64,000 nucleotides of DNA from an uncultured Rhodopila sp. (lineage in GTDB: Bacteria > Pseudomonadota > Alphaproteobacteria > Acetobacterales > Acetobacteraceae), in assembly GCF_903915725.1 (NCBI RefSeq), contig NZ_CAIWTY010000107.1:1-64000 (forward strand), read 5' to 3'. Under the pieces are notes generated by a model. That model was given only the letters and a program-made list of their open reading frames with translations, made no database searches and was not told the origin of the DNA. This document shows, piece after piece, positions 1 to 64,000 of the stretch; position 1 is the first letter of the stretch, and each line of letters starts with the position of its first letter. The translations under genes were made by a program, and so were the position numbers.

Positions 1-1
1 C

Positions 2-2245
2 GCCGGCAGCAGCACGCTGAACGAGGTGCATGTCGCGCCGACGGTCACCGCCGGGGGCACCGTCAGCTTCACCGGCGGCGGTTCGCCGGTAGTGCTGGAC
101 AGCACCCTGGCGCTGGCCGACGTCGATTCGGCCGGACAACTGACTGGGGCAACGGTGGCGATCACCAGCGGATTTGCCGCTGTCGATGTGCTGAACTTCA
201 TCAACCAGAACGGCATCAGCGGATCATACAACAGCGGCACCCTGACGCTGAGCGGCACGGCAAGCCTGGCGAACTACCAAACCGCGCTGGAGTCGGTCAG
301 CTATAGCGTCACCGCCAACGGCGACCCGACGAACGGCGGCAGCGACACCAGCCGCACGATCTCATGGACGGTCAACGACGGCGTGGCGACAAGCGCGGCC
401 GCCGGCAGCACTTTGCATACCATCCATACCGCGCCGACGATCACCGCCGGCGGGACGGTCACCTACAACAGCGCCAGCCCGCCGATAGCGCTTGACACCG
501 GCCTGGTGGTGACGGACCCGGACAGCGGCGGCGTGCTGACCGGGGCGACCGTCGTCATTGGCACCGGCTTCCTGACCGGCGACACCTTGACTGTCGGCAC
601 CCCGGGCGGTCTGACCTCCGCCTTCAGCAACGGTACCCTGACGCTGAGCGGCAGCGCCAGCATCGCCACCTACCAGGCCGCCCTGGACTCCGTCGGCTAC
701 AGCTTCGCGCCATCGACAACCGATCCGACCGCGGGCAACACCGACCGGAGCCGCGCCATCGGCTGGACGGTGAACGATGGCATTGCCACCGCCGCCGGCA
801 GCAGTTCGGTGACCGTGGCCGCGATCTACAATCAGGCGACCGCCTGGGTGGAGTCGACGGGTGCGGGTACCCTGTCGGGGTCCGGCGCCAGTTACACACT
901 CGATTTCGGCACGATAGCCCAGGGCGGGACTGTGCCCGCGGGGGTGCTCGAACTGCTGAACGCTGCCCCGGGGCTGGCCGACGCGCTCAATGCGACGCTG
1001 TCGATCGCAGGTCCGTTGCCGTCCTTCATCAACACCGCCATCACCGCGATCGGCCCGCTGACGGGGGGGCAGACTTCAAGCGGCCTCGACGTTTCGCTCC
1101 GCACGACCGCCACCGGCACGTTCACCGAGACGCTGACTTTGGCGCCGACTGACACCGGCGCCGGCGGCACGACGAACCTGTCACCGATTACGATCACGGT
1201 GACCGGGACGGTGACGGGACCGGCCGGCCAGGTTATCGACCTGACCACCGGCAGCGATACCGCCAGCGGCGGTTCCACACCGACGACCATCGTCGCCCAG
1301 ACCAACCAGCTTTCCTCCGGAGACACGATCGATGCCGGAACGAGCGGTTCGAACACGCTATCGTTGCAAGGACCTGGCACGTTCCAGTTGGGCGCCCCGT
1401 CCGTCTTGAGCGGCATCCAGACGATCACGGCGCAGGAGGGACAGACCGCCTATAGCCAAGGCCGCCTCAGCTCCGTCAGTGAAGTGCAGACGGTCACCCT
1501 GCGGGCGGGCATGAACGCGACGCTGAACGTGCTTCCGGCGGTGATCAACCCGAACAATCCCAACGCCTCCACCATCACGATCGTCGGGGCGGCGAACAGC
1601 GCGGTGATCAACCTCGCGACCGGCAACGACGTGGTGACCATGGGGGCCGGCGAGACGCTGAACGGCGGCAGCGGCAACGACACGATCATGGTCACCGCGG
1701 CGACGATCAGCGATGTCATCAACGGCGGCAGCGGCCATAGCACGCTGCAGTTCAGCGGCGGCGGCACGGTAACGGTGGGCGGCAACATCACCAATATCGC
1801 GACGTTGCAGTTGACGGCTTCGACCACCGCCTACCGCGCCACGGCCAACAGCATCAGCGGGCTGAAAGTGCTGGATTCGAGCACCGCGAACCTCGACACC
1901 ATCCAGGCCGGAGGCGCCAACCAGATCCTGACCGGCGGCGGATCGGGCAAGCTGACGATGATCGGCGGTGCGAACACCGAGTTCGCCGATACGACGACGG
2001 TGTTCAACCATGACCACATCCAGAACTTCCTTGTCGGCGACTCGATCGACCTGACCAACCTGGGGTTCACCGCGACGGGGACCGGGGCCGGGCAGACAAA
2101 TCTGTCGTTTGCCGCCGGAACCCTGTCGGTGATGCTGGGCAGCTCGGTGCAGAGTGCAATTTATATCGCCGGCAGCGTCGATGCGACGAAGTTTACGGTC
2201 GCTTCCGACGGCGGCACCGGCACGTTGCTGACCTATCATACGTAG
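2..2245 (+). CDS. Large secreted repeat protein (adhesin/RTX-like), 3' part only
   Basis: The frame is open to the left edge, so this is the C-terminal part of a longer protein. The GTG at 26 is not the real start, because residues encoded before it (A-G-S-S-T-L-N-E) match the internal repeat linker A-G-S-T-L-H. At least two cadherin/VCBS-like repeats of about 130 residues follow, each opening with 'TAPT-TAGGTV'-type wording and closing with 'SWTVNDG-A'. A beta-sandwich region resembling choice-of-anchor domains comes next, then glycine/aspartate motifs such as GGSGNDT that resemble RTX calcium-binding nonapeptides. The final block (F-x-H-D-x-I-x-N-F-x-x-G-D-x-I-D-L) resembles C-terminal modules of type I secreted proteins. 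Inference: a surface or secreted adhesin exported by a type I system. No transporter gene is in the window. Confidence 0.8.
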   Translation, partial: AGSSTLNEVHVAPTVTAGGTVSFTGGGSPVVLDSTLALADVDSAGQLTGATVAITSGFAAVDVLNFINQNGISGSYNSGTLTLSGTASLANYQTALESVSYSVTANGDPTNGGSDTSRTISWTVNDGVATSAAAGSTLHTIHTAPTITAGGTVTYNSASPPIALDTGLVVTDPDSGGVLTGATVVIGTGFLTGDTLTVGTPGGLTSAFSNGTLTLSGSASIATYQAALDSVGYSFAPSTTDPTAGNTDRSRAIGWTVNDGIATAAGSSSVTVAAIYNQATAWVESTGAGTLSGSGASYTLDFGTIAQGGTVPAGVLELLNAAPGLADALNATLSIAGPLPSFINTAITAIGPLTGGQTSSGLDVSLRTTATGTFTETLTLAPTDTGAGGTTNLSPITITVTGTVTGPAGQVIDLTTGSDTASGGSTPTTIVAQTNQLSSGDTIDAGTSGSNTLSLQGPGTFQLGAPSVLSGIQTITAQEGQTAYSQGRLSSVSEVQTVTLRAGMNATLNVLPAVINPNNPNASTITIVGAANSAVINLATGNDVVTMGAGETLNGGSGNDTIMVTAATISDVINGGSGHSTLQFSGGGTVTVGGNITNIATLQLTASTTAYRATANSISGLKVLDSSTANLDTIQAGGANQILTGGGSGKLTMIGGANTEFADTTTVFNHDHIQNFLVGDSIDLTNLGFTATGTGAGQTNLSFAAGTLSVMLGSSVQSAIYIAGSVDATKFTVASDGGTGTLLTYHT

Positions 2246-2310
2246 GTGGCAATCCCGCCCGCTCCGTCATAGAATGGCCGGGAAAGCACCGAATTGGAGC
2301 CGAGACCGCG

Positions 2311-2514
2311 ATGCCGTTGTTTAACTATCATTGCACCGGATGCGAGACCGAGTTCGAGACGCTGGTCATGGGCAGCGAACAGCCGGAATGCCCGGAATGC
2401 GGCAGCACCGCGCTGGACAAGCTGCTGTCCCGCGTTGCCGCTGAGCCGCGCATCCCGGAGCCGGTTGGGGCCTGCGGGTCGTGCGCGCAGTATGGCGCCT
2501 GCGCATCCGGCTAA
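2311..2514 (+). CDS. FmdB-family zinc ribbon protein
   Basis: A 67-residue protein. It opens M-P-L-F-N-Y-H-C, the typical start of the FmdB/CxxC regulatory-protein family, with Cys8-x2-Cys11 and Cys27-x2-Cys30 forming a zinc ribbon. Two further cysteines lie near the C-terminus (C-G-S-C). Family members are small putative regulators of unknown detailed role. The ATG at 2311 follows a purine-rich stretch, and the 3' end overlaps the next gene by 23 bp, so the two are probably co-transcribed. Confidence 0.85.
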   Translation: MPLFNYHCTGCETEFETLVMGSEQPECPECGSTALDKLLSRVAAEPRIPEPVGACGSCAQYGACASG

Positions 2515-2965
2515 GGCGGTTCGCTTCCTGGGAGACGCGGCCGAGGCGCCCGCTGTCCGCGGCGCCTATCTGCTGTTGGTGAGCCTGCCCGCGCCGCTGA
2601 GCGTGGTTCTGCCGGGCCGAGTGGCCGTGGAGCTGCAGCCGGGACGGTTTCTGTATGCGGGGTCCGCGCGCGGACCGGGTGGGCTGCGGGCGCGTCTGAT
2701 GCGGCATCAGCGCGCCGGCAAGACGTTGCATTGGCATATCGATCGGCTTACCGAGGCGGGAGAGGTGCAGGGCGCCTGGATTTTGCCGGGCGGGGACGAA
2801 TGCGCCATCGTCGCCGCGCTGCCGCATTTGCCGGTGCCGCTGCCAGGGTTCGGCAGCTCGGATTGCCGCTGCTGCGTCAGCCATCTGCTGGGGTGGCCGG
2901 ATGGTGCGGGAGACGTCGCGGCCGTGCTGACGAAGGCCGGGCTTGGTCGGTGTGAGGCTGTTTGA
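2492..2965 (+). CDS. DUF123 / GIY-YIG-like protein
   Basis: A 157-residue protein starting at an ATG inside the end of the zinc-ribbon gene. It has the features of the DUF123 family, related to GIY-YIG nucleases: R-G-A-Y-L-L near residue 20, then a central F-L-Y-A-G-S-A-R-G-x-G-G-L-x-A-R-L-x-R-H and a W-H-I-D-R-L motif. It ends with the family's cysteine-rich G-S-S-D-C-R-C-x-S-H-L. Members are often annotated as putative endonucleases, but activity is unproven. The upstream part of this open frame shadows the previous gene, so the later ATG was chosen. Confidence 0.8.
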   Translation: MAPAHPAKAVRFLGDAAEAPAVRGAYLLLVSLPAPLSVVLPGRVAVELQPGRFLYAGSARGPGGLRARLMRHQRAGKTLHWHIDRLTEAGEVQGAWILPGGDECAIVAALPHLPVPLPGFGSSDCRCCVSHLLGWPDGAGDVAAVLTKAGLGRCEAV

Positions 2966-2991
2966 CGGCAGGCCGGGGGCGGCCTGCCGTC
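2964..2991. terminator. Bidirectional terminator-like hairpin
   Basis: A perfect 12-bp stem with a GGGG loop that begins at the stop codon of the DUF123 gene and lies 16 bp before the stop of the convergent gene at 3007-3318. There is no long T-tract. The position between convergent genes supports a terminator role. Confidence 0.5.
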
Positions 2992-3006
2992 TGGTCCGTT
3001 GGCCGG

Positions 3007-3318
3007 TTAGCTCTGGTCCGCCGCGGCGCGGAAGCGGGCGTAGGCGCGCTTGCGGACGGGAAATTTGTGCCAGGCGGAGGTGCCCTCGTAGCGGGCATAG
3101 GCCGGAATCTTTTGCCGGGGGGCGCGGCTGAGGGCGTTCGGCGTCGCCTCGATGGCCGCCTTGGCGCTGGCGAGCCACTCGGCCGGCAGCGAGGAAACGG
3201 CGGTCAGGTTGGCCGGGGCGGGGATCTTGCCGGCGCGGATGGCGCGGCGGAGAACCCGCAGCGGAACGCCGAAATGGCGGGCTGCGTCGGGAAGGCCGAT
3301 TTGGTGGGTGTCGGTCAT
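3007..3318 (-). CDS. Hypothetical protein, possible small DNA-binding protein
   Basis: A 103-residue basic protein. The first 40 residues read as a short helix-turn-helix of excisionase or MerR type (I-G-L-P-D-A-A-R-H-F-G-V-P-L-R-V-L-R-R-A-I), followed by a K-I-P-A-P turn. The C-terminal half is rich in Arg, Lys and aromatic residues. The ATG at 3318 was preferred over the longer frame because the extra 35 residues have no family-like character and would run under the divergent promoter of the toxin-antitoxin operon. The function is not recognised. DNA binding is inferred from the helix-turn-helix-like pattern only. Confidence 0.55.
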   Translation of the reverse strand: MTDTHQIGLPDAARHFGVPLRVLRRAIRAGKIPAPANLTAVSSLPAEWLASAKAAIEATPNALSRAPRQKIPAYARYEGTSAWHKFPVRKRAYARFRAAADQS

Positions 3319-3457
3319 GGGGTCGCTATCCTGATTGGTGCGGGGCTTTGACCACCGCTCGGGTTTGGTTGCAAGGGTTTGGTGCGGTTGTGCGCCCGTA
3401 GATCCGATGGACTGGTCGCTCAATCGAGCATATCATCGGCTCAAAGGAGCAATCGAT

Positions 3458-3979
3458 ATGGCTCATGCGAGATCCCCGGCGTCCGGGTCACCCGGCGCGA
3501 CCAAACCCCCGGCGGCGAAGAGCGCCACGTTGGCTGGAGACGAGGCGCCGATGCTGTCCTACGGCACCGTCTATCGCGCCAGCCCGCTGGAGCGGATCGC
3601 CATGATCAGGCGCGGCATCCCGGCGTCCGAGGTGAAGCGCATTTTCGCCGATCTGCCCATCGGCCAGGGCGCCGGGCTCAAGGCGTTGAATTTGTCCACG
3701 GCCACGGTGAACAAGAAGGCCAGGCAGGGTGACACGCTCTCGCCCGACGAAAGCGAGCGGATCGTCGGCTTCGCGAGACTCGTGGGTCAACTGGAGGCAA
3801 TGATCCAGGACTCCGGCGATCCGGCGAACTTCGATGCCCGCGCGTGGATGGCGCGGTGGCTGACCGAACCGTTGCCGGCTTTCGGCGGCGCTCGGCCAGC
3901 CGATATGATGGACACCATGGAGGGCCAGGGCCTGGTGTCCGCGGCATTGTCGTTGATGCAGAGCGGCGCCTACGCTTGA
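3458..3979 (+). CDS. MbcA/ParS/Xre-type antitoxin
   Basis: A 174-residue protein with a strong ribosome-binding site (AAAGGAG) ahead of the ATG at 3458. An N-terminal basic, Pro/Ser-rich tail precedes an Xre-like DNA-binding domain (about residues 45-110). The C-terminal toxin-binding domain carries the family pattern W-L-x-E-P-L-P-A-F-G-G-x-x-P-x-D-M-M-D-T and ends in S-G-A-Y-A. In this family the antitoxin neutralises a RES-domain toxin and represses the operon. The toxin gene follows directly, with the TGA overlapped by the toxin's TTG start, so the two are probably translationally coupled. The pair looks intact. Confidence 0.88.
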   Translation: MAHARSPASGSPGATKPPAAKSATLAGDEAPMLSYGTVYRASPLERIAMIRRGIPASEVKRIFADLPIGQGAGLKALNLSTATVNKKARQGDTLSPDESERIVGFARLVGQLEAMIQDSGDPANFDARAWMARWLTEPLPAFGGARPADMMDTMEGQGLVSAALSLMQSGAYA

Positions 3980-4461
3980 GTGTCACTGTCTGGCGGATCG
4001 CGACCGACACCAAGAGCTACGAGGCCGACGATCTGTCAGGCGCCGGTGCGAAGGCTACCGGCGGACGCTGGAACGCCGTGGGCGATGCGCTGATCTATGC
4101 GTCGGAGAGCCGGGCGCTGGCGTGTCTGGAGACGGTGGTTCACCTGAACGCCGGGGGCTTGCCGCTCAATCGCTATCTGGTGGCCTTGACGATCCCGGAT
4201 GCTGTCTGGGAAGCGGTGCGGACGGAGACTTCGGGTAGCCTGCCTGTCGGGTGGGATGCTGATCCATCCGGCCGGGCCAGCATTCAGTTTGGTTCGGCCT
4301 GGATACGGTCGGGGGCGTGCGCGGTGCTGAGAGTGCCGTCGGTCATTGTGCCGGAGGAGTATAACGTGCTGATAAACCCGCTGCATGCGGACAGCGGGGG
4401 CATTACCGCGGTGAAGATGCGGAAATGGCTCTATGATCCGCGGCTGACGAAAACCGCCTGA
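3976..4461 (+). CDS. RES-domain toxin (NAD+-degrading family)
   Basis: About 161 residues, starting at a TTG that overlaps the antitoxin stop (TTGA). The RES signature is visible: G-G-R-W-N near residue 30, then G-D-A-L-I-Y-A-S-E-S-R-A-L-A-x-L-E, and the late block L-R-V-P-S-x-I-V-P-E-E-Y-N-V-L-I-N-P-L-H. Known RES toxins (MbcT, ParT relatives) deplete NAD+ by phosphorolysis or modify targets with ADP-ribose. The length matches the family and no frame damage is seen, so this is the only intact RES toxin in the block. The TTG start is inferred from the overlap and from homology beginning at V-W-R-I. Confidence 0.85.
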   Translation: MSVTVWRIATDTKSYEADDLSGAGAKATGGRWNAVGDALIYASESRALACLETVVHLNAGGLPLNRYLVALTIPDAVWEAVRTETSGSLPVGWDADPSGRASIQFGSAWIRSGACAVLRVPSVIVPEEYNVLINPLHADSGGITAVKMRKWLYDPRLTKTA

Positions 4462-4516
4462 CCCGGGCAGGCGGGCGGGTATGGACAGACGCGCGGTGAC
4501 GCCATGACGGCTGCCG

Positions 4517-4644
4517 GCCGTGGTGCTGGCCGATCAGGTGAAGAGCCTGAATTGGCGGACGCACGGGGCGACCCGGAAAGGTTCGGCGACCCGGGAGGAG
4601 TGGCGATTGTCAGGGCGAAGCTACGGGCGCTGATTGGGGCGTGA
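4517..4644 (+). pseudogene. Remnant of a MazF/PemK-type mRNA interferase (C-terminal part)
   Basis: Reading from 4517 gives A-V-V-L-A-D-Q-V-K-S-L-N-W-R, the characteristic late strand of MazF/PemK toxins, then A-T-R-K-G. Near 4595 the reading must shift frame to continue as V-A-I-V-R-A-K-L-R-A-L-I-G-A and stop at 4642-4644, again as in the family. Only the last roughly 40 residues remain and nothing of the N-terminal barrel is visible upstream. It is a degraded relic inside the toxin-antitoxin block. Confidence 0.65.
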
Positions 4645-4798
4645 GGGGAGCCTGTCGATTGGGAAGTCGGGAATCCGCCACCCGGAGGTGACTGCCGATT
4701 GTGCTCCGACTTTTCACCCGCGAATATCGGGTAGAAGGTCACCGATGTCGAGGCAACTAAAGTCTTGCTTTACCAGGACGACTGGCGGACCTGATGCG

Positions 4799-5284
4799 TC
4801 ATCTGTCAAGGAAGCCGTGCGCCCGTGCCCAAAGCCCCCAGTCGATGGCCTCGGCCTCGATGAGTTCCAACCGCTCGGTCAGCGCGTGATTGGCTGTGTA
4901 GATCATCAGATTGTCGCAGGCCCAGCGTGCGGACGGAGCAATCAAACCATCGAGGCCAAGGAATGCGATTGCGGCGTTGCCTGCGCGAGGCGCAGCGTCT
5001 GCGATGTCGAAACGCCCAGCCTCGACACCTTGAGAGGCTTGGATGTCGGCAGCGGGGTCAGCATCGCCAGATAGGAAACCACCTCGGCGAGCGCGCCGTC
5101 CCGCTCCAGGCTGGTGTAGAGGATGGGGACGTCGGAATCATCCGCCCGAGGCGCCCAACGGCCGCCATTGACGGAACTCGCCAAAGTATCGGCCGCTAGC
5201 GCCGGCGACCCGGAAAACGTCTCCGGCGAAGCGCTCGACGGGCAGCGCGCTGAGCTGATCGAGGAGGCCTTGGTCGTGGATCAT
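4799..5284 (-). pseudogene. RES-domain toxin pseudogene with two frameshifts
   Basis: The ATG at 5284 lies 14 bp after the stop of the antitoxin at 5299-5634. The first frame gives M-I-H-D-Q-G-L-L-D-Q-L and F-R-V-A-G-A-S, then runs off at a frameshift near 5191-5197 where one extra base restores sense if removed. The second frame carries the RES core (G-G-R-W-A-P-R, I-L-Y-T-S-L-E-R-D-G-A-L-A-E-V). A second shift near 4980-4987 is needed to read the family tail F-L-G-L-D-G-L-I-A-P-S-A-R-W-x-C-D-N-L and finish at the TGA at 4799. Its cognate antitoxin is intact. Confidence 0.85.
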
Positions 5285-5298
5285 GCCTCGCCCGGCGG

Positions 5299-5634
5299 TT
5301 AGAAGTGAACCGCGTCGCGGATTTGGCCGACGAGCCGCATGACCTCATCGATGCGTCCCTCGCGGATCAACTCGGCCGGCGACGCACCGGAGAGCAGCCT
5401 TTGCGGCGCGAACATCCACTGCCGCGCTTCGTCCGGCTTGTAGAAATCGGCGAGCTGGTCGACGAGGTACTCCAGCTCCAGCAGGGTCTTTTCGGTGCCG
5501 GCGTGGGGATAGGCTCGGCCCTGCTTCCAGCGGGAAACCGTCTCGGGGCGGGTTCCGAGCAGGTTGGCGACCTCGATGCTTTTCATCGCGCCTTTATCGC
5601 GAAGCGAATCGAGCTTTCTGGCGACTGCGTTCAT
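5299..5634 (-). CDS. Xre-family antitoxin of a RES toxin pair
   Basis: A 111-residue protein. Residues 12-40 form a helix-turn-helix (S-I-E-V-A-N-L-L-G-T-R-P-E-T-V-S-R-W-K-Q-G). A C-terminal helical domain ends with A-P-Q-R-L-L-S-G-A-S-P-A-E-L-I-R-E-G-R-I-D-E-V, the usual toxin-binding part of antitoxins paired with RES toxins. It probably represses its own operon, since a 9-bp direct repeat lies upstream. With the downstream toxin broken by two frameshifts, this antitoxin is now probably an orphan. It could still cross-regulate other systems, which is inference. Confidence 0.82.
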   Translation of the reverse strand: MNAVARKLDSLRDKGAMKSIEVANLLGTRPETVSRWKQGRAYPHAGTEKTLLELEYLVDQLADFYKPDEARQWMFAPQRLLSGASPAELIREGRIDEVMRLVGQIRDAVHF

Positions 5635-5756
5635 GTTGGTGACCTTTGTCCGCGCATTTGCCTTGCCTGCATCCGGTGCCGCGGTTTTCCCGGCGCGGAC
5701 GGGGCCGCGGGCGCCTTTATCACAGATATTGAAATTGCGCGATAGAATGACATTAG

Positions 5757-5777
5757 AATTGACGTTTTAATTGACGT
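5757..5777. promoter_or_regulatory. Direct repeat upstream of the Xre antitoxin, candidate operator
   Basis: Two copies of AATTGACGT at 5757-5765 and 5769-5777, spaced 12 bp start to start, sit in an AT-rich patch about 120 bp upstream of the antitoxin start at 5634. An autoregulatory operator is inferred from position only. They could equally be promoter elements of the plus-strand DUF4160 gene. Confidence 0.35.
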
Positions 5778-5881
5778 CTTCCCCGCCGGGGGCCGATCCG
5801 GTGTTACGGCGAGCTTGCCGGAATCGCCCCGACATCCCAAAAGGTGCGAAAGGAACCTTTGCCCGCCCGGGAGAACGATCA

Positions 5882-6121
5882 ATGCCGACGGTCCTGCGGG
5901 TTGATGGCTTCCGGGTCTATTTCTGGAGCCATGAGCCGAACGAGCCGCCGCATGTGCATCTGGACAAGGGCGGGGCGTCGGCCAAGGTGTGGCTGGAGCC
6001 TGTCCGGCTGGCGAGTAATGCCGGCTTTGTGGCTCATAGTTTGGGTGTTATCCTGTGATTGGTCCGACAGCATCAACCGCGGCTTCTGGAGGCATGGCAT
6101 GAGTTTTTCGGCACGGGCTGA
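5882..6121 (+). pseudogene. DUF4160 gene interrupted by an in-frame TGA
   Basis: The reading frame begins M-P-T-V-L-R-V-D-G-F-R-V-Y-F-W-S and contains E-P-P-H-V-H-L-D-K-G-G-A and K-V-W-L-E-P-V, the hallmarks of the DUF4160 family. A TGA at 6056-6058 stops it after 58 residues. The same frame then continues with the family's C-terminus, L-V-R-Q-H-Q-P-R-L-L-E-A-W-H-E-F-F-G, to the TGA at 6119-6121, so a single CGA-to-TGA change would explain it. DUF4160 genes are usually paired with DUF2442 genes, as here. The pair is suspected to be toxin-antitoxin-like, but the function is unproven. Confidence 0.82.
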
Positions 6122-6446
6122 AGGCGCCGATATCCGGGTTCGCGACGTCTCGATCAGCGAGAGTTTTTCGGCACGGGCTGAAGGCGCCGATATCCGGGTT
6201 CGCGACGTCTCGATCAGCGAGGACGAATTGTCGGTCGCCCTGATGGACGGGCGGACGATCACCGTGCCTCTGGCCTGGTATCCGAGGCTGGAAGCGGCGA
6301 CCGCCGCACAGCGTGCTCACTGGGAAATGGCGGGTGCGGGGTATGGCATTCACTGGCCCGAACTGGATGAGGATCTCAGCACCGAGGGTCTTCTGGCCGG
6401 AGCGCGGGCACCGGCCGGTTCGGCGGGGTGGCGATCGGCGCGGTAA
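6099..6446 (+). CDS. DUF2442 protein with a 20-residue internal tandem duplication
   Basis: A 115-residue frame starting at the ATG at 6099, which overlaps the end of the broken DUF4160 gene. After the duplicated N-terminal segment it carries the family core: D-E-L-S-V-A-L-M-D-G-R-T-I-T-V-P-L-A-W-Y-P-R-L, then G-Y-G-I-H-W-P-E-L-D-E-D-L-S-T-E-G-L-L-A-G. Residues 2-21 are repeated exactly at 22-41 because of a 60-bp perfect DNA duplication. Family members are normally about 80-95 residues, and the duplication accounts for most of the extra length. Whether the product folds is unknown. Confidence 0.8.
   Translation: MSFSARAEGADIRVRDVSISESFSARAEGADIRVRDVSISEDELSVALMDGRTITVPLAWYPRLEAATAAQRAHWEMAGAGYGIHWPELDEDLSTEGLLAGARAPAGSAGWRSAR
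6101..6220 (+). repeat. Perfect 60-bp tandem duplication
   Basis: Bases 6101-6160 and 6161-6220 are identical. The unit is a multiple of three, so the reading frame of the DUF2442 gene is kept. The first copy also encodes the last residues and stop codon of the DUF4160 frame. Confidence 0.97.
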
Positions 6447-6496
6447 CCATGAGGCTGGCTGGGCGAGGCGGACGGCGAGTGCCAAGCAGGCTGGTT

Positions 6497-6796
6497 GTGA
6501 GCAACTCACAGAAGGGCGGTATCCAAAACTATCACACGCGCATCGGCGAGCGGGGCCTTGTTCGCTTCGAAGTGCTTGGCCGCGAGGCTGACCGCGAGCT
6601 TATCCGCTCCCTCGCGCGCCGGCTGGCCGAGTAGGGGCCTGAGGCGTCGCGGTGGCGCGCGGCCGTGACCCGGTCGATCGCCGGAGAGCCGACTCGGACG
6701 GGTGGCATTCTCGCGGCGCTGCGGCGGTCGTCGCTTGTTGGGGCCGATCTCGATCTGCGGCGGCCCCGCGAAGAAGGGCGTAGCGTCGAGCTTTGA
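6497..6796 (+). pseudogene. Small conserved protein split by an in-frame TAG
   Basis: Reading from a GTG at 6497, preceded by AGCAGG, gives a basic N-terminus and then E-R-G-L-V-R-F-E-V-L-G-R-E-A-D-R-E-L-I-R-S-L-A-R-R-L-A-E. This resembles short ribbon-helix-helix-like proteins often found with toxin or regulator genes. A TAG at 6632-6634 ends it, but the same frame continues with G-G-I-L-A-A-L-R-R-S-S-L-V-G-A-D-L-D-L and stops at 6794-6796. Both halves look protein-like, so one nonsense change is the simplest reading. The family identity is from recall and is tentative. Confidence 0.6.
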
Positions 6797-6848
6797 TTCT
6801 ATACCTGCTTGTTATGTTGTTGGCTGACAGAGCAAATCAAATTCCGCA

Positions 6849-9800
6849 TCACGCCCTAACTCCCAGTTCGCTCGCGGTGAAGCTCTCAGCGGCTGCCTCT
6901 TGATAAAGTGCATCAAGCGACGGCCCCAATGCCAGCAGGGCGGCAATGCGTTGGATCATCTGTCGTAGCCACCGCCGTTCGTCATCGTTCAACGGCCTGC
7001 TGTCGTTTCTGTCCGCTTGCCGATAGCCGAGCCACTTTTTGAGCACAGGGTAGCCGCCGAGCTGATAGAGCCATACCGCCTCGGGAACGTTGGCGAGATA
7101 AGTGGTGTCATTCAGGAAAAGGTCCCCTGTGCGTTCGCCCCAGGCGTCCGCCCATTCCGGACCCGGCCGTTCCTCCTCCAAGAATGGGCGTGGCTTCCAC
7201 TTCCCTTTGCCGCCGCCCCAGTAATTCACTGTTACTTTCAGGTCATTAGCGGTGACGTTCGAGCCATCTACGCGGCGGAGTTGCCCGATCTGCTTCGCGC
7301 GCTCGGGCGACAGAGCGGTAGCAATGACGTCCCGCGCATCTCGATTGGCGTCCAGCAGGCGGGTTACGTTCTCACCGGCATCCACCAATTTCTGTTGTAG
7401 CGCCGGGTTCTTCGGGATCGGTAGATGCGCCCAGTCGCTGGCGAGGGCGCTCTTGTGCTCGGTTTGGTAACTCGGTGCATGCAATATCGAAAAGGTGATG
7501 CGGAACAGCCTACCAACGAACGCCAGCGCGTCGTCTCCGCTTCGCTTGCCGGTTAGGCTGAGGTGGTCACGGAGCACGCGCCACGCCGGTTCGGCAATGT
7601 TGGCATCCCGATGAGCCATAAGATCATCGCTGACGGTCTCCCGCGGAAATGCTACCGATCCCCGCTCATGCACGTGAAGATTAATCAACGTCGTCGAAAA
7701 TAGCGGCCAAGCCTCCGAAACCTTGCGGGGTTCCGGAACGGTAACGAGCCATTCGTTGTGCTTTAAGTTCCGAAAGAATTCAGGCCGTGGTCTGTTTAGC
7801 CACTTATATTTCTCAACATAGTAAATGTGACGCTGATCTAATGGAAAGACAAGAAATGGAAGTATTAACTCGCTTTTGGGGTGTTTTTCCTCCGTTAAGG
7901 CGGTCCAAGCCTTCTCCGGATCATACCCCGCCTTCTCGTCAACAATTTCTGGCACGGCAACTGCAGCCGCGGCGAAAGTCTTCGCGGTGAAGTAACGCCG
8001 AAGCCGTTCCGCCAAAACAGACGCACTCACGTCAATTACGCCACCTTCCACCCCTCGATTGTGGTTTACGCCCTGGACCGCAACTGGAAATAATTCATCG
8101 AGAGCCGGCCAAGCTTCGAAACCGCCCTCGATCATTCTCGGAGCCAATCGCCAACGGTTCTCGATGCCAGGCTGAATGTCCTCATATACAGGGGCGACGT
8201 CGGGCGAACCTGACGTGCCCGTGGGGAGACTGGCGAGCAACCCCTGACGCTTCCGTGCCGCCGGACCCCAGAAGTCACGGTAGTAAACCTGCGTCGTTGC
8301 GGGCGGCGTCTTGGTCTCAACGCGCTTGATCCAGGTTACGATCGCCGTTCCGGGCTGGATACCGCGTGGGTCAGTCTCGGTGGTGAAGACGCTTTCATCC
8401 CGAGTTCCCGCGCCCGGCAGGCCCTTCGGGATGATTTTGCCGGTGCGGTATTTGTCTCCGTTCATGTTGTCGACCCAAACAGCATGGAAGTTCGACAACA
8501 GTGAACGCCGCATGAGCGGGTGCGACCGACCGGTGAGGTAGGAGGAGTTGGATATGTAGGAGACTACACCGTAGTCGGCCGCGACGCCGATCCGTTCTTC
8601 GGCAAGCCGTAAGAAACGGATATAAAGATCGTCGAGCAGTTGCTTGCGGACGCCAAACTCTTCGTAAAGGCCGCTGTTCCCGCTCTGTTTCATCAGCGGG
8701 CGCCCAAAACTGTCAATCTTAATCGCGCCGTCCTTCGTCTTTTGCTCAACGAGTTTAACGCCCTTGTAATGTGCTACGAGTTCGGCCTCCTCGGCCTGGG
8801 CCGCACCCGTAAATCGATCATACGGCGGATTGCCGAGGACGACGATAATGCGCGCGTCGCGCTTTATGTGTTGTGACGCATCGAATTCTTCCGCCATTTC
8901 CGGGAAGTTCAGCTTTACGTCGCCCGACTCGTGCCAACCCGACAGCGAATTCGTTAGAAATACGGCCAGACGTCTCTTCGGATCGGGCTTCGCCCCGAGC
9001 TGTTCGAGCAGGAGATACAGCTGAAGCTGAGCAATGGCGAAAGGCGCGGTTAGTATCTCAAAGCCGATCACGCGGTTCTGGAACGCAGTGGTCAGTTCGA
9101 GGCCGACTGCACCCCCGTCTCCCTCTGCTACCAGCTCTTCCGCTATGCAGCGCGCCGCCTCTAGCAAATAGGCCCCAGTCCCGCAACACGGGTCGAGGAC
9201 GATCACCTCGGGATCGGCAAGACCGCGAGGCCGTTTCAGCTCGGTCTGAAGGAGATGGTGGACGCGACGCACTTGATAGCGAACGATTTCGGGTGGCGTA
9301 TACCAGACGCCAAGTTCCTCCCGCAGCTTTGGATCAAAGGCTTCGAGAAAGGGTTCGTAGAAATAGGTGATGGCCGCAGTGGAGGTGTCGCCGTCAATAC
9401 TTGGAAATGTCATGCGCCCGCGGAAGAGCGGACGTTCAATCCGGTTTAGTGTCGCAACGGACCGAACCAGATGCGGCTCCAGGCCCAGGTGCTTCATCCT
9501 GGATGGATGGCGAATGTCATGCAGCAGGGCATCCAGGAAGGGAATCCGCAGGAAGGTATGCGCGTCGTCAAGGTCGAAGATGGCTCCGGGATCAGCCTCC
9601 TTGTCCCAGAGAATCCAAGCTGCAAAGAGAGCATAGATGACAGATTGCACTAGTGACGAACGGAAGAAGCGAGCTCCTTTTTCCTCATCGACGTCGAAAG
9701 CGAGCCCGAGCGCTTGGCGATAGTCGTCGAGCAACGGCTTGAGCGGCTTGAGGTCGTCGGGTAGGGCATCTTTGGCGTCGCGGGCCTGGCGCGCAAGAAT

Positions 9801-10385
9801 TTTTGCCAGGTCGGCTGGGGCACCGATACCGGCAAGATCCGTGACGGCGCGGGTAACGATGTCGACGAGGCCCGAAACTGCCTCGGCATCGACCTTGGGC
9901 TTCGTGCTGCCGCTAGTCGATGACCACAGGTCGACGATCTTGTCCAGCGAGCGCTGCTCCGGCGGTACTGGTGTCACGCCGTCCCGGACATAGCCATGCT
10001 TGCACGTGAGCAACCCGAGGCCGCGAACGTTGCAAACAAGGACCACGCCAGTTTGGGCAAGATAGCGCCCAATTTGGTCCTTCTGCTCGGTCGAGGTGGC
10101 GATGTCCTTGAGGGTGGTTCCGGCGCGCTTGACCTCGCCATAGACCCCGACGAAGAGCGCACCGTCGCCGAGCACGAAGTCGGGCATGTCATGGCTGCTA
10201 GCGCTCTTTTCGGAGGTGCCCGTCCGCACCTCAAAGGGCAATCGCTCGTGTCGGAGGACGGCGGTCAGTAACATACGAACGTCTGGATAGAACGTCGTCT
10301 CGGTCGAACTAGGAAGCGCATCGAGGGTCTTGGTGGCGGAACAGTATGTAGCGATGGCCTCGATAAGGGGAGGGGACAACTGCAA
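6849..10385 (-). CDS. Solitary restriction-modification fusion enzyme (N6-adenine methyltransferase with nuclease-like N-terminus)
   Basis: A 1178-residue protein. A PD-(D/E)xK-like nuclease pattern is visible near the N-terminus: P-D69-F followed by E84-V-K86. Helical linkers follow, then a class I adenine methyltransferase with D398-P-C-C-G-T-G for S-adenosylmethionine binding and the catalytic N519-P-P-Y522. The long C-terminal half resembles the target-recognition region of type ISP enzymes, but no helicase motifs are present, unlike full-length LlaGI/LlaBIII-type proteins. The layout therefore matches a type IIG-like restriction-modification enzyme that cuts and methylates. The first available start is a TTG at 10385 with poor ribosome-binding-site spacing, so the N-terminus is uncertain. 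No partner genes flank it. Confidence 0.82.
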   Translation of the reverse strand: MQLSPPLIEAIATYCSATKTLDALPSSTETTFYPDVRMLLTAVLRHERLPFEVRTGTSEKSASSHDMPDFVLGDGALFVGVYGEVKRAGTTLKDIATSTEQKDQIGRYLAQTGVVLVCNVRGLGLLTCKHGYVRDGVTPVPPEQRSLDKIVDLWSSTSGSTKPKVDAEAVSGLVDIVTRAVTDLAGIGAPADLAKILARQARDAKDALPDDLKPLKPLLDDYRQALGLAFDVDEEKGARFFRSSLVQSVIYALFAAWILWDKEADPGAIFDLDDAHTFLRIPFLDALLHDIRHPSRMKHLGLEPHLVRSVATLNRIERPLFRGRMTFPSIDGDTSTAAITYFYEPFLEAFDPKLREELGVWYTPPEIVRYQVRRVHHLLQTELKRPRGLADPEVIVLDPCCGTGAYLLEAARCIAEELVAEGDGGAVGLELTTAFQNRVIGFEILTAPFAIAQLQLYLLLEQLGAKPDPKRRLAVFLTNSLSGWHESGDVKLNFPEMAEEFDASQHIKRDARIIVVLGNPPYDRFTGAAQAEEAELVAHYKGVKLVEQKTKDGAIKIDSFGRPLMKQSGNSGLYEEFGVRKQLLDDLYIRFLRLAEERIGVAADYGVVSYISNSSYLTGRSHPLMRRSLLSNFHAVWVDNMNGDKYRTGKIIPKGLPGAGTRDESVFTTETDPRGIQPGTAIVTWIKRVETKTPPATTQVYYRDFWGPAARKRQGLLASLPTGTSGSPDVAPVYEDIQPGIENRWRLAPRMIEGGFEAWPALDELFPVAVQGVNHNRGVEGGVIDVSASVLAERLRRYFTAKTFAAAAVAVPEIVDEKAGYDPEKAWTALTEEKHPKSELILPFLVFPLDQRHIYYVEKYKWLNRPRPEFFRNLKHNEWLVTVPEPRKVSEAWPLFSTTLINLHVHERGSVAFPRETVSDDLMAHRDANIAEPAWRVLRDHLSLTGKRSGDDALAFVGRLFRITFSILHAPSYQTEHKSALASDWAHLPIPKNPALQQKLVDAGENVTRLLDANRDARDVIATALSPERAKQIGQLRRVDGSNVTANDLKVTVNYWGGGKGKWKPRPFLEEERPGPEWADAWGERTGDLFLNDTTYLANVPEAVWLYQLGGYPVLKKWLGYRQADRNDSRPLNDDERRWLRQMIQRIAALLALGPSLDALYQEAAAESFTASELGVRA

Positions 10386-10541
10386 ACCCTTCGACTCGAA
10401 AAATATATCCTGATCATAATAGCAACGAGACCGAGTCGGGTCGAGAGGCGTCTTCAGAAATCAGATCGGTTTCGCGCTATCTGCCTGGAAGACGACCGTC
10501 CAACCGGGCAGTTCCGACGATCGTGATGAAACCATCCCCCC

Positions 10542-12164
10542 TCAAACATGCAGCCCCGGCGCCTCATGCCCCGTCCGAGCCACATACTCCGTATACCCAC
10601 CGCCATACTGGTGCACCCCCTCCGGCGTCAGCTCCAACACCCTATTCGACAGTGCCGCCAGAAAATGCCGATCATGCGAAACAAACAGCATCGTGCCCTC
10701 GAAAGAAGACAACGCCCCGATCAGCATCTCCTTCGTCGCGATATCCAGATGGTTCGTCGGCTCATCCAGCACCAGAAAATTCGGCGGGTCATACAGCATC
10801 AGCGCCATCACCAGCCGAGCCTTCTCGCCCCCCGACAGCACCCGGCAGCGCTTGCCGATCTCATCGCCGGAGAACCCGAACGCCCCCGCCAGACTGCGTA
10901 ACGATCCCTGGCCGGCGTGCGGAAACGCACCCTCCAGCGTCTCGAACACCGTGCTCTCGCCATCCAGCAGATCCATCGCGTGCTGCGCGAAATACCCCAG
11001 CTTCACGCTGCCGCCGAGCACAACCGAGCCGGCATCCGGCTCCGTCGTGCCCGTCACCAGCTTCAGCAGAGTCGATTTCCCCGCCCCGTTCACCCCCAGC
11101 ACGCAGCAGCGCTCCCGCCGCCGCACCAGCAGGTCCAGCCCGTCATAGATCACCCGGCTGCCGTAGCGCTTATGCACCCCCCGCAGCCGCGCCACGTCGT
11201 CACCCGACCGCGGCGCCGGAGCAAAATCGAACGCCACCGACACGCGCCGCTTCGGCGGCTCGACCCGGTCGATCTTCTCCAGCTTCTTCACCCGGCTCTG
11301 CACCTGCGCCGCGTGCGAGGCGCGCGCCTTGAACTTTTCGATGAAGTTGATTTCCTTCGCCAGCATCGCCTGTTGCCGCTCGAACTGCGCCTGAAGCTGC
11401 TTTTCGTTCAGCGCGCGCTGCTGTTCGTAGAATTCGTAGTCGCCGGAGAACTCCGTCAAACACCCGCCATCGATCTCGATCACCTTGTTGATGACGCGGT
11501 TCATGAACTCCCGGTCGTGCGAGGTCATCACCAGCGCGCCGTCGAACCCGGCCAGGAACGTCTCCAGCCAGATCAGGCTTTCCAGGTCCAGATGGTTGCT
11601 CGGCTCGTCCAGCAGCATGACGCTCGGGTTCATCAGCAGGATGCGCGCCAGCGCCACGCGCATTTTCCAGCCGCCGGATAGAACCCCGACCTCGCCGTCC
11701 ATCATCTCCTGGCTGAAACCGAGGCCGTCCAGCACCTCCCGCGCCTTGCCCTCCAGCGCGTAGCCGCCGAGTTCCTCGAACCGCGCCTGCACATCCCCGA
11801 ACCGTTCGATAATCGCCTCAAGCTCATCCGCCCGTTCCGGATCGGCCATCGCGTGTTCCAGCTCAGCCAGTTCGGCCGCCACCACGCTGACCGCGCCGGC
11901 GCCATCCATCACTTCGGCGACGGCGCTGCGGCCCGCCATCTCGCCGACATCCTGGCTGAAGAAGCCGATGGTGGTGCCGCGATCGATCAGGATCTGGCCG
12001 CCGTCGGGTTCCTCCTGGCCGGTGATCATGCGGAACAGCGAGGTCTTGCCGGCGCCGTTGGGGCCGACGAGGCCGATCTTCTCGCCTTTCTGCAGCGCGG
12101 CGGATGCCTCGATGAAGATCAGGCGGCTGCCGTTCTGCTTGCTGATGGTGTCCAGGCGAATCAT
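10542..12164 (-). CDS. ABC-F family ATPase
   Basis: A 540-residue protein with two ATP-binding cassettes and no membrane segments. The first cassette has G-P-N-G-A-G-K-T (near residue 36) and V-L-S-G-G-W-K-M-R; the second has G-V-N-G-A-G-K-S and V-L-S-G-G-E-K-A-R-L. Both carry L-L-D-E-P-S/T-N-H-L-D-type Walker B motifs. The linker between them is long, charged and helical (about residues 235-300), as in ABC-F translation factors that act at the ribosome. The C-terminus (L-E-L-T-P-E-G-V-x-x-Y-x-G-G-Y-x-E-Y) resembles E. coli YbiT. A GAGGA ribosome-binding site precedes the ATG at 12164. Confidence 0.93.
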   Translation of the reverse strand: MIRLDTISKQNGSRLIFIEASAALQKGEKIGLVGPNGAGKTSLFRMITGQEEPDGGQILIDRGTTIGFFSQDVGEMAGRSAVAEVMDGAGAVSVVAAELAELEHAMADPERADELEAIIERFGDVQARFEELGGYALEGKAREVLDGLGFSQEMMDGEVGVLSGGWKMRVALARILLMNPSVMLLDEPSNHLDLESLIWLETFLAGFDGALVMTSHDREFMNRVINKVIEIDGGCLTEFSGDYEFYEQQRALNEKQLQAQFERQQAMLAKEINFIEKFKARASHAAQVQSRVKKLEKIDRVEPPKRRVSVAFDFAPAPRSGDDVARLRGVHKRYGSRVIYDGLDLLVRRRERCCVLGVNGAGKSTLLKLVTGTTEPDAGSVVLGGSVKLGYFAQHAMDLLDGESTVFETLEGAFPHAGQGSLRSLAGAFGFSGDEIGKRCRVLSGGEKARLVMALMLYDPPNFLVLDEPTNHLDIATKEMLIGALSSFEGTMLFVSHDRHFLAALSNRVLELTPEGVHQYGGGYTEYVARTGHEAPGLHV

Positions 12165-12235
12165 GGGTCCTCGGGGGCTGCGGCAGTTGCGGCGCGCTTA
12201 TACCCAACTCCCCGCGGGAATGAACCGGTTTGGTC

Positions 12236-13099
12236 TCAGCTCCGGCCGATGGTGTCGAGTTTCGCCAGCGCATCGGCGGCCAGCGTCAGCCCCGCCGCCG
12301 CCAAATTCTCCCGCAAATGCCCTACCGAGGACGTGCCCGGGATCAGCAGCACGTTCGGGGCGCGGCGCAGCAGCCAGGCCAGCGCCACCTGCATCGGGGT
12401 CGCGCCAAGCTCGGTCGCCACGTCGGACAGGACCGAAGACTGCAACGGGGTGAACCCGCCGAGCGGGAAGAACGGCACGTAGGCAATCCCCGCCGCCGCC
12501 AACCAATCGATCAGCTTGTCGTCCGCGCGCTGGGCAAGATTGTACTGGTTCTGCACGCAGACCACTTCGGCAATCCCCCGCGCCTGTGCGACCTGGGCCG
12601 ACGTGGCGTTGCTGATGCCGAGATGCCGGATCAGGCCCTGCCGCTGCAGCTCCGCCAGCGCGGTGAATGGCGCCTCGATCGAGCCTTCGGAGACACCGTG
12701 CCCCATGACCCGGAAGTTGACCACGTCCAGCATATCCAGGCCGAGGTTGCGCAGGTTGTCATGCACGGCCTGCTCCAGCTCCGCCGGTGCCCCCGCCTCG
12801 TTCCACGACCCGTCCGCGCCTCGTACCGCGCCGACCTTGGTGACGATCACCAGCTCATCGGGATACGGATGCAGCGCCTCCCGGATCAACATGTTGGTCA
12901 CGTGAGGCCCGTAGAAATCGCTGGTGTCGATATGGTCGACCCCACTCGCCACCGCCTCCCGCAGTACCGCCAGCGCCGCGGCGCGATCCTTCGGCGGGCC
13001 GAACACTCCGGGGCCGGCGAGCTGCATCGCGCCATAGCCCAGGCGGTTGACGCTGCGGCGGCCGAGCGCGAACGTGCCGGCGGCGGTGATGTCGGTCAT
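12236..13099 (-). CDS. Aldo/keto reductase, YdbC-like
   Basis: A 287-residue NADPH-dependent oxidoreductase of the aldo/keto reductase fold. Visible are the opening L-G-Y-G-A-M-Q-L, the active-site segment I-D-T-S-D-F-Y-G-P and the lysine strand V-I-V-T-K-V-G. The late cofactor region is L-L-I-P-G-T-S-S-V-G-H-L-R-E-N. At the position where the catalytic histidine normally lies (L-Y-Q-H) the sequence is V-V-N-F-R-V, as in the YdbC-like branch. The start at 13099 follows a GGGAG ribosome-binding site. It ends 72 bp from the ABC-F start on the same strand. The substrate is unknown. Confidence 0.9.
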   Translation of the reverse strand: MTDITAAGTFALGRRSVNRLGYGAMQLAGPGVFGPPKDRAAALAVLREAVASGVDHIDTSDFYGPHVTNMLIREALHPYPDELVIVTKVGAVRGADGSWNEAGAPAELEQAVHDNLRNLGLDMLDVVNFRVMGHGVSEGSIEAPFTALAELQRQGLIRHLGISNATSAQVAQARGIAEVVCVQNQYNLAQRADDKLIDWLAAAGIAYVPFFPLGGFTPLQSSVLSDVATELGATPMQVALAWLLRRAPNVLLIPGTSSVGHLRENLAAAGLTLAADALAKLDTIGRS

Positions 13100-13188
13100 G
13101 CGGAATCTCCCGGGCTGAACCACCGGCATATGGACACGATCCGGCCGCCCGATAACCCGCCGCCGGCATTCATGAACCGCCGATATAA

Positions 13189-14259
<1,071 letters not shown>

Positions 14260-14261
14260 TC

Positions 14262-14999
14262 ATGACACAACCCATCGAAGGCAAGGTCGTCGTCATCACC
14301 GGCGCCAGCAGCGGCCTCGGCGAGGCAACCGCGCGGCACCTCGCCGCACACGGCGCGAAGCTGACACTCGGCGCCCGGCGGCTCGATCGTCTCCAGGCGC
14401 TGGCGGAGGAACTCGGTGCGGGCACCACCGTCATCAAGACCGATGTAACCGACCGTGCGCAGGTGCGAAACCTCGTCGATAGCGCCGTCGCCGCGCATGG
14501 CCGGATCGACGTGATTCTCAACAACGCCGGCCTTATGCCGCACTCGTTACTTGAGCGCGGCAAGGTCGAGGATTGGGACCGCATGATCGACGTCAACCTG
14601 AAAGGCGTCCTTTATGGCATTGCCGCCGCGCTGCCGCACATGACGCGGCAAAAGAGCGGCCACATCATCAACGTCTCCTCGGTCGCCGGCCACAAAGTGC
14701 GCCCCGGCAGTGCGGTGTATGCCGCGACCAAGGCCGCGGTGCTGATGCTGTCAGAGGGGTTGCGGCAGGAGGTGAAGCCGTACGGCATTCGCACCACGGT
14801 CATCTCCCCGGGCGCGGTGGAGTCGGAACTGGCCGACAGCATCACGGACCCCGAGGTGGCCCGCGGCACGCGGCAATTCTACGAGCAGTATGCGATCCCG
14901 GCCGAGTCGTTCGCCCGGGTCGTCGCGTTCGCAATCAGCCAGCCGGCGGAGGTGGACATCAACGAGATCCTGTTCCGCCCGACAGCTCAGGAGATGTAA
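14262..14999 (+). CDS. Short-chain dehydrogenase/reductase
   Basis: A 245-residue classical SDR. It has the Rossmann motif T-G-A-S-S-G-L-G-E, the N-N-A-G strand, a catalytic serine in N-V-S-S-V-A-G and the Y-A-A-T-K motif, with a C-terminal sequence typical of the YdfG/serine dehydrogenase-like group. It follows the aldo/keto reductase with 2 bp between stop and start, and probably forms an operon with it for reduction of carbonyl compounds. The substrate cannot be read from the sequence. Confidence 0.93.
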
Positions 15000-15001
15000 C
15001 T

Positions 15002-16909
15002 TCAGCTCGGTTCGGCTGCGGTCAACATTTTGCCGCTTGCCGGCGCCGGGCGCGCGAGCTCCTCCATCAGGATGCGCCGCACTTCCCGCACCGTCAGCGG
15101 GTTGGCCTGCGTCGAGTGGCCGGAGTGTTCGATCACCACTTCGGACTCCACCCCGTCGAGGTGGGCGCTCTTGTATTCCACCACGCCGTCGTTGCGCTCC
15201 TCCAGCGGCCCGTCCTGCAAGGTCGGGATGATCGAGTGCGCGTGGATCCCCGGCGCGACCGGAATCGCCCGCACCGCCTCCATCGCCGGGTTGCCGGGCG
15301 ACATGCCGGCGAGGCTGTTCAGCCGCAGACGGTCCCTGTCCAGCCGCAGCGCATCGCCGGCATTCGTCAGCACGTCCGCGGTCAGCGCGGCAACCTTCAA
15401 CGGCAGCGTCACCAGCTTCTGGAACAGCCCGACAATGGTCATCGTGGCGTGATAGCTGCCGCCGTGCGGGGTGGAGATGAACACCACCGTCTCAACGAAT
15501 GGCAGCGCGTGCACGAACAGCGACTCCCGCAGCACCGCCTTGGTCTCCGGCTTCAGGTTCAGCTCGTCCAGCGGCTTGGAGCTGACCGCGTCCCAGATCC
15601 GGTTGCCGGAGTTTATGGCGATGAACTTGGTCAACAATCCGCCCTGGCTATGCCCGATGACCACCATCCGCCCGAGCGCCGGATCCGCCGCCACGCCGCC
15701 CAGCGACTGCACCGCCTGCGTCAGCGTTGTTCGCAGGATATTGGCCGAAAGCGGGATCGGGTTGCCGGTATGGTAGGTGAACAGCCAGAACTCGAAATGG
15801 TCACGGATCTCCTTGTCTTCCAGCAGGTCGTTGATCATGTCCGCCCAGCGGAACGGGCTGGAGGCAGTGCCGTGCACCAGCACGACCGGAATGCGGCCCT
15901 GCCGGTGCGGCTCCAGCGCGAACAGGTGGTCGGTCTTGGCCGGGTCGCTGAGCTGGTTGTTCAGCAGGCCGCTGAGTTCGGTGTCCCAGATCCGGCCCTC
16001 GGTGGCGAACAGGGCGCGCACGGCGGTCTGGTCATATTCCAACGGCACGTCATACGCGCCGATGCGGATGCTGCTGGTGTCGTAGATCGAGTAGACCGCC
16101 AGTTGCGCGGTCAACTCCGTGCCCGCCAGTTGACGCCTCGGATCGGCCATCTGCAGCACGGCGGTCGTCGGCACGCGCAGGTGCTTCGGCAGGATCAGAC
16201 CCGTCGGCGGCCGCGACGCCGGAGCCAGTCCGGCGGCGAGCGGCGCGCCGAGGCCGTCACTGCGGTAGTCGTTCTGGAACCCCTTTACCTCGAGGTTCAT
16301 CGTCGGCACGAAGGACTGCATCCGTCGCCCGCCCGCGGTTGTCAGGCTGGCCTCGTCCACCGTCACGTTCAGCCAGCCGAACGGCAGTTCATACCGGCCG
16401 CTTTGCAGCGTGGCGGTGCCTTCGGTGCCGGCGCCGCTGAGCACCAGGGTCAGCGCCAGGTTGTAAAAATCGTTGGCATGCACGAACTGCGGGCTGTACG
16501 GACTCGGCCGATCGGCTGCGTCGGCGGGGAAGAGGACGGCGTAGGCGTAGAGGGCGGAGGCCAGCAGCATGGTCTTGGATTTCGCCCGGCGGCCTTCCTC
16601 GTAGTTCAGTTCCGCCAGGGCGTAGAGGTCGCGCCATTGCATCCCGTTGGCGATGGTCTGGGCGCGGAGTGCGTCGATGGCGGCGGCGGGATTGGCGTCG
16701 AAAGTGTCGAGCAGGGCGGCGCGGCGCAGGACGGTGCGGGTGGCCTCGCTGAGCTGGTCGCTGGAGAGGGCGGTGCGGTTGATTTCCTGGTAGGCGGTGC
16801 GGAGATCGACGCGGTTCACCTCCACCGGCGCGCCGCAGGCGGTCAGGAGGAGGACGAGGCCGAACAGCAGGCCGATGCGGCGGAGGATCGCGATGGTTGG
16901 GGGGCGCAT
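15002..16909 (-). CDS. Alpha/beta hydrolase lipoprotein
   Basis: About 635 residues. The ATG at 16909 gives a basic start, a hydrophobic stretch (I-G-L-L-F-G-L-V-L-L-L) and the lipobox L-T-A-C, so the protein is probably lipid-anchored. An uncharacterised 330-residue helical region precedes an alpha/beta hydrolase domain. That domain has V-V-L-V-H-G-T-A-S-S-P for the oxyanion hole, the nucleophile elbow G-H-S-Q-G-G and a late histidine in E-H-S-G-H-S-T. The fold suggests an esterase, lipase or acyl-hydrolase acting in the envelope. It converges with the SDR gene, with 2 bp between stops. Confidence 0.85.
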   Translation of the reverse strand: MRPPTIAILRRIGLLFGLVLLLTACGAPVEVNRVDLRTAYQEINRTALSSDQLSEATRTVLRRAALLDTFDANPAAAIDALRAQTIANGMQWRDLYALAELNYEEGRRAKSKTMLLASALYAYAVLFPADAADRPSPYSPQFVHANDFYNLALTLVLSGAGTEGTATLQSGRYELPFGWLNVTVDEASLTTAGGRRMQSFVPTMNLEVKGFQNDYRSDGLGAPLAAGLAPASRPPTGLILPKHLRVPTTAVLQMADPRRQLAGTELTAQLAVYSIYDTSSIRIGAYDVPLEYDQTAVRALFATEGRIWDTELSGLLNNQLSDPAKTDHLFALEPHRQGRIPVVLVHGTASSPFRWADMINDLLEDKEIRDHFEFWLFTYHTGNPIPLSANILRTTLTQAVQSLGGVAADPALGRMVVIGHSQGGLLTKFIAINSGNRIWDAVSSKPLDELNLKPETKAVLRESLFVHALPFVETVVFISTPHGGSYHATMTIVGLFQKLVTLPLKVAALTADVLTNAGDALRLDRDRLRLNSLAGMSPGNPAMEAVRAIPVAPGIHAHSIIPTLQDGPLEERNDGVVEYKSAHLDGVESEVVIEHSGHSTQANPLTVREVRRILMEELARPAPASGKMLTAAEPS

Positions 16910-17015
16910 GGCTCGCTGGCGTTTCGGGGCGGGGTTTTGGGACCGCATTGATCGGGCATTGGTGGTTCGGCGTAAAGTGACGCGTTGACGAAGTTAAAAC
17001 CGTCCCTCCAAAATC

Positions 17016-17042
17016 GTCATGGCCCGGCTTGTCCGGGCCACC
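17016..17042. repeat. REP-like intergenic palindrome (GTCATGG family)
   Basis: GTCAT is followed by a hairpin with arms GGCCCGG and CCGGGCC around CTTGT. It shares the GTCATGG start with other intergenic palindromes in this window (18060, 33687, 45019, 54745). Confidence 0.5.
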
Positions 17043-17122
17043 TATCGCCGCACCCGTTGCGAAAGGCGGAACGGACACACAAGGCCGTGACGGGGAAACC
17101 GTGACTTTGGCGCCGCCGCGCC

Positions 17123-17619
17123 CTACGGCCCACCGACCCCAGGCGTGACGCTCCAGATGTCCTTGAATGGATTATAGCGGCCGGGCAGCGGGAACGACGC
17201 GTGGATTTCGTCGAAATGCGCATGGTTGCCGGTCGCAACGGTGGCGCCTTCGGCTATGGCGATTGCCGCAAACGCCAGATCGGCCGGGGTTTTCGGCTTT
17301 TTCTGCTTTGGGTCTGAAGCGACGAAATTTCGTAAGCGCGGCGCCTCATGCATCCGAGCGAAAAGGCGGGCGCAGCGACACCGAGAGAGACAACCTGAAC
17401 GCCGCCCGCGGCAAGAAGACCGTCCAACCAGTGTTGTGTATTCGCGGCATATATCGGGTCCTGGCTCATCTGCCTTTTGATGCGGCATTGGATCTAGGCA
17501 ATCGTAATCACGGTCGTTGACAGATCGATGGCGGCGGTCGCCTGAAGCCATCGAAGGACCGCGGGATACTTCGTTTGCTTCCGCCGGCTGCTAAAGACGT
17601 CGGTGTCGAGAACGAACAT
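17123..17619 (-). pseudogene. PIN-domain (VapC-like) toxin pseudogene
   Basis: From the ATG at 17619 the frame reads M-F-V-L-D-T-D-V-F-S-S, a PIN-domain start with the first acidic residue. It continues to I-T-I-A, where a TAG at 17494-17496 replaces the usual E of A-E-I-Q. After the stop the frame continues (Q-D-P-I-Y-A-A-N-T-Q-H-W-L-D), then needs a frameshift near 17360-17375 to reach the PIN tail: K-T-P-A-D-L-A-F-A-A-I-A-I-A-E-G-A-T-V-A-T-G-N and N-P-F. PIN toxins are Mg-dependent RNases. This copy has at least two inactivating changes, yet its antitoxin upstream is intact. Confidence 0.85.
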
Positions 17620-17624
17620 GACGT

Positions 17625-17897
17625 TCAGTCATCGGTCTCCCGCCGCCGGAGAAAGTCAGGCGCGTCCGATCGGACGCCGGCAAGGATGGCATCAAATTGG
17701 GCTTCGCCGGCTCCGGAGTAGCCCTTATTCAGGAGGAAGGTCTTAAGGTTGGCTTTGGTGCTGTCGAAATATTCGCGCGACACGACGACCACTTCCCTTC
17801 CGTCGCGGCGCTGCACGAATTGATGCTGGCCCGCCACTGCGGCATCGATGATGTCGCTGAATTTGTGCCGGGCGTTTGCGGCCTGCCACGTGGTCAT
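17625..17897 (-). CDS. Phd/YefM-family antitoxin
   Basis: A 90-residue protein starting M-T-T-W-Q-A-A-N-A-R-H-K-F-S-D-I-I-D-A-A, the dimerisation and DNA-binding head of the Phd/YefM family, followed by R-R-D-G-R-E-V-V-V-V-S-R-E-Y-F. The acidic and basic tail would wrap the toxin. The start at 17897 was chosen because the longer frame adds about 80 residues of non-family sequence that run through a repeat element. It lies 5 bp upstream of the broken PIN toxin gene, so it is an intact antitoxin with a dead partner. Confidence 0.88.
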   Translation of the reverse strand: MTTWQAANARHKFSDIIDAAVAGQHQFVQRRDGREVVVVSREYFDSTKANLKTFLLNKGYSGAGEAQFDAILAGVRSDAPDFLRRRETDD

Positions 17898-18059
17898 TCT
17901 GATCCTAAGCCGGGTTGTGTCGCCAGACGCATCGGAGGAGAGGTCCGCTGAAGTGTCAATTGAAACGTCAGGTGGGGTGGAGGGATGGATTCCAGGCCGG
18001 TAGTCCGTTCGGTTAAATACCAGTCCGCCGTGACAGCGACTCTCCGGCCGCGCCGCCTC

Positions 18060-18140
18060 GTCATGCCGACGGAGGTCGGCATCCACGCCTTTTCCATGTG
18101 TAAACAAAGGCGTGGATGGCGGGCCTGCGCCCGCCATGAC
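18060..18140. repeat. Composite REP/BIME-like element
   Basis: It is built as GTCATGCCGAC-loop-GTCGGCATCCACGCCTT, a short spacer, then AAGGCGTGGATGGCGGG-loop-CCCGCCATGAC. The two halves are mirror images around the spacer. The 45019-45127 element has the same architecture with different inner stems. It occupies most of the 305-bp gap between the Phd antitoxin and katG. Confidence 0.75.
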
Positions 18141-18202
18141 GGCAACGGCGATCGTGCCTATCGGGCAAATTCAACGCGAACCGGCATTACTGTCCGACCC
18201 GA

Positions 18203-20551
<2,349 letters not shown>

Positions 20552-20585
20552 TCAAGCCGACAGGCGTCGCCTGGGACGGCTCGGC

Positions 20586-21623
<1,038 letters not shown>

Positions 21624-21651
21624 TCAATCCCGCCCGGGCAGGCGGCGGTCA

Positions 21652-23244
21652 TCACGGGAAAGGCGGCGAGTCCTGCGGGCACCTGGTGCCATCAGGCGGA
21701 AGGGTTCCATCGATCAGGTAGGCGGCGATGGTGTCTTGAGCACATTTGCTCGGGTTCAGAAGCTGGGTGTGGCCAAACCCGTCGACGGTCAGGAAATGCC
21801 CATCGTACATCTCGCGGGCTGTACGTTGAGAGCTGGCATACGGTGTGGCCGGGTCAAACGTGTTGCCAACGACGAGAACCGGCGCTGTCGGCTTGTTCCA
21901 CGGGCCGAGATAGGGATCCGGCGTCCTGATCGGCCATCCCATACATACGCCTGTGAACGGAAAGTTGCTCAACCCCGCCCGCCGAAATGAAATGAACGTT
22001 TGTTTGATCTCAGCCGATATCGTGCTCAGGTTCGGACTTTCCCCGCAGATCACCGCCGATTCGCGCCCATAGCTGGTAACGTAGGTTGACGGTGTTGTGG
22101 GAGCCGGCGTTTCCGGCGGGGCTACCGGGGGAGCAGACTGGTTCCCGGACTCCGAGGCTACCCAGACTTGCTGCATCAGGTTTGCCAGGTATGTGAAGCC
22201 GGGAAAGCGGGTAAACCCGGGCACCGGGAGGATGGTATAGGTCGAGTTGTCCCAGTAGGATACCATATATGATTTTGTATATTGGATGTTATCCACCGTG
22301 ACCGGATTGATTGCCAACCGCGCAAGCAACGTATTCCACTTAACGATCGTTGCTTCCGGCGTCTGATCGGCAAAGGCGCAGTGCGCAGGGCCGGCTTCGC
22401 CGCATGCGGACAAAAACGCCGTGAGTGTCTCAGCCGCGCCAAGGTCGGAGCCGATTCGGAGGAAGGTGTTCAGGACCGTGGCGTCCTTGTTGTTCCCCGC
22501 CCAGGATGTCGGGTAAACCGCTCCGTCCAGCACAGCGGCGCGCACCTTGTCGGGAAACATGTTGATATAGGTGGCGCCGAGATAAGTGCCGTACGAAGTA
22601 CCGTAGTAGTTGATCTTATCTACTCCGACCGCCTGACGCAACAGATCGAGATCGCGCGCGTTTTCCGTCGTCGAAACATGCGCCAACAGCGTGCCTTCCC
22701 GCGCGACACATATCTCGTTGATCGCGATCCGGGCGGTAAAGTCAGCCTTGAGTTCGGGGACAGTATAGGGGATATCGGGGATCGACCCGAAATGTTCCGT
22801 AAGATAGTTCGTTTCTTCCTGTTCATTGTCAAAACATTGCACTACCGGCCGGGTAGATCCGCCCATTCCCCTTGGATCCCAGCTCACGATATCGAATTGA
22901 CTTCTCACTTGCGCGGGAAAGCCGTCGATCGCAGCCGGCAAATAGACTGTTCCGGAATCGGTGGGGCCGCCGGGATTCCAGAACAGGGTCCCGAGTTGAT
23001 TGGCTGGATCGTCTGCCGGATGCTTGATCAAAGCCAGCGTGAAACTGGCGCCGTCCGGTTGCGTGTAGTCGACTGGAACCTGTGCTGTAGCGCACAAAAA
23101 GCCCGCCTGGGCCGCGATCGTGCACGGCTGCCAGGTCAACACCGGAACAGCCGGCGTGTCCGACGCCATCGCCGGTTGCACCGCCGCGATGGCGAAAGCC
23201 GCGAGCGACCCGGCGACGATTGTGCAAGGCCAAGATGGAAACAT
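21652..23244 (-). CDS. Secreted alpha/beta hydrolase with TAP-like C-terminus
   Basis: A 530-residue protein with a cleavable signal peptide (hydrophobic A-G-S-L-A-A-F-A-I-A-A, then P-A-M-A). The alpha/beta hydrolase domain has the nucleophile elbow G-T-S-Y-G-T-Y, an acidic residue in N-T-F-D-P-A-T-P-Y and the catalytic histidine in G-F-G-H-T-Q-L. The F-W-N-P-G-G-P and S-W-D-P-R-G blocks are typical of the tripeptidyl-aminopeptidase-like (Streptomyces SCO7095-type) hydrolases. An AAGGGG ribosome-binding site supports the start at 23244. It lies 71 bp downstream of a paralog, so the two probably form an operon. The substrate could be peptides or esters and is unknown. Confidence 0.88.
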   Translation of the reverse strand: MFPSWPCTIVAGSLAAFAIAAVQPAMASDTPAVPVLTWQPCTIAAQAGFLCATAQVPVDYTQPDGASFTLALIKHPADDPANQLGTLFWNPGGPTDSGTVYLPAAIDGFPAQVRSQFDIVSWDPRGMGGSTRPVVQCFDNEQEETNYLTEHFGSIPDIPYTVPELKADFTARIAINEICVAREGTLLAHVSTTENARDLDLLRQAVGVDKINYYGTSYGTYLGATYINMFPDKVRAAVLDGAVYPTSWAGNNKDATVLNTFLRIGSDLGAAETLTAFLSACGEAGPAHCAFADQTPEATIVKWNTLLARLAINPVTVDNIQYTKSYMVSYWDNSTYTILPVPGFTRFPGFTYLANLMQQVWVASESGNQSAPPVAPPETPAPTTPSTYVTSYGRESAVICGESPNLSTISAEIKQTFISFRRAGLSNFPFTGVCMGWPIRTPDPYLGPWNKPTAPVLVVGNTFDPATPYASSQRTAREMYDGHFLTVDGFGHTQLLNPSKCAQDTIAAYLIDGTLPPDGTRCPQDSPPFP

Positions 23245-23315
23245 GTGAAAGCCCCTTGAGAAGTCGGATAAACGGCCCGATGTCCGGGCCTCGTGGCCCC
23301 CTGGTTCAGCCATCG

Positions 23316-24971
23316 TCACGGCGCCGAAGCGGACGCCTTCTCGTCGCTCGATGCTGCGGAGTTCGTGATGAACGGCGCGTTGTCCTGACGGCACACGGCG
23401 CCCTTCGGCGGCAGCGCCAGGTTGATGAAGTAGTCGCTGACATAAGTATTGGCGCAGGTGCTCGGGTCGCCGCCGTCGGCGTGCCCATAGCCGCGGATCG
23501 TCAGCAGGCGCGCGTTGGCCAGCGACTCGGACAAGGTGATCGCCTCGCTGTAAGGCGTGGCCGGGTCGACGGTGTTGTTGATCAGCAGGATCGGGTTTGC
23601 GGTCGGATGATTCCACGGCCCGGTGTACTGGTCCGTGGCGGTGGCCCGCCAGGCGGCGCACTGCTCGTCGAGCCAGACCCAGTAAGGGCCGACGATACCG
23701 GCCCGCTTTGTCGCCAGATCGGCGAGCCCGTAATAGGCGTCCGGATCATGCGGATTGGGCGCCTCGGCGCACTTGACCGCCAGCACCTGCACCACCTGCT
23801 GACCCTGCACGCTGGGTTCGTTCGATGGGTAGCGGGACGGGTCCATGCTGCCCTCCCAAAGCGCTTCCAGGGTATTCGCCAGCGTTGGCCAGCCCGGCAC
23901 CTGATAGATCGAGTCGACCACGGTGGTGACCACCAGGTCATAGTTGTAGGTCACATCGCCGACGATGACCGGGGTCGTCAGCAGGCGCTGCGCCAGGGAC
24001 CGCCACTTGGCCCTTGTCGCGGCGGGACTGCCGGCCGAGAAGGCGCACTGGTCCACGGACGACTGGCCACAGAAGCTGAGAAACGCATCCAGGGTCTTCG
24101 CAGTCCCCTGTTCGGCGTTTTGCCGCAGTGCGACGTCGAGGGTGGGATTGTCATCGCCGTCGTTCGTCCAGGCGGTCGGATCGACGTTACCCAGGAACAT
24201 CATGGCCCGAACCTTGTCCGGGAACAGGTTGGCGTACACGGTGCCCAAAAAGGTGCCGTAGGAGTTGCCCTGGTAGGTCAGTTGCGCATCGCCGACGGCC
24301 TGCCGCAGCAGGTCGAGGTCCCTGGCCGTATCCGCGGTTGAGACGTGGGACAGTAAATAGGCGCTGCTGCTGTTGGCGCAGGTCTGCGCGATATAGGCCC
24401 AGCCGTCGATCCAGGCCTGGCGCTGCTCCGGCGTCACCGGCACTCCCGCGGGAAGCTTGGCCTCGTAGTCCGCTTCCTCCTGCGGCGAGCCGAAACACTG
24501 TACCGAGGTCGTGTTGCTGCCGTTCGGCGGCGCGCCGATGCCGCGCGGATCCCAACTGATGATGTCGAAGCGTTCGTGCAGCGCTTCGGGGAACAGAACC
24601 GGGGATCCCGTCGCCGGCAGCGTCAATACTATCGGCAGAAACACCGTGCCGGCGGCGCCCGGACCGCCGGCATTCCAGAACAGCGATCCGATGCGGTTGG
24701 CCTGATCGGTTGCCTTGTGTCGGATCAGCCCGAGGTTGATGGTCTGGCCCTGCGGCGCTGAATAATCCAGCGGAACCTTTGCGGTGGCGCAGTCGAAGCC
24801 CGCCAGGGCCGGGGTGCACGGCTGCCAATTGAGCACCGGCACCGTCGGCGAACCTCCGGCGGCAGCCGAATGCGGCAAGGCGAGCAGTCCGGCAACCGCC
24901 ATCCCAGCCGTCGCGGATAATAACGATCGTCCGAAACGAGCCGGAACGAAATCCCGGGCCTGATCTTCCAT
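23316..24971 (-). CDS. Secreted alpha/beta hydrolase with TAP-like C-terminus (paralog)
   Basis: A 551-residue protein with a Tat- or Sec-like signal region (R-F-G-R-S-L-L-S-A-T-A-G-M-A-V-A-G-L-L-A-L). It shares with its neighbour the L-N/T-W-Q-P-C-T start of the mature part, F-W-N-A-G-G-P-G, S-W-D-P-R-G, the nucleophile elbow G-N-S-Y-G-T-F, N-T-V-D-P-A-T-P-Y and the histidine in G-Y-G-H-A. The start at 24971 follows a GGGGGA ribosome-binding site and was preferred to the ATG at 25001. The C-terminal P-P-K-G-A-V-C-R-Q-D-N-A-P-F is also found in the gene fragment at 27165-27272. Confidence 0.88.
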   Translation of the reverse strand: MEDQARDFVPARFGRSLLSATAGMAVAGLLALPHSAAAGGSPTVPVLNWQPCTPALAGFDCATAKVPLDYSAPQGQTINLGLIRHKATDQANRIGSLFWNAGGPGAAGTVFLPIVLTLPATGSPVLFPEALHERFDIISWDPRGIGAPPNGSNTTSVQCFGSPQEEADYEAKLPAGVPVTPEQRQAWIDGWAYIAQTCANSSSAYLLSHVSTADTARDLDLLRQAVGDAQLTYQGNSYGTFLGTVYANLFPDKVRAMMFLGNVDPTAWTNDGDDNPTLDVALRQNAEQGTAKTLDAFLSFCGQSSVDQCAFSAGSPAATRAKWRSLAQRLLTTPVIVGDVTYNYDLVVTTVVDSIYQVPGWPTLANTLEALWEGSMDPSRYPSNEPSVQGQQVVQVLAVKCAEAPNPHDPDAYYGLADLATKRAGIVGPYWVWLDEQCAAWRATATDQYTGPWNHPTANPILLINNTVDPATPYSEAITLSESLANARLLTIRGYGHADGGDPSTCANTYVSDYFINLALPPKGAVCRQDNAPFITNSAASSDEKASASAP

Positions 24972-25001
24972 GTATCCCCCAAAATTTACTTTTAGTTCCA
25001 T

Positions 25002-25408
25002 CCGGAACTAAGTCCTCAATAAGAAAAGGTCAATTTTTGGACCCTGGCAAGCGTCATCCCGATCACGGTTCCGTTGTCATAATTTTATGTTCCGGGTTTT
25101 GATCCTGAAGCCCAAATGATGCCGCAACGGCCGGCATGAGCAGCAGCACGGGCACAGCCGACGCAGCGGCGCTTCCGCGCGGACACGGGCGGGGATCGGG
25201 AAACATCGCTGCAAAACAGCCCGGGCGGCAGCGAATGACCGATCCGGGACAATCAGTCAAACAACAGGTGCAATGTTCACGAACCGGTGAGTCTGTGCGG
25301 TGCGGGTTGACAATTATCATACGCCGATCACCATCAGTCGCGAATTCATAATGTAAGAACATCGATCAAGACAAGGCCAGCTATCCTTACCCCGGGGGAG
25401 TCATTCCT
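25002..25408. other. Divergent intergenic region, no gene seen
   Basis: A 407-bp gap between two divergently transcribed genes for exported hydrolases. The ends are AT-richer than the middle and should hold both promoters. A TTGACA hexamer lies at about 25308-25313, but no convincing -10 box stands at the right distance. I see no coding sequence, RNA structure or repeat here. Confidence 0.5.
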
Positions 25409-26953
25409 TTGTTCAAACGCCGCTCTGTACTCGGCGCCATGGCGCTTGCGCCGCTGGCGCTTCGCACCTCGTCCGCCCGCGCCGGCGCAACCGGCTCCGG
25501 ACCGTGTTTCACGCCGGCGCTTATCGCCGAGATCGAAGCGCTGATCGTGCAGAAAATGCCGGTATTCGATATTATCGGTACCGCGATCGCATTGATCCAA
25601 AATGGCGAAGTGATTTACGCGAAAGGTTTCGGTGTGCGGGACCTGAAGACCGGCGCTCCGTATACTGTCGATAGCGTGCATCGGATCGCTTCGACGACCA
25701 AGTCCATGACGTCAATGCTGAACGCGATGCTTGTCGATGAGGGGCAGTATGGCTGGGACACGCCCGTACGGACCATCTCAACCCGCTACCAGTTCCCGAC
25801 GCAGGAGTTGACCGACTCAACCACCGTGCGCCAGATGTTGAACATGAGTACGGGACTCGGGGAGAGCGAAATCGAACCCTACATCGACCTTCAGACTCCG
25901 CGCGTCTTTTTCCGGACCCTTGCGACGCTGCCTGTCCTGGCGCCGCCGCAGACGGAATATTTCTATAACGATTACGTTTATGCCGGCGCAGGGTACCTCT
26001 ATCTTCTTCAGCAGGGCACGGCACTCGGCAACCTGCCTGAAGCCTATGCGGCGCTGATGAAGCAAAGACTGTTCGAGCCGATGGGCATGCCGACGACGGC
26101 GATCACGAGTGATCCTACGACGTTGAGTGACAACGTATCGAAATCCTATGGCTTCGACCTGCGCTATGACGAGCAACCAAATCAGGTGCAGCCCTACCTG
26201 AAGGCGGAGATGGTCAGCCCGGCCGGCGCGACCGCCACCACGCTGCTTGACATGGCCCGCTATCTTATTACGCAATTGAATGGCGGCGTCACACCCGACG
26301 GAACCCGGATCGTCTCGAGCGAGGCCCTGGCGGAAACCTGGAAGGGCGTTATGACGGTCTCGACAAACCCCCCGGCAGCCTATGCCATGGGCTGGATGCA
26401 GGTCGTTGTCGACAAGATCCCGTACACCTGGCACAACGGCAGTGTCGACAGTTTCAAGACCGACATGTCGATGCTTCCGGAGGGCAATCTCGGAATCCTT
26501 ATCTTCTCCAATACCGAGTCCGGGACAACCTTCCATCAGGCGATTCGCGGCCATATCATTGAGCGGCTGTATAATTTGGAGCAAACCGCCGTGGCGGCAG
26601 CGCAAGCCGCCTACGCCAGTGCCCAAGCCGTGGTGCATGCCCTGAAAGAGGCCATCACGGCCTATCAGGTGCCGGAGGAAACGATTGCGCCTTTTCTCGG
26701 TCGCTACGAGAAGGGATGGACTGTCCAATACATCGACGGGGTGCCGATGGTGACCCGGACCGATGGCGTTCAGTGGGTGCTGCTTCCGACGGCCGACGGA
26801 TACCGGGTCTGCTCGACCACCTACGGCAACGGCTTTCAGGATGCGGTCGCGTTCGTGACCGACACCAGCGGTCAAGTCCACATGCAGATCACGAATCCCA
26901 ACGAGAACAACGCTCTCGTCGATCAGGTGACCCGCCTGTCCCCTGACACATAG
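25409..26953 (+). CDS. Tat-exported serine hydrolase of the beta-lactamase/PBP4*-like family
   Basis: A 514-residue protein. It starts at a TTG at 25409 with a GGGGGAG ribosome-binding site. The N-terminus M-F-K-R-R-S-V-L-G-A-M-A-L-A-P-L is a twin-arginine signal. Class C beta-lactamase-like motifs are present: S95-T-T-K98 for the nucleophile and base, Y-N-D at 186-188 in place of Y-x-N, and H-N-G in W-H-N-G-S. An alanine-rich helix and a C-terminal beta domain follow. Such proteins are esterases, D-aminopeptidases or peptidases more often than true beta-lactamases. It lies divergent to the two secreted alpha/beta hydrolases. Confidence 0.88.
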   Translation: MFKRRSVLGAMALAPLALRTSSARAGATGSGPCFTPALIAEIEALIVQKMPVFDIIGTAIALIQNGEVIYAKGFGVRDLKTGAPYTVDSVHRIASTTKSMTSMLNAMLVDEGQYGWDTPVRTISTRYQFPTQELTDSTTVRQMLNMSTGLGESEIEPYIDLQTPRVFFRTLATLPVLAPPQTEYFYNDYVYAGAGYLYLLQQGTALGNLPEAYAALMKQRLFEPMGMPTTAITSDPTTLSDNVSKSYGFDLRYDEQPNQVQPYLKAEMVSPAGATATTLLDMARYLITQLNGGVTPDGTRIVSSEALAETWKGVMTVSTNPPAAYAMGWMQVVVDKIPYTWHNGSVDSFKTDMSMLPEGNLGILIFSNTESGTTFHQAIRGHIIERLYNLEQTAVAAAQAAYASAQAVVHALKEAITAYQVPEETIAPFLGRYEKGWTVQYIDGVPMVTRTDGVQWVLLPTADGYRVCSTTYGNGFQDAVAFVTDTSGQVHMQITNPNENNALVDQVTRLSPDT

Positions 26954-27090
26954 CGACTGCGCCTTCACCGCGAATTTGGGCAGTTGAGCGGCGCCCGGCA
27001 TGTTGCTCCGACAACGTTGCGGGCCTGCGTCTAATGAGCACTCGGCCTTACACCAGGATCATCAGGCCAGCCGGAACCCGTCCCTGCTCA

Positions 27091-27126
27091 GACGACAGGT
27101 CAGGCGGTTCCGCCTGACCTGTCGTC
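27091..27126. terminator. Perfect 17-bp stem hairpin
   Basis: The arms are GACGACAGGTCAGGCGG and its exact complement, separated by TT. The stem is GC-rich and has no T-tract. It lies 140 bp after the serine hydrolase stop and just past the 3' end of the hydrolase fragment, so it may be the ancestral terminator of that lost gene. Confidence 0.5.
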
Positions 27127-27164
27127 GTGTCATGGAGCGCCGCAAGTTTCGCTACGGGCGGCCA

Positions 27165-27272
27165 TCAGGTTTGCGAACCGGAAGCAGTCACGTCGCTTGA
27201 GGCCGAAGAATTCGTGACGAACGGCGCGTTGTCCTGCCGGCAAACTATCCCCTTCGGCGGCAGTCCCAGGTT
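27165..27272 (-). pseudogene. 3' fragment of a third TAP-like alpha/beta hydrolase
   Basis: On the minus strand, 27272 down to 27165 reads N-L-G-L-P-P-K-G-I-V-C-R-Q-D-N-A-P-F-V-T and then N-S-S-A-S-S-D before a TGA stop. This matches the last 35 residues of the gene at 23316-24971 nearly position for position. No further similarity is visible upstream of 27272, so only the tail survives. Confidence 0.8.
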
Positions 27273-27453
27273 GCAACGCCTCGGCGACCGGGCGGAAGCG
27301 GCCGGGGCCGCTGTTCAGTGCGCCTGATCCGGCGTCGCCAAATTGTCCAGATCCTGCTTCGCCCGGGCGACCATCCGCGTCCGGCAGATCCGGGGTGCGC
27401 ATCCCGGTGACCAAGCGCTATAAACCGCGCACAATCATATCCGGGGTTCATCA

Positions 27454-28347
27454 ATGCGGCGCGAGGAACTCGCCGATCTGTATGCCTTCCTGAGCGTGGC
27501 GGAGGAACAAAGCTTTACCCGCGCCGCGGCGAAGCTCGGCACCTCGCAATCGGCGCTCAGCTACACCGTCAGGCGGCTGGAGACGCGGCTCGGGGTCCGG
27601 CTGCTGACCCGCACGACCCGGCGTGTGGCGCCGACCGAGGCAGGCGAGCGGCTGCTGAAGACTCTCGGGCCGGCGCTGGAGGACATCGCCGCCGGACTTG
27701 CCGCGCTCAGTGAGCTGCGCGACAAGCCGGCCGGCACGATCCGCATCACAGCGACCGAACACGCGGCGCAGACCGTGCTGTGGCCAGTGCTCGAGAAGCT
27801 GCTGCCGGACTATCCGGACGTGCATGTCGAGGTGTCGGTCGATTCAGGTTTCACCGACATCGTCGCCGAGCGGTTCGACGCCGGGGTGCGCCTCGGCGAG
27901 TCTGTCGCCAGGGACATGGTCGCGGTTCGCATCGGCCCCGATTTGCGCATGGCGGTTGTCGGCGCGCCGGCGTATTTCGCCGCGCATCCGAAGCCGCGCG
28001 CCCCGCAGGACCTGGCGCAGCACCGGTGCATCAACCTGCGTCTGCCGACGGCTGGCGGGCTGTATGCGTGGGAGCTGGAGAAGGGCGGGCGGGCGTTGCG
28101 GGTGCGGGTGGACGGCCAGTTGGCGTTCAACAACGTGCCCATGATCCTGCGCGCCGCAGCCGCCGGTTTCGGCCTTGCGTGCGTCCTGGCAGATCAGGTC
28201 GAAGCGCTCGTCGCCGCCGGCAGCCTGGTTCGCGTGCTGGAGGGATGGTGTCCGCCGTTTGCCGGCTATCACATTTACTATCCGAGCCGGCGTCAGCCCT
28301 CGGCAGCATTCGCGCTGCTGGTCGAGGCGCTGCGCTACCGAGGCTAG
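27454..28347 (+). CDS. LysR-family transcriptional regulator
   Basis: A 297-residue protein. The N-terminal helix-turn-helix (residues 4-62) contains F-L-S-V-A-E-E-Q-S-F-T-R-A-A-A-K-L-G-T-S-Q-S-A-L-S-Y-T-V-R-R-L-E. The remaining domain is the periplasmic-binding-like effector domain, with D-P/R-D-V-H-V-E-V and D-A-G-V-R-L-G-E blocks typical of the GstR/AaeR-like branch. The flanking sequence to its left is a relic of a hydrolase gene rather than a divergent target gene, so its regulon cannot be read from context. Confidence 0.95.
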   Translation: MRREELADLYAFLSVAEEQSFTRAAAKLGTSQSALSYTVRRLETRLGVRLLTRTTRRVAPTEAGERLLKTLGPALEDIAAGLAALSELRDKPAGTIRITATEHAAQTVLWPVLEKLLPDYPDVHVEVSVDSGFTDIVAERFDAGVRLGESVARDMVAVRIGPDLRMAVVGAPAYFAAHPKPRAPQDLAQHRCINLRLPTAGGLYAWELEKGGRALRVRVDGQLAFNNVPMILRAAAAGFGLACVLADQVEALVAAGSLVRVLEGWCPPFAGYHIYYPSRRQPSAAFALLVEALRYRG

Positions 28348-28421
28348 AGCGTGGAAAGTTGGTGCACCGGCTCCCGCTCAATCGGCCGTGACGAACGAGG
28401 AAAGAAGATCATACACCACGC

Positions 28422-29801
28422 TCAAATCGCCGCCTCGGTAAAAATCCGGCTGGCATCTCCCCGCCACGCGCCATGATATTGCGCCAGCCAATGTTCCGCC
28501 TGTGTCGGCCGGCCTTCGGCGATTTCCTGCAACGGCGTCAGGAACACCTGCTCGTCATTGCCCGCCTGATCCAGCAAGCCGCGCGCCCGCAGCCCGTCCT
28601 TGGCGATCGCGACCACCTCCGCCGCGATGTCACGCAGGGTGCCGCCCCGCCATGGTGCCGCCAGCCCCTGCCGGGGCACCGCGGTGCGGGCAGCTATCGC
28701 GTCCTCCCACCCCGCCCCGCGCAGCATCGCCTCGGCCGAGGCCAGGGCCGCATTGTCATACAGCAGGCCGACCCATAACGCCGATTGGGCGAGCATCATG
28801 TCGGCGCGGCCGGCATCGGCACCGCGCATCTCCAGGAAGCGCTTCAGCCGAACATCCGTGAAAGCCGTCGTGATGTGATCCTTGAAGTCCCCCAAGGTCG
28901 CGGTCTCGCCCGCCAGAGCGGGAACCCGTCCGGCCATGTAATCAGCAAAGGATTCACCCGCCACGTCGATATAGCTGCCGTCCCGGTAGAGGAAATACAT
29001 CGGCACGTTTTCGATCACCCACTCGGCATAGCGCTCGAACCCGAAGCCGTCCTCGAACATCACCTTGGGAATGCCCGCCCGGTGGTTGTCGGTGTCGGTC
29101 CAGACATGCGCGCGGTAGGACAGAAAGCCGTTCGGCTTGCCCTCGGTGAACGGCGAGTTGGCGAACAGCGCCGTCGCCAGCGGCTGCAGCAGCAGGGAGA
29201 CGCGCAGTTTCCGCCGCATGTCCGCCTCGGACGCGAAGTCGAGGTTGACCTGCACCGTGCAGGTGCGCGTCATCATGTCCAGCCCGAGGCTGCCCACCGT
29301 CGGCATATAGCGCTTCATGATCGCGTAGCGCCCCTTCGGCATCCATGGCATTTCCGCCCGCGTCGCCAGCGGATGGAACCCCAGCGGCGCGAAGCCCAAA
29401 TCGAGGCCGCGGGACACCGCCCGCACCTCATCGAAATGGGTCTCCAGCTCCTGCGCTGTCTCGTGCAGGCTGACCAGCGGTCCACCCGACAGCTCCAGCT
29501 GCCCGGCCGGTTCCAGCGACACCGACGCCTCGCCCAGCTTCACCCCGATGGGGTTGTCCCCATCCAGTATCGGCTCCCCATCGAAGGCGGCGAGGCCGAC
29601 CAGCAGGTCGCGGATGTTTCCCGGCTGGCCGTCCGCGGCCTGGTACGGCGGCGGCGTCAGGTCCGCTTGGCGGAAGCCGAACTTCTCATGTTCCGTGCCG
29701 ATGCGGAATTCTTCCGCCGGCTTGCACCCGGTGGCCAGATATTCGGCCATCTGCCGGGTCGACGTCAGCGGGGTGTGATCGGCGTCTCCAGGGTTGGACA
29801 T
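28422..29801 (-). CDS. gshA: Glutamate-cysteine ligase
   Basis: A 459-residue enzyme that makes gamma-glutamylcysteine, the first step in glutathione synthesis. It belongs to the plant/alphaproteobacterial type: E-F-R-I-G-T-E-H-E-K-F-G, then E-L-S-G-G-P and M-T-R-T-C-T-V-Q-V-N-L-D with conserved substrate residues, and W-T-D-T-D near residue 235. The length is normal and the start at 29801 has a GGGAA ribosome-binding site. It lies downstream of rsmE on the same strand, 78 bp away. Glutathione is used by gloB and the GST gene elsewhere in the window. Confidence 0.96.
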   Translation of the reverse strand: MSNPGDADHTPLTSTRQMAEYLATGCKPAEEFRIGTEHEKFGFRQADLTPPPYQAADGQPGNIRDLLVGLAAFDGEPILDGDNPIGVKLGEASVSLEPAGQLELSGGPLVSLHETAQELETHFDEVRAVSRGLDLGFAPLGFHPLATRAEMPWMPKGRYAIMKRYMPTVGSLGLDMMTRTCTVQVNLDFASEADMRRKLRVSLLLQPLATALFANSPFTEGKPNGFLSYRAHVWTDTDNHRAGIPKVMFEDGFGFERYAEWVIENVPMYFLYRDGSYIDVAGESFADYMAGRVPALAGETATLGDFKDHITTAFTDVRLKRFLEMRGADAGRADMMLAQSALWVGLLYDNAALASAEAMLRGAGWEDAIAARTAVPRQGLAAPWRGGTLRDIAAEVVAIAKDGLRARGLLDQAGNDEQVFLTPLQEIAEGRPTQAEHWLAQYHGAWRGDASRIFTEAAI

Positions 29802-29879
29802 AGGATTCCCAAGACAAATCGGTTGAACGCGCGGTTCGGCCGGCGGCCGGGTTACCCGAGCGTATCGTTTGAGTGAGTA

Positions 29880-30578
29880 CTAGCCACAGCCCGGCGCCAG
29901 CAACAAGGCCAGACCGACGATGGCAGCGGTCTCCGCCCGCAATATCCGCGGCCCGAGCGAAGCCGGGCGCACGAACCCGCATCGCTCCAGCAGCGCCGAA
30001 TCCCGAGGACCGAAGCCGCCTTCCGGGCCGATCAGCAGGGCTGCCGGGCCGTGCGCGGGCTTTAGCGGCACCGCCTCCGCCCGCTCCATCGCCGCGAACA
30101 ACAGCCGATCGGCGGGCCAACCCGCGAGGGCTTCATGCAGCGGCCGGGCGGGATGCAGCACCGGAACGGTCAGCCGTTCGCTCTGTTCCGCCGCCTCCAC
30201 CGCAATCGCCCCCAGCCGATCGGCGTTGATGCGGGCGGCGTTGGTGCGTTCGGTGAAGACCGGCAGCAGGGCGGAGACCCCCAGTTCGGTGGCCTTCTGC
30301 ACCACCATGTCGGTGGTGTCGCGTTTCAGCACGGCGAACATCAGCCAGATATCGGCGTCGGCCGCCTGCGGCCTGACCAGGGTTTCAACCGAGAAAGCGG
30401 CCTTGCCGCGCCCCGGCATCGCGATCCGGGCCTCCCATTCGCCATCCCGCCCGTTAAACAGCCGCACCGCATCGCCAGCCGATCGGCGCATCACGGTGGC
30501 GAGGTAGTGGGCCTGGCCGGCGGTCGCGTCGATGGTTTGTCCGGCGGCCAGTGACGCCTCGACATGAAGACGGATCAT
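29880..30578 (-). CDS. rsmE: 16S rRNA (uracil-1498-N3)-methyltransferase RsmE
   Basis: A 232-residue SPOUT methyltransferase. Characteristic blocks are Q-A-H-Y-L-A-T-V-M-R near residue 22, K-A-T-E-L-G-V, and the knot region L-L-I-G-P-E-G-G-F with L-G-P-R-I-L-R-A-E-T-A close to the C-terminus. It methylates helix 44 of 16S rRNA. The ATG at 30578 was chosen because the frame above it overlaps the divergent ubiA leader. The order rsmE-gshA with divergent ubiA is common in Rhodospirillales and related groups. Confidence 0.96.
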   Translation of the reverse strand: MIRLHVEASLAAGQTIDATAGQAHYLATVMRRSAGDAVRLFNGRDGEWEARIAMPGRGKAAFSVETLVRPQAADADIWLMFAVLKRDTTDMVVQKATELGVSALLPVFTERTNAARINADRLGAIAVEAAEQSERLTVPVLHPARPLHEALAGWPADRLLFAAMERAEAVPLKPAHGPAALLIGPEGGFGPRDSALLERCGFVRPASLGPRILRAETAAIVGLALLLAPGCG

Positions 30579-30636
30579 GGTTGTGAAAGATGGACGGTTG
30601 ACGAAACCATGGTTTGACGAACAAAACCTCCCTCGC

Positions 30637-31530
30637 ATGCACACTGACATCGTTACCCACGGCTGGGTCGCTCGTCTGCCACGCTCCTGGCTGCCCTACC
30701 TGCTTCTCGCACGAGTGGACAGGCCCATCGGCACCTGGCTGTTGTTCCTGCCGGGTCTGTGGGGGATTCTGATCACCCGCGCGCCATTCACCGAGACGAT
30801 CCGGCTGCTCGCACTGTTCGGCATCGGCAGTCTGGCGATGCGCGCGGCGGGCTGTGTTGTGAACGATTTATGGGATCGCGATATCGACCGCATGGTGGCG
30901 CGCACCATCGGGCGGCCGTTGGCCTCCGGCGCGTTGCGGCCTTTGCAGGCGTTGACCTTCCTGGCGGTGCTGCTGTCGGTGGCGCTGGTGGTGCTGCTGC
31001 AACTCAATCCGCTGTGCCAGGCGATGGGCGTCGGGTCGCTGCTGCTGGTGGCGCTGTATCCGCTGGCCAAGCGTTTCACCTGGTGGCCGCAACTGGTCAT
31101 GGGCTTCACCTTCGGGTTCGGCGCGCCGATGGGCTATGCCGCCGGCACCGGGCGGCTGGATTGGGGCTGGGTGGCGATCTACGGCGCGGCCATCCTGTGG
31201 GACCTCGGCTTCGACACGATCTACGCGCACCAGGACCGGGAGGATGACGCCATCGTCGGGGTTCGCTCGACCGCGCGCCTGTTCGGCGAGAACACCCGGC
31301 CGTTCCTGGCCGTCTGCTATGGCGCGATGCTGGTTGTCCTGGGCGTGGCCGGCTGGCTCGTCGGTCTGGGCGGCTGGTACTATCCGGCGCTGGCCCTGCC
31401 GGCGATGCTGCTGGCGCGACAGGTGATCACGCTGGACATCCACGATCCCGCCCTCTGCCTGCGGCTGTTCCGCGCCAACCGGGAGGTTGGGCTGGCCGTC
31501 GGCCTGGCGATCCTGGCGGGATGGCTCTGA
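30637..31530 (+). CDS. ubiA: 4-hydroxybenzoate polyprenyltransferase UbiA
   Basis: A 297-residue membrane enzyme that prenylates 4-hydroxybenzoate in ubiquinone synthesis. The two aspartate-rich motifs are N-D-L-W-D-R-D-I-D-R-M and D-T-I-Y-A-H-Q-D-R-E-D-D. Eight to nine hydrophobic segments fill the rest. P-L-A-S-G-A-L-R-P after the first motif is typical. The ATG at 30637 is preferred over one at 30577, which would overlap the rsmE start on the other strand. The methyltransferase gene begins inside its last codons. Confidence 0.96.
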   Translation: MHTDIVTHGWVARLPRSWLPYLLLARVDRPIGTWLLFLPGLWGILITRAPFTETIRLLALFGIGSLAMRAAGCVVNDLWDRDIDRMVARTIGRPLASGALRPLQALTFLAVLLSVALVVLLQLNPLCQAMGVGSLLLVALYPLAKRFTWWPQLVMGFTFGFGAPMGYAAGTGRLDWGWVAIYGAAILWDLGFDTIYAHQDREDDAIVGVRSTARLFGENTRPFLAVCYGAMLVVLGVAGWLVGLGGWYYPALALPAMLLARQVITLDIHDPALCLRLFRANREVGLAVGLAILAGWL

Positions 31531-32168
31531 ACGACCCTGAGGCGTTTATTCGCGCCAACACGCTGATCGCCGCCGCGCCGCAAGTTCCGGAAATCCGGCT
31601 GCATCTGGCTTCCGAGCTCACGCCGATATGGCAGGCGACGGAAACCTGGCTGACGGAGCGCAATGTCGAGCCGCCATTCTGGGCCTTCGCCTGGCCGGGC
31701 GGCGTGGCCTTTGCGCGGCACATCCTGGACAACGCTGATCTCGTCGCTGGCAAGCGTGTGCTGGATTTCGCCGCCGGCTGCGGCATCGCCGCCATCGCCT
31801 GCGGCATGGCGGGTGCGGCCTCGGTGGAGGCGTCGGAGATCGACCCCCTGGCGCTGGCGGCCGTCGGGTTGAACGCCGCGACCAACCGTGTCCCGGTGAC
31901 ATTGGCAGGCGACGTTGTCGGCGAGGCCTGCCGCTGGGACCTGATCCTGTGCGGCGATGTCTGCTACGAGGCGCCGATGACCGGCCATATCATGCCCTGG
32001 CTGACGGCCATGGCCGCTGTCGCCGAGGTGTGGATCGCAGATCCGGGGCGGGCGTATCTGCCGAAGTCGGGGTTGGCGGCGTTCGGGTCGTACCGGATCG
32101 AGACGACGCTGGAACTGGAGGATCGCACCGCCCGCGACGTGACGCTCTATCGTTTGGCCGGGGACTGA
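31521..32168 (+). CDS. Class I methyltransferase, probable ETF-beta lysine methyltransferase
   Basis: A 215-residue protein. It has the block P-P-F-W-A-F-A-W-P-G-G that marks the METTL20/ETFBKMT group, followed by V-L-D-F-A-A-G-C-G-I-A-A-I-A for S-adenosylmethionine binding and G-D-V-C-Y-E in the active-site region. Bacterial homologs methylate lysines on the electron transfer flavoprotein beta subunit; the assignment here is by motif. It overlaps the ubiA stop by 10 bp and is probably translationally coupled. Its 3' end overlaps the convergent gene by 22 bp. Confidence 0.8.
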   Translation: MALNDPEAFIRANTLIAAAPQVPEIRLHLASELTPIWQATETWLTERNVEPPFWAFAWPGGVAFARHILDNADLVAGKRVLDFAAGCGIAAIACGMAGAASVEASEIDPLALAAVGLNAATNRVPVTLAGDVVGEACRWDLILCGDVCYEAPMTGHIMPWLTAMAAVAEVWIADPGRAYLPKSGLAAFGSYRIETTLELEDRTARDVTLYRLAGD

Positions 32169-33562
32169 GCCAGCGGCACGTTGTTCACGGTGACCGCGCC
32201 GTTGGCGTAGTTGATGTCCCAGACCAGGCTGTCGCCCTGCGGTTTCGCCATGCCCTTGGCCAGGTACATCATGGGAAGCATCTGCATCGCCTGCGGGTTG
32301 CCTTGCAGGGTCGCCATCATGCCATCCAGGCCGCGAGCGGTCAGGTGGACGCTGTAGCCGATGGAATTGCCCGGTAGCGGCAGAACCTTGGCGGAACCCT
32401 GGACCGTCAGCGGGCCGGTCTCAATTGCCAGGCTTTCAACGCCGACACGCGCCTGCGGGTCGTTCAGCAGCGCCATGGCACTGGCTTGCAGCGCGGCGGT
32501 TTCGGTCTTGTCGGCGGTGGCTTCACGCAGCCATTGCATCAGCGCCTCGCTGCGCACACCGGAGACCGCGGGGCGGATCGCCACCCGGTGCGGCATCAGC
32601 GCGGCATAGTCAGGCGGTACCATGTTGGCCGACGGGTCCGCGACGTCGATGTCGAGATGGGCGTTCACCCGGCCGCCGCGGGAGTCTCCGGCGAGGCCGA
32701 GCCGGACATTGGCGACTTCGACCTTGCTGGTGCCGGCAGCCTCGAAATGCACGCCCTGGATGGTTTCGTCGATGTCGAAGCGGGTCAGCAGCGCACCGAA
32801 ATCGTCGATCATCGCGTGCAACCGCTCGCGCGCGGCCGGCGACAGGGTCAGGCTTGCTGTTGGTGCGGCAGGCGGCCGGTTCTGGAGAGTGGTGCGGAGG
32901 TGCTCGGCGCGGGTGCGGTCGAGGCCCTCGACGTCGTAGCGGATGGCGGCGGAGCGCATCGACAGCCTGAAGGCGTCCGATGGCTTGTCGCCGGCCCCGG
33001 TGATCAGCCAGTTGGTCAGCGCGCCCAGCACGTGCGCGTTCAGGCGTCCGTGGCCGTCGCCGGATAGCGTGCCGTCCGTGCTGTATTGCTCGATGGTCTG
33101 GTCGGTGTGCTGCGGGGCGTTTTCGGTGCGAAGGGTGATCTTGCCGAGTTGCGCCTTGAACGGGGACGGGGTGGCCAGGGTGGTGTCGACCTTGCCATGG
33201 AAGCTCTGCTGGCCGATGGCGAAAGTCAGTATTCCCGGGGCGGCGGCGGCCTGGCCGGGCGTGTTGATGACGCCCGCTTGCGGCAGGGTGAGGGCGGTGA
33301 TGTCCCAGATGCCGGTTCCGACCGGCCGGGCGGTAGCCTCGACCGCAGCGTCCGGCGGTTCGGCCAGCCCGGGGAGCGGGACGCGCACGCGATAGAGGTC
33401 GCCGTCATGCGCCACCCGGGGCGGCGGGTCGCTTGGGGCCAGCAGTCCGCCGCTGATAAGCGACAATGCGTCAAGCAGGCTGGCTTCGGGGGGCTGTGCC
33501 CGGGCGGCGAGGGGGATGAGGAGCAGGGCCGCGGCGAGGCGGGGTGTGCGTGACGGCTGCAT
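32147..33562 (-). CDS. Periplasmic DUF2125-like protein
   Basis: A 471-residue protein with a signal peptide (L-A-A-A-L-L-L-I-P-L-A-A-R-A). The mature part is rich in beta-strands, with repeated D-x-x-G-x-x-V patterns and a C-terminal block reading G-D-S-L-V-W-D-I-N-Y-A-N-G-A-V-T-V-N-N-V-P-L. This resembles the DUF2125 family of alphaproteobacteria and also the DUF945/YdgA proteins. The function is unknown and an envelope role is inferred. An AGAGG ribosome-binding site supports the start. It stands alone on its strand. Confidence 0.65.
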   Translation of the reverse strand: MQPSRTPRLAAALLLIPLAARAQPPEASLLDALSLISGGLLAPSDPPPRVAHDGDLYRVRVPLPGLAEPPDAAVEATARPVGTGIWDITALTLPQAGVINTPGQAAAAPGILTFAIGQQSFHGKVDTTLATPSPFKAQLGKITLRTENAPQHTDQTIEQYSTDGTLSGDGHGRLNAHVLGALTNWLITGAGDKPSDAFRLSMRSAAIRYDVEGLDRTRAEHLRTTLQNRPPAAPTASLTLSPAARERLHAMIDDFGALLTRFDIDETIQGVHFEAAGTSKVEVANVRLGLAGDSRGGRVNAHLDIDVADPSANMVPPDYAALMPHRVAIRPAVSGVRSEALMQWLREATADKTETAALQASAMALLNDPQARVGVESLAIETGPLTVQGSAKVLPLPGNSIGYSVHLTARGLDGMMATLQGNPQAMQMLPMMYLAKGMAKPQGDSLVWDINYANGAVTVNNVPLAQSPAKR

Positions 33563-33941
33563 GGGGGACCTCTCGGGAGCACGGGCGGCGTGTTCGGCTG
33601 TTCCCCCGATCCAGTCCGATAGGCAGGCTGTAGCGCGGCGGGGGGTGGGGGCTCAAGCGCGATGACGTTCTTGTCACGTGCCCCGCGTCATGGTTCGCGC
33701 AGGCGGACCATCCACCGCGTCACTCGTCATGGTCCGCGCAGGCGGACCATCCACGCCTTGCGGTGCTGACCGCCGGACCGGCGTGGGCGGCCCTTCGGTT
33801 ACCATAGCAGCATACGGCGTCCGAGCGTTAAACCGAGCGGTCATTCCCGGACGGCCCCGCAGTATTGGCGCGGACACGGAAACGCCGCTACGGTTAGGGC
33901 AACAATGGCAATCGTGCGAACGCGGGATTATCTTCGGCGCC
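33563..33941. other. Intergenic region with a duplicated REP-like element
   Basis: A 379-bp gap. Bases 33687-33765 hold the repeat listed below. The rest, including the run to the small antitoxin-like gene at 33942, shows no convincing coding sequence. Confidence 0.55.
33687..33765. repeat. REP-like element, two tandem copies
   Basis: The unit GTCATGGTCCGCGCAGG-CGGACCATCCAC occurs at about 33687-33715 (one mismatch) and 33726-33754, the second followed by GCCTTGCGG. Each unit forms a GGTCCGC/GCGGACC-type stem. It is related to the elements at 18060 and 45019. Confidence 0.7.
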
Positions 33942-34151
33942 ATGGACACGCTGCATCAGGGCGAATGCCATCCGCCCATCCCCGAAACCGAAGCCGATCG
34001 GCAGCGCCGGCACGCCCGGGAAGCGAAGATGATCGCGGAGGCTGACGCCGACATCGCCGCCGGGCGGCTGGTCGATCAGGCTGATGTGGATGCTTGGATC
34101 GACAGCATTGGCACTGATCGAGAGTTCTCGGTTCCCTACGCGAAAAGCTGA
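33942..34151 (+). CDS. Small antitoxin-like protein
   Basis: A 69-residue acidic protein starting M-D-T-L-H-Q-G. After a helical region rich in E, A and R it has A-A-G-R-L-V-D-Q-A-D-V-D-A-W-I-D-S-I-G-T-D-x-E-F-S-V-P. The pattern 'G-x-x-V-x-x-x-x-V-x-x-W-(I/L)-x-S-x-G-(T)' is common in short antitoxins paired with ParE/RelE toxins. No intact toxin follows; a 44-codon fragment at 34188-34322 is discussed in the findings. The ATG at 33942 was chosen because sequence upstream in frame runs through the repeat element. Confidence 0.5.
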   Translation: MDTLHQGECHPPIPETEADRQRRHAREAKMIAEADADIAAGRLVDQADVDAWIDSIGTDREFSVPYAKS

Positions 34152-34488
34152 TTCGGAGATAAAGTTAGTGCATCCGGGGATCGTATCTTGCCGAGACGGC
34201 CGCGCTATACCAACCAAGCATTGGCCGCCCTCAAGGCGTTCAACGGTCGGCTGACCCGGCATGCCGCGGTGCCGCCGCGCTTCGCAAACGGGCCGTCAAG
34301 CCCGCCGCGATCCGAAGCTTGACTCTTTCCTCCTTGGTCAGCATCCAGAGTTGCGATCAGGGCCGTTCTCTGCTTCATGCCACAAACTTATTACTGGGAG
34401 ACCGAGGTTGAACGGAGAGAAAAGAAATAATGGCGGAAGTTACGGACAATGGAAGTATTCCGCGGGGGCGCCAATCTGAGCACGATTT
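34152..34488. other. Intergenic region, possible toxin remnant
   Basis: A 337-bp stretch between the antitoxin-like gene and the minus-strand membrane protein. A TTG-started frame at 34188-34322 reads R-Y-T-N-Q-A-L-A-A-L-K-A-F, which could be the head of a ParE/RelE toxin, but the evidence is weak. The rest becomes AT-rich towards 34488 and shows nothing recognisable. Confidence 0.35.
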
Positions 34489-35499
34489 CTAATTCGCATC
34501 GACGCCCATTGCGAGCGGGATGAATATAATGTCAGCAGCAGCAACATTTTCTCCAATCTGAAAGTTTCTGGTCTCTCGTGGCAAGCCTGCTTTTGATACA
34601 ATATGGAACGCTTGAAAGCCGAAGAGCGTGCGGTGATGGGCGATAGGGTGGCCAAACATGTAGTCGGCGCAACCATATACAATGAGCGAAATCGTCTGCG
34701 TGTCATTATTTGATTTGGTTCCGTTGAAATTGGCTTTGTATGGGGTTATACCAAATCCGGATGTTGTCATTTTTTGGTGGCTTGGGGTGGCGATATCTCC
34801 TGGGAACATGATTTCTCTCCCCCATTGCCCTGCTGCAACTGGGGTAAGCTCCAAATTTGAGCAGTTTCGATCTCTTGCTTGCTCTAAAGTCTGAGCATTC
34901 CGCGCCGGCTGAGGTTGGATAAACCCCCAGGCGGCGGCATGTACGCCTAAGGCTGGAGAGCGCCCCACATTCGAAAGCGTTATTTTTGGGCTCATAGTTC
35001 CCAACACATCGCCGTTCAGCGAGTTTCCCGATAGCGGTGACCACTCCAAATCAGATGGATCAACGGATATTATCTTTATCCAAGGCCGGTTGTCGTCCTG
35101 CATCTCAATAAGCTGACGGTAAAATATTAAATCGGATACTCCTGAAAAAATGGCAGCTATTATTGCAAATAATGCAGTAATAGCGAGCACAATAAGTGTT
35201 ATTCGATCACCTTTATTGCGAGCGGTTTCTTGCAAGTCGCGATTTTTATTATATGTGCTTATTGCGTCAGCAACGGTGCCAATGCTGTGCAGGATTGAAG
35301 GTGGGGGTGCATCCCGGTGCACCTTTCCGCCATCATCTTTGTCATTGTCAGATATCACCGGGGCTTTTTGTGAGTGCGCCTTTCCTTCGCGAGTCCAGTC
35401 ATCTATCATTGATGATATCCGGCCAAGAACCGCAATCACCACCGCTAGCGTCGCTAGCGCGATGATAAAGAAGTACGCACTCATTGGCTCCGAGCTCAT
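34489..35499 (-). CDS. Uncharacterised membrane protein, AT-rich gene
   Basis: A 336-residue protein that I do not recognise. It has two hydrophobic segments, one near the N-terminus (A-Y-F-F-I-I-A-L-A-T-L-A-V-V-I-A-V) and one around residues 100-120 (L-I-V-L-A-I-T-A-L-F-A-I-I-A-A-I-F). A charged soluble loop lies between them. A C-terminal domain of about 210 residues contains D-N-R-P-W-I-K-I and L-S-N-V-G-R-S-P-A-L-G-V, a beta-rich pattern seen in various uncharacterised membrane-anchored proteins. Base composition and codon use differ clearly from neighbours (many A/T-ending codons), suggesting transfer. A GGAGGAT ribosome-binding site precedes the ATG. Confidence 0.75.
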   Translation of the reverse strand: MSSEPMSAYFFIIALATLAVVIAVLGRISSMIDDWTREGKAHSQKAPVISDNDKDDGGKVHRDAPPPSILHSIGTVADAISTYNKNRDLQETARNKGDRITLIVLAITALFAIIAAIFSGVSDLIFYRQLIEMQDDNRPWIKIISVDPSDLEWSPLSGNSLNGDVLGTMSPKITLSNVGRSPALGVHAAAWGFIQPQPARNAQTLEQARDRNCSNLELTPVAAGQWGREIMFPGDIATPSHQKMTTSGFGITPYKANFNGTKSNNDTQTISLIVYGCADYMFGHPIAHHRTLFGFQAFHIVSKAGLPRETRNFQIGENVAAADIIFIPLAMGVDAN

Positions 35500-35905
35500 A
35501 GATCCTCCACCCGCACTCCTGCCCTATATATACAGCAATCGTTGCCAAAAGGAAAGTGCATATGATCGTGCCCGTGCCGAAGTTGGTGGAGGTTGAAAAT
35601 AGGGCTCTACCAGGGCACTGATTCATGGGTTCTACATGCGACGCTTCATGTTGCCCAACTTATGAGACCCACCTCTGTTGACCCGTCTCCGCACAACTCT
35701 CATCGTGGTCGGGATCTCGGCGGCATCGCCTTCCGGATTGAACCAAGATCCAGCACAGGTCGCGTGCCTCAATGACTCGGATTCACGCTGGCTTGGTGAA
35801 TATGCACCGCCGCGTAAAGAAAAAGCAAGGATGTTCGTTTGTACTATTTCTCAGTCAGGCTGCCAAACTAGACCTGCAACACCCACTTCATGTCTGTCCA
35901 GCCCC
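35500..35905. other. Intergenic region, no gene assigned
   Basis: A 406-bp AT-richer stretch between the membrane protein and the prephenate dehydrogenase gene. A plus-strand frame around 35678 begins T-R-L-R-T-T-L-I-V-V-G-I-S-A-A but continues into the opposite gene, and I could not support it as coding. No repeat or RNA was seen. Confidence 0.45.
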
Positions 35906-36799
35906 CTAAGCCTGCTTCCGCTCGATCAAACTCCGCCTGATCTTCCGCCCGCGTTCCACCTTGTCCTCGATATACGCCGAATCCCCCCAGCGCACCGCGC
36001 GGGCCATCGCCTGCGCATCCTCCATGAACCGCGCCAGCATTTCCAACAATGCCTCCCGGTTATTGAGGAAAATGTCCCGCCACATCACCGGATCCGACGC
36101 CGCGATCCGCGTAAAATCCCGGAACCCGGAGGCGGCATAATTCACCACCCCCTGCCGGCTTTCATCCGCCAGATCATCCGCCGTGCCGCAGATGGTAAAC
36201 GCGATCAGGTGCGGCAGATGAGAAACGATCGCCAGCACCCGGTCATGATGTCCCGGCTCCATCCGTTCCGTCTGCGCCCCGCAACGCTGCCATAATGTTT
36301 CAACCGCCCGGATCGCCTCCTCGTCCGTCCCCGCCACCGGGGTCAGCAGCGTCCACCGCCCCTCGAACAATTCGACGAACCCGGAATCAGGACCGGAGTA
36401 TTCCGTCCCCGCGATCGGGTGCGCGGGCACGAAATGCACCCCCGCCGGCACCAGCGGCCCGACATCGCGGATCACCGACTGCTTGGTCGATCCAACATCC
36501 GTCAGCACCGCCCCCGGCGCCAGATGCGGCGCGATCCGCGCCGCCAGATCCGCGAACGCGCCCACCGGAGCGCACAGCATCACGCAGTCCGCCCCCTCCA
36601 CCGCCTTGCCCGGGTCCAACTCCACCCGATCGGCGAAACCAAGCTCCACCACCCGGTCCAGCGTCGCCTGCGTGCGCGCGTTCACCACCACCTCGGCCGC
36701 GATATCGCCGCGTTCCCGGGCGATCCGCGCCACCGAGGAGCCGATCAGGCCGACGCCAAGCAGGGCCAGCCGGCGGAAGACGGGCTCAGCCACGGGCAT
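35906..36799 (-). CDS. tyrC: Prephenate/arogenate dehydrogenase family protein
   Basis: A 297-residue NAD-dependent enzyme of tyrosine synthesis. The Rossmann motif is [12 protein letters not shown] near residue 12. The catalytic region holds D-V-G-S-T-K and [10 protein letters not shown], and the helical C-terminal domain includes S-H-L-P-H-L-I-A-F and G-F-R-D-F-T-R-I-A. Preference for prephenate versus arogenate cannot be read here. The start overlaps the hisC 3' end by 14 bp, making it the last gene of a chorismate mutase-hisC-tyrC operon. Confidence 0.93.
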
Positions 36800-37880
36800 G
36801 GTGCATGAATTCGGTAAACGCCTCGATCACCAGGTCAACCTCCTCGGCCGTGCCGACGGTCACGCGCAGGCATTGCGGCAAGCCGTAGCCGCCGACTTTG
36901 CGCACGATCAGCCCCCGCCCGCGCAGGAACGCATCGGCCGCATTCGCCGCCTCCGCCGTCTCCAGGTCCGCCAGCACGAAATTCGCCTCGCTCGGCCAGA
37001 CCTTGATGCCCGCGGCCTCGATCCCCGCCGTCAGCCGGGGCCGCTGCACGGCGTTGTGCTCGCATCCGGCTTCGACCCAGCCCGGTTCGGACAAAGCCGC
37101 GATGGCCGCCGCCTGCGCCGCGACCGAGACATTGAATGGCCCGCGCACCCGGTCCAGCACATCCACCACGGCGGGCGGGGCGTAGCACCAGCCGATGCGC
37201 ATACCGCCCAGGCCGTAGATTTTCGAGAATGTCCGCGTCATCACCGTATTGCCGGTGGCGTCCACCAGCCGGACGCCCGCGTCGTAATCCGTCCGGGTAA
37301 CATACTCGGCGTAGGCGGAATCCAGCACCAGCAGCACCTCCGGCGGCAGCGCGGCGCGGAACCGCGCGACCTCCGCCTCCGGCACCATCGAGCCGGTCGG
37401 ATTGTTGGGATTGGCCAGGAACACCAGCCGCGTCGATCCCGACACCGCCGCCAGCATGGCATCCAGGTCCGCCGTCAGGTTCCGCTCCGGCACCTTGGTC
37501 ACCCGGCTGCCGGCATAGGTTCCGGCGATGTGGTAGATCGAGAAGCCGTGCTCCGACATGATGATGTCGCGGCCGTGCCCGCCATAGGCGAGGCACAACT
37601 GATAGATCAGGTCGTCCGAGCCGGCGCCGCAGACGATCCGCGCCGGGTCCAGCTTCCAACGCTTCCCGATCGCCGCGCGCAGCGCATCGGCCCCGCCGTC
37701 GGGATAGCGGAAGACCTCGGGCGCGACGGCCGTGATCGCCGCCAGGGCGGAGGGCGGCACGCCGAACGCGCCCTCATTCGAGGACAGCTTGATCGTGCGG
37801 TTGGCACCGGCGATCTTCGACTCGCCACCGACATAGGGCTGGATCGTCAGGACTTCCGGACGCGGGGAGGGAGTGGTCAT
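36786..37880 (-). CDS. hisC: Histidinol-phosphate/aromatic aminotransferase (HisC family)
   Basis: A 364-residue fold-type I PLP enzyme. Key blocks: [11 protein letters not shown] near residue 30, A-N-P-N-N-P-T-G-S, the aspartate in V-L-D-S-A-Y-A-E-Y, and the PLP lysine in [17 protein letters not shown]. The family transaminates histidinol phosphate, and in this context (between chorismate mutase and prephenate dehydrogenase) it probably also or mainly handles prephenate or aryl-pyruvates. The ATG at 37880 overlaps the previous stop by one base (TGATG), which indicates coupling. Confidence 0.94.
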
Positions 37881-38794
37881 CAGGCGGCTCCGCCAATCGG
37901 TGATGCGTAGCTGCCGATGACGACAGGTCTGCGAAGGACGGACCCGAGGTGGCTCAGCCGCGGATCGTCGTCGGTCAGGTGCCCCTCGATCTCGACCAGC
38001 ACGTTGGAGATGGACGAGCCTTGCACGCGCACCAGCAGCATCGCCTCGGCCTTCAGCCCGGCGGCGAGCAGTTCGCCCGACAGGCGCGCCCGGCTGACCT
38101 CGCTGTCGCATTCCAGCCCGAGGAACGACCGGTCGTCCCCGCTGGCGTCCGGCGGGGTGGAGGCGACGACCAGCGCGCGGGAAACGGGCGAGCCGTCCGG
38201 GCGAGGGGCCCAGAACGGCAGCCGGGCGATGATGTAAAGGCGTGGCTCGTGATGCAGCAGCGACACCCACCAGCTATCCTGGTCCGACGGTATCGGCAGC
38301 ACGGCGACCGAGGCGGTGCCGTGGCTGACATCCGCCAAGGCCTGGCCGGCGCTGCCATGCACCCGCAGCGGGGTCAGGCCGCCGAAATGCTCGCGCGCCA
38401 ACTGGGTCAGCGCAGCGCCGTGCTCGGAGTCACACACCGCCAGTGAAAACCCGCCCTGCATGGACGTCGTGCCGGCCAGCAATTCGCGCCAGATGCGGAC
38501 CAGCGAAGCCGGCGGCAATCCGCCCTGGTGGCGCTTCAGCAGCCGGCGGACGATGGAGGCCTCCCGGCCGGGGCGGAATGCCGCGGGCTTGCCGGAGCGC
38601 GCCACGTGCTCCACCACCCGGGCGCGCTGCATCAGCAGGTCGTGAACCTCGGTATCGATCCGGTCGAGTTCGGCCCGCAACGCGGTCAGGCCGCCGCTGC
38701 GCCAGTCGTCCTGCGCGGCGAGCTCATCCCTGCCGGCGGCCGCCGGGCCGGGAGGAGCGGAAGTGACATCGACTGGTGACGCGGAGCTGGACAT
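37880..38794 (-). CDS. Chorismate mutase fused to a divergent prephenate-dehydratase-like domain
   Basis: A 304-residue protein. Residues 30-110 form an AroQ chorismate mutase domain ([23 protein letters not shown], later [12 protein letters not shown]). The remainder has the outline of a prephenate dehydratase with an ACT-like tail, for example [11 protein letters not shown] near residue 170. The usual dehydratase signatures (G-P-x-G-(S/T)-F near its start and the T-R-F motif) are not evident. Chorismate mutase activity is well supported and dehydratase activity is doubtful. It is the first gene of the operon with hisC and tyrC. Confidence 0.8.
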
Positions 38795-38961
38795 TGGCCT
38801 TGCCGTCAGGGGACAGCAGACTTAGCGGATGCGCACCGCTCTGCAAACCCATTCGGTTCCCGGCCGGTGCACGCCGCCAACCGGCCAGACAAGCGATTTG
38901 TCTCGCGCGGGTCAATCGTCCGGTTGCGAGGCCGATCGGCAGGTCCTATTCAGGCGCATCC

Positions 38962-40137
38962 ATGGACCAGACCGCCGCGAGCACGGAGCTTATCCACACC
39001 CACGTCACCTTCGACGATGGGATCTCCCTGGAGTGCGGGACAATCCTGCGACGCCATACCGTCGCTTATCGAACTTACGGCACCCTGAACGAGGACCACT
39101 CCAACGCCATCCTGGTCTGCCACGCCCTGACCGGCGACCAGTACGTGGCGGAGACTCACCCGATCACCGGCAAGCCCGGCTGGTGGGAATCCATTGTCGG
39201 CCCCGGCCTGCCGATAGACACCAACCGGTTCTTCGTGATCTGCCCCAACGTGCTCGGCGGCTGCATGGGTAGCACCGGCCCGCTCAGCCTGCGGGAAAAC
39301 ACCGACGGCAGCGAGTCGGCCGAACCCTGGGGCACCGATTTTCCCCCCGTCACCGTCCGCGACATGGTCCGCGCGCAGAAGCGGCTGGTCGAGCATCTCG
39401 GTATCGACCGCCTGTTCGCGGTTATCGGCGGATCGATGGGCGGCATGCAGGCGTTGCAATGGGCGGCGCAATACCCCGATCACGTCTTCGCCGCTCTGCC
39501 GATCGCCGCGGCGTCCTATCACTCGGCGCAGAACATCGCGTTTCATGAGGTCGGGCGGCAGGCGATCTTCGCAGATCCGGACTGGCATAACGGACGCTAT
39601 TGGGAGAAGCACCGGCTGCCGGCGCGCGGCCTGGCGGTGGCGCGGATGTGCGCACACATCACCTATCTGTCGGAGGAAGCACTGACCCGGAAATTCGGGC
39701 GGCGGCTGCAGCACGCGCCGAAGGATAACTCCGAAGCGATCAACCTGTTCGGCGAAATGTTCGAGGTCGAATCCTACCTCCGCCACCAGGGCAGCACCTT
39801 CGTGCAGCGCTTCGACGCCAACAGCTACCTGACCATCACCCGGGCGATGGACTATTTCGATCTGGCGGCCGACAGCGGCGGCGATCTGGCGGAAGCGTTC
39901 AAGGGCACGGCCACGCGCTTCCTGCTGGTATCGTTCACCTCGGACTGGCTGTTCCCGACGACCCAGAGCCGCGCCGTCGCCCGCGCGCTGAATCGCGCCG
40001 GGGCAAACGTGTCGTTCGTCGAAATCCCCACCGACAAGGGCCACGACGCCTTCCTGTTGGATGAGCCGGACTTCCACCGCACGCTCGCCGGTTTCCTGCG
40101 CGGCTGTGCCATGCATGCGGGGCTACCGGCTCTGTGA
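38962..40137 (+). CDS. metX: Homoserine O-acetyltransferase MetX
   Basis: A 391-residue alpha/beta-hydrolase-fold acyltransferase that activates homoserine for methionine synthesis. Motifs: [11 protein letters not shown], the nucleophile elbow G-G-S-M-G-G-M-Q, a late aspartate in F-T-S-D-W-L-F-P and the histidine in K-G-H-D-A-F-L. The ATG at 38962 gives the usual MetX N-terminus; the longer frame upstream has no family character. No SAM-II riboswitch could be recognised in the 167 bp upstream. metW overlaps its stop (GTGA). Confidence 0.97.
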
Positions 40138-40772
40138 GCGCGCCCGATCCCGTCCGCTTCCTGGCGAAGAACATGCGCGTCGATCTGGCCCTGATCGCCG
40201 GCATGATCGCGCCGCGATCGCGCGTGCTGGATATCGGCTGCGGCGACGGCTTCCTGATCGACCACCTGTTCCAGACCAAGGGCTGCGATGCCCGCGGGAT
40301 CGAGATCGACATGGCGCAGGTGACCCAGGCCGTCGCGCATGGCCTGCCGGTGATGCAGGGCGATGCCGACACCGACCTGGCGCACTATCCCGACGACGCG
40401 TTCGACTATGTGGTGCTGTCGCGCGCTCTGCAGGCGGTCGAGCGGCCGCGCGAGGTGCTGGCGCAGATGCTGCGCATCGGCACCCGAGCCGTGGTCAGTT
40501 TTCCGAATTTCGGCCATTGGCAGGTGCGCTGGCAGCTTCTGGTCACCGGCCGGATGCCGATGACCCCGGCCTGGGACCGCCCGTGGTATGAAACGCCGAA
40601 TATCCACCCGTGCACCATTCATGACTTCTTTTCTCTGTGCGAGCAGGAGGGTTACGTCATCGAGCGCTGGCTCGCCGCCGATGATGGCGGGCGGCGGGCG
40701 CCATGGACGCGCTTTTTGATGCTCGCGAATATTTTTGGAGAGCAGGGCGTATTCCTGCTGCGCCGCCGATAG
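40134..40772 (+). CDS. metW: Methionine biosynthesis protein MetW
   Basis: A 212-residue class I methyltransferase-like protein with [12 protein letters not shown] for cofactor binding and the family blocks [16 protein letters not shown] and the C-terminal F-L-x-A-N-I-F-G-E-Q. It acts with MetX in homoserine acylation in many Proteobacteria; the exact role is not fully settled. The GTG start overlaps the metX stop by 4 bp, so the two are translationally coupled. Confidence 0.96.
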
Positions 40773-40782
40773 ATTCGCTCCT

Positions 40783-41727
40783 ATGCGACTGATCGGCCCG
40801 ACTCGACGACGGACGCCTGCCAGCCGGCGCTTGTCGCGCCGCCGCGCCTATTTCAGCCGCGCCTGGACGGTGTCGCTGGCGATCCATCTGGCGATCCTGG
40901 TGCTGCTGCTGGTCACGCTGAAGAAGAAGGGCAGGGAGGAGTGGCTGCCGCCGCCCTCGCCGGTGACGATGGTGTTCGAGAGCGGTCGGAAGGAGGGGCC
41001 GACTTTGCCCGAACCTTCGCCGCAAGCCCGGCCGTCCGAGCAGGCGCCGCCGGTGCAGGAGCAGCAGCCCTTGCCGCTGCCCCCTGCGCCGCCTCCGCCG
41101 CCCCCGCCACCACCCCCCGCACCGCCCGCGCCGCCGGTACCAACGCCGGTGCCGCCGGCTGTCGAGGCGCCGCCCCCGCCGCCGCCGGTGGCAAAGGCTC
41201 CGGTCGAGCGGCCGCCACCCGTGCCGAAGCCGCCGCCAAAGCGGCCGCCCCCGCCCAAGCCGTCGGACTTCCCCGCGCCGACGGATTTCAGCCTGGGCAG
41301 GCCCTTGGGCGCGCCGCAGCCGAGGACGCGAACCTCCGCCGCGCCGCGTCAGCCGGGCACGCTGGACATGTCGCTCGGGCCGGCGAAGAAGGGCGCGCCG
41401 AATATCTCACCGTTCGCCGATATTGACACCGATGAGGGCGGCCCGGACTGGCGCAATGCGCTGTCCCGGTGGGTGTCGGAGCACGCCTACTATCCGGAGC
41501 AGGCGCGCGCCAATTTTGAGGACGGCGATGTCAGGGTTCACGTCGTGGCGCAGCACAACGGGCGTGTGACGGATGTCGAACTGATCTCGAAGTCGGGTTC
41601 GATGTGGCTGGATCTGGCGCTGCAGTCGATGTTCCGGGATGCGCATATCCCGCCGCTGCCGACACCGGGGAACGAGCCGATCGAGTTCAATTTCACGATG
41701 CATTATATTTTGCGGCGGATGCCGTGA
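40783..41727 (+). CDS. tonB: Energy transducer TonB
   Basis: A 314-residue protein with a basic N-terminus, one membrane segment (W-T-V-S-L-A-I-H-L-A-I-L-V-L-L-L-V), a very long proline-rich periplasmic spacer (roughly residues 80-170, including runs of up to ten prolines) and a C-terminal TonB-like domain (Y-Y-P-E-Q-A-R, then G-R-V-T-D-V-E-L-I-S-K-S-G). It would couple the proton motive force to outer membrane receptors. exbB and exbD are not adjacent. It begins 10 bp after metW and probably shares its transcript. The start at 40783 was chosen to avoid overlap with metW. Confidence 0.88.
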   Translation: MRLIGPTRRRTPASRRLSRRRAYFSRAWTVSLAIHLAILVLLLVTLKKKGREEWLPPPSPVTMVFESGRKEGPTLPEPSPQARPSEQAPPVQEQQPLPLPPAPPPPPPPPPPAPPAPPVPTPVPPAVEAPPPPPPVAKAPVERPPPVPKPPPKRPPPPKPSDFPAPTDFSLGRPLGAPQPRTRTSAAPRQPGTLDMSLGPAKKGAPNISPFADIDTDEGGPDWRNALSRWVSEHAYYPEQARANFEDGDVRVHVVAQHNGRVTDVELISKSGSMWLDLALQSMFRDAHIPPLPTPGNEPIEFNFTMHYILRRMP

Positions 41728-41917
41728 GGGTCTCCCACCGCCATCACCCGGCAGGGGCGTTCCTGTTGTGTCATGGCCGGGACAAGCCGCCTGGTGTTGG
41801 CGGGGTTCCCGATGCTGGTGACCTCGCTGCCGGCCGAAATCCCGGCGAGGAGATTTGTGCCACCTACCGCCATGAAGTGGCAGATGGAACTGGCGTTGAA
41901 ACGGCTGAGCCGAAAGA

Positions 41918-41933
41918 CGGGGCTTTTGCCCCG
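41918..41933. terminator. Intrinsic terminator-like hairpin
   Basis: Arms CGGGGC and GCCCCG surround TTTT (read as AAAA on the minus strand), followed by GTCTTTC on the minus strand and CCTTTC on the plus. It lies 15 bp past the stop of the minus-strand SnoaL-like gene and downstream of tonB, so it could serve both. Confidence 0.5.
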
Positions 41934-41947
41934 CCTTTCAGACTTCG

Positions 41948-42454
41948 TTAATTGCTGCCGATCTGCTGATTTCGGGTTGCTGTTGCCATGCCCGTTATGT
42001 CTTGTTCCGGCTTGAGATTGCCGGCAAGTAATTTGATGCGCCAGTTTGTTCCTTCACGCGTCAGCAATTGCGCACCATAGCCGCTGATTTGCCGACCGGC
42101 AGCGAGCCCGGTTCCCTGGATTTGATAATCGAGGATCGCCAAAACATCGCTGCCCTCGCTTCGCGCGTCGATGACGTGGATGGCTTCTTTGGTCCATCCC
42201 GCCCTGATTCGTGCCGCCAGCGCTGTCGTCATGTCCGCTTGATCGGTCAGTATCGTGCCTCCGGGTGTCAAGTAAACACCGCCAGAAGCGAATAATGCGG
42301 CAATATCAGCGGGCTTATTGTGATTATAGGCGGAGGCAAATGTCTCCGCAACCTGCGTGGCCGCTTGTTTGGCATCTGAGGCAGAAACCGTTTGGGCCAA
42401 CACCGGGCCAGCGACGCAGACAAGTATAGACGATACGAGCGTGCGAATAATCAT
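41948..42454 (-). CDS. Exported SnoaL/DUF4440-like protein
   Basis: A 168-residue protein with a signal peptide (I-R-T-L-V-S-S-I-L-V-C-V-A-G-P-V-L-A-Q). The mature part has the NTF2-like opening A-A-T-Q-V-A-E-T-F-A-S-A-Y-N-H-N-K-P-A-D-I-A-A-L-F-A and a G-G-V-Y-L-T-P-G-G turn, typical of DUF4440/SnoaL-like proteins, then beta-strands ending in W-R-I-K-L-L. The function is unknown. The start at 42454 has a GGGAGG ribosome-binding site. Confidence 0.8.
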   Translation of the reverse strand: MIIRTLVSSILVCVAGPVLAQTVSASDAKQAATQVAETFASAYNHNKPADIAALFASGGVYLTPGGTILTDQADMTTALAARIRAGWTKEAIHVIDARSEGSDVLAILDYQIQGTGLAAGRQISGYGAQLLTREGTNWRIKLLAGNLKPEQDITGMATATRNQQIGSN

Positions 42455-42704
42455 AACGTCCTCCCTGTTTAGGCGTGACCCCGACACTAGGAACCGATCA
42501 CTAATCACGCGCAATCGGAATCGTATTTCATGAACTTCACGTTCATGTACTTAACATTCCTCAAATTCTCAAACACTGATTGATCGCAGCGCTGGGGGCT
42601 TTACACCCGCCAAGTCTCAGGCTGTGACAATCACGGCCGGCCATGACAACGGGCCGTTGGCCATCCGGATCCTTGCATGTCAGCGCTTATGCCGACAAAC
42701 CCGC

Positions 42705-43415
42705 TTAAGCCGCCTCCGCCAGCACCAGCCGCCGCCGCGCCACGGCCTCCACCGGCATCGCCGCATACACATCCTTGACCGCCTCGGTCAGTGTCACCCC
42801 CGCCAACCCCGGCATCAGCTTGCGGCCCGCCTGCTCGAATACCGGCGCGCTGCGCAGCAGGATCCGCATCGGCGACGGCGGCATCCACAAACATGCATCC
42901 CGGCGCTCGACCCGGAACAACGCGCCCGCCAGGAGCCGGCTGAGTTGCCCGGACGAATACGGTAACCCGTGGCCGAACGGCGTGCTGTCCCAGTACGCCC
43001 ACATGCCGGAGCGGTTCGGCACGACGATCAGCAGCCGCCCGTCATCCTTCAGCACCCGCCATGCCTCGCGCAGCAGCCGCCGCGCGTTCTCCGCCATCTC
43101 CAGACCGTGAACCAACAATATCCGGTCGAAGGTTAAATCGGCGAAAGGCAGGCAATCCTCTTCCGACGTACATGACAAATTCGGCACCCCGGCCGGCCAT
43201 CGCGCCGCGCCGATATGGGCCGGAGTCAGCGCGATGCAACGCTTCGCCTGATCGCGCCACAGCCTCAGGTAAGGCATTGAATATCCAAGCCCCAGCACCG
43301 ATTCCCCGGGCATGGCCGGCCACATGGCGAACAGCCTTTCGCGCAGCACGCGCGCGGTGACGGCGCCGCGAGAGGAGCCGTAGAATTCGGCGACGAGATG
43401 TGCATCCGCTGTCAT
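42705..43415 (-). CDS. SAM-dependent methyltransferase domain protein
   Basis: A 236-residue protein. The cofactor-binding strand reads V-L-G-L-G-Y-S-M-P-Y rather than the usual G-x-G-x-G, and later blocks are L-P-F-A-D-L-T-F-D-R-I-L-L-V-H-G-L-E and W-R-V-L-K-D-D-G-R-L-L-I-V-V-P-N-R-S-G-M-W-A-Y. This is a methyltransferase family found divergent to gloB in many alphaproteobacteria, as here. The substrate is unknown. The start at 43415 lies 63 bp from the gloB start. Confidence 0.82.
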   Translation of the reverse strand: MTADAHLVAEFYGSSRGAVTARVLRERLFAMWPAMPGESVLGLGYSMPYLRLWRDQAKRCIALTPAHIGAARWPAGVPNLSCTSEEDCLPFADLTFDRILLVHGLEMAENARRLLREAWRVLKDDGRLLIVVPNRSGMWAYWDSTPFGHGLPYSSGQLSRLLAGALFRVERRDACLWMPPSPMRILLRSAPVFEQAGRKLMPGLAGVTLTEAVKDVYAAMPVEAVARRRLVLAEAA

Positions 43416-43478
43416 GGCGGCAGCGTATAGCACATCATGCGGTTTTCGGCCGAATGAACGCATGATAAGAAGTCGAGC

Positions 43479-44204
43479 ATGACAATCTCCGCGACACCGG
43501 TCCCGATCCTGACGGACAACTATGCCTGGCTGCTGCGCGACAGCAACACGGGCGCCACAGCCATTGTCGATCCGGCGGACGCCGCCCCGGTGATCGAGGC
43601 CATTGAAAAGGCCGGCGGAAGGCTGGATGCGATCCTGCTGACGCATCACCATGCGGACCATACCGCCGGAACGGATGAGGTCCGCTCCCGCTTCAACTGC
43701 CCCGTCATCGGCGCCGCGGCCGATCGGCATCGGCTGCCGAAATTGGATGATGCGGTGAAGGACGGGGATGACGTTCGGCTGGGCGACGCTGTCGGCCGGG
43801 TGATCGAGACTCCCGGGCATACGCGGGGGCAGATCAATTTTTTCTTCCCGGACGGCGACATCCTGCTGTCGGGCGACACTCTGTTCAGCCTCGGGTGCGG
43901 CCGCCTGCTGGAGGGCACCGCCGAGGAGATGTTCCACAGCCTGCGCAGGCTGGCCGCTTTGCCCGGCGACACGCAGGTCTGCTGCGGGCACGAGTATACC
44001 GAGAGCAACGCCCGGTTTGCCCTGTCGGTGGACCCGGACAACAAGGCGCTGCACGCATTCGTTGCCAAGGTCGAGCAACTGCGCGCCGCCGGGCAGCCGA
44101 GCGTGCCGTCGGTGCTGGCGGACGAATTGCAGGCCAATCCATTTCTGCGCGCGCCGGATGTGGCCAGCTTTGCCGCGGTGCGGGCAAAGAAGGATAAATT
44201 CTAA
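43479..44204 (+). CDS. gloB: Hydroxyacylglutathione hydrolase (glyoxalase II)
   Basis: A 241-residue metallo-beta-lactamase-fold enzyme that hydrolyses S-lactoylglutathione. The metal site is T55-H-H-H-A-D-H61; further ligands are in E-T-P-G-H-T-R-G, L-L-S-G-D-T-L-F-S-L-G-C-G-R and C-C-G-H-E-Y-T. The C-terminal helical domain carries the glutathione-contacting N-P-F-L-R region. A GST gene follows after 18 bp, and gshA is also in the window, consistent with glutathione-based detoxification. Confidence 0.97.
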   Translation: MTISATPVPILTDNYAWLLRDSNTGATAIVDPADAAPVIEAIEKAGGRLDAILLTHHHADHTAGTDEVRSRFNCPVIGAAADRHRLPKLDDAVKDGDDVRLGDAVGRVIETPGHTRGQINFFFPDGDILLSGDTLFSLGCGRLLEGTAEEMFHSLRRLAALPGDTQVCCGHEYTESNARFALSVDPDNKALHAFVAKVEQLRAAGQPSVPSVLADELQANPFLRAPDVASFAAVRAKKDKF

Positions 44205-44222
44205 CCAGGGGGCGCCGCGGCC

Positions 44223-44816
44223 GTGAAGTTGTATTACTCTCCAACCAGTCCGTATGTGCGGAAAGTGGTGGCCTGCGCGATCATCCGCGGGCTGGACGGG
44301 CGGATCGAGCGGCAGGCGACCAACCCGCATGAGTCTCCTGAGGACTTGCTGTCGGACAATCCGCTGTCGAAGGTGCCCTGCCTGGTCACGGATGACGGCC
44401 TGTCGCTGTTCGGCAGCCAGTTGATCTGCGAGTATCTGGACAGCCTTGGGGATGAATTGCAGCTTTTCCCCCCGCAGGGCGCGCCGCGCTGGCGGGCGCT
44501 GAAATTCCAGTCCTTGGGCGACGGGATACTGGACGCGGCGGTGCCGTGGCGCGGCGAACAGGCCAAGCCGCGGGAGGAGGCGCGGGATAAGCAGATGCTG
44601 CGCTACCACGATGCCATCGCCCGGACGGTCGATGCGCTGGAGCGTGATCCGCCGCACAAGATTGTCGATATCGGCTCGATTACCGTGGCCTGTGCGCTGG
44701 GGTATCTGGATTTCCGGTTTGCGTTGCACCCGTGGCGGCCGGAGCATCCCAAGCTGGCGGCGTGGTTTGAGGCGTTCGGGCGGAACAAGGGGATCGCGGA
44801 GACAGCGCCGCATTAG
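44223..44816 (+). CDS. Glutathione S-transferase family protein
   Basis: A 197-residue protein from a GTG at 44223. The N-terminal thioredoxin-like domain has L-Y-Y-S-P-T-S-P-Y-V-R-K-V, K-V-P-C-L-V and the glutathione-binding pair in F-G-S-Q-L-I-C-E-Y-L. The C-terminal helical domain contains S-I-T-V-A-C-A-L-G-Y-L-D-F-R. It probably shares a transcript with gloB. The substrate is unknown. Confidence 0.92.
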   Translation: MKLYYSPTSPYVRKVVACAIIRGLDGRIERQATNPHESPEDLLSDNPLSKVPCLVTDDGLSLFGSQLICEYLDSLGDELQLFPPQGAPRWRALKFQSLGDGILDAAVPWRGEQAKPREEARDKQMLRYHDAIARTVDALERDPPHKIVDIGSITVACALGYLDFRFALHPWRPEHPKLAAWFEAFGRNKGIAETAPH

Positions 44817-45371
44817 GTTATCCGGGCTGGGTGCAGGGCCGCGGTATATGGAAGGCTGGCCCTCATGCGCTGAAAACCCTGTGCGGCGCATAATTTATTA
44901 ATCGGGGTCCGCCAACCGTCCGGCGTTCGTGTTTACCTGCGCGTTTTAAGCGCAGAGCCGACCAGCGGCGGCCGCCGGCACCGCGGTGACGGAAAATGAT
45001 GTCGGCGTTGCTGCAGACGTCATGGTGGCCGAAGGGCCACCATCCACGCCTTACGGTGATGACGCGAGCCAAGGCGTGGATGGCGGGCGACCGAGCACGC
45101 GAGGGAGGGCTGCGCCCGCCATGACGTCCAGCGGCACGTGCCGCGCCGGGCATTTGCATGGTAGAACGCTGAGATTATGAGATGGCAGAGAAGTATTCTT
45201 GCGCCACCTTGCGGCAACGTTTCAATTGGCGGAAGATCGCCACGGCTGTGCCGAGGCGCACGACTCTTCTCTGCGATCTCAAAATTTCCGTGTTCTCCGC
45301 GCATAATGCGAATCCTAAGCCGGCACCGGCGGTGCCGGTATTACCGGATCTGCCAGCGCGGTACGCGCTGT
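44817..45371. other. Intergenic region with a composite repeat
   Basis: A 555-bp gap between convergent genes. Bases 45019-45127 form a BIME-like repeat. The stretch 45170-45371 has several short frames on both strands, none with recognisable family character. A GGCACCG/CGGTGCC hairpin at about 45318-45336 may help terminate the DUF4130 gene. Confidence 0.5.
45019..45127. repeat. Composite REP/BIME-like element
   Basis: CGTCATGGTGGCC-loop-GGCCACCATCCACGCCTT, a 20-bp spacer, then AAGGCGTGGATGGCGGGC-loop-GCCCGCCATGACG. Same mirror-image plan as the element at 18060-18140, with the outer GTCATGG/CCATGAC and inner ATCCACGCCTT/AAGGCGTGGAT conserved and the stems and loops changed. Confidence 0.75.
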
Positions 45372-46142
45372 TTATCGCGGCTGGCGCCCGATCATCCCGT
45401 CTGTTCGACTGCCGGCATTGCTGAGAAGATCCCGGATGCTGTCTGCCTCCGGCAAATCCCGCCGGAAGCGCTTCGGCATGTGACTGTCGAGTAATTTTGC
45501 ATTTGCCCGCGCCGGATTGAACGTTGCGCAGTAATACCGCTTCCACCAATCCTCCACATCATCCGCCGGCGGTGCCGCCGATCGGCTTAGACCCGGTGCG
45601 TATCGAACGGCCCGGCGATCCCAGTGCACCGACAGGTCGGGCGTCAGAACGGCAAACCGCAGACTGGCGAAGCGGTCGATGAAAAACGGAGTGACCCGGC
45701 GGAGTATTCGGTGCTGCGGTTCGTACCAGGCGACCGAGCATGGACCGTCTTCAGCTTCGACGATACGAAACCGGACGAATGCGGTCATCCTGTGCCGATC
45801 GCGCCGGACCGAGGCTGCCATCCGCTGGAGCCGGTGCACCAGCGTATCCGACGGTTGATCCATCAGCGTTCGCTCCCCGGCCACGAGACGCCAGAGCAGC
45901 TGATACAGCAGCGCCCAACGCGACTCATCGCGATGACAGGCAACCGCTTGGGCAAGCTCAACGAAGGCCCGCGGCACCGCGGCAATCCGTTCCGCGTCAG
46001 GCGGCACGTCCTGAAACAGCGCCGCATCCGGACAATCCGTCCAAGTAACGTCTGCGGGATCTATTCTTGCCGCCAGCAGCCTGCGTGCCGCCGAGCGAAA
46101 CGCTCCGAGATCATCAGGCGGATCGATGATGATGGAATACAT
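45372..46142 (-). CDS. DUF4130-family putative DNA repair protein (TIGR03915 type)
   Basis: A 256-residue protein. It begins M-Y-S-I-I-I-D-P-P-D-D-L-G-A-F-R-S-A-A-R and contains Q-A-V-A-C-H-R-D-E-S-R-W-A-L-L-Y-Q-L-L-W-R-L, H-R-M-T-A-F-V-R-F-R, then A-W-Y-E-P-Q-H-R-I-L and W-D-R-R-A. These are features of the DUF4130 family (TIGR03915), which always travels with the radical SAM protein encoded upstream, and in other bacteria is fused to a uracil-DNA-glycosylase-like domain. The start overlaps the upstream stop by one base (TGATG). The biochemical role is undetermined; DNA modification or repair is proposed for the pair. Confidence 0.88.
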   Translation of the reverse strand: MYSIIIDPPDDLGAFRSAARRLLAARIDPADVTWTDCPDAALFQDVPPDAERIAAVPRAFVELAQAVACHRDESRWALLYQLLWRLVAGERTLMDQPSDTLVHRLQRMAASVRRDRHRMTAFVRFRIVEAEDGPCSVAWYEPQHRILRRVTPFFIDRFASLRFAVLTPDLSVHWDRRAVRYAPGLSRSAAPPADDVEDWWKRYYCATFNPARANAKLLDSHMPKRFRRDLPEADSIRDLLSNAGSRTDGMIGRQPR

Positions 46143-47371
46143 CAGCCGAACAGCGTCGGTTGCCGTACCCGCGGCGCAACCACACTTCGCAAGGCCGACC
46201 GGTCGAGCAGCCGAGCCGGATGGTGATCGGCCGTAACAATAAACGGCAGCAGCCGCCGGAACGATCCCGCCAGGCGGCGGATGTCATCCAACCTCAGCCG
46301 GCAATGAAGTCTCGCGCTCAAAACACGATCGACCGAGCGCACCCCGAGGCCGGGAACCCGCAGCAGGCTCTCGCGCTCCGCGGCGTTCACATCGACCGGG
46401 AACCGGTCGCGGTTGCGCAGCGCCCAGGCGAGTTTCGGATCGAGCTCCGGGTCCAGCATGCCGTCCGTGCAGCCGAACAGGATCTCGGCAGCGCTGAAGC
46501 CATAGAACCGCATCAACCAATCGGCCTGGTACAACCGGTTTTCACGCACCAACGGCGCCGGCCGCGCCGGCAACAGCGTGCTGGCCTCAGGGATCGGACT
46601 GAACGCCGAGTAATAGATCCGTTTCAGCCGATACGTCCCGTACAAGCCCGAAGCCGTCGCCAGCACGGTGGAATCGCTGCTGCTGTCGGCCCCGACGATC
46701 AGTTGCGTGCTCTGCCCCGCGGGCGAAAACCGCGGTCCCCGTCCATCGGTCTTCGCACCGGCGATTTTCACGCTGAGATCCCGCATCGTCGCATGGATCG
46801 TCGCGGTTCGTTTCTCCGGCGCGAAACGCCGCAACGACTCCTCCGTCGGCAGCTCGATATTGATCGACAGCCGATCGGCGTAGAGCCCGGCCTCGCGGAT
46901 CAGGTCCGGGGAGGCTTCGGGAATCGACTTCAGATGAATATAGCCGCGGAATGCATGCTCGGTGCGAAGTGTCCGCGCGACCCGGACAAGCTCTTCCATC
47001 GTGTAGTCGGGCGAGCGGATGATGCCGGACGACAGGAACAATCCCTCGATGTAGTTACGTTTGTAAAACTCCAGCGTCAGGTCGACAACTTCCCGCACGG
47101 TAAAGCGGGCGCGCCGGACGTTGGAGGAGCGGCGGTTGATGCAGTAGGCGCACTCGTAAAAGCAGGCGTTGGTCAGCAGGATCTTCAGCAGCGACACGCA
47201 GCGGCCATCCGGCGTGTAGGAATGGCAAATTCCGTTGCCGGTGCTCGACCCGATGCCGCCGCTGCTGCGCGAGTTGCGCCGCTCACCCCCGGAGGACGCA
47301 CAGGACGCATCGTATTTCGCGGCGTCGGCGAGGATTTCGAGTTTGTCGGCAACCGATAGGGCCTTGGTCAT
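46142..47371 (-). CDS. Putative DNA modification/repair radical SAM protein (TIGR03916 type)
   Basis: A 409-residue radical SAM enzyme. The [4Fe-4S] cysteines are in N-A-C-F-Y-E-C-A-Y-C, preceded by G-R-C-V-S-L-L-K. Early blocks such as K-L-E-I-L-A-D-A-A-K-Y-D-A-S-C and G-I-C-H-S-Y-T-P-D-G are typical of this family. The C-terminal region holds a helix-hairpin-helix-like L-L-R-V-P-G-L-G-V-R-S-V-D-R, suggesting nucleic-acid binding, and the last residues Q-P-T-L-F-G resemble a sliding-clamp-binding motif. It is the first gene of the operon with DUF4130. A TTGACA promoter embedded with a LexA-type box lies immediately upstream and no ribosome-binding site is present, so the mRNA may be leaderless. 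Confidence 0.9.
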   Translation of the reverse strand: MTKALSVADKLEILADAAKYDASCASSGGERRNSRSSGGIGSSTGNGICHSYTPDGRCVSLLKILLTNACFYECAYCINRRSSNVRRARFTVREVVDLTLEFYKRNYIEGLFLSSGIIRSPDYTMEELVRVARTLRTEHAFRGYIHLKSIPEASPDLIREAGLYADRLSINIELPTEESLRRFAPEKRTATIHATMRDLSVKIAGAKTDGRGPRFSPAGQSTQLIVGADSSSDSTVLATASGLYGTYRLKRIYYSAFSPIPEASTLLPARPAPLVRENRLYQADWLMRFYGFSAAEILFGCTDGMLDPELDPKLAWALRNRDRFPVDVNAAERESLLRVPGLGVRSVDRVLSARLHCRLRLDDIRRLAGSFRRLLPFIVTADHHPARLLDRSALRSVVAPRVRQPTLFG

Positions 47372-47406
47372 GTTCTTTTTATGTTCTCATACCGCACGCT
47401 TGTCAA
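47372..47406 (-). promoter_or_regulatory. Predicted sigma-70 promoter overlapping a LexA (SOS) box
   Basis: On the minus strand, TTGACA (47406-47401), a 17-bp spacer and CATAAA (47383-47378) form a promoter. GAAC-ATAAAAA-GAAC (47386-47372) is an exact match to the alphaproteobacterial LexA motif (GAAC-N7-GAAC) and covers the -10 box. The predicted transcription start falls on the A of the ATG at 47371. Confidence 0.7.
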
Positions 47407-47633
47407 TGCGTCCGGCCGCGCCCCGTCTTGCCCTGCAACGCGTCGATCCGTTTCGATGCCTCAGCCTTGGATAGGTTCGGATCGAACGCCTCGCCGGCCT
47501 CCTCACACAGAGTCTTCAAGTATGACGCCTGCGCTCCGGTCATCGACTCCGCCCCGGTCGTCCACTCATTCGGGTCTTTCTCCGCATTCGACGGAAGGGG
47601 AGAACCAGTGTTGCTTTTCGGATCAGTGCTCAT
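47403..47633 (-). CDS. DUF3072 domain protein
   Basis: A 76-residue protein. The core E-S-M-T-G-A-Q-A-S-Y-L-K-T-L-C-E-E-A-G-E and L-S-K-A-E-A-S-K-R-I-D-A-L-Q matches the short DUF3072 family found in many bacteria, function unknown. An acidic, Asn/Ser-rich head precedes it and a basic tail follows. It lies just upstream of the radical SAM gene on the same strand, with the predicted -35 box of that gene overlapping its stop codon. Confidence 0.8.
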   Translation of the reverse strand: MSTDPKSNTGSPLPSNAEKDPNEWTTGAESMTGAQASYLKTLCEEAGEAFDPNLSKAEASKRIDALQGKTGRGRTH

Positions 47634-47677
47634 CCCGGCTCAACGCCGCCGATCGCGATTTGTTCCAGGCTGGGCGG

Positions 47678-50600
47678 TCAATATTCGAACTGGTACATCA
47701 GGCCCACGCTGGCGGCATCCTCGCTGCTCGCGCTGCCGGTGGCGGAACTCGATCCCGATGCTCCGGCCGTCGCTTCCAGCTTCAGGCCCTTTGCCAGATC
47801 GATCTGCACCGTCGCCTGAGTCCCATTCCCCGAAGCGCTCTGCTGCGCCCCGACATAGACGCCGCGCGCGATATACCGCCCCGCTTGCAAGGTCGGATTG
47901 CCCGCCGCATCGCTGCCGACGGTCAGGCGATCCAGGCCCAGCGACGTCCGGATGCTGTCCAACGGATCGAACGTCCCGGTCGCGCCCGACAGCGAGGCCA
48001 GCGCCGCCGCGATCTGCGCCATCTGCAACGGGCTCAGCTTCGACGTGGTGGTGCCAAACAAAAGCTGAGCCAGGATCTCGTCCTGCGGCATCTCCGGCAC
48101 GCTCGACAGCGTAATCTTCGGGTCGCTCGCACTGCCGCTGACCGTCAATTTCGCCACGATCGTCGCCGTCGTCGATGTCGCCACGAAATGCAACGACGGA
48201 TCGGCTATCCCCCCGCCGCTGAAATCGATCGTTCCTTCCGTGAAATTCAGGGTCGTCCCGATAACGCTCAGCGTGCCCCGCCGCAGATGCAGCCCGCCAT
48301 TCGGGATCGGATTACTGACCGTGCCGCCGAAATGAATATTCCCGCCGAGTTCCGCGTCCAGTCCCCTGCCGCGGATGAACACCTGCTCCGGCGCATCTAG
48401 TGTCACATTCAGCGCGATCGTCGATTGCGGCGCCGGCGGGGCAGGGGGCGGAGGCGGCGCATTGGCGTTGCGCACCGGCAGCACCGCGATGCTCGGCGGC
48501 AGCTTGTCGGGGATGCGGATATCGGCGCGGCGGACGTGCAAAGTGCCACCGGCCTGGAGGTCGCCTTTAACCTCGCCCTGCACTGTCAGGTTGGCGTCGA
48601 TCAGCGCTGTAATCAGGTCACTCGACAGCGGCCGGGCGTTGTCGGCGGTGAAATGCAGGTCGACCGGCATTTGGCCCGCCAGGCCGATCGTTCCGCTGCC
48701 GCCCAGCGTGCCTGGTCCGGCCTTGCCGGTGAAGCTGGACAGCCGGATCGTGTCGCCGGTCGCCTGCACCGTCGCTGCCAGGTCTGAGACATGCGCGCCG
48801 AGTGCGTAGTCCGCCACATCGCCGTTGCGCAATGTGGCGGTGCCGTTGGCCAGCGGCGCGGCGGTCGTGCCGGTCACCTCGGCGTTCAGGCTGACCTGGC
48901 CGCGCGCCCGCCGCCCCTGCGCCAACAGCAGCGGATCGAGCATCTTCAGATCGACCAGCCCGTCCGCTTTCAGGTCCAGCGCGCCGCTGCTGGACAAAGG
49001 CGCCGTGCCGGTCACCGTGATATGCGACGGCCCCGCGGTCAGCCGCGTGTCGATCCGGGCGGATTTCCCCATCAGCGTCGCATTGGCGGCCAGATTCGCC
49101 GGCGGCAGGGCCTGTCCCGGCCCCTGGCGCAGATGCACGCGATCCGCTGTGACCTTGATGGTTCCCTCGGGCTCGGCCGCGGTTCCGGTCAGGCGCACAT
49201 CCGCCGCGAGCACCCCATCCGCCGCCAGCGACGGGTCCGCGATGGCAGCTACATTGGCCGAAAGATTGCGCAGGGTGGCGGTCAAATCGAGCTTGCTGCC
49301 GGCGCTGCCCGACACGTCCAGCACCGCCTGCTGGAAGCCGAGCCGCAGGCGATCCATGGAAACGCCGTCGGCAAAACCAATCCGCGCGGGCGAGAGCAGC
49401 CGCAGCACCTGGTCTTTCCAGCTTGCTTCCAACCGCGCCAGGGCCAGCGTCTTGTCCGTCACGTTCAGCGTGCCCGCGGTGTTGACCTTCGCGGCCCCCC
49501 CGGCCAGCGCCGGAGCATTGGCCGCAACCGTTAAAGCCACCGCTTCCTGCGGTCCCTTCGCCGTGACGCGCGCCGAAATCGCCTTGGCGCTGCCGGCTGA
49601 CACGCCGTCCGCGGTCAGAACGCCGTCCACCGACGGATGCCCGTTCGGATCGGTTACCGTCGCATTCAGCACGGCCTTGCCGACGGAAGCGGTTCCCGGC
49701 AGCGACGCGTCCTTCACCGTCAACGCCAGCCGTGCCGCCTGATCATCCGAATCCAGCGTCGCCTGCGCCTGACCGGCAATCGGTTTGCCGATCAAAGGCT
49801 CCAGATCCGCCAGGCGGCCGAGATCGACGCGCAACTTGCCGGCCGGGATGACCGCCGGCGGCGTCAGGCTGACCGCTCCATTCGCCTGCAACGACTTCCA
49901 TGATGCGTGGTCGATATCGACTTTCGTCACGCCCGCGGCCTGATCCGCGGTCAACGCCAGCGACAGCGGCGCGTTCAGCAGCGTGCCGTCCGCTTTGACC
50001 TCGGCATGCGGCGACCCGGGTAGCCCGGTCGCGTCCACATGCGCATCGAGATGCCCCGGCTGGCTGCCCTTCGCCGCGACATCCGCGCCGATATCCGCCT
50101 GCACGGCCAGCGCATCGAGAGGGCCGCCCGCATGACCCTTGGCATCCACCTTGCCCGACAAACTCGGCTGCACCGCCGCCAGATCGGCCAGCGCCAGCGC
50201 CCAGTTCAGGTCGAGCTTCTTGTCGGTCAGGCCGCCCTGCGCCGACACATCCAGCGCCTTGCCGTTCACCGTCAGGTGCGACAGAGTCGCGTCCTGCCCG
50301 TGCATCGATCCGGCGACATCGATCCGGCAATTATCCCCGATCAGTGCGGGCACCGGGGCCATCCCTCCGGTCACCGACAGGCGCCCTTTCGCCGAGGCGG
50401 TGGTCGTGTCGCCATTGACCTCGGCCTGCACGTCCAAATCGGTGCTGCCCCGAAGGTCCGTCCCGCCCGCCGCCGCCAGCGGAGCGAGATCCGGCAGCGC
50501 CAAGTGCGCCTTCAAAGTCTGGATGCCGGCCGTCTGCGCCGAACCCTCCGCCGATAGCAGCGGATGCCTCACCCCGAACGTCACCGGCCGATCGGCTGCG

Positions 50601-51694
50601 TCGAGGCGGGCGGAGGCGTCGACCACAATCGGCGCGGCGGCGAAAATCTCCGGCTTAGTCCCGGGTATGCGCAAATCCGCCACCGAGGCATGCAGATCGA
50701 CCTGCCCGGCATTGCCCTTCACGTCCGCTGCCAGCGACCCAATGCGCGGGCCGCCAGCCTCCAGCGCCTCGATTCGCACCGTCCCATCGGCATCGACCTT
50801 CGCGAACGGGCCGTGCACCTTGGCGTCCACCAGGATCGACTGCCAGGAAATCCCCGGACCGGGAGTCATCGCCGGCGCCTCAGCCCGGACCGCCAGATCA
50901 GCCGCCTCGTGATCCAGGTCGATTGTCCCCGAAGCCGAGGCCTTCAGCGGTCCTGCCGTCAGCCCCAACTGAGTGCCGATATTATCGCGCGGCCCGTTGA
51001 CCGAAGCCTGCAACGCGAGCGCCCCGACATCCGGCACATGGCCGATGGTCGCGATCAGCCCCTTGGCCGGCTCGTTCGCCGTGATGGTCGCCTGGATATC
51101 CCGCGGCGTCAGCGTGCCGTTGACGGCGTAGCTCCCGGGGCTGTCCAGCCGCCGCGCATCCAGATGCACCGTGCCCTGCGTCAATGTCGGCAAATCCGCC
51201 GAACCGGTCAGCGCCAGGGTGGCCGCCGCTCCGGCAACCGGCGCGCCGATCACGGCCTGATCGACCTGAAGGCTGCGCACATCGACCCGCACCGGCAGGC
51301 TGAACGAGCCGCCGCTGCTGCTGGCGGTGCTTGTCTTGGGATCCGACTCCGGCAGCCGGGCGAAATCCACTTTCGCCGCCTGCAGGCGATCCACCTGCGC
51401 CACCCGTCCGATCAGCTTCAGCGGCGACCAGTCCAGGACGACGTCCGAAACCGTGACATACGGGCCTTTATAGTCCGCGACCTGGATCTGCCCGACCCGC
51501 AGCGCATCGGGAAACCGCCCGGCAAGCCCCTCGATCGCCACCATCCCGCCCGTCAGGCTTTTTGTCTGAGTCTCGATCAGCCGCCGCCCGTAATCCGTGT
51601 TCGCCAGCACCAGGACCACGATCACCGCGCCAACCGGCAGCGCCAGCAGCACCGCCACGATCCCGGCCAGCCACTTCAGGATAAGCCGGGTCAA
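47678..51694 (-). CDS. tamB: Translocation and assembly module protein TamB
   Basis: A 1338-residue inner-membrane-anchored protein. An N-terminal membrane segment (L-A-G-I-V-A-V-L-L-A-L-P-V-G-A-V-I-V-V) is followed by some 1200 residues of beta-strand repeats (AsmA/TamB-like) and the C-terminal DUF490 domain ending in G-L-M-Y-Q-F-E-Y. It bridges the periplasm to TamA and takes part in outer membrane protein assembly or phospholipid transport. The start is a TTG overlapping the tamA stop (TTGA). A Pro/Ala run (P-P-P-P-A-P-P-A-P) sits before the final domain. Confidence 0.95.
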   Translation of the reverse strand: MTRLILKWLAGIVAVLLALPVGAVIVVLVLANTDYGRRLIETQTKSLTGGMVAIEGLAGRFPDALRVGQIQVADYKGPYVTVSDVVLDWSPLKLIGRVAQVDRLQAAKVDFARLPESDPKTSTASSSGGSFSLPVRVDVRSLQVDQAVIGAPVAGAAATLALTGSADLPTLTQGTVHLDARRLDSPGSYAVNGTLTPRDIQATITANEPAKGLIATIGHVPDVGALALQASVNGPRDNIGTQLGLTAGPLKASASGTIDLDHEAADLAVRAEAPAMTPGPGISWQSILVDAKVHGPFAKVDADGTVRIEALEAGGPRIGSLAADVKGNAGQVDLHASVADLRIPGTKPEIFAAAPIVVDASARLDAADRPVTFGVRHPLLSAEGSAQTAGIQTLKAHLALPDLAPLAAAGGTDLRGSTDLDVQAEVNGDTTTASAKGRLSVTGGMAPVPALIGDNCRIDVAGSMHGQDATLSHLTVNGKALDVSAQGGLTDKKLDLNWALALADLAAVQPSLSGKVDAKGHAGGPLDALAVQADIGADVAAKGSQPGHLDAHVDATGLPGSPHAEVKADGTLLNAPLSLALTADQAAGVTKVDIDHASWKSLQANGAVSLTPPAVIPAGKLRVDLGRLADLEPLIGKPIAGQAQATLDSDDQAARLALTVKDASLPGTASVGKAVLNATVTDPNGHPSVDGVLTADGVSAGSAKAISARVTAKGPQEAVALTVAANAPALAGGAAKVNTAGTLNVTDKTLALARLEASWKDQVLRLLSPARIGFADGVSMDRLRLGFQQAVLDVSGSAGSKLDLTATLRNLSANVAAIADPSLAADGVLAADVRLTGTAAEPEGTIKVTADRVHLRQGPGQALPPANLAANATLMGKSARIDTRLTAGPSHITVTGTAPLSSSGALDLKADGLVDLKMLDPLLLAQGRRARGQVSLNAEVTGTTAAPLANGTATLRNGDVADYALGAHVSDLAATVQATGDTIRLSSFTGKAGPGTLGGSGTIGLAGQMPVDLHFTADNARPLSSDLITALIDANLTVQGEVKGDLQAGGTLHVRRADIRIPDKLPPSIAVLPVRNANAPPPPPAPPAPQSTIALNVTLDAPEQVFIRGRGLDAELGGNIHFGGTVSNPIPNGGLHLRRGTLSVIGTTLNFTEGTIDFSGGGIADPSLHFVATSTTATIVAKLTVSGSASDPKITLSSVPEMPQDEILAQLLFGTTTSKLSPLQMAQIAAALASLSGATGTFDPLDSIRTSLGLDRLTVGSDAAGNPTLQAGRYIARGVYVGAQQSASGNGTQATVQIDLAKGLKLEATAGASGSSSATGSASSEDAASVGLMYQFEY

Positions 51695-53544
51695 AACGCC
51701 TGTCCGATGCCGATATACACTTCGAATGAATCCCCGCCCGGCAGCTTGTTCAGCGGCACCGCGAAATCCAGCCTGATCGGCCCGATCGACGTATAGTATC
51801 GCGCGCCGATGCCCGCGCCCTCATGCCAGCCGCCGGTGAACGGCGAGCCGCTCGAGGTAACCTGTCCCGCATCGATAAACCCGACCACCCCGTAGTTCGC
51901 TAAGATCCGTTGGCGGAACTCGATAGTGCCGGTCGAGATCGCCGTGCCGCCCGTCGGCTTCTGGTCCGGGAATTGCGGCCCCAGAGTCTGATACCGGTAG
52001 CCGCGCACCGTGCCGCTGCCGCCGGCATAGAAGCGCTGATCCGGCGGCAGCCCGAAGACGCTCACGCCGGACGCCTCGCCCACCAGCCCGCGCACCGCGA
52101 CGATACTGCGCCCGTCATTAAACACGTCGAAATAGGTCGAACCCGAAAGCTGCATGATCAGGAACGTGGCACTGGGCGTGCCCATCGAATAGGTCGGGGT
52201 GCCCATCAGCATGGCGCGAATCCCCTTGGTCGGGTTCAGCAGATTGTCGGTGCTGTCGTACCGAATGGTGGCCGGGATGCCGACGAGGTTATAGTGCCGG
52301 GTGACGTCCTCCTGGTCGATCGACTCCTGCTCACCCGCCAGGCCGAGGCTCACCGTCCAGTATGGCGACAGTTTCCGGTTCAGCGCGATCTTCTCGATCA
52401 GCGCGGTCTGGTCGTAAGCCTGCAAGCTCTGCTTGACCGCGTTGAGGTCCACTTCCAGGGTCTGGTCGCGGGTCAGGAAGTCCGGCTTGAGGAACTGCGC
52501 GCCGAAATTATACCCCGGCTTGGTGACCGCATCGCCACCCAGCAACGCCCCCGCGGTCAGGTTCAATTGCTCCGCGTTGCCGAATAGATTCCGGTCATGC
52601 CAGGCGGTGGAGAAATTCACCCCGAGATCGGTCGAATACGCCGCCGTCGCATCCACCGAATGCAGCGGCCGCTCCGTCAGGTCGAACTGGATTGGCAACT
52701 GCCCTTCCGGGTCCAGCGAATCGGCCGGCACGGCACGGACGACCGAGAACACCCCGATGGACGACAGGTCCGCGCGCGCTTTCTCAATGGTTTGCGGATT
52801 ATATTGCTCGCCCTGGTGCAGCAGCAGCCGCTTGCGGACGAACGACTCGTTCATGTCCTTCAGGCCGGAGAAGGTAATCGGCCCGATATCCGCCTTCGGG
52901 CCGGTATCCGGCTGGAACTCCACATCCAGCAGATCCTGGTCCGGGTGCAGCAGCGCCAGCGGCACCGGCACCTTCGCCATCGGATACCCGTCCGCCCGCA
53001 GCGCCGCCAGCAACCGCCCCTGGGCCGCCAGCACATCGGCCGCCATCGCCGGTTGCCCCGACTCGAGGTCCAGATGGCCGGGAACATCCGGCGGAACCTC
53101 CCCGGCGATGGACACTTTGCCGAGGCGGAAGCGTGGCCCGAGATCGAATGTCGCCACGATCGGCACCGGCGGATTTGCCGGCGCGTCGTCGATGATCCCG
53201 GGAAGGTTGAGATCGTCCAGCGGATGTCCGGCGATCGTTGTGACGACTTTGGCCTTGTAGTAGCCGAAGCTGTGCAGCGCCGTGAGAAACCGCAGGCTGT
53301 CCTGGCGCGCTCGCTCAGTGAGGGCGAATCCGCCGACAGGCGCGGATTTTTGTAACGAGATCAGCGTCGCGCTGCCTTGCAGTGCAGCATCCAGCGCGCC
53401 ATCTCCGGTTGGCTTCAGCGTCACGGTATAAGGTTGCGGATCAGCCGCATGAGAGCGTCCCACCCCCGAAGCGGCGAGCGTCGCAAGCAGGCCAATCGCC
53501 ATCCACCGCGCGGCGGTTGGCATCAGGTTCCGGGGGGCGTGCAT
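51691..53544 (-). CDS. tamA: Outer membrane assembly protein TamA (Omp85 family)
   Basis: A 617-residue protein with a signal peptide (M-A-I-G-L-L-A-T-L-A-A-S-G-V-G-R-S-H-A). About 230 residues of POTRA domains follow, then the 16-strand barrel domain with F-Y-A-G-G-S-G-T-V-R-G-Y, the conserved Omp85 R-G-Y motif, and a C-terminus ending F-E-V-Y-I-G-I-G-Q-A-F with a terminal phenylalanine. It forms the TAM complex with TamB, encoded immediately downstream with a 4-bp overlap. An alternative start at 53523 is possible. Confidence 0.95.
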   Translation of the reverse strand: MHAPRNLMPTAARWMAIGLLATLAASGVGRSHAADPQPYTVTLKPTGDGALDAALQGSATLISLQKSAPVGGFALTERARQDSLRFLTALHSFGYYKAKVVTTIAGHPLDDLNLPGIIDDAPANPPVPIVATFDLGPRFRLGKVSIAGEVPPDVPGHLDLESGQPAMAADVLAAQGRLLAALRADGYPMAKVPVPLALLHPDQDLLDVEFQPDTGPKADIGPITFSGLKDMNESFVRKRLLLHQGEQYNPQTIEKARADLSSIGVFSVVRAVPADSLDPEGQLPIQFDLTERPLHSVDATAAYSTDLGVNFSTAWHDRNLFGNAEQLNLTAGALLGGDAVTKPGYNFGAQFLKPDFLTRDQTLEVDLNAVKQSLQAYDQTALIEKIALNRKLSPYWTVSLGLAGEQESIDQEDVTRHYNLVGIPATIRYDSTDNLLNPTKGIRAMLMGTPTYSMGTPSATFLIMQLSGSTYFDVFNDGRSIVAVRGLVGEASGVSVFGLPPDQRFYAGGSGTVRGYRYQTLGPQFPDQKPTGGTAISTGTIEFRQRILANYGVVGFIDAGQVTSSGSPFTGGWHEGAGIGARYYTSIGPIRLDFAVPLNKLPGGDSFEVYIGIGQAF

Positions 53545-53640
53545 CTCGGCAGATTATCTCAGCTTTGTCCCGGGTGGTTTCGCTAAACGGTCACGGTTGC
53601 GCCATTGTTCCGCGACATGCAACAGGGTATCGCAAACGTC

Positions 53641-54636
53641 ATGAATGACCCTTCGCCCGTTCTTCGAGATAAGCTGATGCCGCGTCTGGGACGCCGGAAG
53701 AGGCTCATCCCAAACCTGGATCACAATCCCGGGTTCCTGCTGGACCTGCCAAAAGGCCGCGAGGGCTGGCTGGTGGCAAGGCGCGTCCGCGTGGCCCGCC
53801 GCGCTATCGCGGTGCTGGCCTGGACGATTCCCGCAATCTTCATCCAGCTTGTCTGCCTGATCCTGCCGGGCCACGCCAAGGTCGCCTTTGCCCGGGTCTA
53901 TTGGGCGGTTTTCACCCGGCTGATCGGCATCGAGGTCCGGGTCATCGGCAACCCCGCGGCAGGCGCCGACGGGCGGCCGGTGATGTTCGTCTCCAACCAC
54001 TCCTCCTGGATCGATGTCCCGGTGGTGGGCGGCGTGCTGGAAGGCTGCTTTGTCTCCAAGGACGATGTGGCCAGGTGGCCGATCATTAGTGTGATCGCGC
54101 GGCTGGGGCGGACGGTGTTTGTGTCGCGGGCCCGGGCCTCGACGGGGCGGGAACGCGATGCGATGCGCGATACGCTGCGGGGCGGCGACAAGCTGATCCT
54201 GTTTCCGGAGGGCACGAGTTCGGACGGGTCGCGGGTGCTGCCGTTCCGGTCGTCGTTCTTCGCGCTCGCGGAGGCGAAGCCGGGCGAGGACATTCGCGAC
54301 ATCCCGCTGATCCAGCCGGTGTCGGTGGTTTACGACCGCCTGGGCGGGTTGCCGGCGGGGCGGGCGAGCCGGCCGGTTTTCGCGTGGTACGGCGACATGA
54401 ACATCGCCTCGCATTTCTGGCGGCTGACGCAACATATCGGACTGCGGGCGACTGTGCTGCTGCATGCGCCGATTGACCCGGTGCGGTATGCGGACCGGAA
54501 GGAGTTGTCGCAGGCGGTTTGGCAGATCGTGGCAGATGGCGCGTCCACGCTGCGGCAGAATAGGCCGGCGCGTCCGTTGAACGCGCCACAGGCGGTGGCC
54601 CCGGATGTCACGGGCGGTGAGCCGGCGTTCGCTTAG
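53641..54636 (+). CDS. Lysophospholipid acyltransferase (PlsC-like)
   Basis: About 331 residues from the ATG at 53641 (upstream starts at 53617 or 53605 are possible). One hydrophobic segment (A-I-A-V-L-A-W-T-I-P-A-I-F-I-Q-L-V) precedes the acyltransferase domain with the catalytic N-H-S-S-W-I-D motif and the F-P-E-G-T-S-S-D-G motif. It would add acyl groups to glycerophospholipid precursors or to another acceptor such as ornithine lipids, and the acceptor is not decided by sequence. It is divergent from tamA. Confidence 0.9.
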   Translation: MNDPSPVLRDKLMPRLGRRKRLIPNLDHNPGFLLDLPKGREGWLVARRVRVARRAIAVLAWTIPAIFIQLVCLILPGHAKVAFARVYWAVFTRLIGIEVRVIGNPAAGADGRPVMFVSNHSSWIDVPVVGGVLEGCFVSKDDVARWPIISVIARLGRTVFVSRARASTGRERDAMRDTLRGGDKLILFPEGTSSDGSRVLPFRSSFFALAEAKPGEDIRDIPLIQPVSVVYDRLGGLPAGRASRPVFAWYGDMNIASHFWRLTQHIGLRATVLLHAPIDPVRYADRKELSQAVWQIVADGASTLRQNRPARPLNAPQAVAPDVTGGEPAFA

Positions 54637-54744
54637 GCGAGGCTCAACAATTACCTCTTCAGCCGGGCGTCCTTCACTTCCCGTAATGGCCTGAATTGTA
54701 GCCATCAGCTCTAAGTTTATTGGTCGGTAGCGAGCGTCCTTTGG

Positions 54745-54776
54745 TGTCATGGCCGGGCTTGTCCCCGCCATCCACG
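54745..54776. repeat. REP-like intergenic palindrome
   Basis: GTCATGGCCGGGCTTGTCCCCGCCATCCAC: the same GTCATGG...CCATCCAC frame as the other elements, with a short imperfect stem. It sits between the convergent acyltransferase and tyrS genes. Confidence 0.5.
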
Positions 54777-54862
54777 GGGGGCGACGTCCGTGCCGACAGT
54801 CATCAAGTTAGCGCATTTGCGGACCAGCCGGGCCGTTACGAATGGGGTGACCCGGCGCAACC

Positions 54863-56107
54863 TCACTCCACTCTCACCAATCGGTGCTGCTTCCGTCCCG
54901 CGGATAGCTTGATTGCCCCGTCGCGCAGCAGGTCCGTCCCGATCAGCCCCCCCTCATCGGCCACGGCCGCATCGTTCACCCGCGCCCCGCCGCCGCGGAT
55001 CAGCCGTCGCGCTTCGGCATTGCTGGCTGCCAGACCGGCCAGGACGAACAGCCGGAATGCCGGGATTCCAGCCTCCAACTCCGCCGCCGGAACCGTCACG
55101 CTTGGCAGGGTCGAAGCGGCCTCGCCCTCCTCGAACGCCCGCCGCGCCGTCTCCGCCGCCGCCGCGGCGTGCTCGACCCCGTGCGCCAAGGCGGTCGCCT
55201 CGGTGGCCAGCAGCTTCTTCGCCTCGTTGATCTCCGCCCCGCCGAGCGCTTCCAGCCGCGCGATCTCCGGCAACGGCAGGTCGGTGAACAGCCGCAGGAA
55301 GCGGCCGACATCGCCGTCCTCGGTATTCCGCCAAAACTGCCAATACTCATAAGCCGACAGCCGATCGGCGGTGAGCCAGATGGCGCCTTGGGCGGTCTTG
55401 CCCATCTTGCCGCCGGAGGCGGTGGTGATCAGCGGCGTGGTCAGGCCGCAGACTGATTTCGCATCCGTCCGCCGCGTCAGTTCCATTCCGGCGACGATGT
55501 TGCCCCACTGGTCCGACCCGCCAATCTGCAGCGTGACCCCGTGGCGGCGGCTGAGCTCGCGGAAATCGTAGCTTTGCAGGATCATGTAGTTGAATTCGAG
55601 GAAGGTCAGCGGCTGCTCGCGCTCCAGCCGCAACTTCACGGAATCGAATCCGAGCATGCGGTTGATGGTGAAGTGCACCCCGACCTCCCGCAGCAGCGGG
55701 ATGTACCCGAGCGTGTCCAGCCAGTCGGCGTTGTTCGCCAGCATCGCGTCCGACGGCCCCTCGCCGAAGCGCAGGAACGGCGTGAAGCAGCGCCGTATGC
55801 CCACCATGTTGGCGGCGATCACCTCATCCGTCAGCAACTGCCGCGACTCGTCCTTGCCGGAGGGATCGCCGATGCGGGTCGTCCCCCCGCCGAGCAGCAC
55901 CACCGGCTTGTGGCCGTGCTTCTGCAGCAGCCGCAGGATCATGATCTGCACCAGGCTGCCGACATGCAGGCTGTCCGCCGTGCAGTCGAAGCCGATATAG
56001 GCGGAAATCGGCCCGGCCTCCATCGCCGCACGCAGCGCGTCCGTGTCGGTGCACTGAAACACAAAGCCCCGAGCGGTGGCTTCGTCCAGGAAAGAGGTGG
56101 TCGTCAT
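54863..56107 (-). CDS. tyrS: Tyrosyl-tRNA synthetase
   Basis: A 414-residue class I synthetase. The HIGH-like motif is D-S-L-H-V-G-S-L near residue 44 and the KMSKS-like motif is [19 protein letters not shown] and G-G-S-D-Q-W-G-N-I form the tyrosine and ATP pocket. A C-terminal S4 RNA-binding domain ([13 protein letters not shown]) is present. The start at 56107 was chosen over a longer frame that overlaps the divergent anmK promoter. Confidence 0.98.
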
Positions 56108-56166
56108 GGCGGCAGACCCGTATCGTGAGAAGGCACGCGGGTTAACACACACCAGCACGGGAACAA

Positions 56167-57234
56167 ATGCCGCGCGTTATCGGCCTCATGAGCGGAACCT
56201 CCCTGGACGGCGTCGATGCCGCCTGGCTGGACACCGATGGCGAGACAATCGCAGCGTTCGGGCCGTCGCTGACGCTGCCCTATGACGCGGGGCTGCGCCG
56301 CGATCTGCGCATGATCCTGGACCTCGCCCCGACGCTCGGGGACAGCGATCCCCGCCTGATCAGCGCCGTGGATCGGCTGACCGGCTACCACATCCGGGCG
56401 GTCAAGGCGCTTGACCGAGGCGCCGACATCATCGGCTTTCACGGCCAGACCATCCTGCACCAACCCGCACGCCGCCGCACCTGGCAGGTGGGAGACGCGG
56501 CGCGGCTGGCCCGGGAAACGGGCGTGCCCGTTGCGCACGATTTCCGTTCGGCCGACGTCGCCGCGGGAGGGCAGGGCGCCCCGCTGGTGCCGGTCTATCA
56601 CGCAGCGCTGGCGGCGAAGCTGCCCAAGCCGCTGGCAGTGCTGAATATCGGTGGTGTGGCCAACGTGACCTTCATCGGCCGCGACGGGGCGCTTCTTGCC
56701 TTCGACACCGGCCCCGGCAACGGACCTCTGGATGACTGGTGCGCGCGGCACACCGGCCAGCCATTCGACAAGGACGGCGCCCTGGCCCGGTCGGGTCAGG
56801 CCGACAAGGCGGTGCTGGTTCGGTTGCTGGCCGATGCGTATTTCGCTGCACCTGCCCCCAAGTCGCTCGATCGGCTGGATTTCGGCCGGGTGCTGGCCGC
56901 CAGCGGCCTAAACGGACTATCAGCACCGGACGGAGCCGCAACCCTGGCGGCATTCACCATCGGCTCGGTTGCCGCTGCAATCTTCCCCGAGCCGCCGGCC
57001 CGCTGGCTGATCTGCGGTGGCGGCCGGCGCAATCCGGTGCTGATGGACGGACTGCGCCGCACACTCGGCGTTCCGGTCGAACCGGTAGAGACGGAGGGCT
57101 GGGATGGCGACGCGCTGGAAGCCCAATGCTTCGGCTTCCTCGCGGCGCGAGTAGCAAACGGACGGCCGATTACCTTTCCAACGACAACAGGTTCGCCTGT
57201 CGCGATGGCTGGTGGCCGTATTCAAAATATATAA
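56167..57234 (+). CDS. anmK: Anhydro-N-acetylmuramic acid kinase
   Basis: A 355-residue sugar kinase that phosphorylates and opens anhydro-MurNAc during cell-wall recycling. Motifs: [12 protein letters not shown] at the start, [16 protein letters not shown], and [11 protein letters not shown]. The length is normal. It is divergent from tyrS across 59 bp, an arrangement common in alphaproteobacteria. Confidence 0.97.
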
Positions 57235-57293
57235 GAAAGTGCTGCGGGGCGGCAGCGGCATGACGCCGCCGCCCGGGTGCCGGTTTGCCCGGT

Positions 57294-57959
57294 CTAATCC
57301 GCAGCCAGAGCCATCTGCTTGCGGGCGATCGCCTTGCCGCAGAAATCATCCACCGCGTCCGCCACGACGTCGGCATGGCTGGCAAACACATGGTCCGCGC
57401 CGGTAATGATCCGGTAGTCCACATGAACGCCCTTCTGGGTATTCAGCTTGTCCACCAGCTTCCGCACCGCCGGTTCGGGCACCAGTTCGTCTACATCGCC
57501 ATGCAGCATCAGACCGCCGCATGGACACGGGGCGAGGAAGCCGAAGTCGTAGTGGTTCGCCGGCGGCGCAACGCTGACCCAGCCGGAAATCTCCGGCCGG
57601 CGCATCAGAAGCTGCATGCCGATGAACGCCCCGAACGAATAGCCGGCGATCCAAAGCCCGCCATGGCCCGGATTGACTGCCTGCATCCAGTCGAGCGCCG
57701 CCGCTGCATCGCCGATTTCGCCGATGCCGCCGTCGTAACGGCCCTGACTGCGGCCGACACCACGGAAGTTAAACCGCATCACCGAGCAGCCAAGTTTCTG
57801 GTATGCTTGGTACATCGAGTATGTGATACGATTGTTCATCGTTCCGCCATGCAGCGGATGCGGATGCAGAATCAGGGCGACAGGCGCACCTGACTCCTTG
57901 GAGTGATGATAGCGACCTTCAAGCCGTCCATCTGGACCGGCGAACATGACCTCGGGCAT
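57294..57959 (-). CDS. Alpha/beta hydrolase
   Basis: A 221-residue cytoplasmic hydrolase. It contains L-I-L-H-P-H-P-L-H-G-G-T-M-N-N, R-F-N-F-R-G-V-G-R-S-Q-G and the nucleophile elbow G-Y-S-F-G-A, with D-E-L-V-P and G-A-D-H-V-F for the acid and histidine. This small, conserved family often lies near iron-sulfur assembly genes in alphaproteobacteria, as here, though its role is not known. The start at 57959 gives M-P-E-V-M-F-A-G-P-D-G-R-L-E-G-R, the usual beginning. Confidence 0.88.
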   Translation of the reverse strand: MPEVMFAGPDGRLEGRYHHSKESGAPVALILHPHPLHGGTMNNRITYSMYQAYQKLGCSVMRFNFRGVGRSQGRYDGGIGEIGDAAAALDWMQAVNPGHGGLWIAGYSFGAFIGMQLLMRRPEISGWVSVAPPANHYDFGFLAPCPCGGLMLHGDVDELVPEPAVRKLVDKLNTQKGVHVDYRIITGADHVFASHADVVADAVDDFCGKAIARKQMALAAD

Positions 57960-58667
57960 GGCGATAAGTAACCTGTTTCCTGTCCCACCGGCAGCGCACA
58001 CAGCGAGGCCACCGCAGCCTCGAGCATCGTGCCGGGCATACACATCGCGCGGGTCAGGACAATTCCCCCCTTGGCCGCGCGCGACCCCGATCAAATAGGA
58101 ACGCAATCCCTGGATTTCAGTTCCGTGGCACGTATGCAAACCATTAAATCTTGACCTGTGCAGTCGGATATTTTAGGTCAGAATTAAGTGTTCACGGGAA
58201 CCTGAAGTGCGCATTTCCTTCTGTAGCAAAAACAATAACACCTCCGACGGGCGTCCCGGATGGGCATCTACCCCTAGGAGAACCGCGTTATAGGACAATC
58301 AAAGCGATCTTTCATCATGGAAATGTCGCATGGGCTTCATGTTCCGTGTAATAGACAGGTGTGCCGAATAAAAGAGCGCAATCCCATAAGACGATGCAAA
58401 ATAAACTATATGCTGCCACTGGAGGTTGTGTTTTTGGCCCCTTCCAAACCTTTTGAATCGCTTCGGCCCGCCCCCTCCGTCTATTTTGGCATGATTATCG
58501 CCTCTGGCGATCCGCCAGCCCGCGGCCGCCGAGTGCCCTTCAACGATCAACTCCGGCACTACTCCATGTTTGACCAGAAGACCCGGACGATCCGCCCGGT
58601 GCTATTTGATCGGCGGCGCTCTGTTGGCCAAAGACTTTCGCCCGTGCAGGGCGCCGGCTGAAGCGCC
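57960..58667. other. Long intergenic region upstream of iscR
   Basis: A 708-bp stretch without a supported gene. The part from about 58140 to 58440 is AT-richer than the surroundings and is the likely site of the divergent promoters for iscR and the hydrolase. Short frames on both strands lack family character. No repeat of the REP type is present. Confidence 0.5.
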
Positions 58668-59162
58668 GTGCAATTGTCCACCCGGGGCCGCTATGCGGTG
58701 ATGGCCATGGCCGATCTCGCGACGCGGAGCAGCGCCGGGTATGTCGTCGCGGCGGTTTCGCTGGCGGATATCGCCGAGCGTCAGCAGCTCAGCCAATCCT
58801 ACCTGGAGCAGCTTTTCGGCAAATTGCGCCGCGCCGGGCTGGTCGGCTCCGCCCGCGGCCCGGGCGGCGGCTACCGGCTCGCCCGTCCGGCCGCGGAGAT
58901 CGCCATCGCGGACATTGTCGCCGCGGTCGATGAGCCGACGAAGGCGACGCGCTGCGATGCCGGCAGGGGCGGTTGCCTGCTCTCATCTTCCACGGGTATA
59001 GGCTCGGGGCAGTGCCTGACCCACGAGCTTTGGGTCGAACTGGGCCGGCAGATCGACCTGTTTCTCGCCGGCATCACCCTGGCGGACGTCGTCAAGGGCC
59101 GCGTCAGCGGACGTGCTGCCGCGGTGGCGCCGCTGCCGGGAGACCACGCCGGAGTTCAGTGA
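58668..59162 (+). CDS. iscR: Rrf2-family iron-sulfur regulator IscR
   Basis: A 164-residue protein from a GTG at 58668. The winged helix begins Q-L-S-T-R-G-R-Y-A-V-M-A-M-A-D-L-A and continues with I-A-E-R-Q-Q-L-S-Q-S-Y-L-E-Q-L-F and G-P-G-G-G-Y-R-L-A. The cluster region has three cysteines (R-C-D-A-G-R-G-G-C then a 12-residue gap to C-L-T-H-E-L-W), the [2Fe-2S] ligands of IscR, with a longer loop than in E. coli. It would sense Fe-S status and regulate the operon that follows 1 bp after its stop. Confidence 0.92.
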   Translation: MQLSTRGRYAVMAMADLATRSSAGYVVAAVSLADIAERQQLSQSYLEQLFGKLRRAGLVGSARGPGGGYRLARPAAEIAIADIVAAVDEPTKATRCDAGRGGCLLSSSTGIGSGQCLTHELWVELGRQIDLFLAGITLADVVKGRVSGRAAAVAPLPGDHAGVQ

Positions 59163-59163
59163 C

Positions 59164-60267
59164 ATGCCTTACCTGGATGCCAACGCGACCCAGGCGCTGC
59201 GTCCCGCCGCCCGAGCCGCTCTTGTCACCGCGCTGGAGGTAACGGGAAATCCGTCTTCGGTGCATCAGGCCGGCCGCGCTGCACGGCGCATCATGGAGGA
59301 CTCCCGCGAAGTTATTGCCCGCCGCTTCGGCGCCCGGCCGGAGGATCTGGTGTTCACCTCCGGCGGCACCGAGGCGGATGCGCTGGCGATCCACGCCATG
59401 CGCGCGCATCGGCGTCTTATTATAAGTGCGATCGAGCATGATGCGGTGCGGTCCGCGGCCGCGGGCGCCGCCGTCGTGCCGGTTGGCGCGGATGGCGTTG
59501 CCGATATGGCGGCGCTGGACGCGCTGCTTGGCGACGGGGTGCCGTCGCTGGTCTGCCTGATGCTGGCCAATAACGAGACGGGCGTCATCCAGCCGGCGCA
59601 GCAGGCCGCTTCGATCTGCCGGCGGCACGGGGCAATCCTGCACGTGGACGCGGTGCAGGCGGCGGGACGCATGCCGGTCGATCTCGCCGCACTGGCGGCG
59701 CACAGCCTGGCGATCTCCTCACACAAGCTGGGCGGACCCGCGGGCGCCGGCGCGTTGTTGCTGGCGCCGGATGCGCCGTTCGGCACAGCCTTGATTGCCG
59801 GTGGCGGGCAAGAGCGCGGGCGGCGGGGCGGGACGCCTCCCGTCGCTCTGTTCGCCGGGTTTGCCGCGGCGGCGGTTGCCGGCGCCGAGGATGATCTGGC
59901 CCGCGTCGCCGGCTTGCGCGACGCAGCCGAACGCGCGGCCGTGGCAGCCGGAGCGGTGGTCTGCGGCGATCCGGCACGGCGGCTGCCGAATACCACCTGC
60001 CTCGCGCTTCCCGGTGTGCGGGCGGATGCGCAGGTCATTGCGTTCGACCTGGAAAAGATCGCCGTCAGCGCCGGGGCGGCGTGCAGTTCGGGCAAGGTGG
60101 CCACCAGTCATGTGTTGCAGGCGATGGGCCTTGGTCCGCTGGCCGAACAGGCGATCCGGGTGTCCTTGCCGTGGCATGTGACGCAGGCTGACATCGACGC
60201 CTTCGCGGAGGCCTATCCGCGTGTTGCGGCCCGGCTGCGGTCGCCCCTGGCGACGCGCGCCGCCTGA
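59164..60267 (+). CDS. Cysteine desulfurase family protein, first copy
   Basis: A 367-residue PLP enzyme. Visible are [26 protein letters not shown], the PLP lysine in S-S-H-K-L-G-G-P and the catalytic cysteine loop S-A-G-A-A-C-S-S-G-K. It releases sulfur from cysteine for Fe-S clusters or thiolation. It sits between iscR and a second desulfurase. It is more divergent from IscS (shorter, with G-G-G-Q-E-R-G-R-R-G-G-T-P), so it may serve a different acceptor, which is inference. Confidence 0.92.
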   Translation: MPYLDANATQALRPAARAALVTALEVTGNPSSVHQAGRAARRIMEDSREVIARRFGARPEDLVFTSGGTEADALAIHAMRAHRRLIISAIEHDAVRSAAAGAAVVPVGADGVADMAALDALLGDGVPSLVCLMLANNETGVIQPAQQAASICRRHGAILHVDAVQAAGRMPVDLAALAAHSLAISSHKLGGPAGAGALLLAPDAPFGTALIAGGGQERGRRGGTPPVALFAGFAAAAVAGAEDDLARVAGLRDAAERAAVAAGAVVCGDPARRLPNTTCLALPGVRADAQVIAFDLEKIAVSAGAACSSGKVATSHVLQAMGLGPLAEQAIRVSLPWHVTQADIDAFAEAYPRVAARLRSPLATRAA

Positions 60268-60282
60268 TCCTAAGTCTCGGTG

Positions 60283-61464
60283 ATGACCGAGCCTCCGCCG
60301 CGCCCGAACCGGCCCGTCTACCTGGACAACCAGGCGACCACGCGCTGCGATCCGCGCGTGGTGGCGGCGATGCTGCCGTTCTTCACCGAGGCGTACGGCA
60401 ACCCGCACAGTGCCGAACATGTCCTCGGCCGCCGCGCCGAGGAGGCTGTCGAGCAGGCTCGCGCCCGGGTCGCCGCGCTGCTCGGCGCCGGCAGCAACGA
60501 GATCGTCTTCACCTCCGGCGCCACCGAGGCGAATAACATCGCCATCAAGGGCGCCGCCCGCTTCGCCGCCGCACAGGGCGATCCCAAGCGGCGCATCGTC
60601 ACCGTGGCGACAGAACATAAGTGCGTGTTGGAATCGGTAGCCGATCTGGCGGCCGAGGGGTTCGAGCCGGTTGTCCTGCCGGTGCGCTGCGATGGGCTGC
60701 TGGACCCGGACGTGCTACGCGCGGCGCTGGAAACCCCGACGCTGCTGGTCAGCATCATGGCGGTCAACAACGAGACCGGCGTGATCCAGGATGTTCGCGG
60801 ATTTGCCGCCATCGCCAAGGCGGCCGGGGCGCTGTTTCACACCGACCTGGCGCAGGCGGCGGGAAAGATCCCGGTCGATCTGACCGCCTGGAAGGTCGAT
60901 CTGGCGTCGGTCAGCGGGCACAAGCTGTATGGTCCCAAGGGCATCGGCACGCTGTTCGTCCGCCGCCGCCCGCGCGTGCGCCTGATGCCGCTGTTCTCTG
61001 GCGGCGGGCAGGAAAGAGGATTGCGGTCCGGCACGCTGCCGGCGCCGCTGATCGTTGGGCTGGGCACGGCGTGCGATCTCGCCGCGGCGGAGATGCCGGG
61101 CGAGGCCGAGCGCATCGCCGGCCTGCGCCGCCGCCTGCTGGATCGCCTGTCCGCCGGCATTCCGGAACTGCGGATCAATGGTAGCCTGGATGCCCGCATC
61201 GCCGGCAACCTGAACCTGACCTTTCCGGCGCGCGCCGCCGCCGCGCTGATGGCGGCCGCACCCGACCTTTGCGTTTCGACCGGATCGGCCTGTTCCTCGG
61301 CCGAGATCGAGCCGTCTTATGTGCTGCGCGCGATGGGGCTTTCCGAGCGCGAGGCCGCTTCGACCTTGCGCATCGGGATTGGACGCTTTACCTCCGCCGC
61401 CGATATCGACTACGCCGCCGCGGCGCTCGTGGCGGCGTATGCCGATGAGCCAGCCGGGGCCTGA
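60283..61464 (+). CDS. iscS: Cysteine desulfurase IscS-like, second copy
   Basis: A 393-residue enzyme. Motifs: [28 protein letters not shown], the PLP lysine in [23 protein letters not shown] and the cysteine loop S-T-G-S-A-C-S-S-A. It is the likely housekeeping sulfur donor. No iscU, hscAB or sufBCD gene follows; instead ferredoxin and mnmA do, so the operon is weighted to electron supply and tRNA thiolation. The ATG at 60283 is preferred to the GTG at 60280. Confidence 0.93.
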
Positions 61465-61469
61465 TCCGC

Positions 61470-61799
61470 ATGCCGAAGATGACTTTCATTGATCCAAAGG
61501 GCGAACGTCGCGAGGTCGATGCGCCGCTCGGACTGTCCGTGCTGGAAATCGCCCATAAGCACGGGGTTGATATCGAAGGCGCGTGCGAAGGCTCGCTGGC
61601 CTGCTCGACCTGTCACGTCATCGTCGATGCGGCCTGGTTCAAGAAGCTGGAAACGCCGACGGAGGACGAGGAGGATATGCTCGACCTGGCGTTCGGCCTG
61701 ACCCGGACATCGCGGCTCGGCTGCCAGATCGTCATGACCGAGGCGTTGGACGGCCTGGTCGTGACGTTGCCGGCGGCGACGCGGAACGCCCAGGGGTAA
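61470..61799 (+). CDS. fdx: [2Fe-2S] ferredoxin, ISC/adrenodoxin type
   Basis: A 109-residue ferredoxin. Ligands are [13 protein letters not shown] (C-x5-C-x2-C) and a later cysteine in R-L-G-C-Q-I. The fold matches ISC-type ferredoxins that supply electrons for Fe-S assembly. It starts 6 bp after iscS and its stop is 2 bp before mnmA. Confidence 0.95.
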
Positions 61800-61801
61800 G
61801 C

Positions 61802-62878
61802 ATGCGGGTTGTGGTCGCCATGTCCGGCGGCGTGGACAGCAGCGTGGTTGCCGGGCTGCTGCATGAGGCCGGGCATGAGGTCATCGGCGTCACGCTGCAA
61901 TTGTACGACCATGGCGCCGCCTCGGGCCGCAAGGGCGCCTGCTGCGCCGGCCAGGACATCCATGATGCCCGCCGCGTCGCCGATACGCTGGGGATCGCGC
62001 ATTATGTGATCGATGCGGAGGAGCGGTTCGCGAAAGCGGTGATCGCCGATTTCGCCGACAGCTATGCGGGCGGTGAAACGCCGGTGCCGTGCATCCGCTG
62101 CAACCAGACGGTGAAGTTCGGCGATCTGTCGGAGCTGGCCCGCGGCCTCGGCGCGGAACGCCTGGCGACCGGGCATTACGTCCGCCGTATCGATGGTCCC
62201 GCAGGCCCGGAACTGCATCGGGCAGCCGATGCGCAGCGGGATCAGAGCTGGTTTTTGTTTGCGACGACGCGGGCGCAGCTGGAGAGGTGCCTGTTTCCGC
62301 TCGGCGGCATGGCGGACAAGCGGGCGGTGCGCGATGTCGCGCAGCGGCTGGGGCTGGGGGTTGCCGAGAAGCCGGACAGCCAGGACATCTGCTTCGTACC
62401 GTCCGGCGACTACACGGGCGTGGTGGGACGGTTCCGCCCGGATGCGCTGGAGCCGGGCGAGATCGTCACTTCGGACGGACGCGTCGTCGGCCTCCATGAC
62501 GGTATCGGCCGCTATACGGTGGGGCAGGGCAAGCGGCTCGGCGATGCCGCGGTGGTGGCGGGGCAGCGGCAATATGTCGTCGCAACCGACCCCGGGCGGC
62601 GACGGGTGGTCATCGGTCCTCGCGATGCCGGGACGCGGACGATTCCGTTGCGGGATGTCAACTGGCTGGCGGAGGCGGGGGAGTCGTTTCGCTGCACGGT
62701 CAAACTGCGGGCGCACGACCAGTTGCGCCCGGCGACCGTTTGTACGGCGCAGGGCGAAACCACGGTCGAACTTGGCGAGCCTGCCTTGCCGGCGCCCGGA
62801 CAAGCCTGCGTGTTCTACCTCGAGGACCGGGTGCTGGGCGGTGGCATCATCGCACGACCGGAGCCGGCCAGCACCTGA
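61802..62878 (+). CDS. mnmA: tRNA-specific 2-thiouridylase MnmA
   Basis: A 358-residue enzyme that thiolates U34 of Lys, Glu and Gln tRNAs. The PP-loop is [10 protein letters not shown]. The catalytic cysteines are in P-C-I-R-C-N and D-S-Q-D-I-C-F. The C-terminal beta-barrel includes G-Q-G-K-R-L-G and Y-V-V-A-T-D. Placing mnmA directly after a cysteine desulfurase and ferredoxin fits the sulfur relay that feeds it. Confidence 0.97.
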
Positions 62879-63182
62879 ATCCGATAGCGCAAAGCGGGAA
62901 TGCGATGGCCGATCGGCGGTGCGGGTTGCGTCAAAGAAAGGTGTGACACGGATTTACACCGATTAAGTCACAGATTGCACGGATCTCCCGGTGGTGCCTT
63001 GGGCGGCACGCCACCCGGTGGCCGGGACGCTGCATCGGCAGGTTTCGCGTCGGTGTAATCTGTGACTTAGTCGGTGTAAGTCTTTGTTCCACCTTGTTTT
63101 TGCTGCTGCGAGGACATGCGAACCAAGTTTCCCCGCTTGCTGCCGCCGACCTCTCCCATCTGCCAAGCATCGCCAACAAGCC
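62879..63182. other. Intergenic region with a long inverted repeat
   Basis: Between mnmA and the predicted rnpB promoter. It contains 23-bp arms with one mismatch (62954-62976 and 63057-63079) that could fold into a long hairpin, listed separately. No gene is seen. Confidence 0.6.
62954..63079. repeat. Long inverted repeat with 23-bp arms
   Basis: The left arm begins TTACACCGATTAAGTCACAG and the right arm ends CTTAGTCGGTGTAA; they are complementary except for one position (A versus G). The 80-bp interior holds further short palindromes around CCGGTGG/CCACCCGG. It may be a MITE-like element or a structured RNA. Confidence 0.7.
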
Positions 63183-63211
63183 TTGACCCCCGCACCCCAC
63201 TGGCGCACATC
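63183..63211 (+). promoter_or_regulatory. Predicted promoter of rnpB
   Basis: TTGACC at 63183-63188, a 17-bp spacer and a weak -10 CACATC at 63206-63211. The predicted start, about 63218, is exactly where the rnpB P1 helix begins. Confidence 0.45.
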
Positions 63212-63217
63212 CCGCCC

Positions 63218-63636
63218 GCCAGACAGTCGGGCGGCCGCTGCCGGCGGGTCATTCCGCCGGTGGAGGAAAGTCCGGGCTCCACGGGAATACGGTGCCGGCT
63301 AACGGCCGGCGGGGGCGACCCCAGGGACAGTGCCACAGAAAACAAACCGCCCGTGCAAGGCCGCCTTTCGGGACGGACCCCGCGGGCAAGGGCGAAACGG
63401 TGCGGCAAGAGCGCACCGCGCCCCTGGCAACAGGGGCGGCAAGGTAAACCCCACCGGGAGCAAGACCGAATAGGGGCGGCCGCGATATCCGGGATTACAG
63501 TTCCGTGATGATCGCAGGGACATTCCCGTCCCGCCGCCCGGGTTGGTCGCGTGAGGCGCACCGCGAGGTGCGTCCCAGAGGAATGGCCGTCCCGCCTCGC
63601 AAGGGCGGACAGAACCCGGCTTACAGACTGTCTGGC
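63218..63636 (+). ncRNA. rnpB: RNase P RNA (bacterial type A)
   Basis: About 419 nt. The P1 helix pairs GCCAGACAGTC (63218-63228) with GACTGTCTGGC (63626-63636). The conserved core is plain: GAGGAAAGTCCGGGCTCC near 63260, then ACAGAAA, and the 3' half GAGGAATGGCCGTC... ending A-C-A-G-A-A-C-C-C-G-G-C-T-T-A-C-A-G. It is the catalytic RNA that removes 5' leaders from pre-tRNA. A promoter-like TTGACC lies upstream. Confidence 0.95.
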
Positions 63637-63738
63637 AGCTTCCCCCGTTACCATTTATCCCCGGGTGTGCTTGTCCACCGGACCCCTGCGCGAGGCTCGT
63701 TTCAGCCCCCCATCCACAGGGTTGTCCACAGGAACGAA

Positions 63739-63754
63739 ACGCGAATATTCGCGT
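63739..63754. promoter_or_regulatory. 16-bp perfect palindrome
   Basis: ACGCGAATATTCGCGT, self-complementary over 16 bp, 103 bp after the end of rnpB. It could be a dimeric regulator site. No T-tract follows. Confidence 0.4.
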
Positions 63755-63860
63755 GATCAAGAATTGCTTTGGAGTGAATCGGCCCCCCCCCGGTAAGTGT
63801 TTGACTCACAGCGAATTTTACCCGTCCGACCGGCCAGTATAGTGGGGAATCCTTTTGACG

Positions 63861-63905
63861 GACCATGAATTCCCATGCTATCCCATGCTAACCCATGACG
63901 GACCA
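63861..63905. promoter_or_regulatory. 10-bp-phased TGGGN array (MraZ-box-like)
   Basis: Five decamers with identical phase: GACCATGAAT, TCCCATGCTA, TCCCATGCTA, ACCCATGACG, GACCATCG-. On the minus strand this reads TGGGT-N5-TGGGA-N5-TGGGA-N5-TGGTC, the pattern bound by MraZ in front of division/cell-wall clusters. A TTGACG hexamer at 63855-63860 adjoins it. Confidence 0.6.
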
Positions 63906-64000
63906 TCGTCCACCACCGGGTGCGACCGGATCTGGCCTGAATCCCCCCTCGCCAAAACCGGCTGCCGGCTTCACCGCTCGACACGAAAGGCGCACCGGTC

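Follow-up and report, generated by a model that had tools for sequence, protein, structure and literature searches.

The window, that is, the whole 64-kb stretch of DNA analysed here, carries on its minus strand a two-gene operon preceded by a third, small gene. The first gene of the operon (46142–47371) encodes a 409-amino acid radical SAM protein (rSAM) of family TIGR03916 (rSAM_link_UDG; 552.1 bits against a cut-off of 343.5). This protein features a CxxxCxxC motif (CFYECAYC) and, as judged by eye, a helix-hairpin-helix-like C-terminal stretch. The second gene (45372–46142) encodes a 256-amino acid DUF4130 protein (TIGR03915; 182.3 bits against a cut-off of 112.25) and overlaps the first in the sequence TGATG, where one A serves both the rSAM stop codon and the DUF4130 ATG. 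Both proteins score above the curated cut-offs of their families, which confirms the radical SAM/DUF4130 assignment made in an earlier note on this DNA. That note had overlooked the gene upstream, which lies on the same strand (47403–47633), ends 31 nt before the rSAM ATG and encodes a 76-amino acid DUF3072 protein (PF11272; E = 9e-29).

The promoter and operator region of the operon spans positions 47406–47371 (minus strand). The −35 element, TTGACA (47406–47401), was read from the sequence and overlaps the DUF3072 stop codon, the TGA of which (47405–47403) lies within it. It is followed by a 17-nt spacer (47400–47384) and the −10 element CATAAA (47383–47378), an arrangement that the earlier note had given correctly to the base. 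CATAAA agrees with TATAAT at four of six positions and is a weak −10 element; a stricter promoter scan, in which a T was required at the last −10 position, found no promoter in 45200–47800. An alternative −10 element is TAAAAA (47381–47376), with a spacer of 19 nt. The −10 element lies inside a predicted LexA operator, the exact direct repeat GAAC-N7-GAAC (GAACATAAAAAGAAC; 47386–47372, minus strand), which is conserved at orthologues and whose position over the −10 element agrees with the earlier reading. The known LexA operator of Alphaproteobacteria is GTTC-N7-GTTC. The box consensus of the orthologues, GAACATATAATGAAC, places a −10 sequence TATAAT inside the LexA repeat. In the window, CATAAA is followed by AAGAAC and then by the rSAM ATG at 47371, 7 nt 3′ of the last base of CATAAA, and the operator thus abuts the start codon. 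There is no clear ribosome-binding site before this ATG, as had been noted before. The predicted transcription start is the A of the ATG (47371, minus strand), 35 nt from the T with which TTGACA begins.

The motif by itself proves nothing. Exact copies of GAAC-N7-GAAC in the 64-kb window number two, with 1.77 expected and at least two in 57 of 100 shuffles, and this count is at chance level; the question therefore had to be decided by comparison. The boxes of 148 orthologues, without that of the window itself, were used to build a weight matrix. With this matrix, the operator scores 26.7 bits and is the best site of the window, whereas the next site reaches 13.9 bits and the best site across 20 simulated 64-kb sequences reaches 15.6 bits. 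The other exact copy in the window, GAACCTTGGCGGAAC (32383–32397, plus strand), falls outside its eight best matrix scores.

For the comparison, orthologous loci were collected from two sources. Of the 299 host-family genomes drawn, 118 match TIGR03916 (111 above the cut-off); the draw included six further genomes of the host genus, all of them without a match. Besides the host, 117 family genomes have a match, and 110 of these each contributed one locus to the family sample (30 + 80 loci); the remaining seven, with split, partial or weak matches, were left out. The named sample consists of the best 80 of 586 TIGR03916 loci in the GTDB collection and is therefore biased towards close relatives; it spans Acetobacteraceae, Azospirillum, Methylobacterium, Mesorhizobium, Sphingomonadales, Brevundimonas, Paracoccus and others. 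Including the window, this gave 191 loci, or 186 non-redundant ones after five duplicates had been dropped, of which 11 gammaproteobacterial loci were set apart to leave 175 from Alphaproteobacteria. Here, one locus titled only as Proteobacteria (L108) was counted as alphaproteobacterial, other family genomes were assigned by kinship, and a fragment with a mis-set start (L222) was counted among the misses. Start codons of the orthologues were set by script from homology and not from annotation.

An exact box is found within −150 to +15 of the rSAM start in 149 of the 175 non-redundant alphaproteobacterial loci. The earlier note had proposed a search for LexA boxes upstream of TIGR03916 homologues as a check, and by this measure the box has not been lost. 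When all 186 loci are divided into bins, exact boxes occur in 147 of 185 at −100 to +5 and in 2 of 183 at −200 to −100, while seven control bins, two further upstream (0/183 each) and five coding (0/186 each), are empty. Of the 26 alphaproteobacterial misses, 14 reach 10 bits or more at their best site, above the control maximum of 7.67 bits (one coding stretch per locus); 12 of the 175 loci show no site above that maximum. In a near relative (L275) the box is unchanged. A chance match, with the operon lying outside LexA control, would account for the number of exact copies in the window, which equals expectation, but it is rejected as highly improbable by the conservation of the box at orthologues, by the empty control bins and by the lead of 12.8 bits that the operator holds over every other site of the window.

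The host genome contains the regulatory genes that such control would need. A lexA gene is present (TIGR00498 above cut-off) and has an exact box 63 nt before its start, measured from the nearest edge, and recA is present with an exact box 143 nt before its start, although these two boxes score just 11.8 and 11.6 bits by the orthologue matrix. Genome-wide, GAAC-N7-GAAC occurs 221 times on both strands, compared with 87 occurrences of the reversed pattern. Together with the 149 conserved boxes, the boxed lexA and recA genes support the earlier proposal that LexA controls the operon.

We confidently assign 47406–47371 as an SOS promoter that is repressed by LexA and drives the presumed two-gene repair operon of rSAM (TIGR03916) and DUF4130, probably through a leaderless mRNA. 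This assignment builds on the sequence, the gene families, the conservation of the box, lexA and recA with their boxes, and the spacing described below. LexA bound to GAAC-N7-GAAC would cover the −10 element, reach the start point and exclude RNA polymerase. Upon damage, RecA on single-stranded DNA would induce self-cleavage of LexA and so derepression, and the sigma-70 promoter TTGACA-N17-CATAAA would then fire, with the start probably at the A of the ATG. The leaderless rSAM mRNA would be translated without a ribosome-binding site, and translation of DUF4130 would be coupled to that of rSAM at the TGATG overlap. The arrangement resembles the alphaproteobacterial LexA regulon in its direct-repeat operator over the −10 element, in the boxed lexA and recA genes and in its conservation at orthologues. 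In contrast to that regulon, the predicted operator of the window abuts the start codon.

The spacing of promoter, box and start codon was analysed in the 131 loci with a GAAC-oriented box, after exclusion of the 18 of 149 boxes that are GTTC-oriented. The first in-frame start lies 0–5 nt past the box in 56 of the 131 loci (0–2 nt in 40). A TTG is found 15–23 nt before the box in 77 of the 131 and in 32 of the 56 short-leader loci, the other 24 having no TTG at −23 to −15. Half of these 32 loci (16, window included) show a TTG-to-start distance of exactly 35 nt. They do so via three registers of leader length and TTG position, (0, −20) in three loci including the window, (2, −18) in nine and (4, −16) in four, three of the last four coming from one genus. 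Not one of 20,000 permutations of the TTG positions matched the 35-nt excess, in a test that ignores relatedness. Among the 56 short-leader loci, nine have a Shine-Dalgarno-like word ahead of the start, close to the coding background of 12.7%; such words are found inside the predicted leader in 7 of 17 loci with leaders of 10–14 nt, in 10 of 37 with 15–25 nt and in 3 of 8 with longer ones.

A leaderless transcript requires just such a geometry, with the −35 element starting 35 nt ahead of the A of the ATG; this counts as support, not as proof. The window combines this distance with the lack of a ribosome-binding site. The start at the A of the ATG, as proposed in the earlier note, thereby gains comparative support from the 16 of 32 short-leader loci, while the start itself is still a prediction. 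Leaderless mRNAs occur in Alphaproteobacteria, for instance in Caulobacter. The window resembles these in having no Shine-Dalgarno sequence and a promoter set for +1 at the A of the ATG, and differs in the LexA operator added between −35 element and ATG, and in that its start is predicted. No statement on such a geometry was found in the literature among the matches listed, and the placing of a LexA operator between the −35 element and the initiation codon of a probably leaderless mRNA is one of the new, smaller points of this work.

In 62 of the 131 GAAC-oriented loci the leader is at least 10 nt long, and leaderlessness is therefore lineage-dependent. These leaders also lend some weight to an alternative for the window, in which an operon under LexA control has a leadered mRNA. 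Transcription would then start a few nucleotides away or arrive mainly as read-through from DUF3072, and the ATG would be reached by 70S initiation or by coupling. Use of TAAAAA as the −10 element would shift the start by 2 nt, and DUF3072 ends on the same strand only 31 nt before the rSAM ATG. However, a TTG-to-ATG distance fixed at 35 nt in half of the short-leader loci with a TTG argues for a start at the ATG itself, and we consider a leadered mRNA a possible but less probable reading.

The upstream gene bears on this question, because DUF3072 could add read-through transcription into rSAM. It is preceded by GGAAC-N16-CGTT (47642–47666, minus strand), which fits the consensus of general-stress (EcfG) promoters. 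The fit at 47666–47642 is kept in four aligned copies from the genus, in which GGAAC, GATC and CGTT are identical, a conservation that favours a leadered mRNA. Profiles for PhyR and NepR (PF18557, PF22233) gave no match in the genome, and both were detected in a Caulobacter control. The motif contains a LexA-like sequence, GAACAAATCGCGATC (47665–47651), which lies 18 nt before DUF3072, deviates from the repeat at one position and is the second-best matrix site of the window. DUF3072 is found in 67 of the 299 family genomes, and 27 of the 30 best-scoring loci (L235–L264) carry an exact GAAC-N7-GAAC upstream of it, with a consensus near GAACGTTTAGGGAAC. Across this box, AAC-N16-CGTT is present in 23 of the 27 loci and the full GGAAC-N16-CGTT in one, so that the site appears arranged as if common to LexA and an ECF sigma factor. 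The window site has GATC as its second half, and LexA control of DUF3072 is therefore not claimed. A literature search found no paper on DUF3072.

The history of the locus argues for the rSAM promoter as an element of its own. A tamB homologue is present in 17 of 29 genomes of the genus, that of the window included, and DUF3072 and rSAM lie behind it in the window genome and in two others (G310 and G306). L063, titled Acetobacteraceae, comes from G306, as an identical stretch shows, and lies on the same contig as L287; G306 and L063 are therefore one case. In a fourth genome, that of a close relative (G325; L276/L292), DUF3072 is kept and a 29-amino acid remnant of rSAM is left between tamB and a glyoxalase II gene; the two genes can therefore separate, which speaks against a leadered mRNA that depends on DUF3072. 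The other 13 tamB genomes show no DUF3072 or rSAM match within 1.1–1.5 kb behind tamB. In G310 the box is unchanged, at an identity to the window of 92% for rSAM, 86% for DUF3072 and 83% for DUF4130. In G306, where rSAM is 75% identical, TTGAC, box and abutting ATG stand in the same register although the gap between DUF3072 and rSAM is 105 nt, compared with 31 nt in the window. That TTGACA overlaps the DUF3072 stop codon is therefore a local feature, whereas the promoter forms a unit with operator and ATG.

A profile search found no uracil-DNA glycosylase (UDG) domain in the DUF4130 protein of the window. At another locus of the same genome (L294; G000:C61:69561-70124), a DUF4130-like part is fused to a UdgX-type glycosylase (TIGR03914, 289.5 bits; TIGR03915, 92.9 bits and below cut-off). 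This part shares 36% identity over 218 amino acids with the DUF4130 protein of the window, and no LexA-like site lies upstream of L294 (best −0.3 bits). Closed DUF4130 open reading frames in the orthologue loci are at least 330 amino acids long in 86 of 103 cases, the length that a fusion would need; the 17 shorter ones, among them that of the window, are probably without a glycosylase domain. The fusion, the lengths of the orthologues and the predicted LexA control make it unlikely that rSAM and DUF4130 are not DNA-repair enzymes but produce or recycle something else that the cell requires after damage. Such a role is favoured by the lack of a solved relative by sequence for either protein, and by the literature found on DUF4130 function, which consists of prediction only. 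That prediction (PMC3765255) is of a mutagenesis-related enzyme beside radical-SAM photolyase-like proteins and itself points to repair. A search with PADLOC gave no anti-phage defence match for the rSAM, DUF4130 and DUF3072 proteins.

LexA control of the operon is well supported by these comparisons, and it is not new. We take COG4277 to be the same family as TIGR03916. An SOS-regulated UDG-based system has been reported in Verrucomicrobia and Alphaproteobacteria, as stated in a passage of PMC8565304 that cites da Rocha 2008 and Erill 2016. The earlier note had read LexA control as a physiological clue to the two families; control of this kind of operon was already in print for Alphaproteobacteria in that source, and the window therefore adds one more case to a known kind. 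The same source describes a two-gene UDG operon, COG1573-COG4277, predicted to be SOS-regulated in Bacteroidetes. The window shares with this operon the radical SAM partner plus DUF4130 and the LexA control, predicted in the window, whereas its second gene lacks a UDG domain and a boxless DUF4130-UdgX fusion is found elsewhere in the genome. PMC8565304 also mentions SplB-like radical SAM proteins in SOS regulons. These resemble the rSAM protein in being radical SAM proteins under (in our case predicted) LexA control, but SplB belongs to COG1533 and the window protein to TIGR03916. Passages of PMC7739468 and PMC9380542 also name radical SAM proteins. PMC12700426 gives 47 SOS genes for Caulobacter, and the passages considered from this paper, from PMC1839093 and from PMC6120978 do not name an rSAM–DUF4130 operon. 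Conservation of the promoter over many genera ties two widespread families, for which we found no established chemistry, to the DNA-damage response, and a damage assay is therefore the right place to seek their activity.

The 11 gammaproteobacterial orthologues set apart above all lack the alphaproteobacterial box. The known xanthomonad LexA box, TTAG-N6-TACTA, and the E. coli-type LexA box were both sought and rejected as candidates, neither being present within 170 nt upstream of these orthologues (1 nt was available for L116). Instead, a palindrome, GTCTCA-N5-TGAGAC, ends exactly 22 nt before the rSAM start at seven of the 11 loci (L076, L097, L099, L106, L114, L126 and L131), all of them from Xanthomonas, Stenotrophomonas, Luteimonas or Pseudoxanthomonas. 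It is absent at L072, L081 and L096, and L116 offers just 1 nt of upstream sequence. The genomes of six of the seven loci contain 12 exact sites (L223–L234), whereas the genome of L096 and the reversed pattern gave none. By inspection, rSAM accounts for six of these sites, a DEAH helicase gene for four and uvrA for two; helicase and UvrA were each profile-checked on one locus, the helicase being cut by the locus end and scoring below the TIGR03817 cut-off.

The palindrome also occurs in 41 of 60 family genomes around that of L097, with none for the reversed control. Among 30 loci taken one each from 30 of the 41 genomes (L300–L329), 11 lie at the helicase, five at rSAM, four at mraZ and one at dnaB; recA, RmuC, an AAA ATPase, Csy1 (CRISPR) and DUF763 account for one each, and four are unassigned. 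The sites look like a regulon centred on DNA repair, into which Csy1, DUF763 and the unassigned sites fit less obviously. A palindrome of this kind in a lineage without the alphaproteobacterial box suggests that the radical SAM–DUF4130 operon is part of the damage response. This second, unexplained putative operator before the same operon in Xanthomonadaceae, which marks recA, uvrA and other DNA-related genes, is the other new, smaller point. Tentatively, and with somewhat less than even confidence, we propose that radical SAM–DUF4130 forms a core module of the DNA-damage response and that its master switch has been exchanged between lineages. In Alphaproteobacteria this switch would be LexA, often with a leaderless mRNA, the −35 element being fixed at 35 nt from the ATG. 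Its counterpart in Xanthomonadaceae would be an undescribed regulator that binds GTCTCA-N5-TGAGAC, 22 nt before the rSAM start, and acts also over recA, uvrA, rmuC, dnaB, the mraZ cell-division cluster and the DEAH helicase. Palindromes with one mismatch were also observed (L266, L267, L269 and L270): three genomes have one ∼200 nt before mraZ, and one genome has it near dnaB, mraZ and dnaB being profile-checked on L266 and L270.
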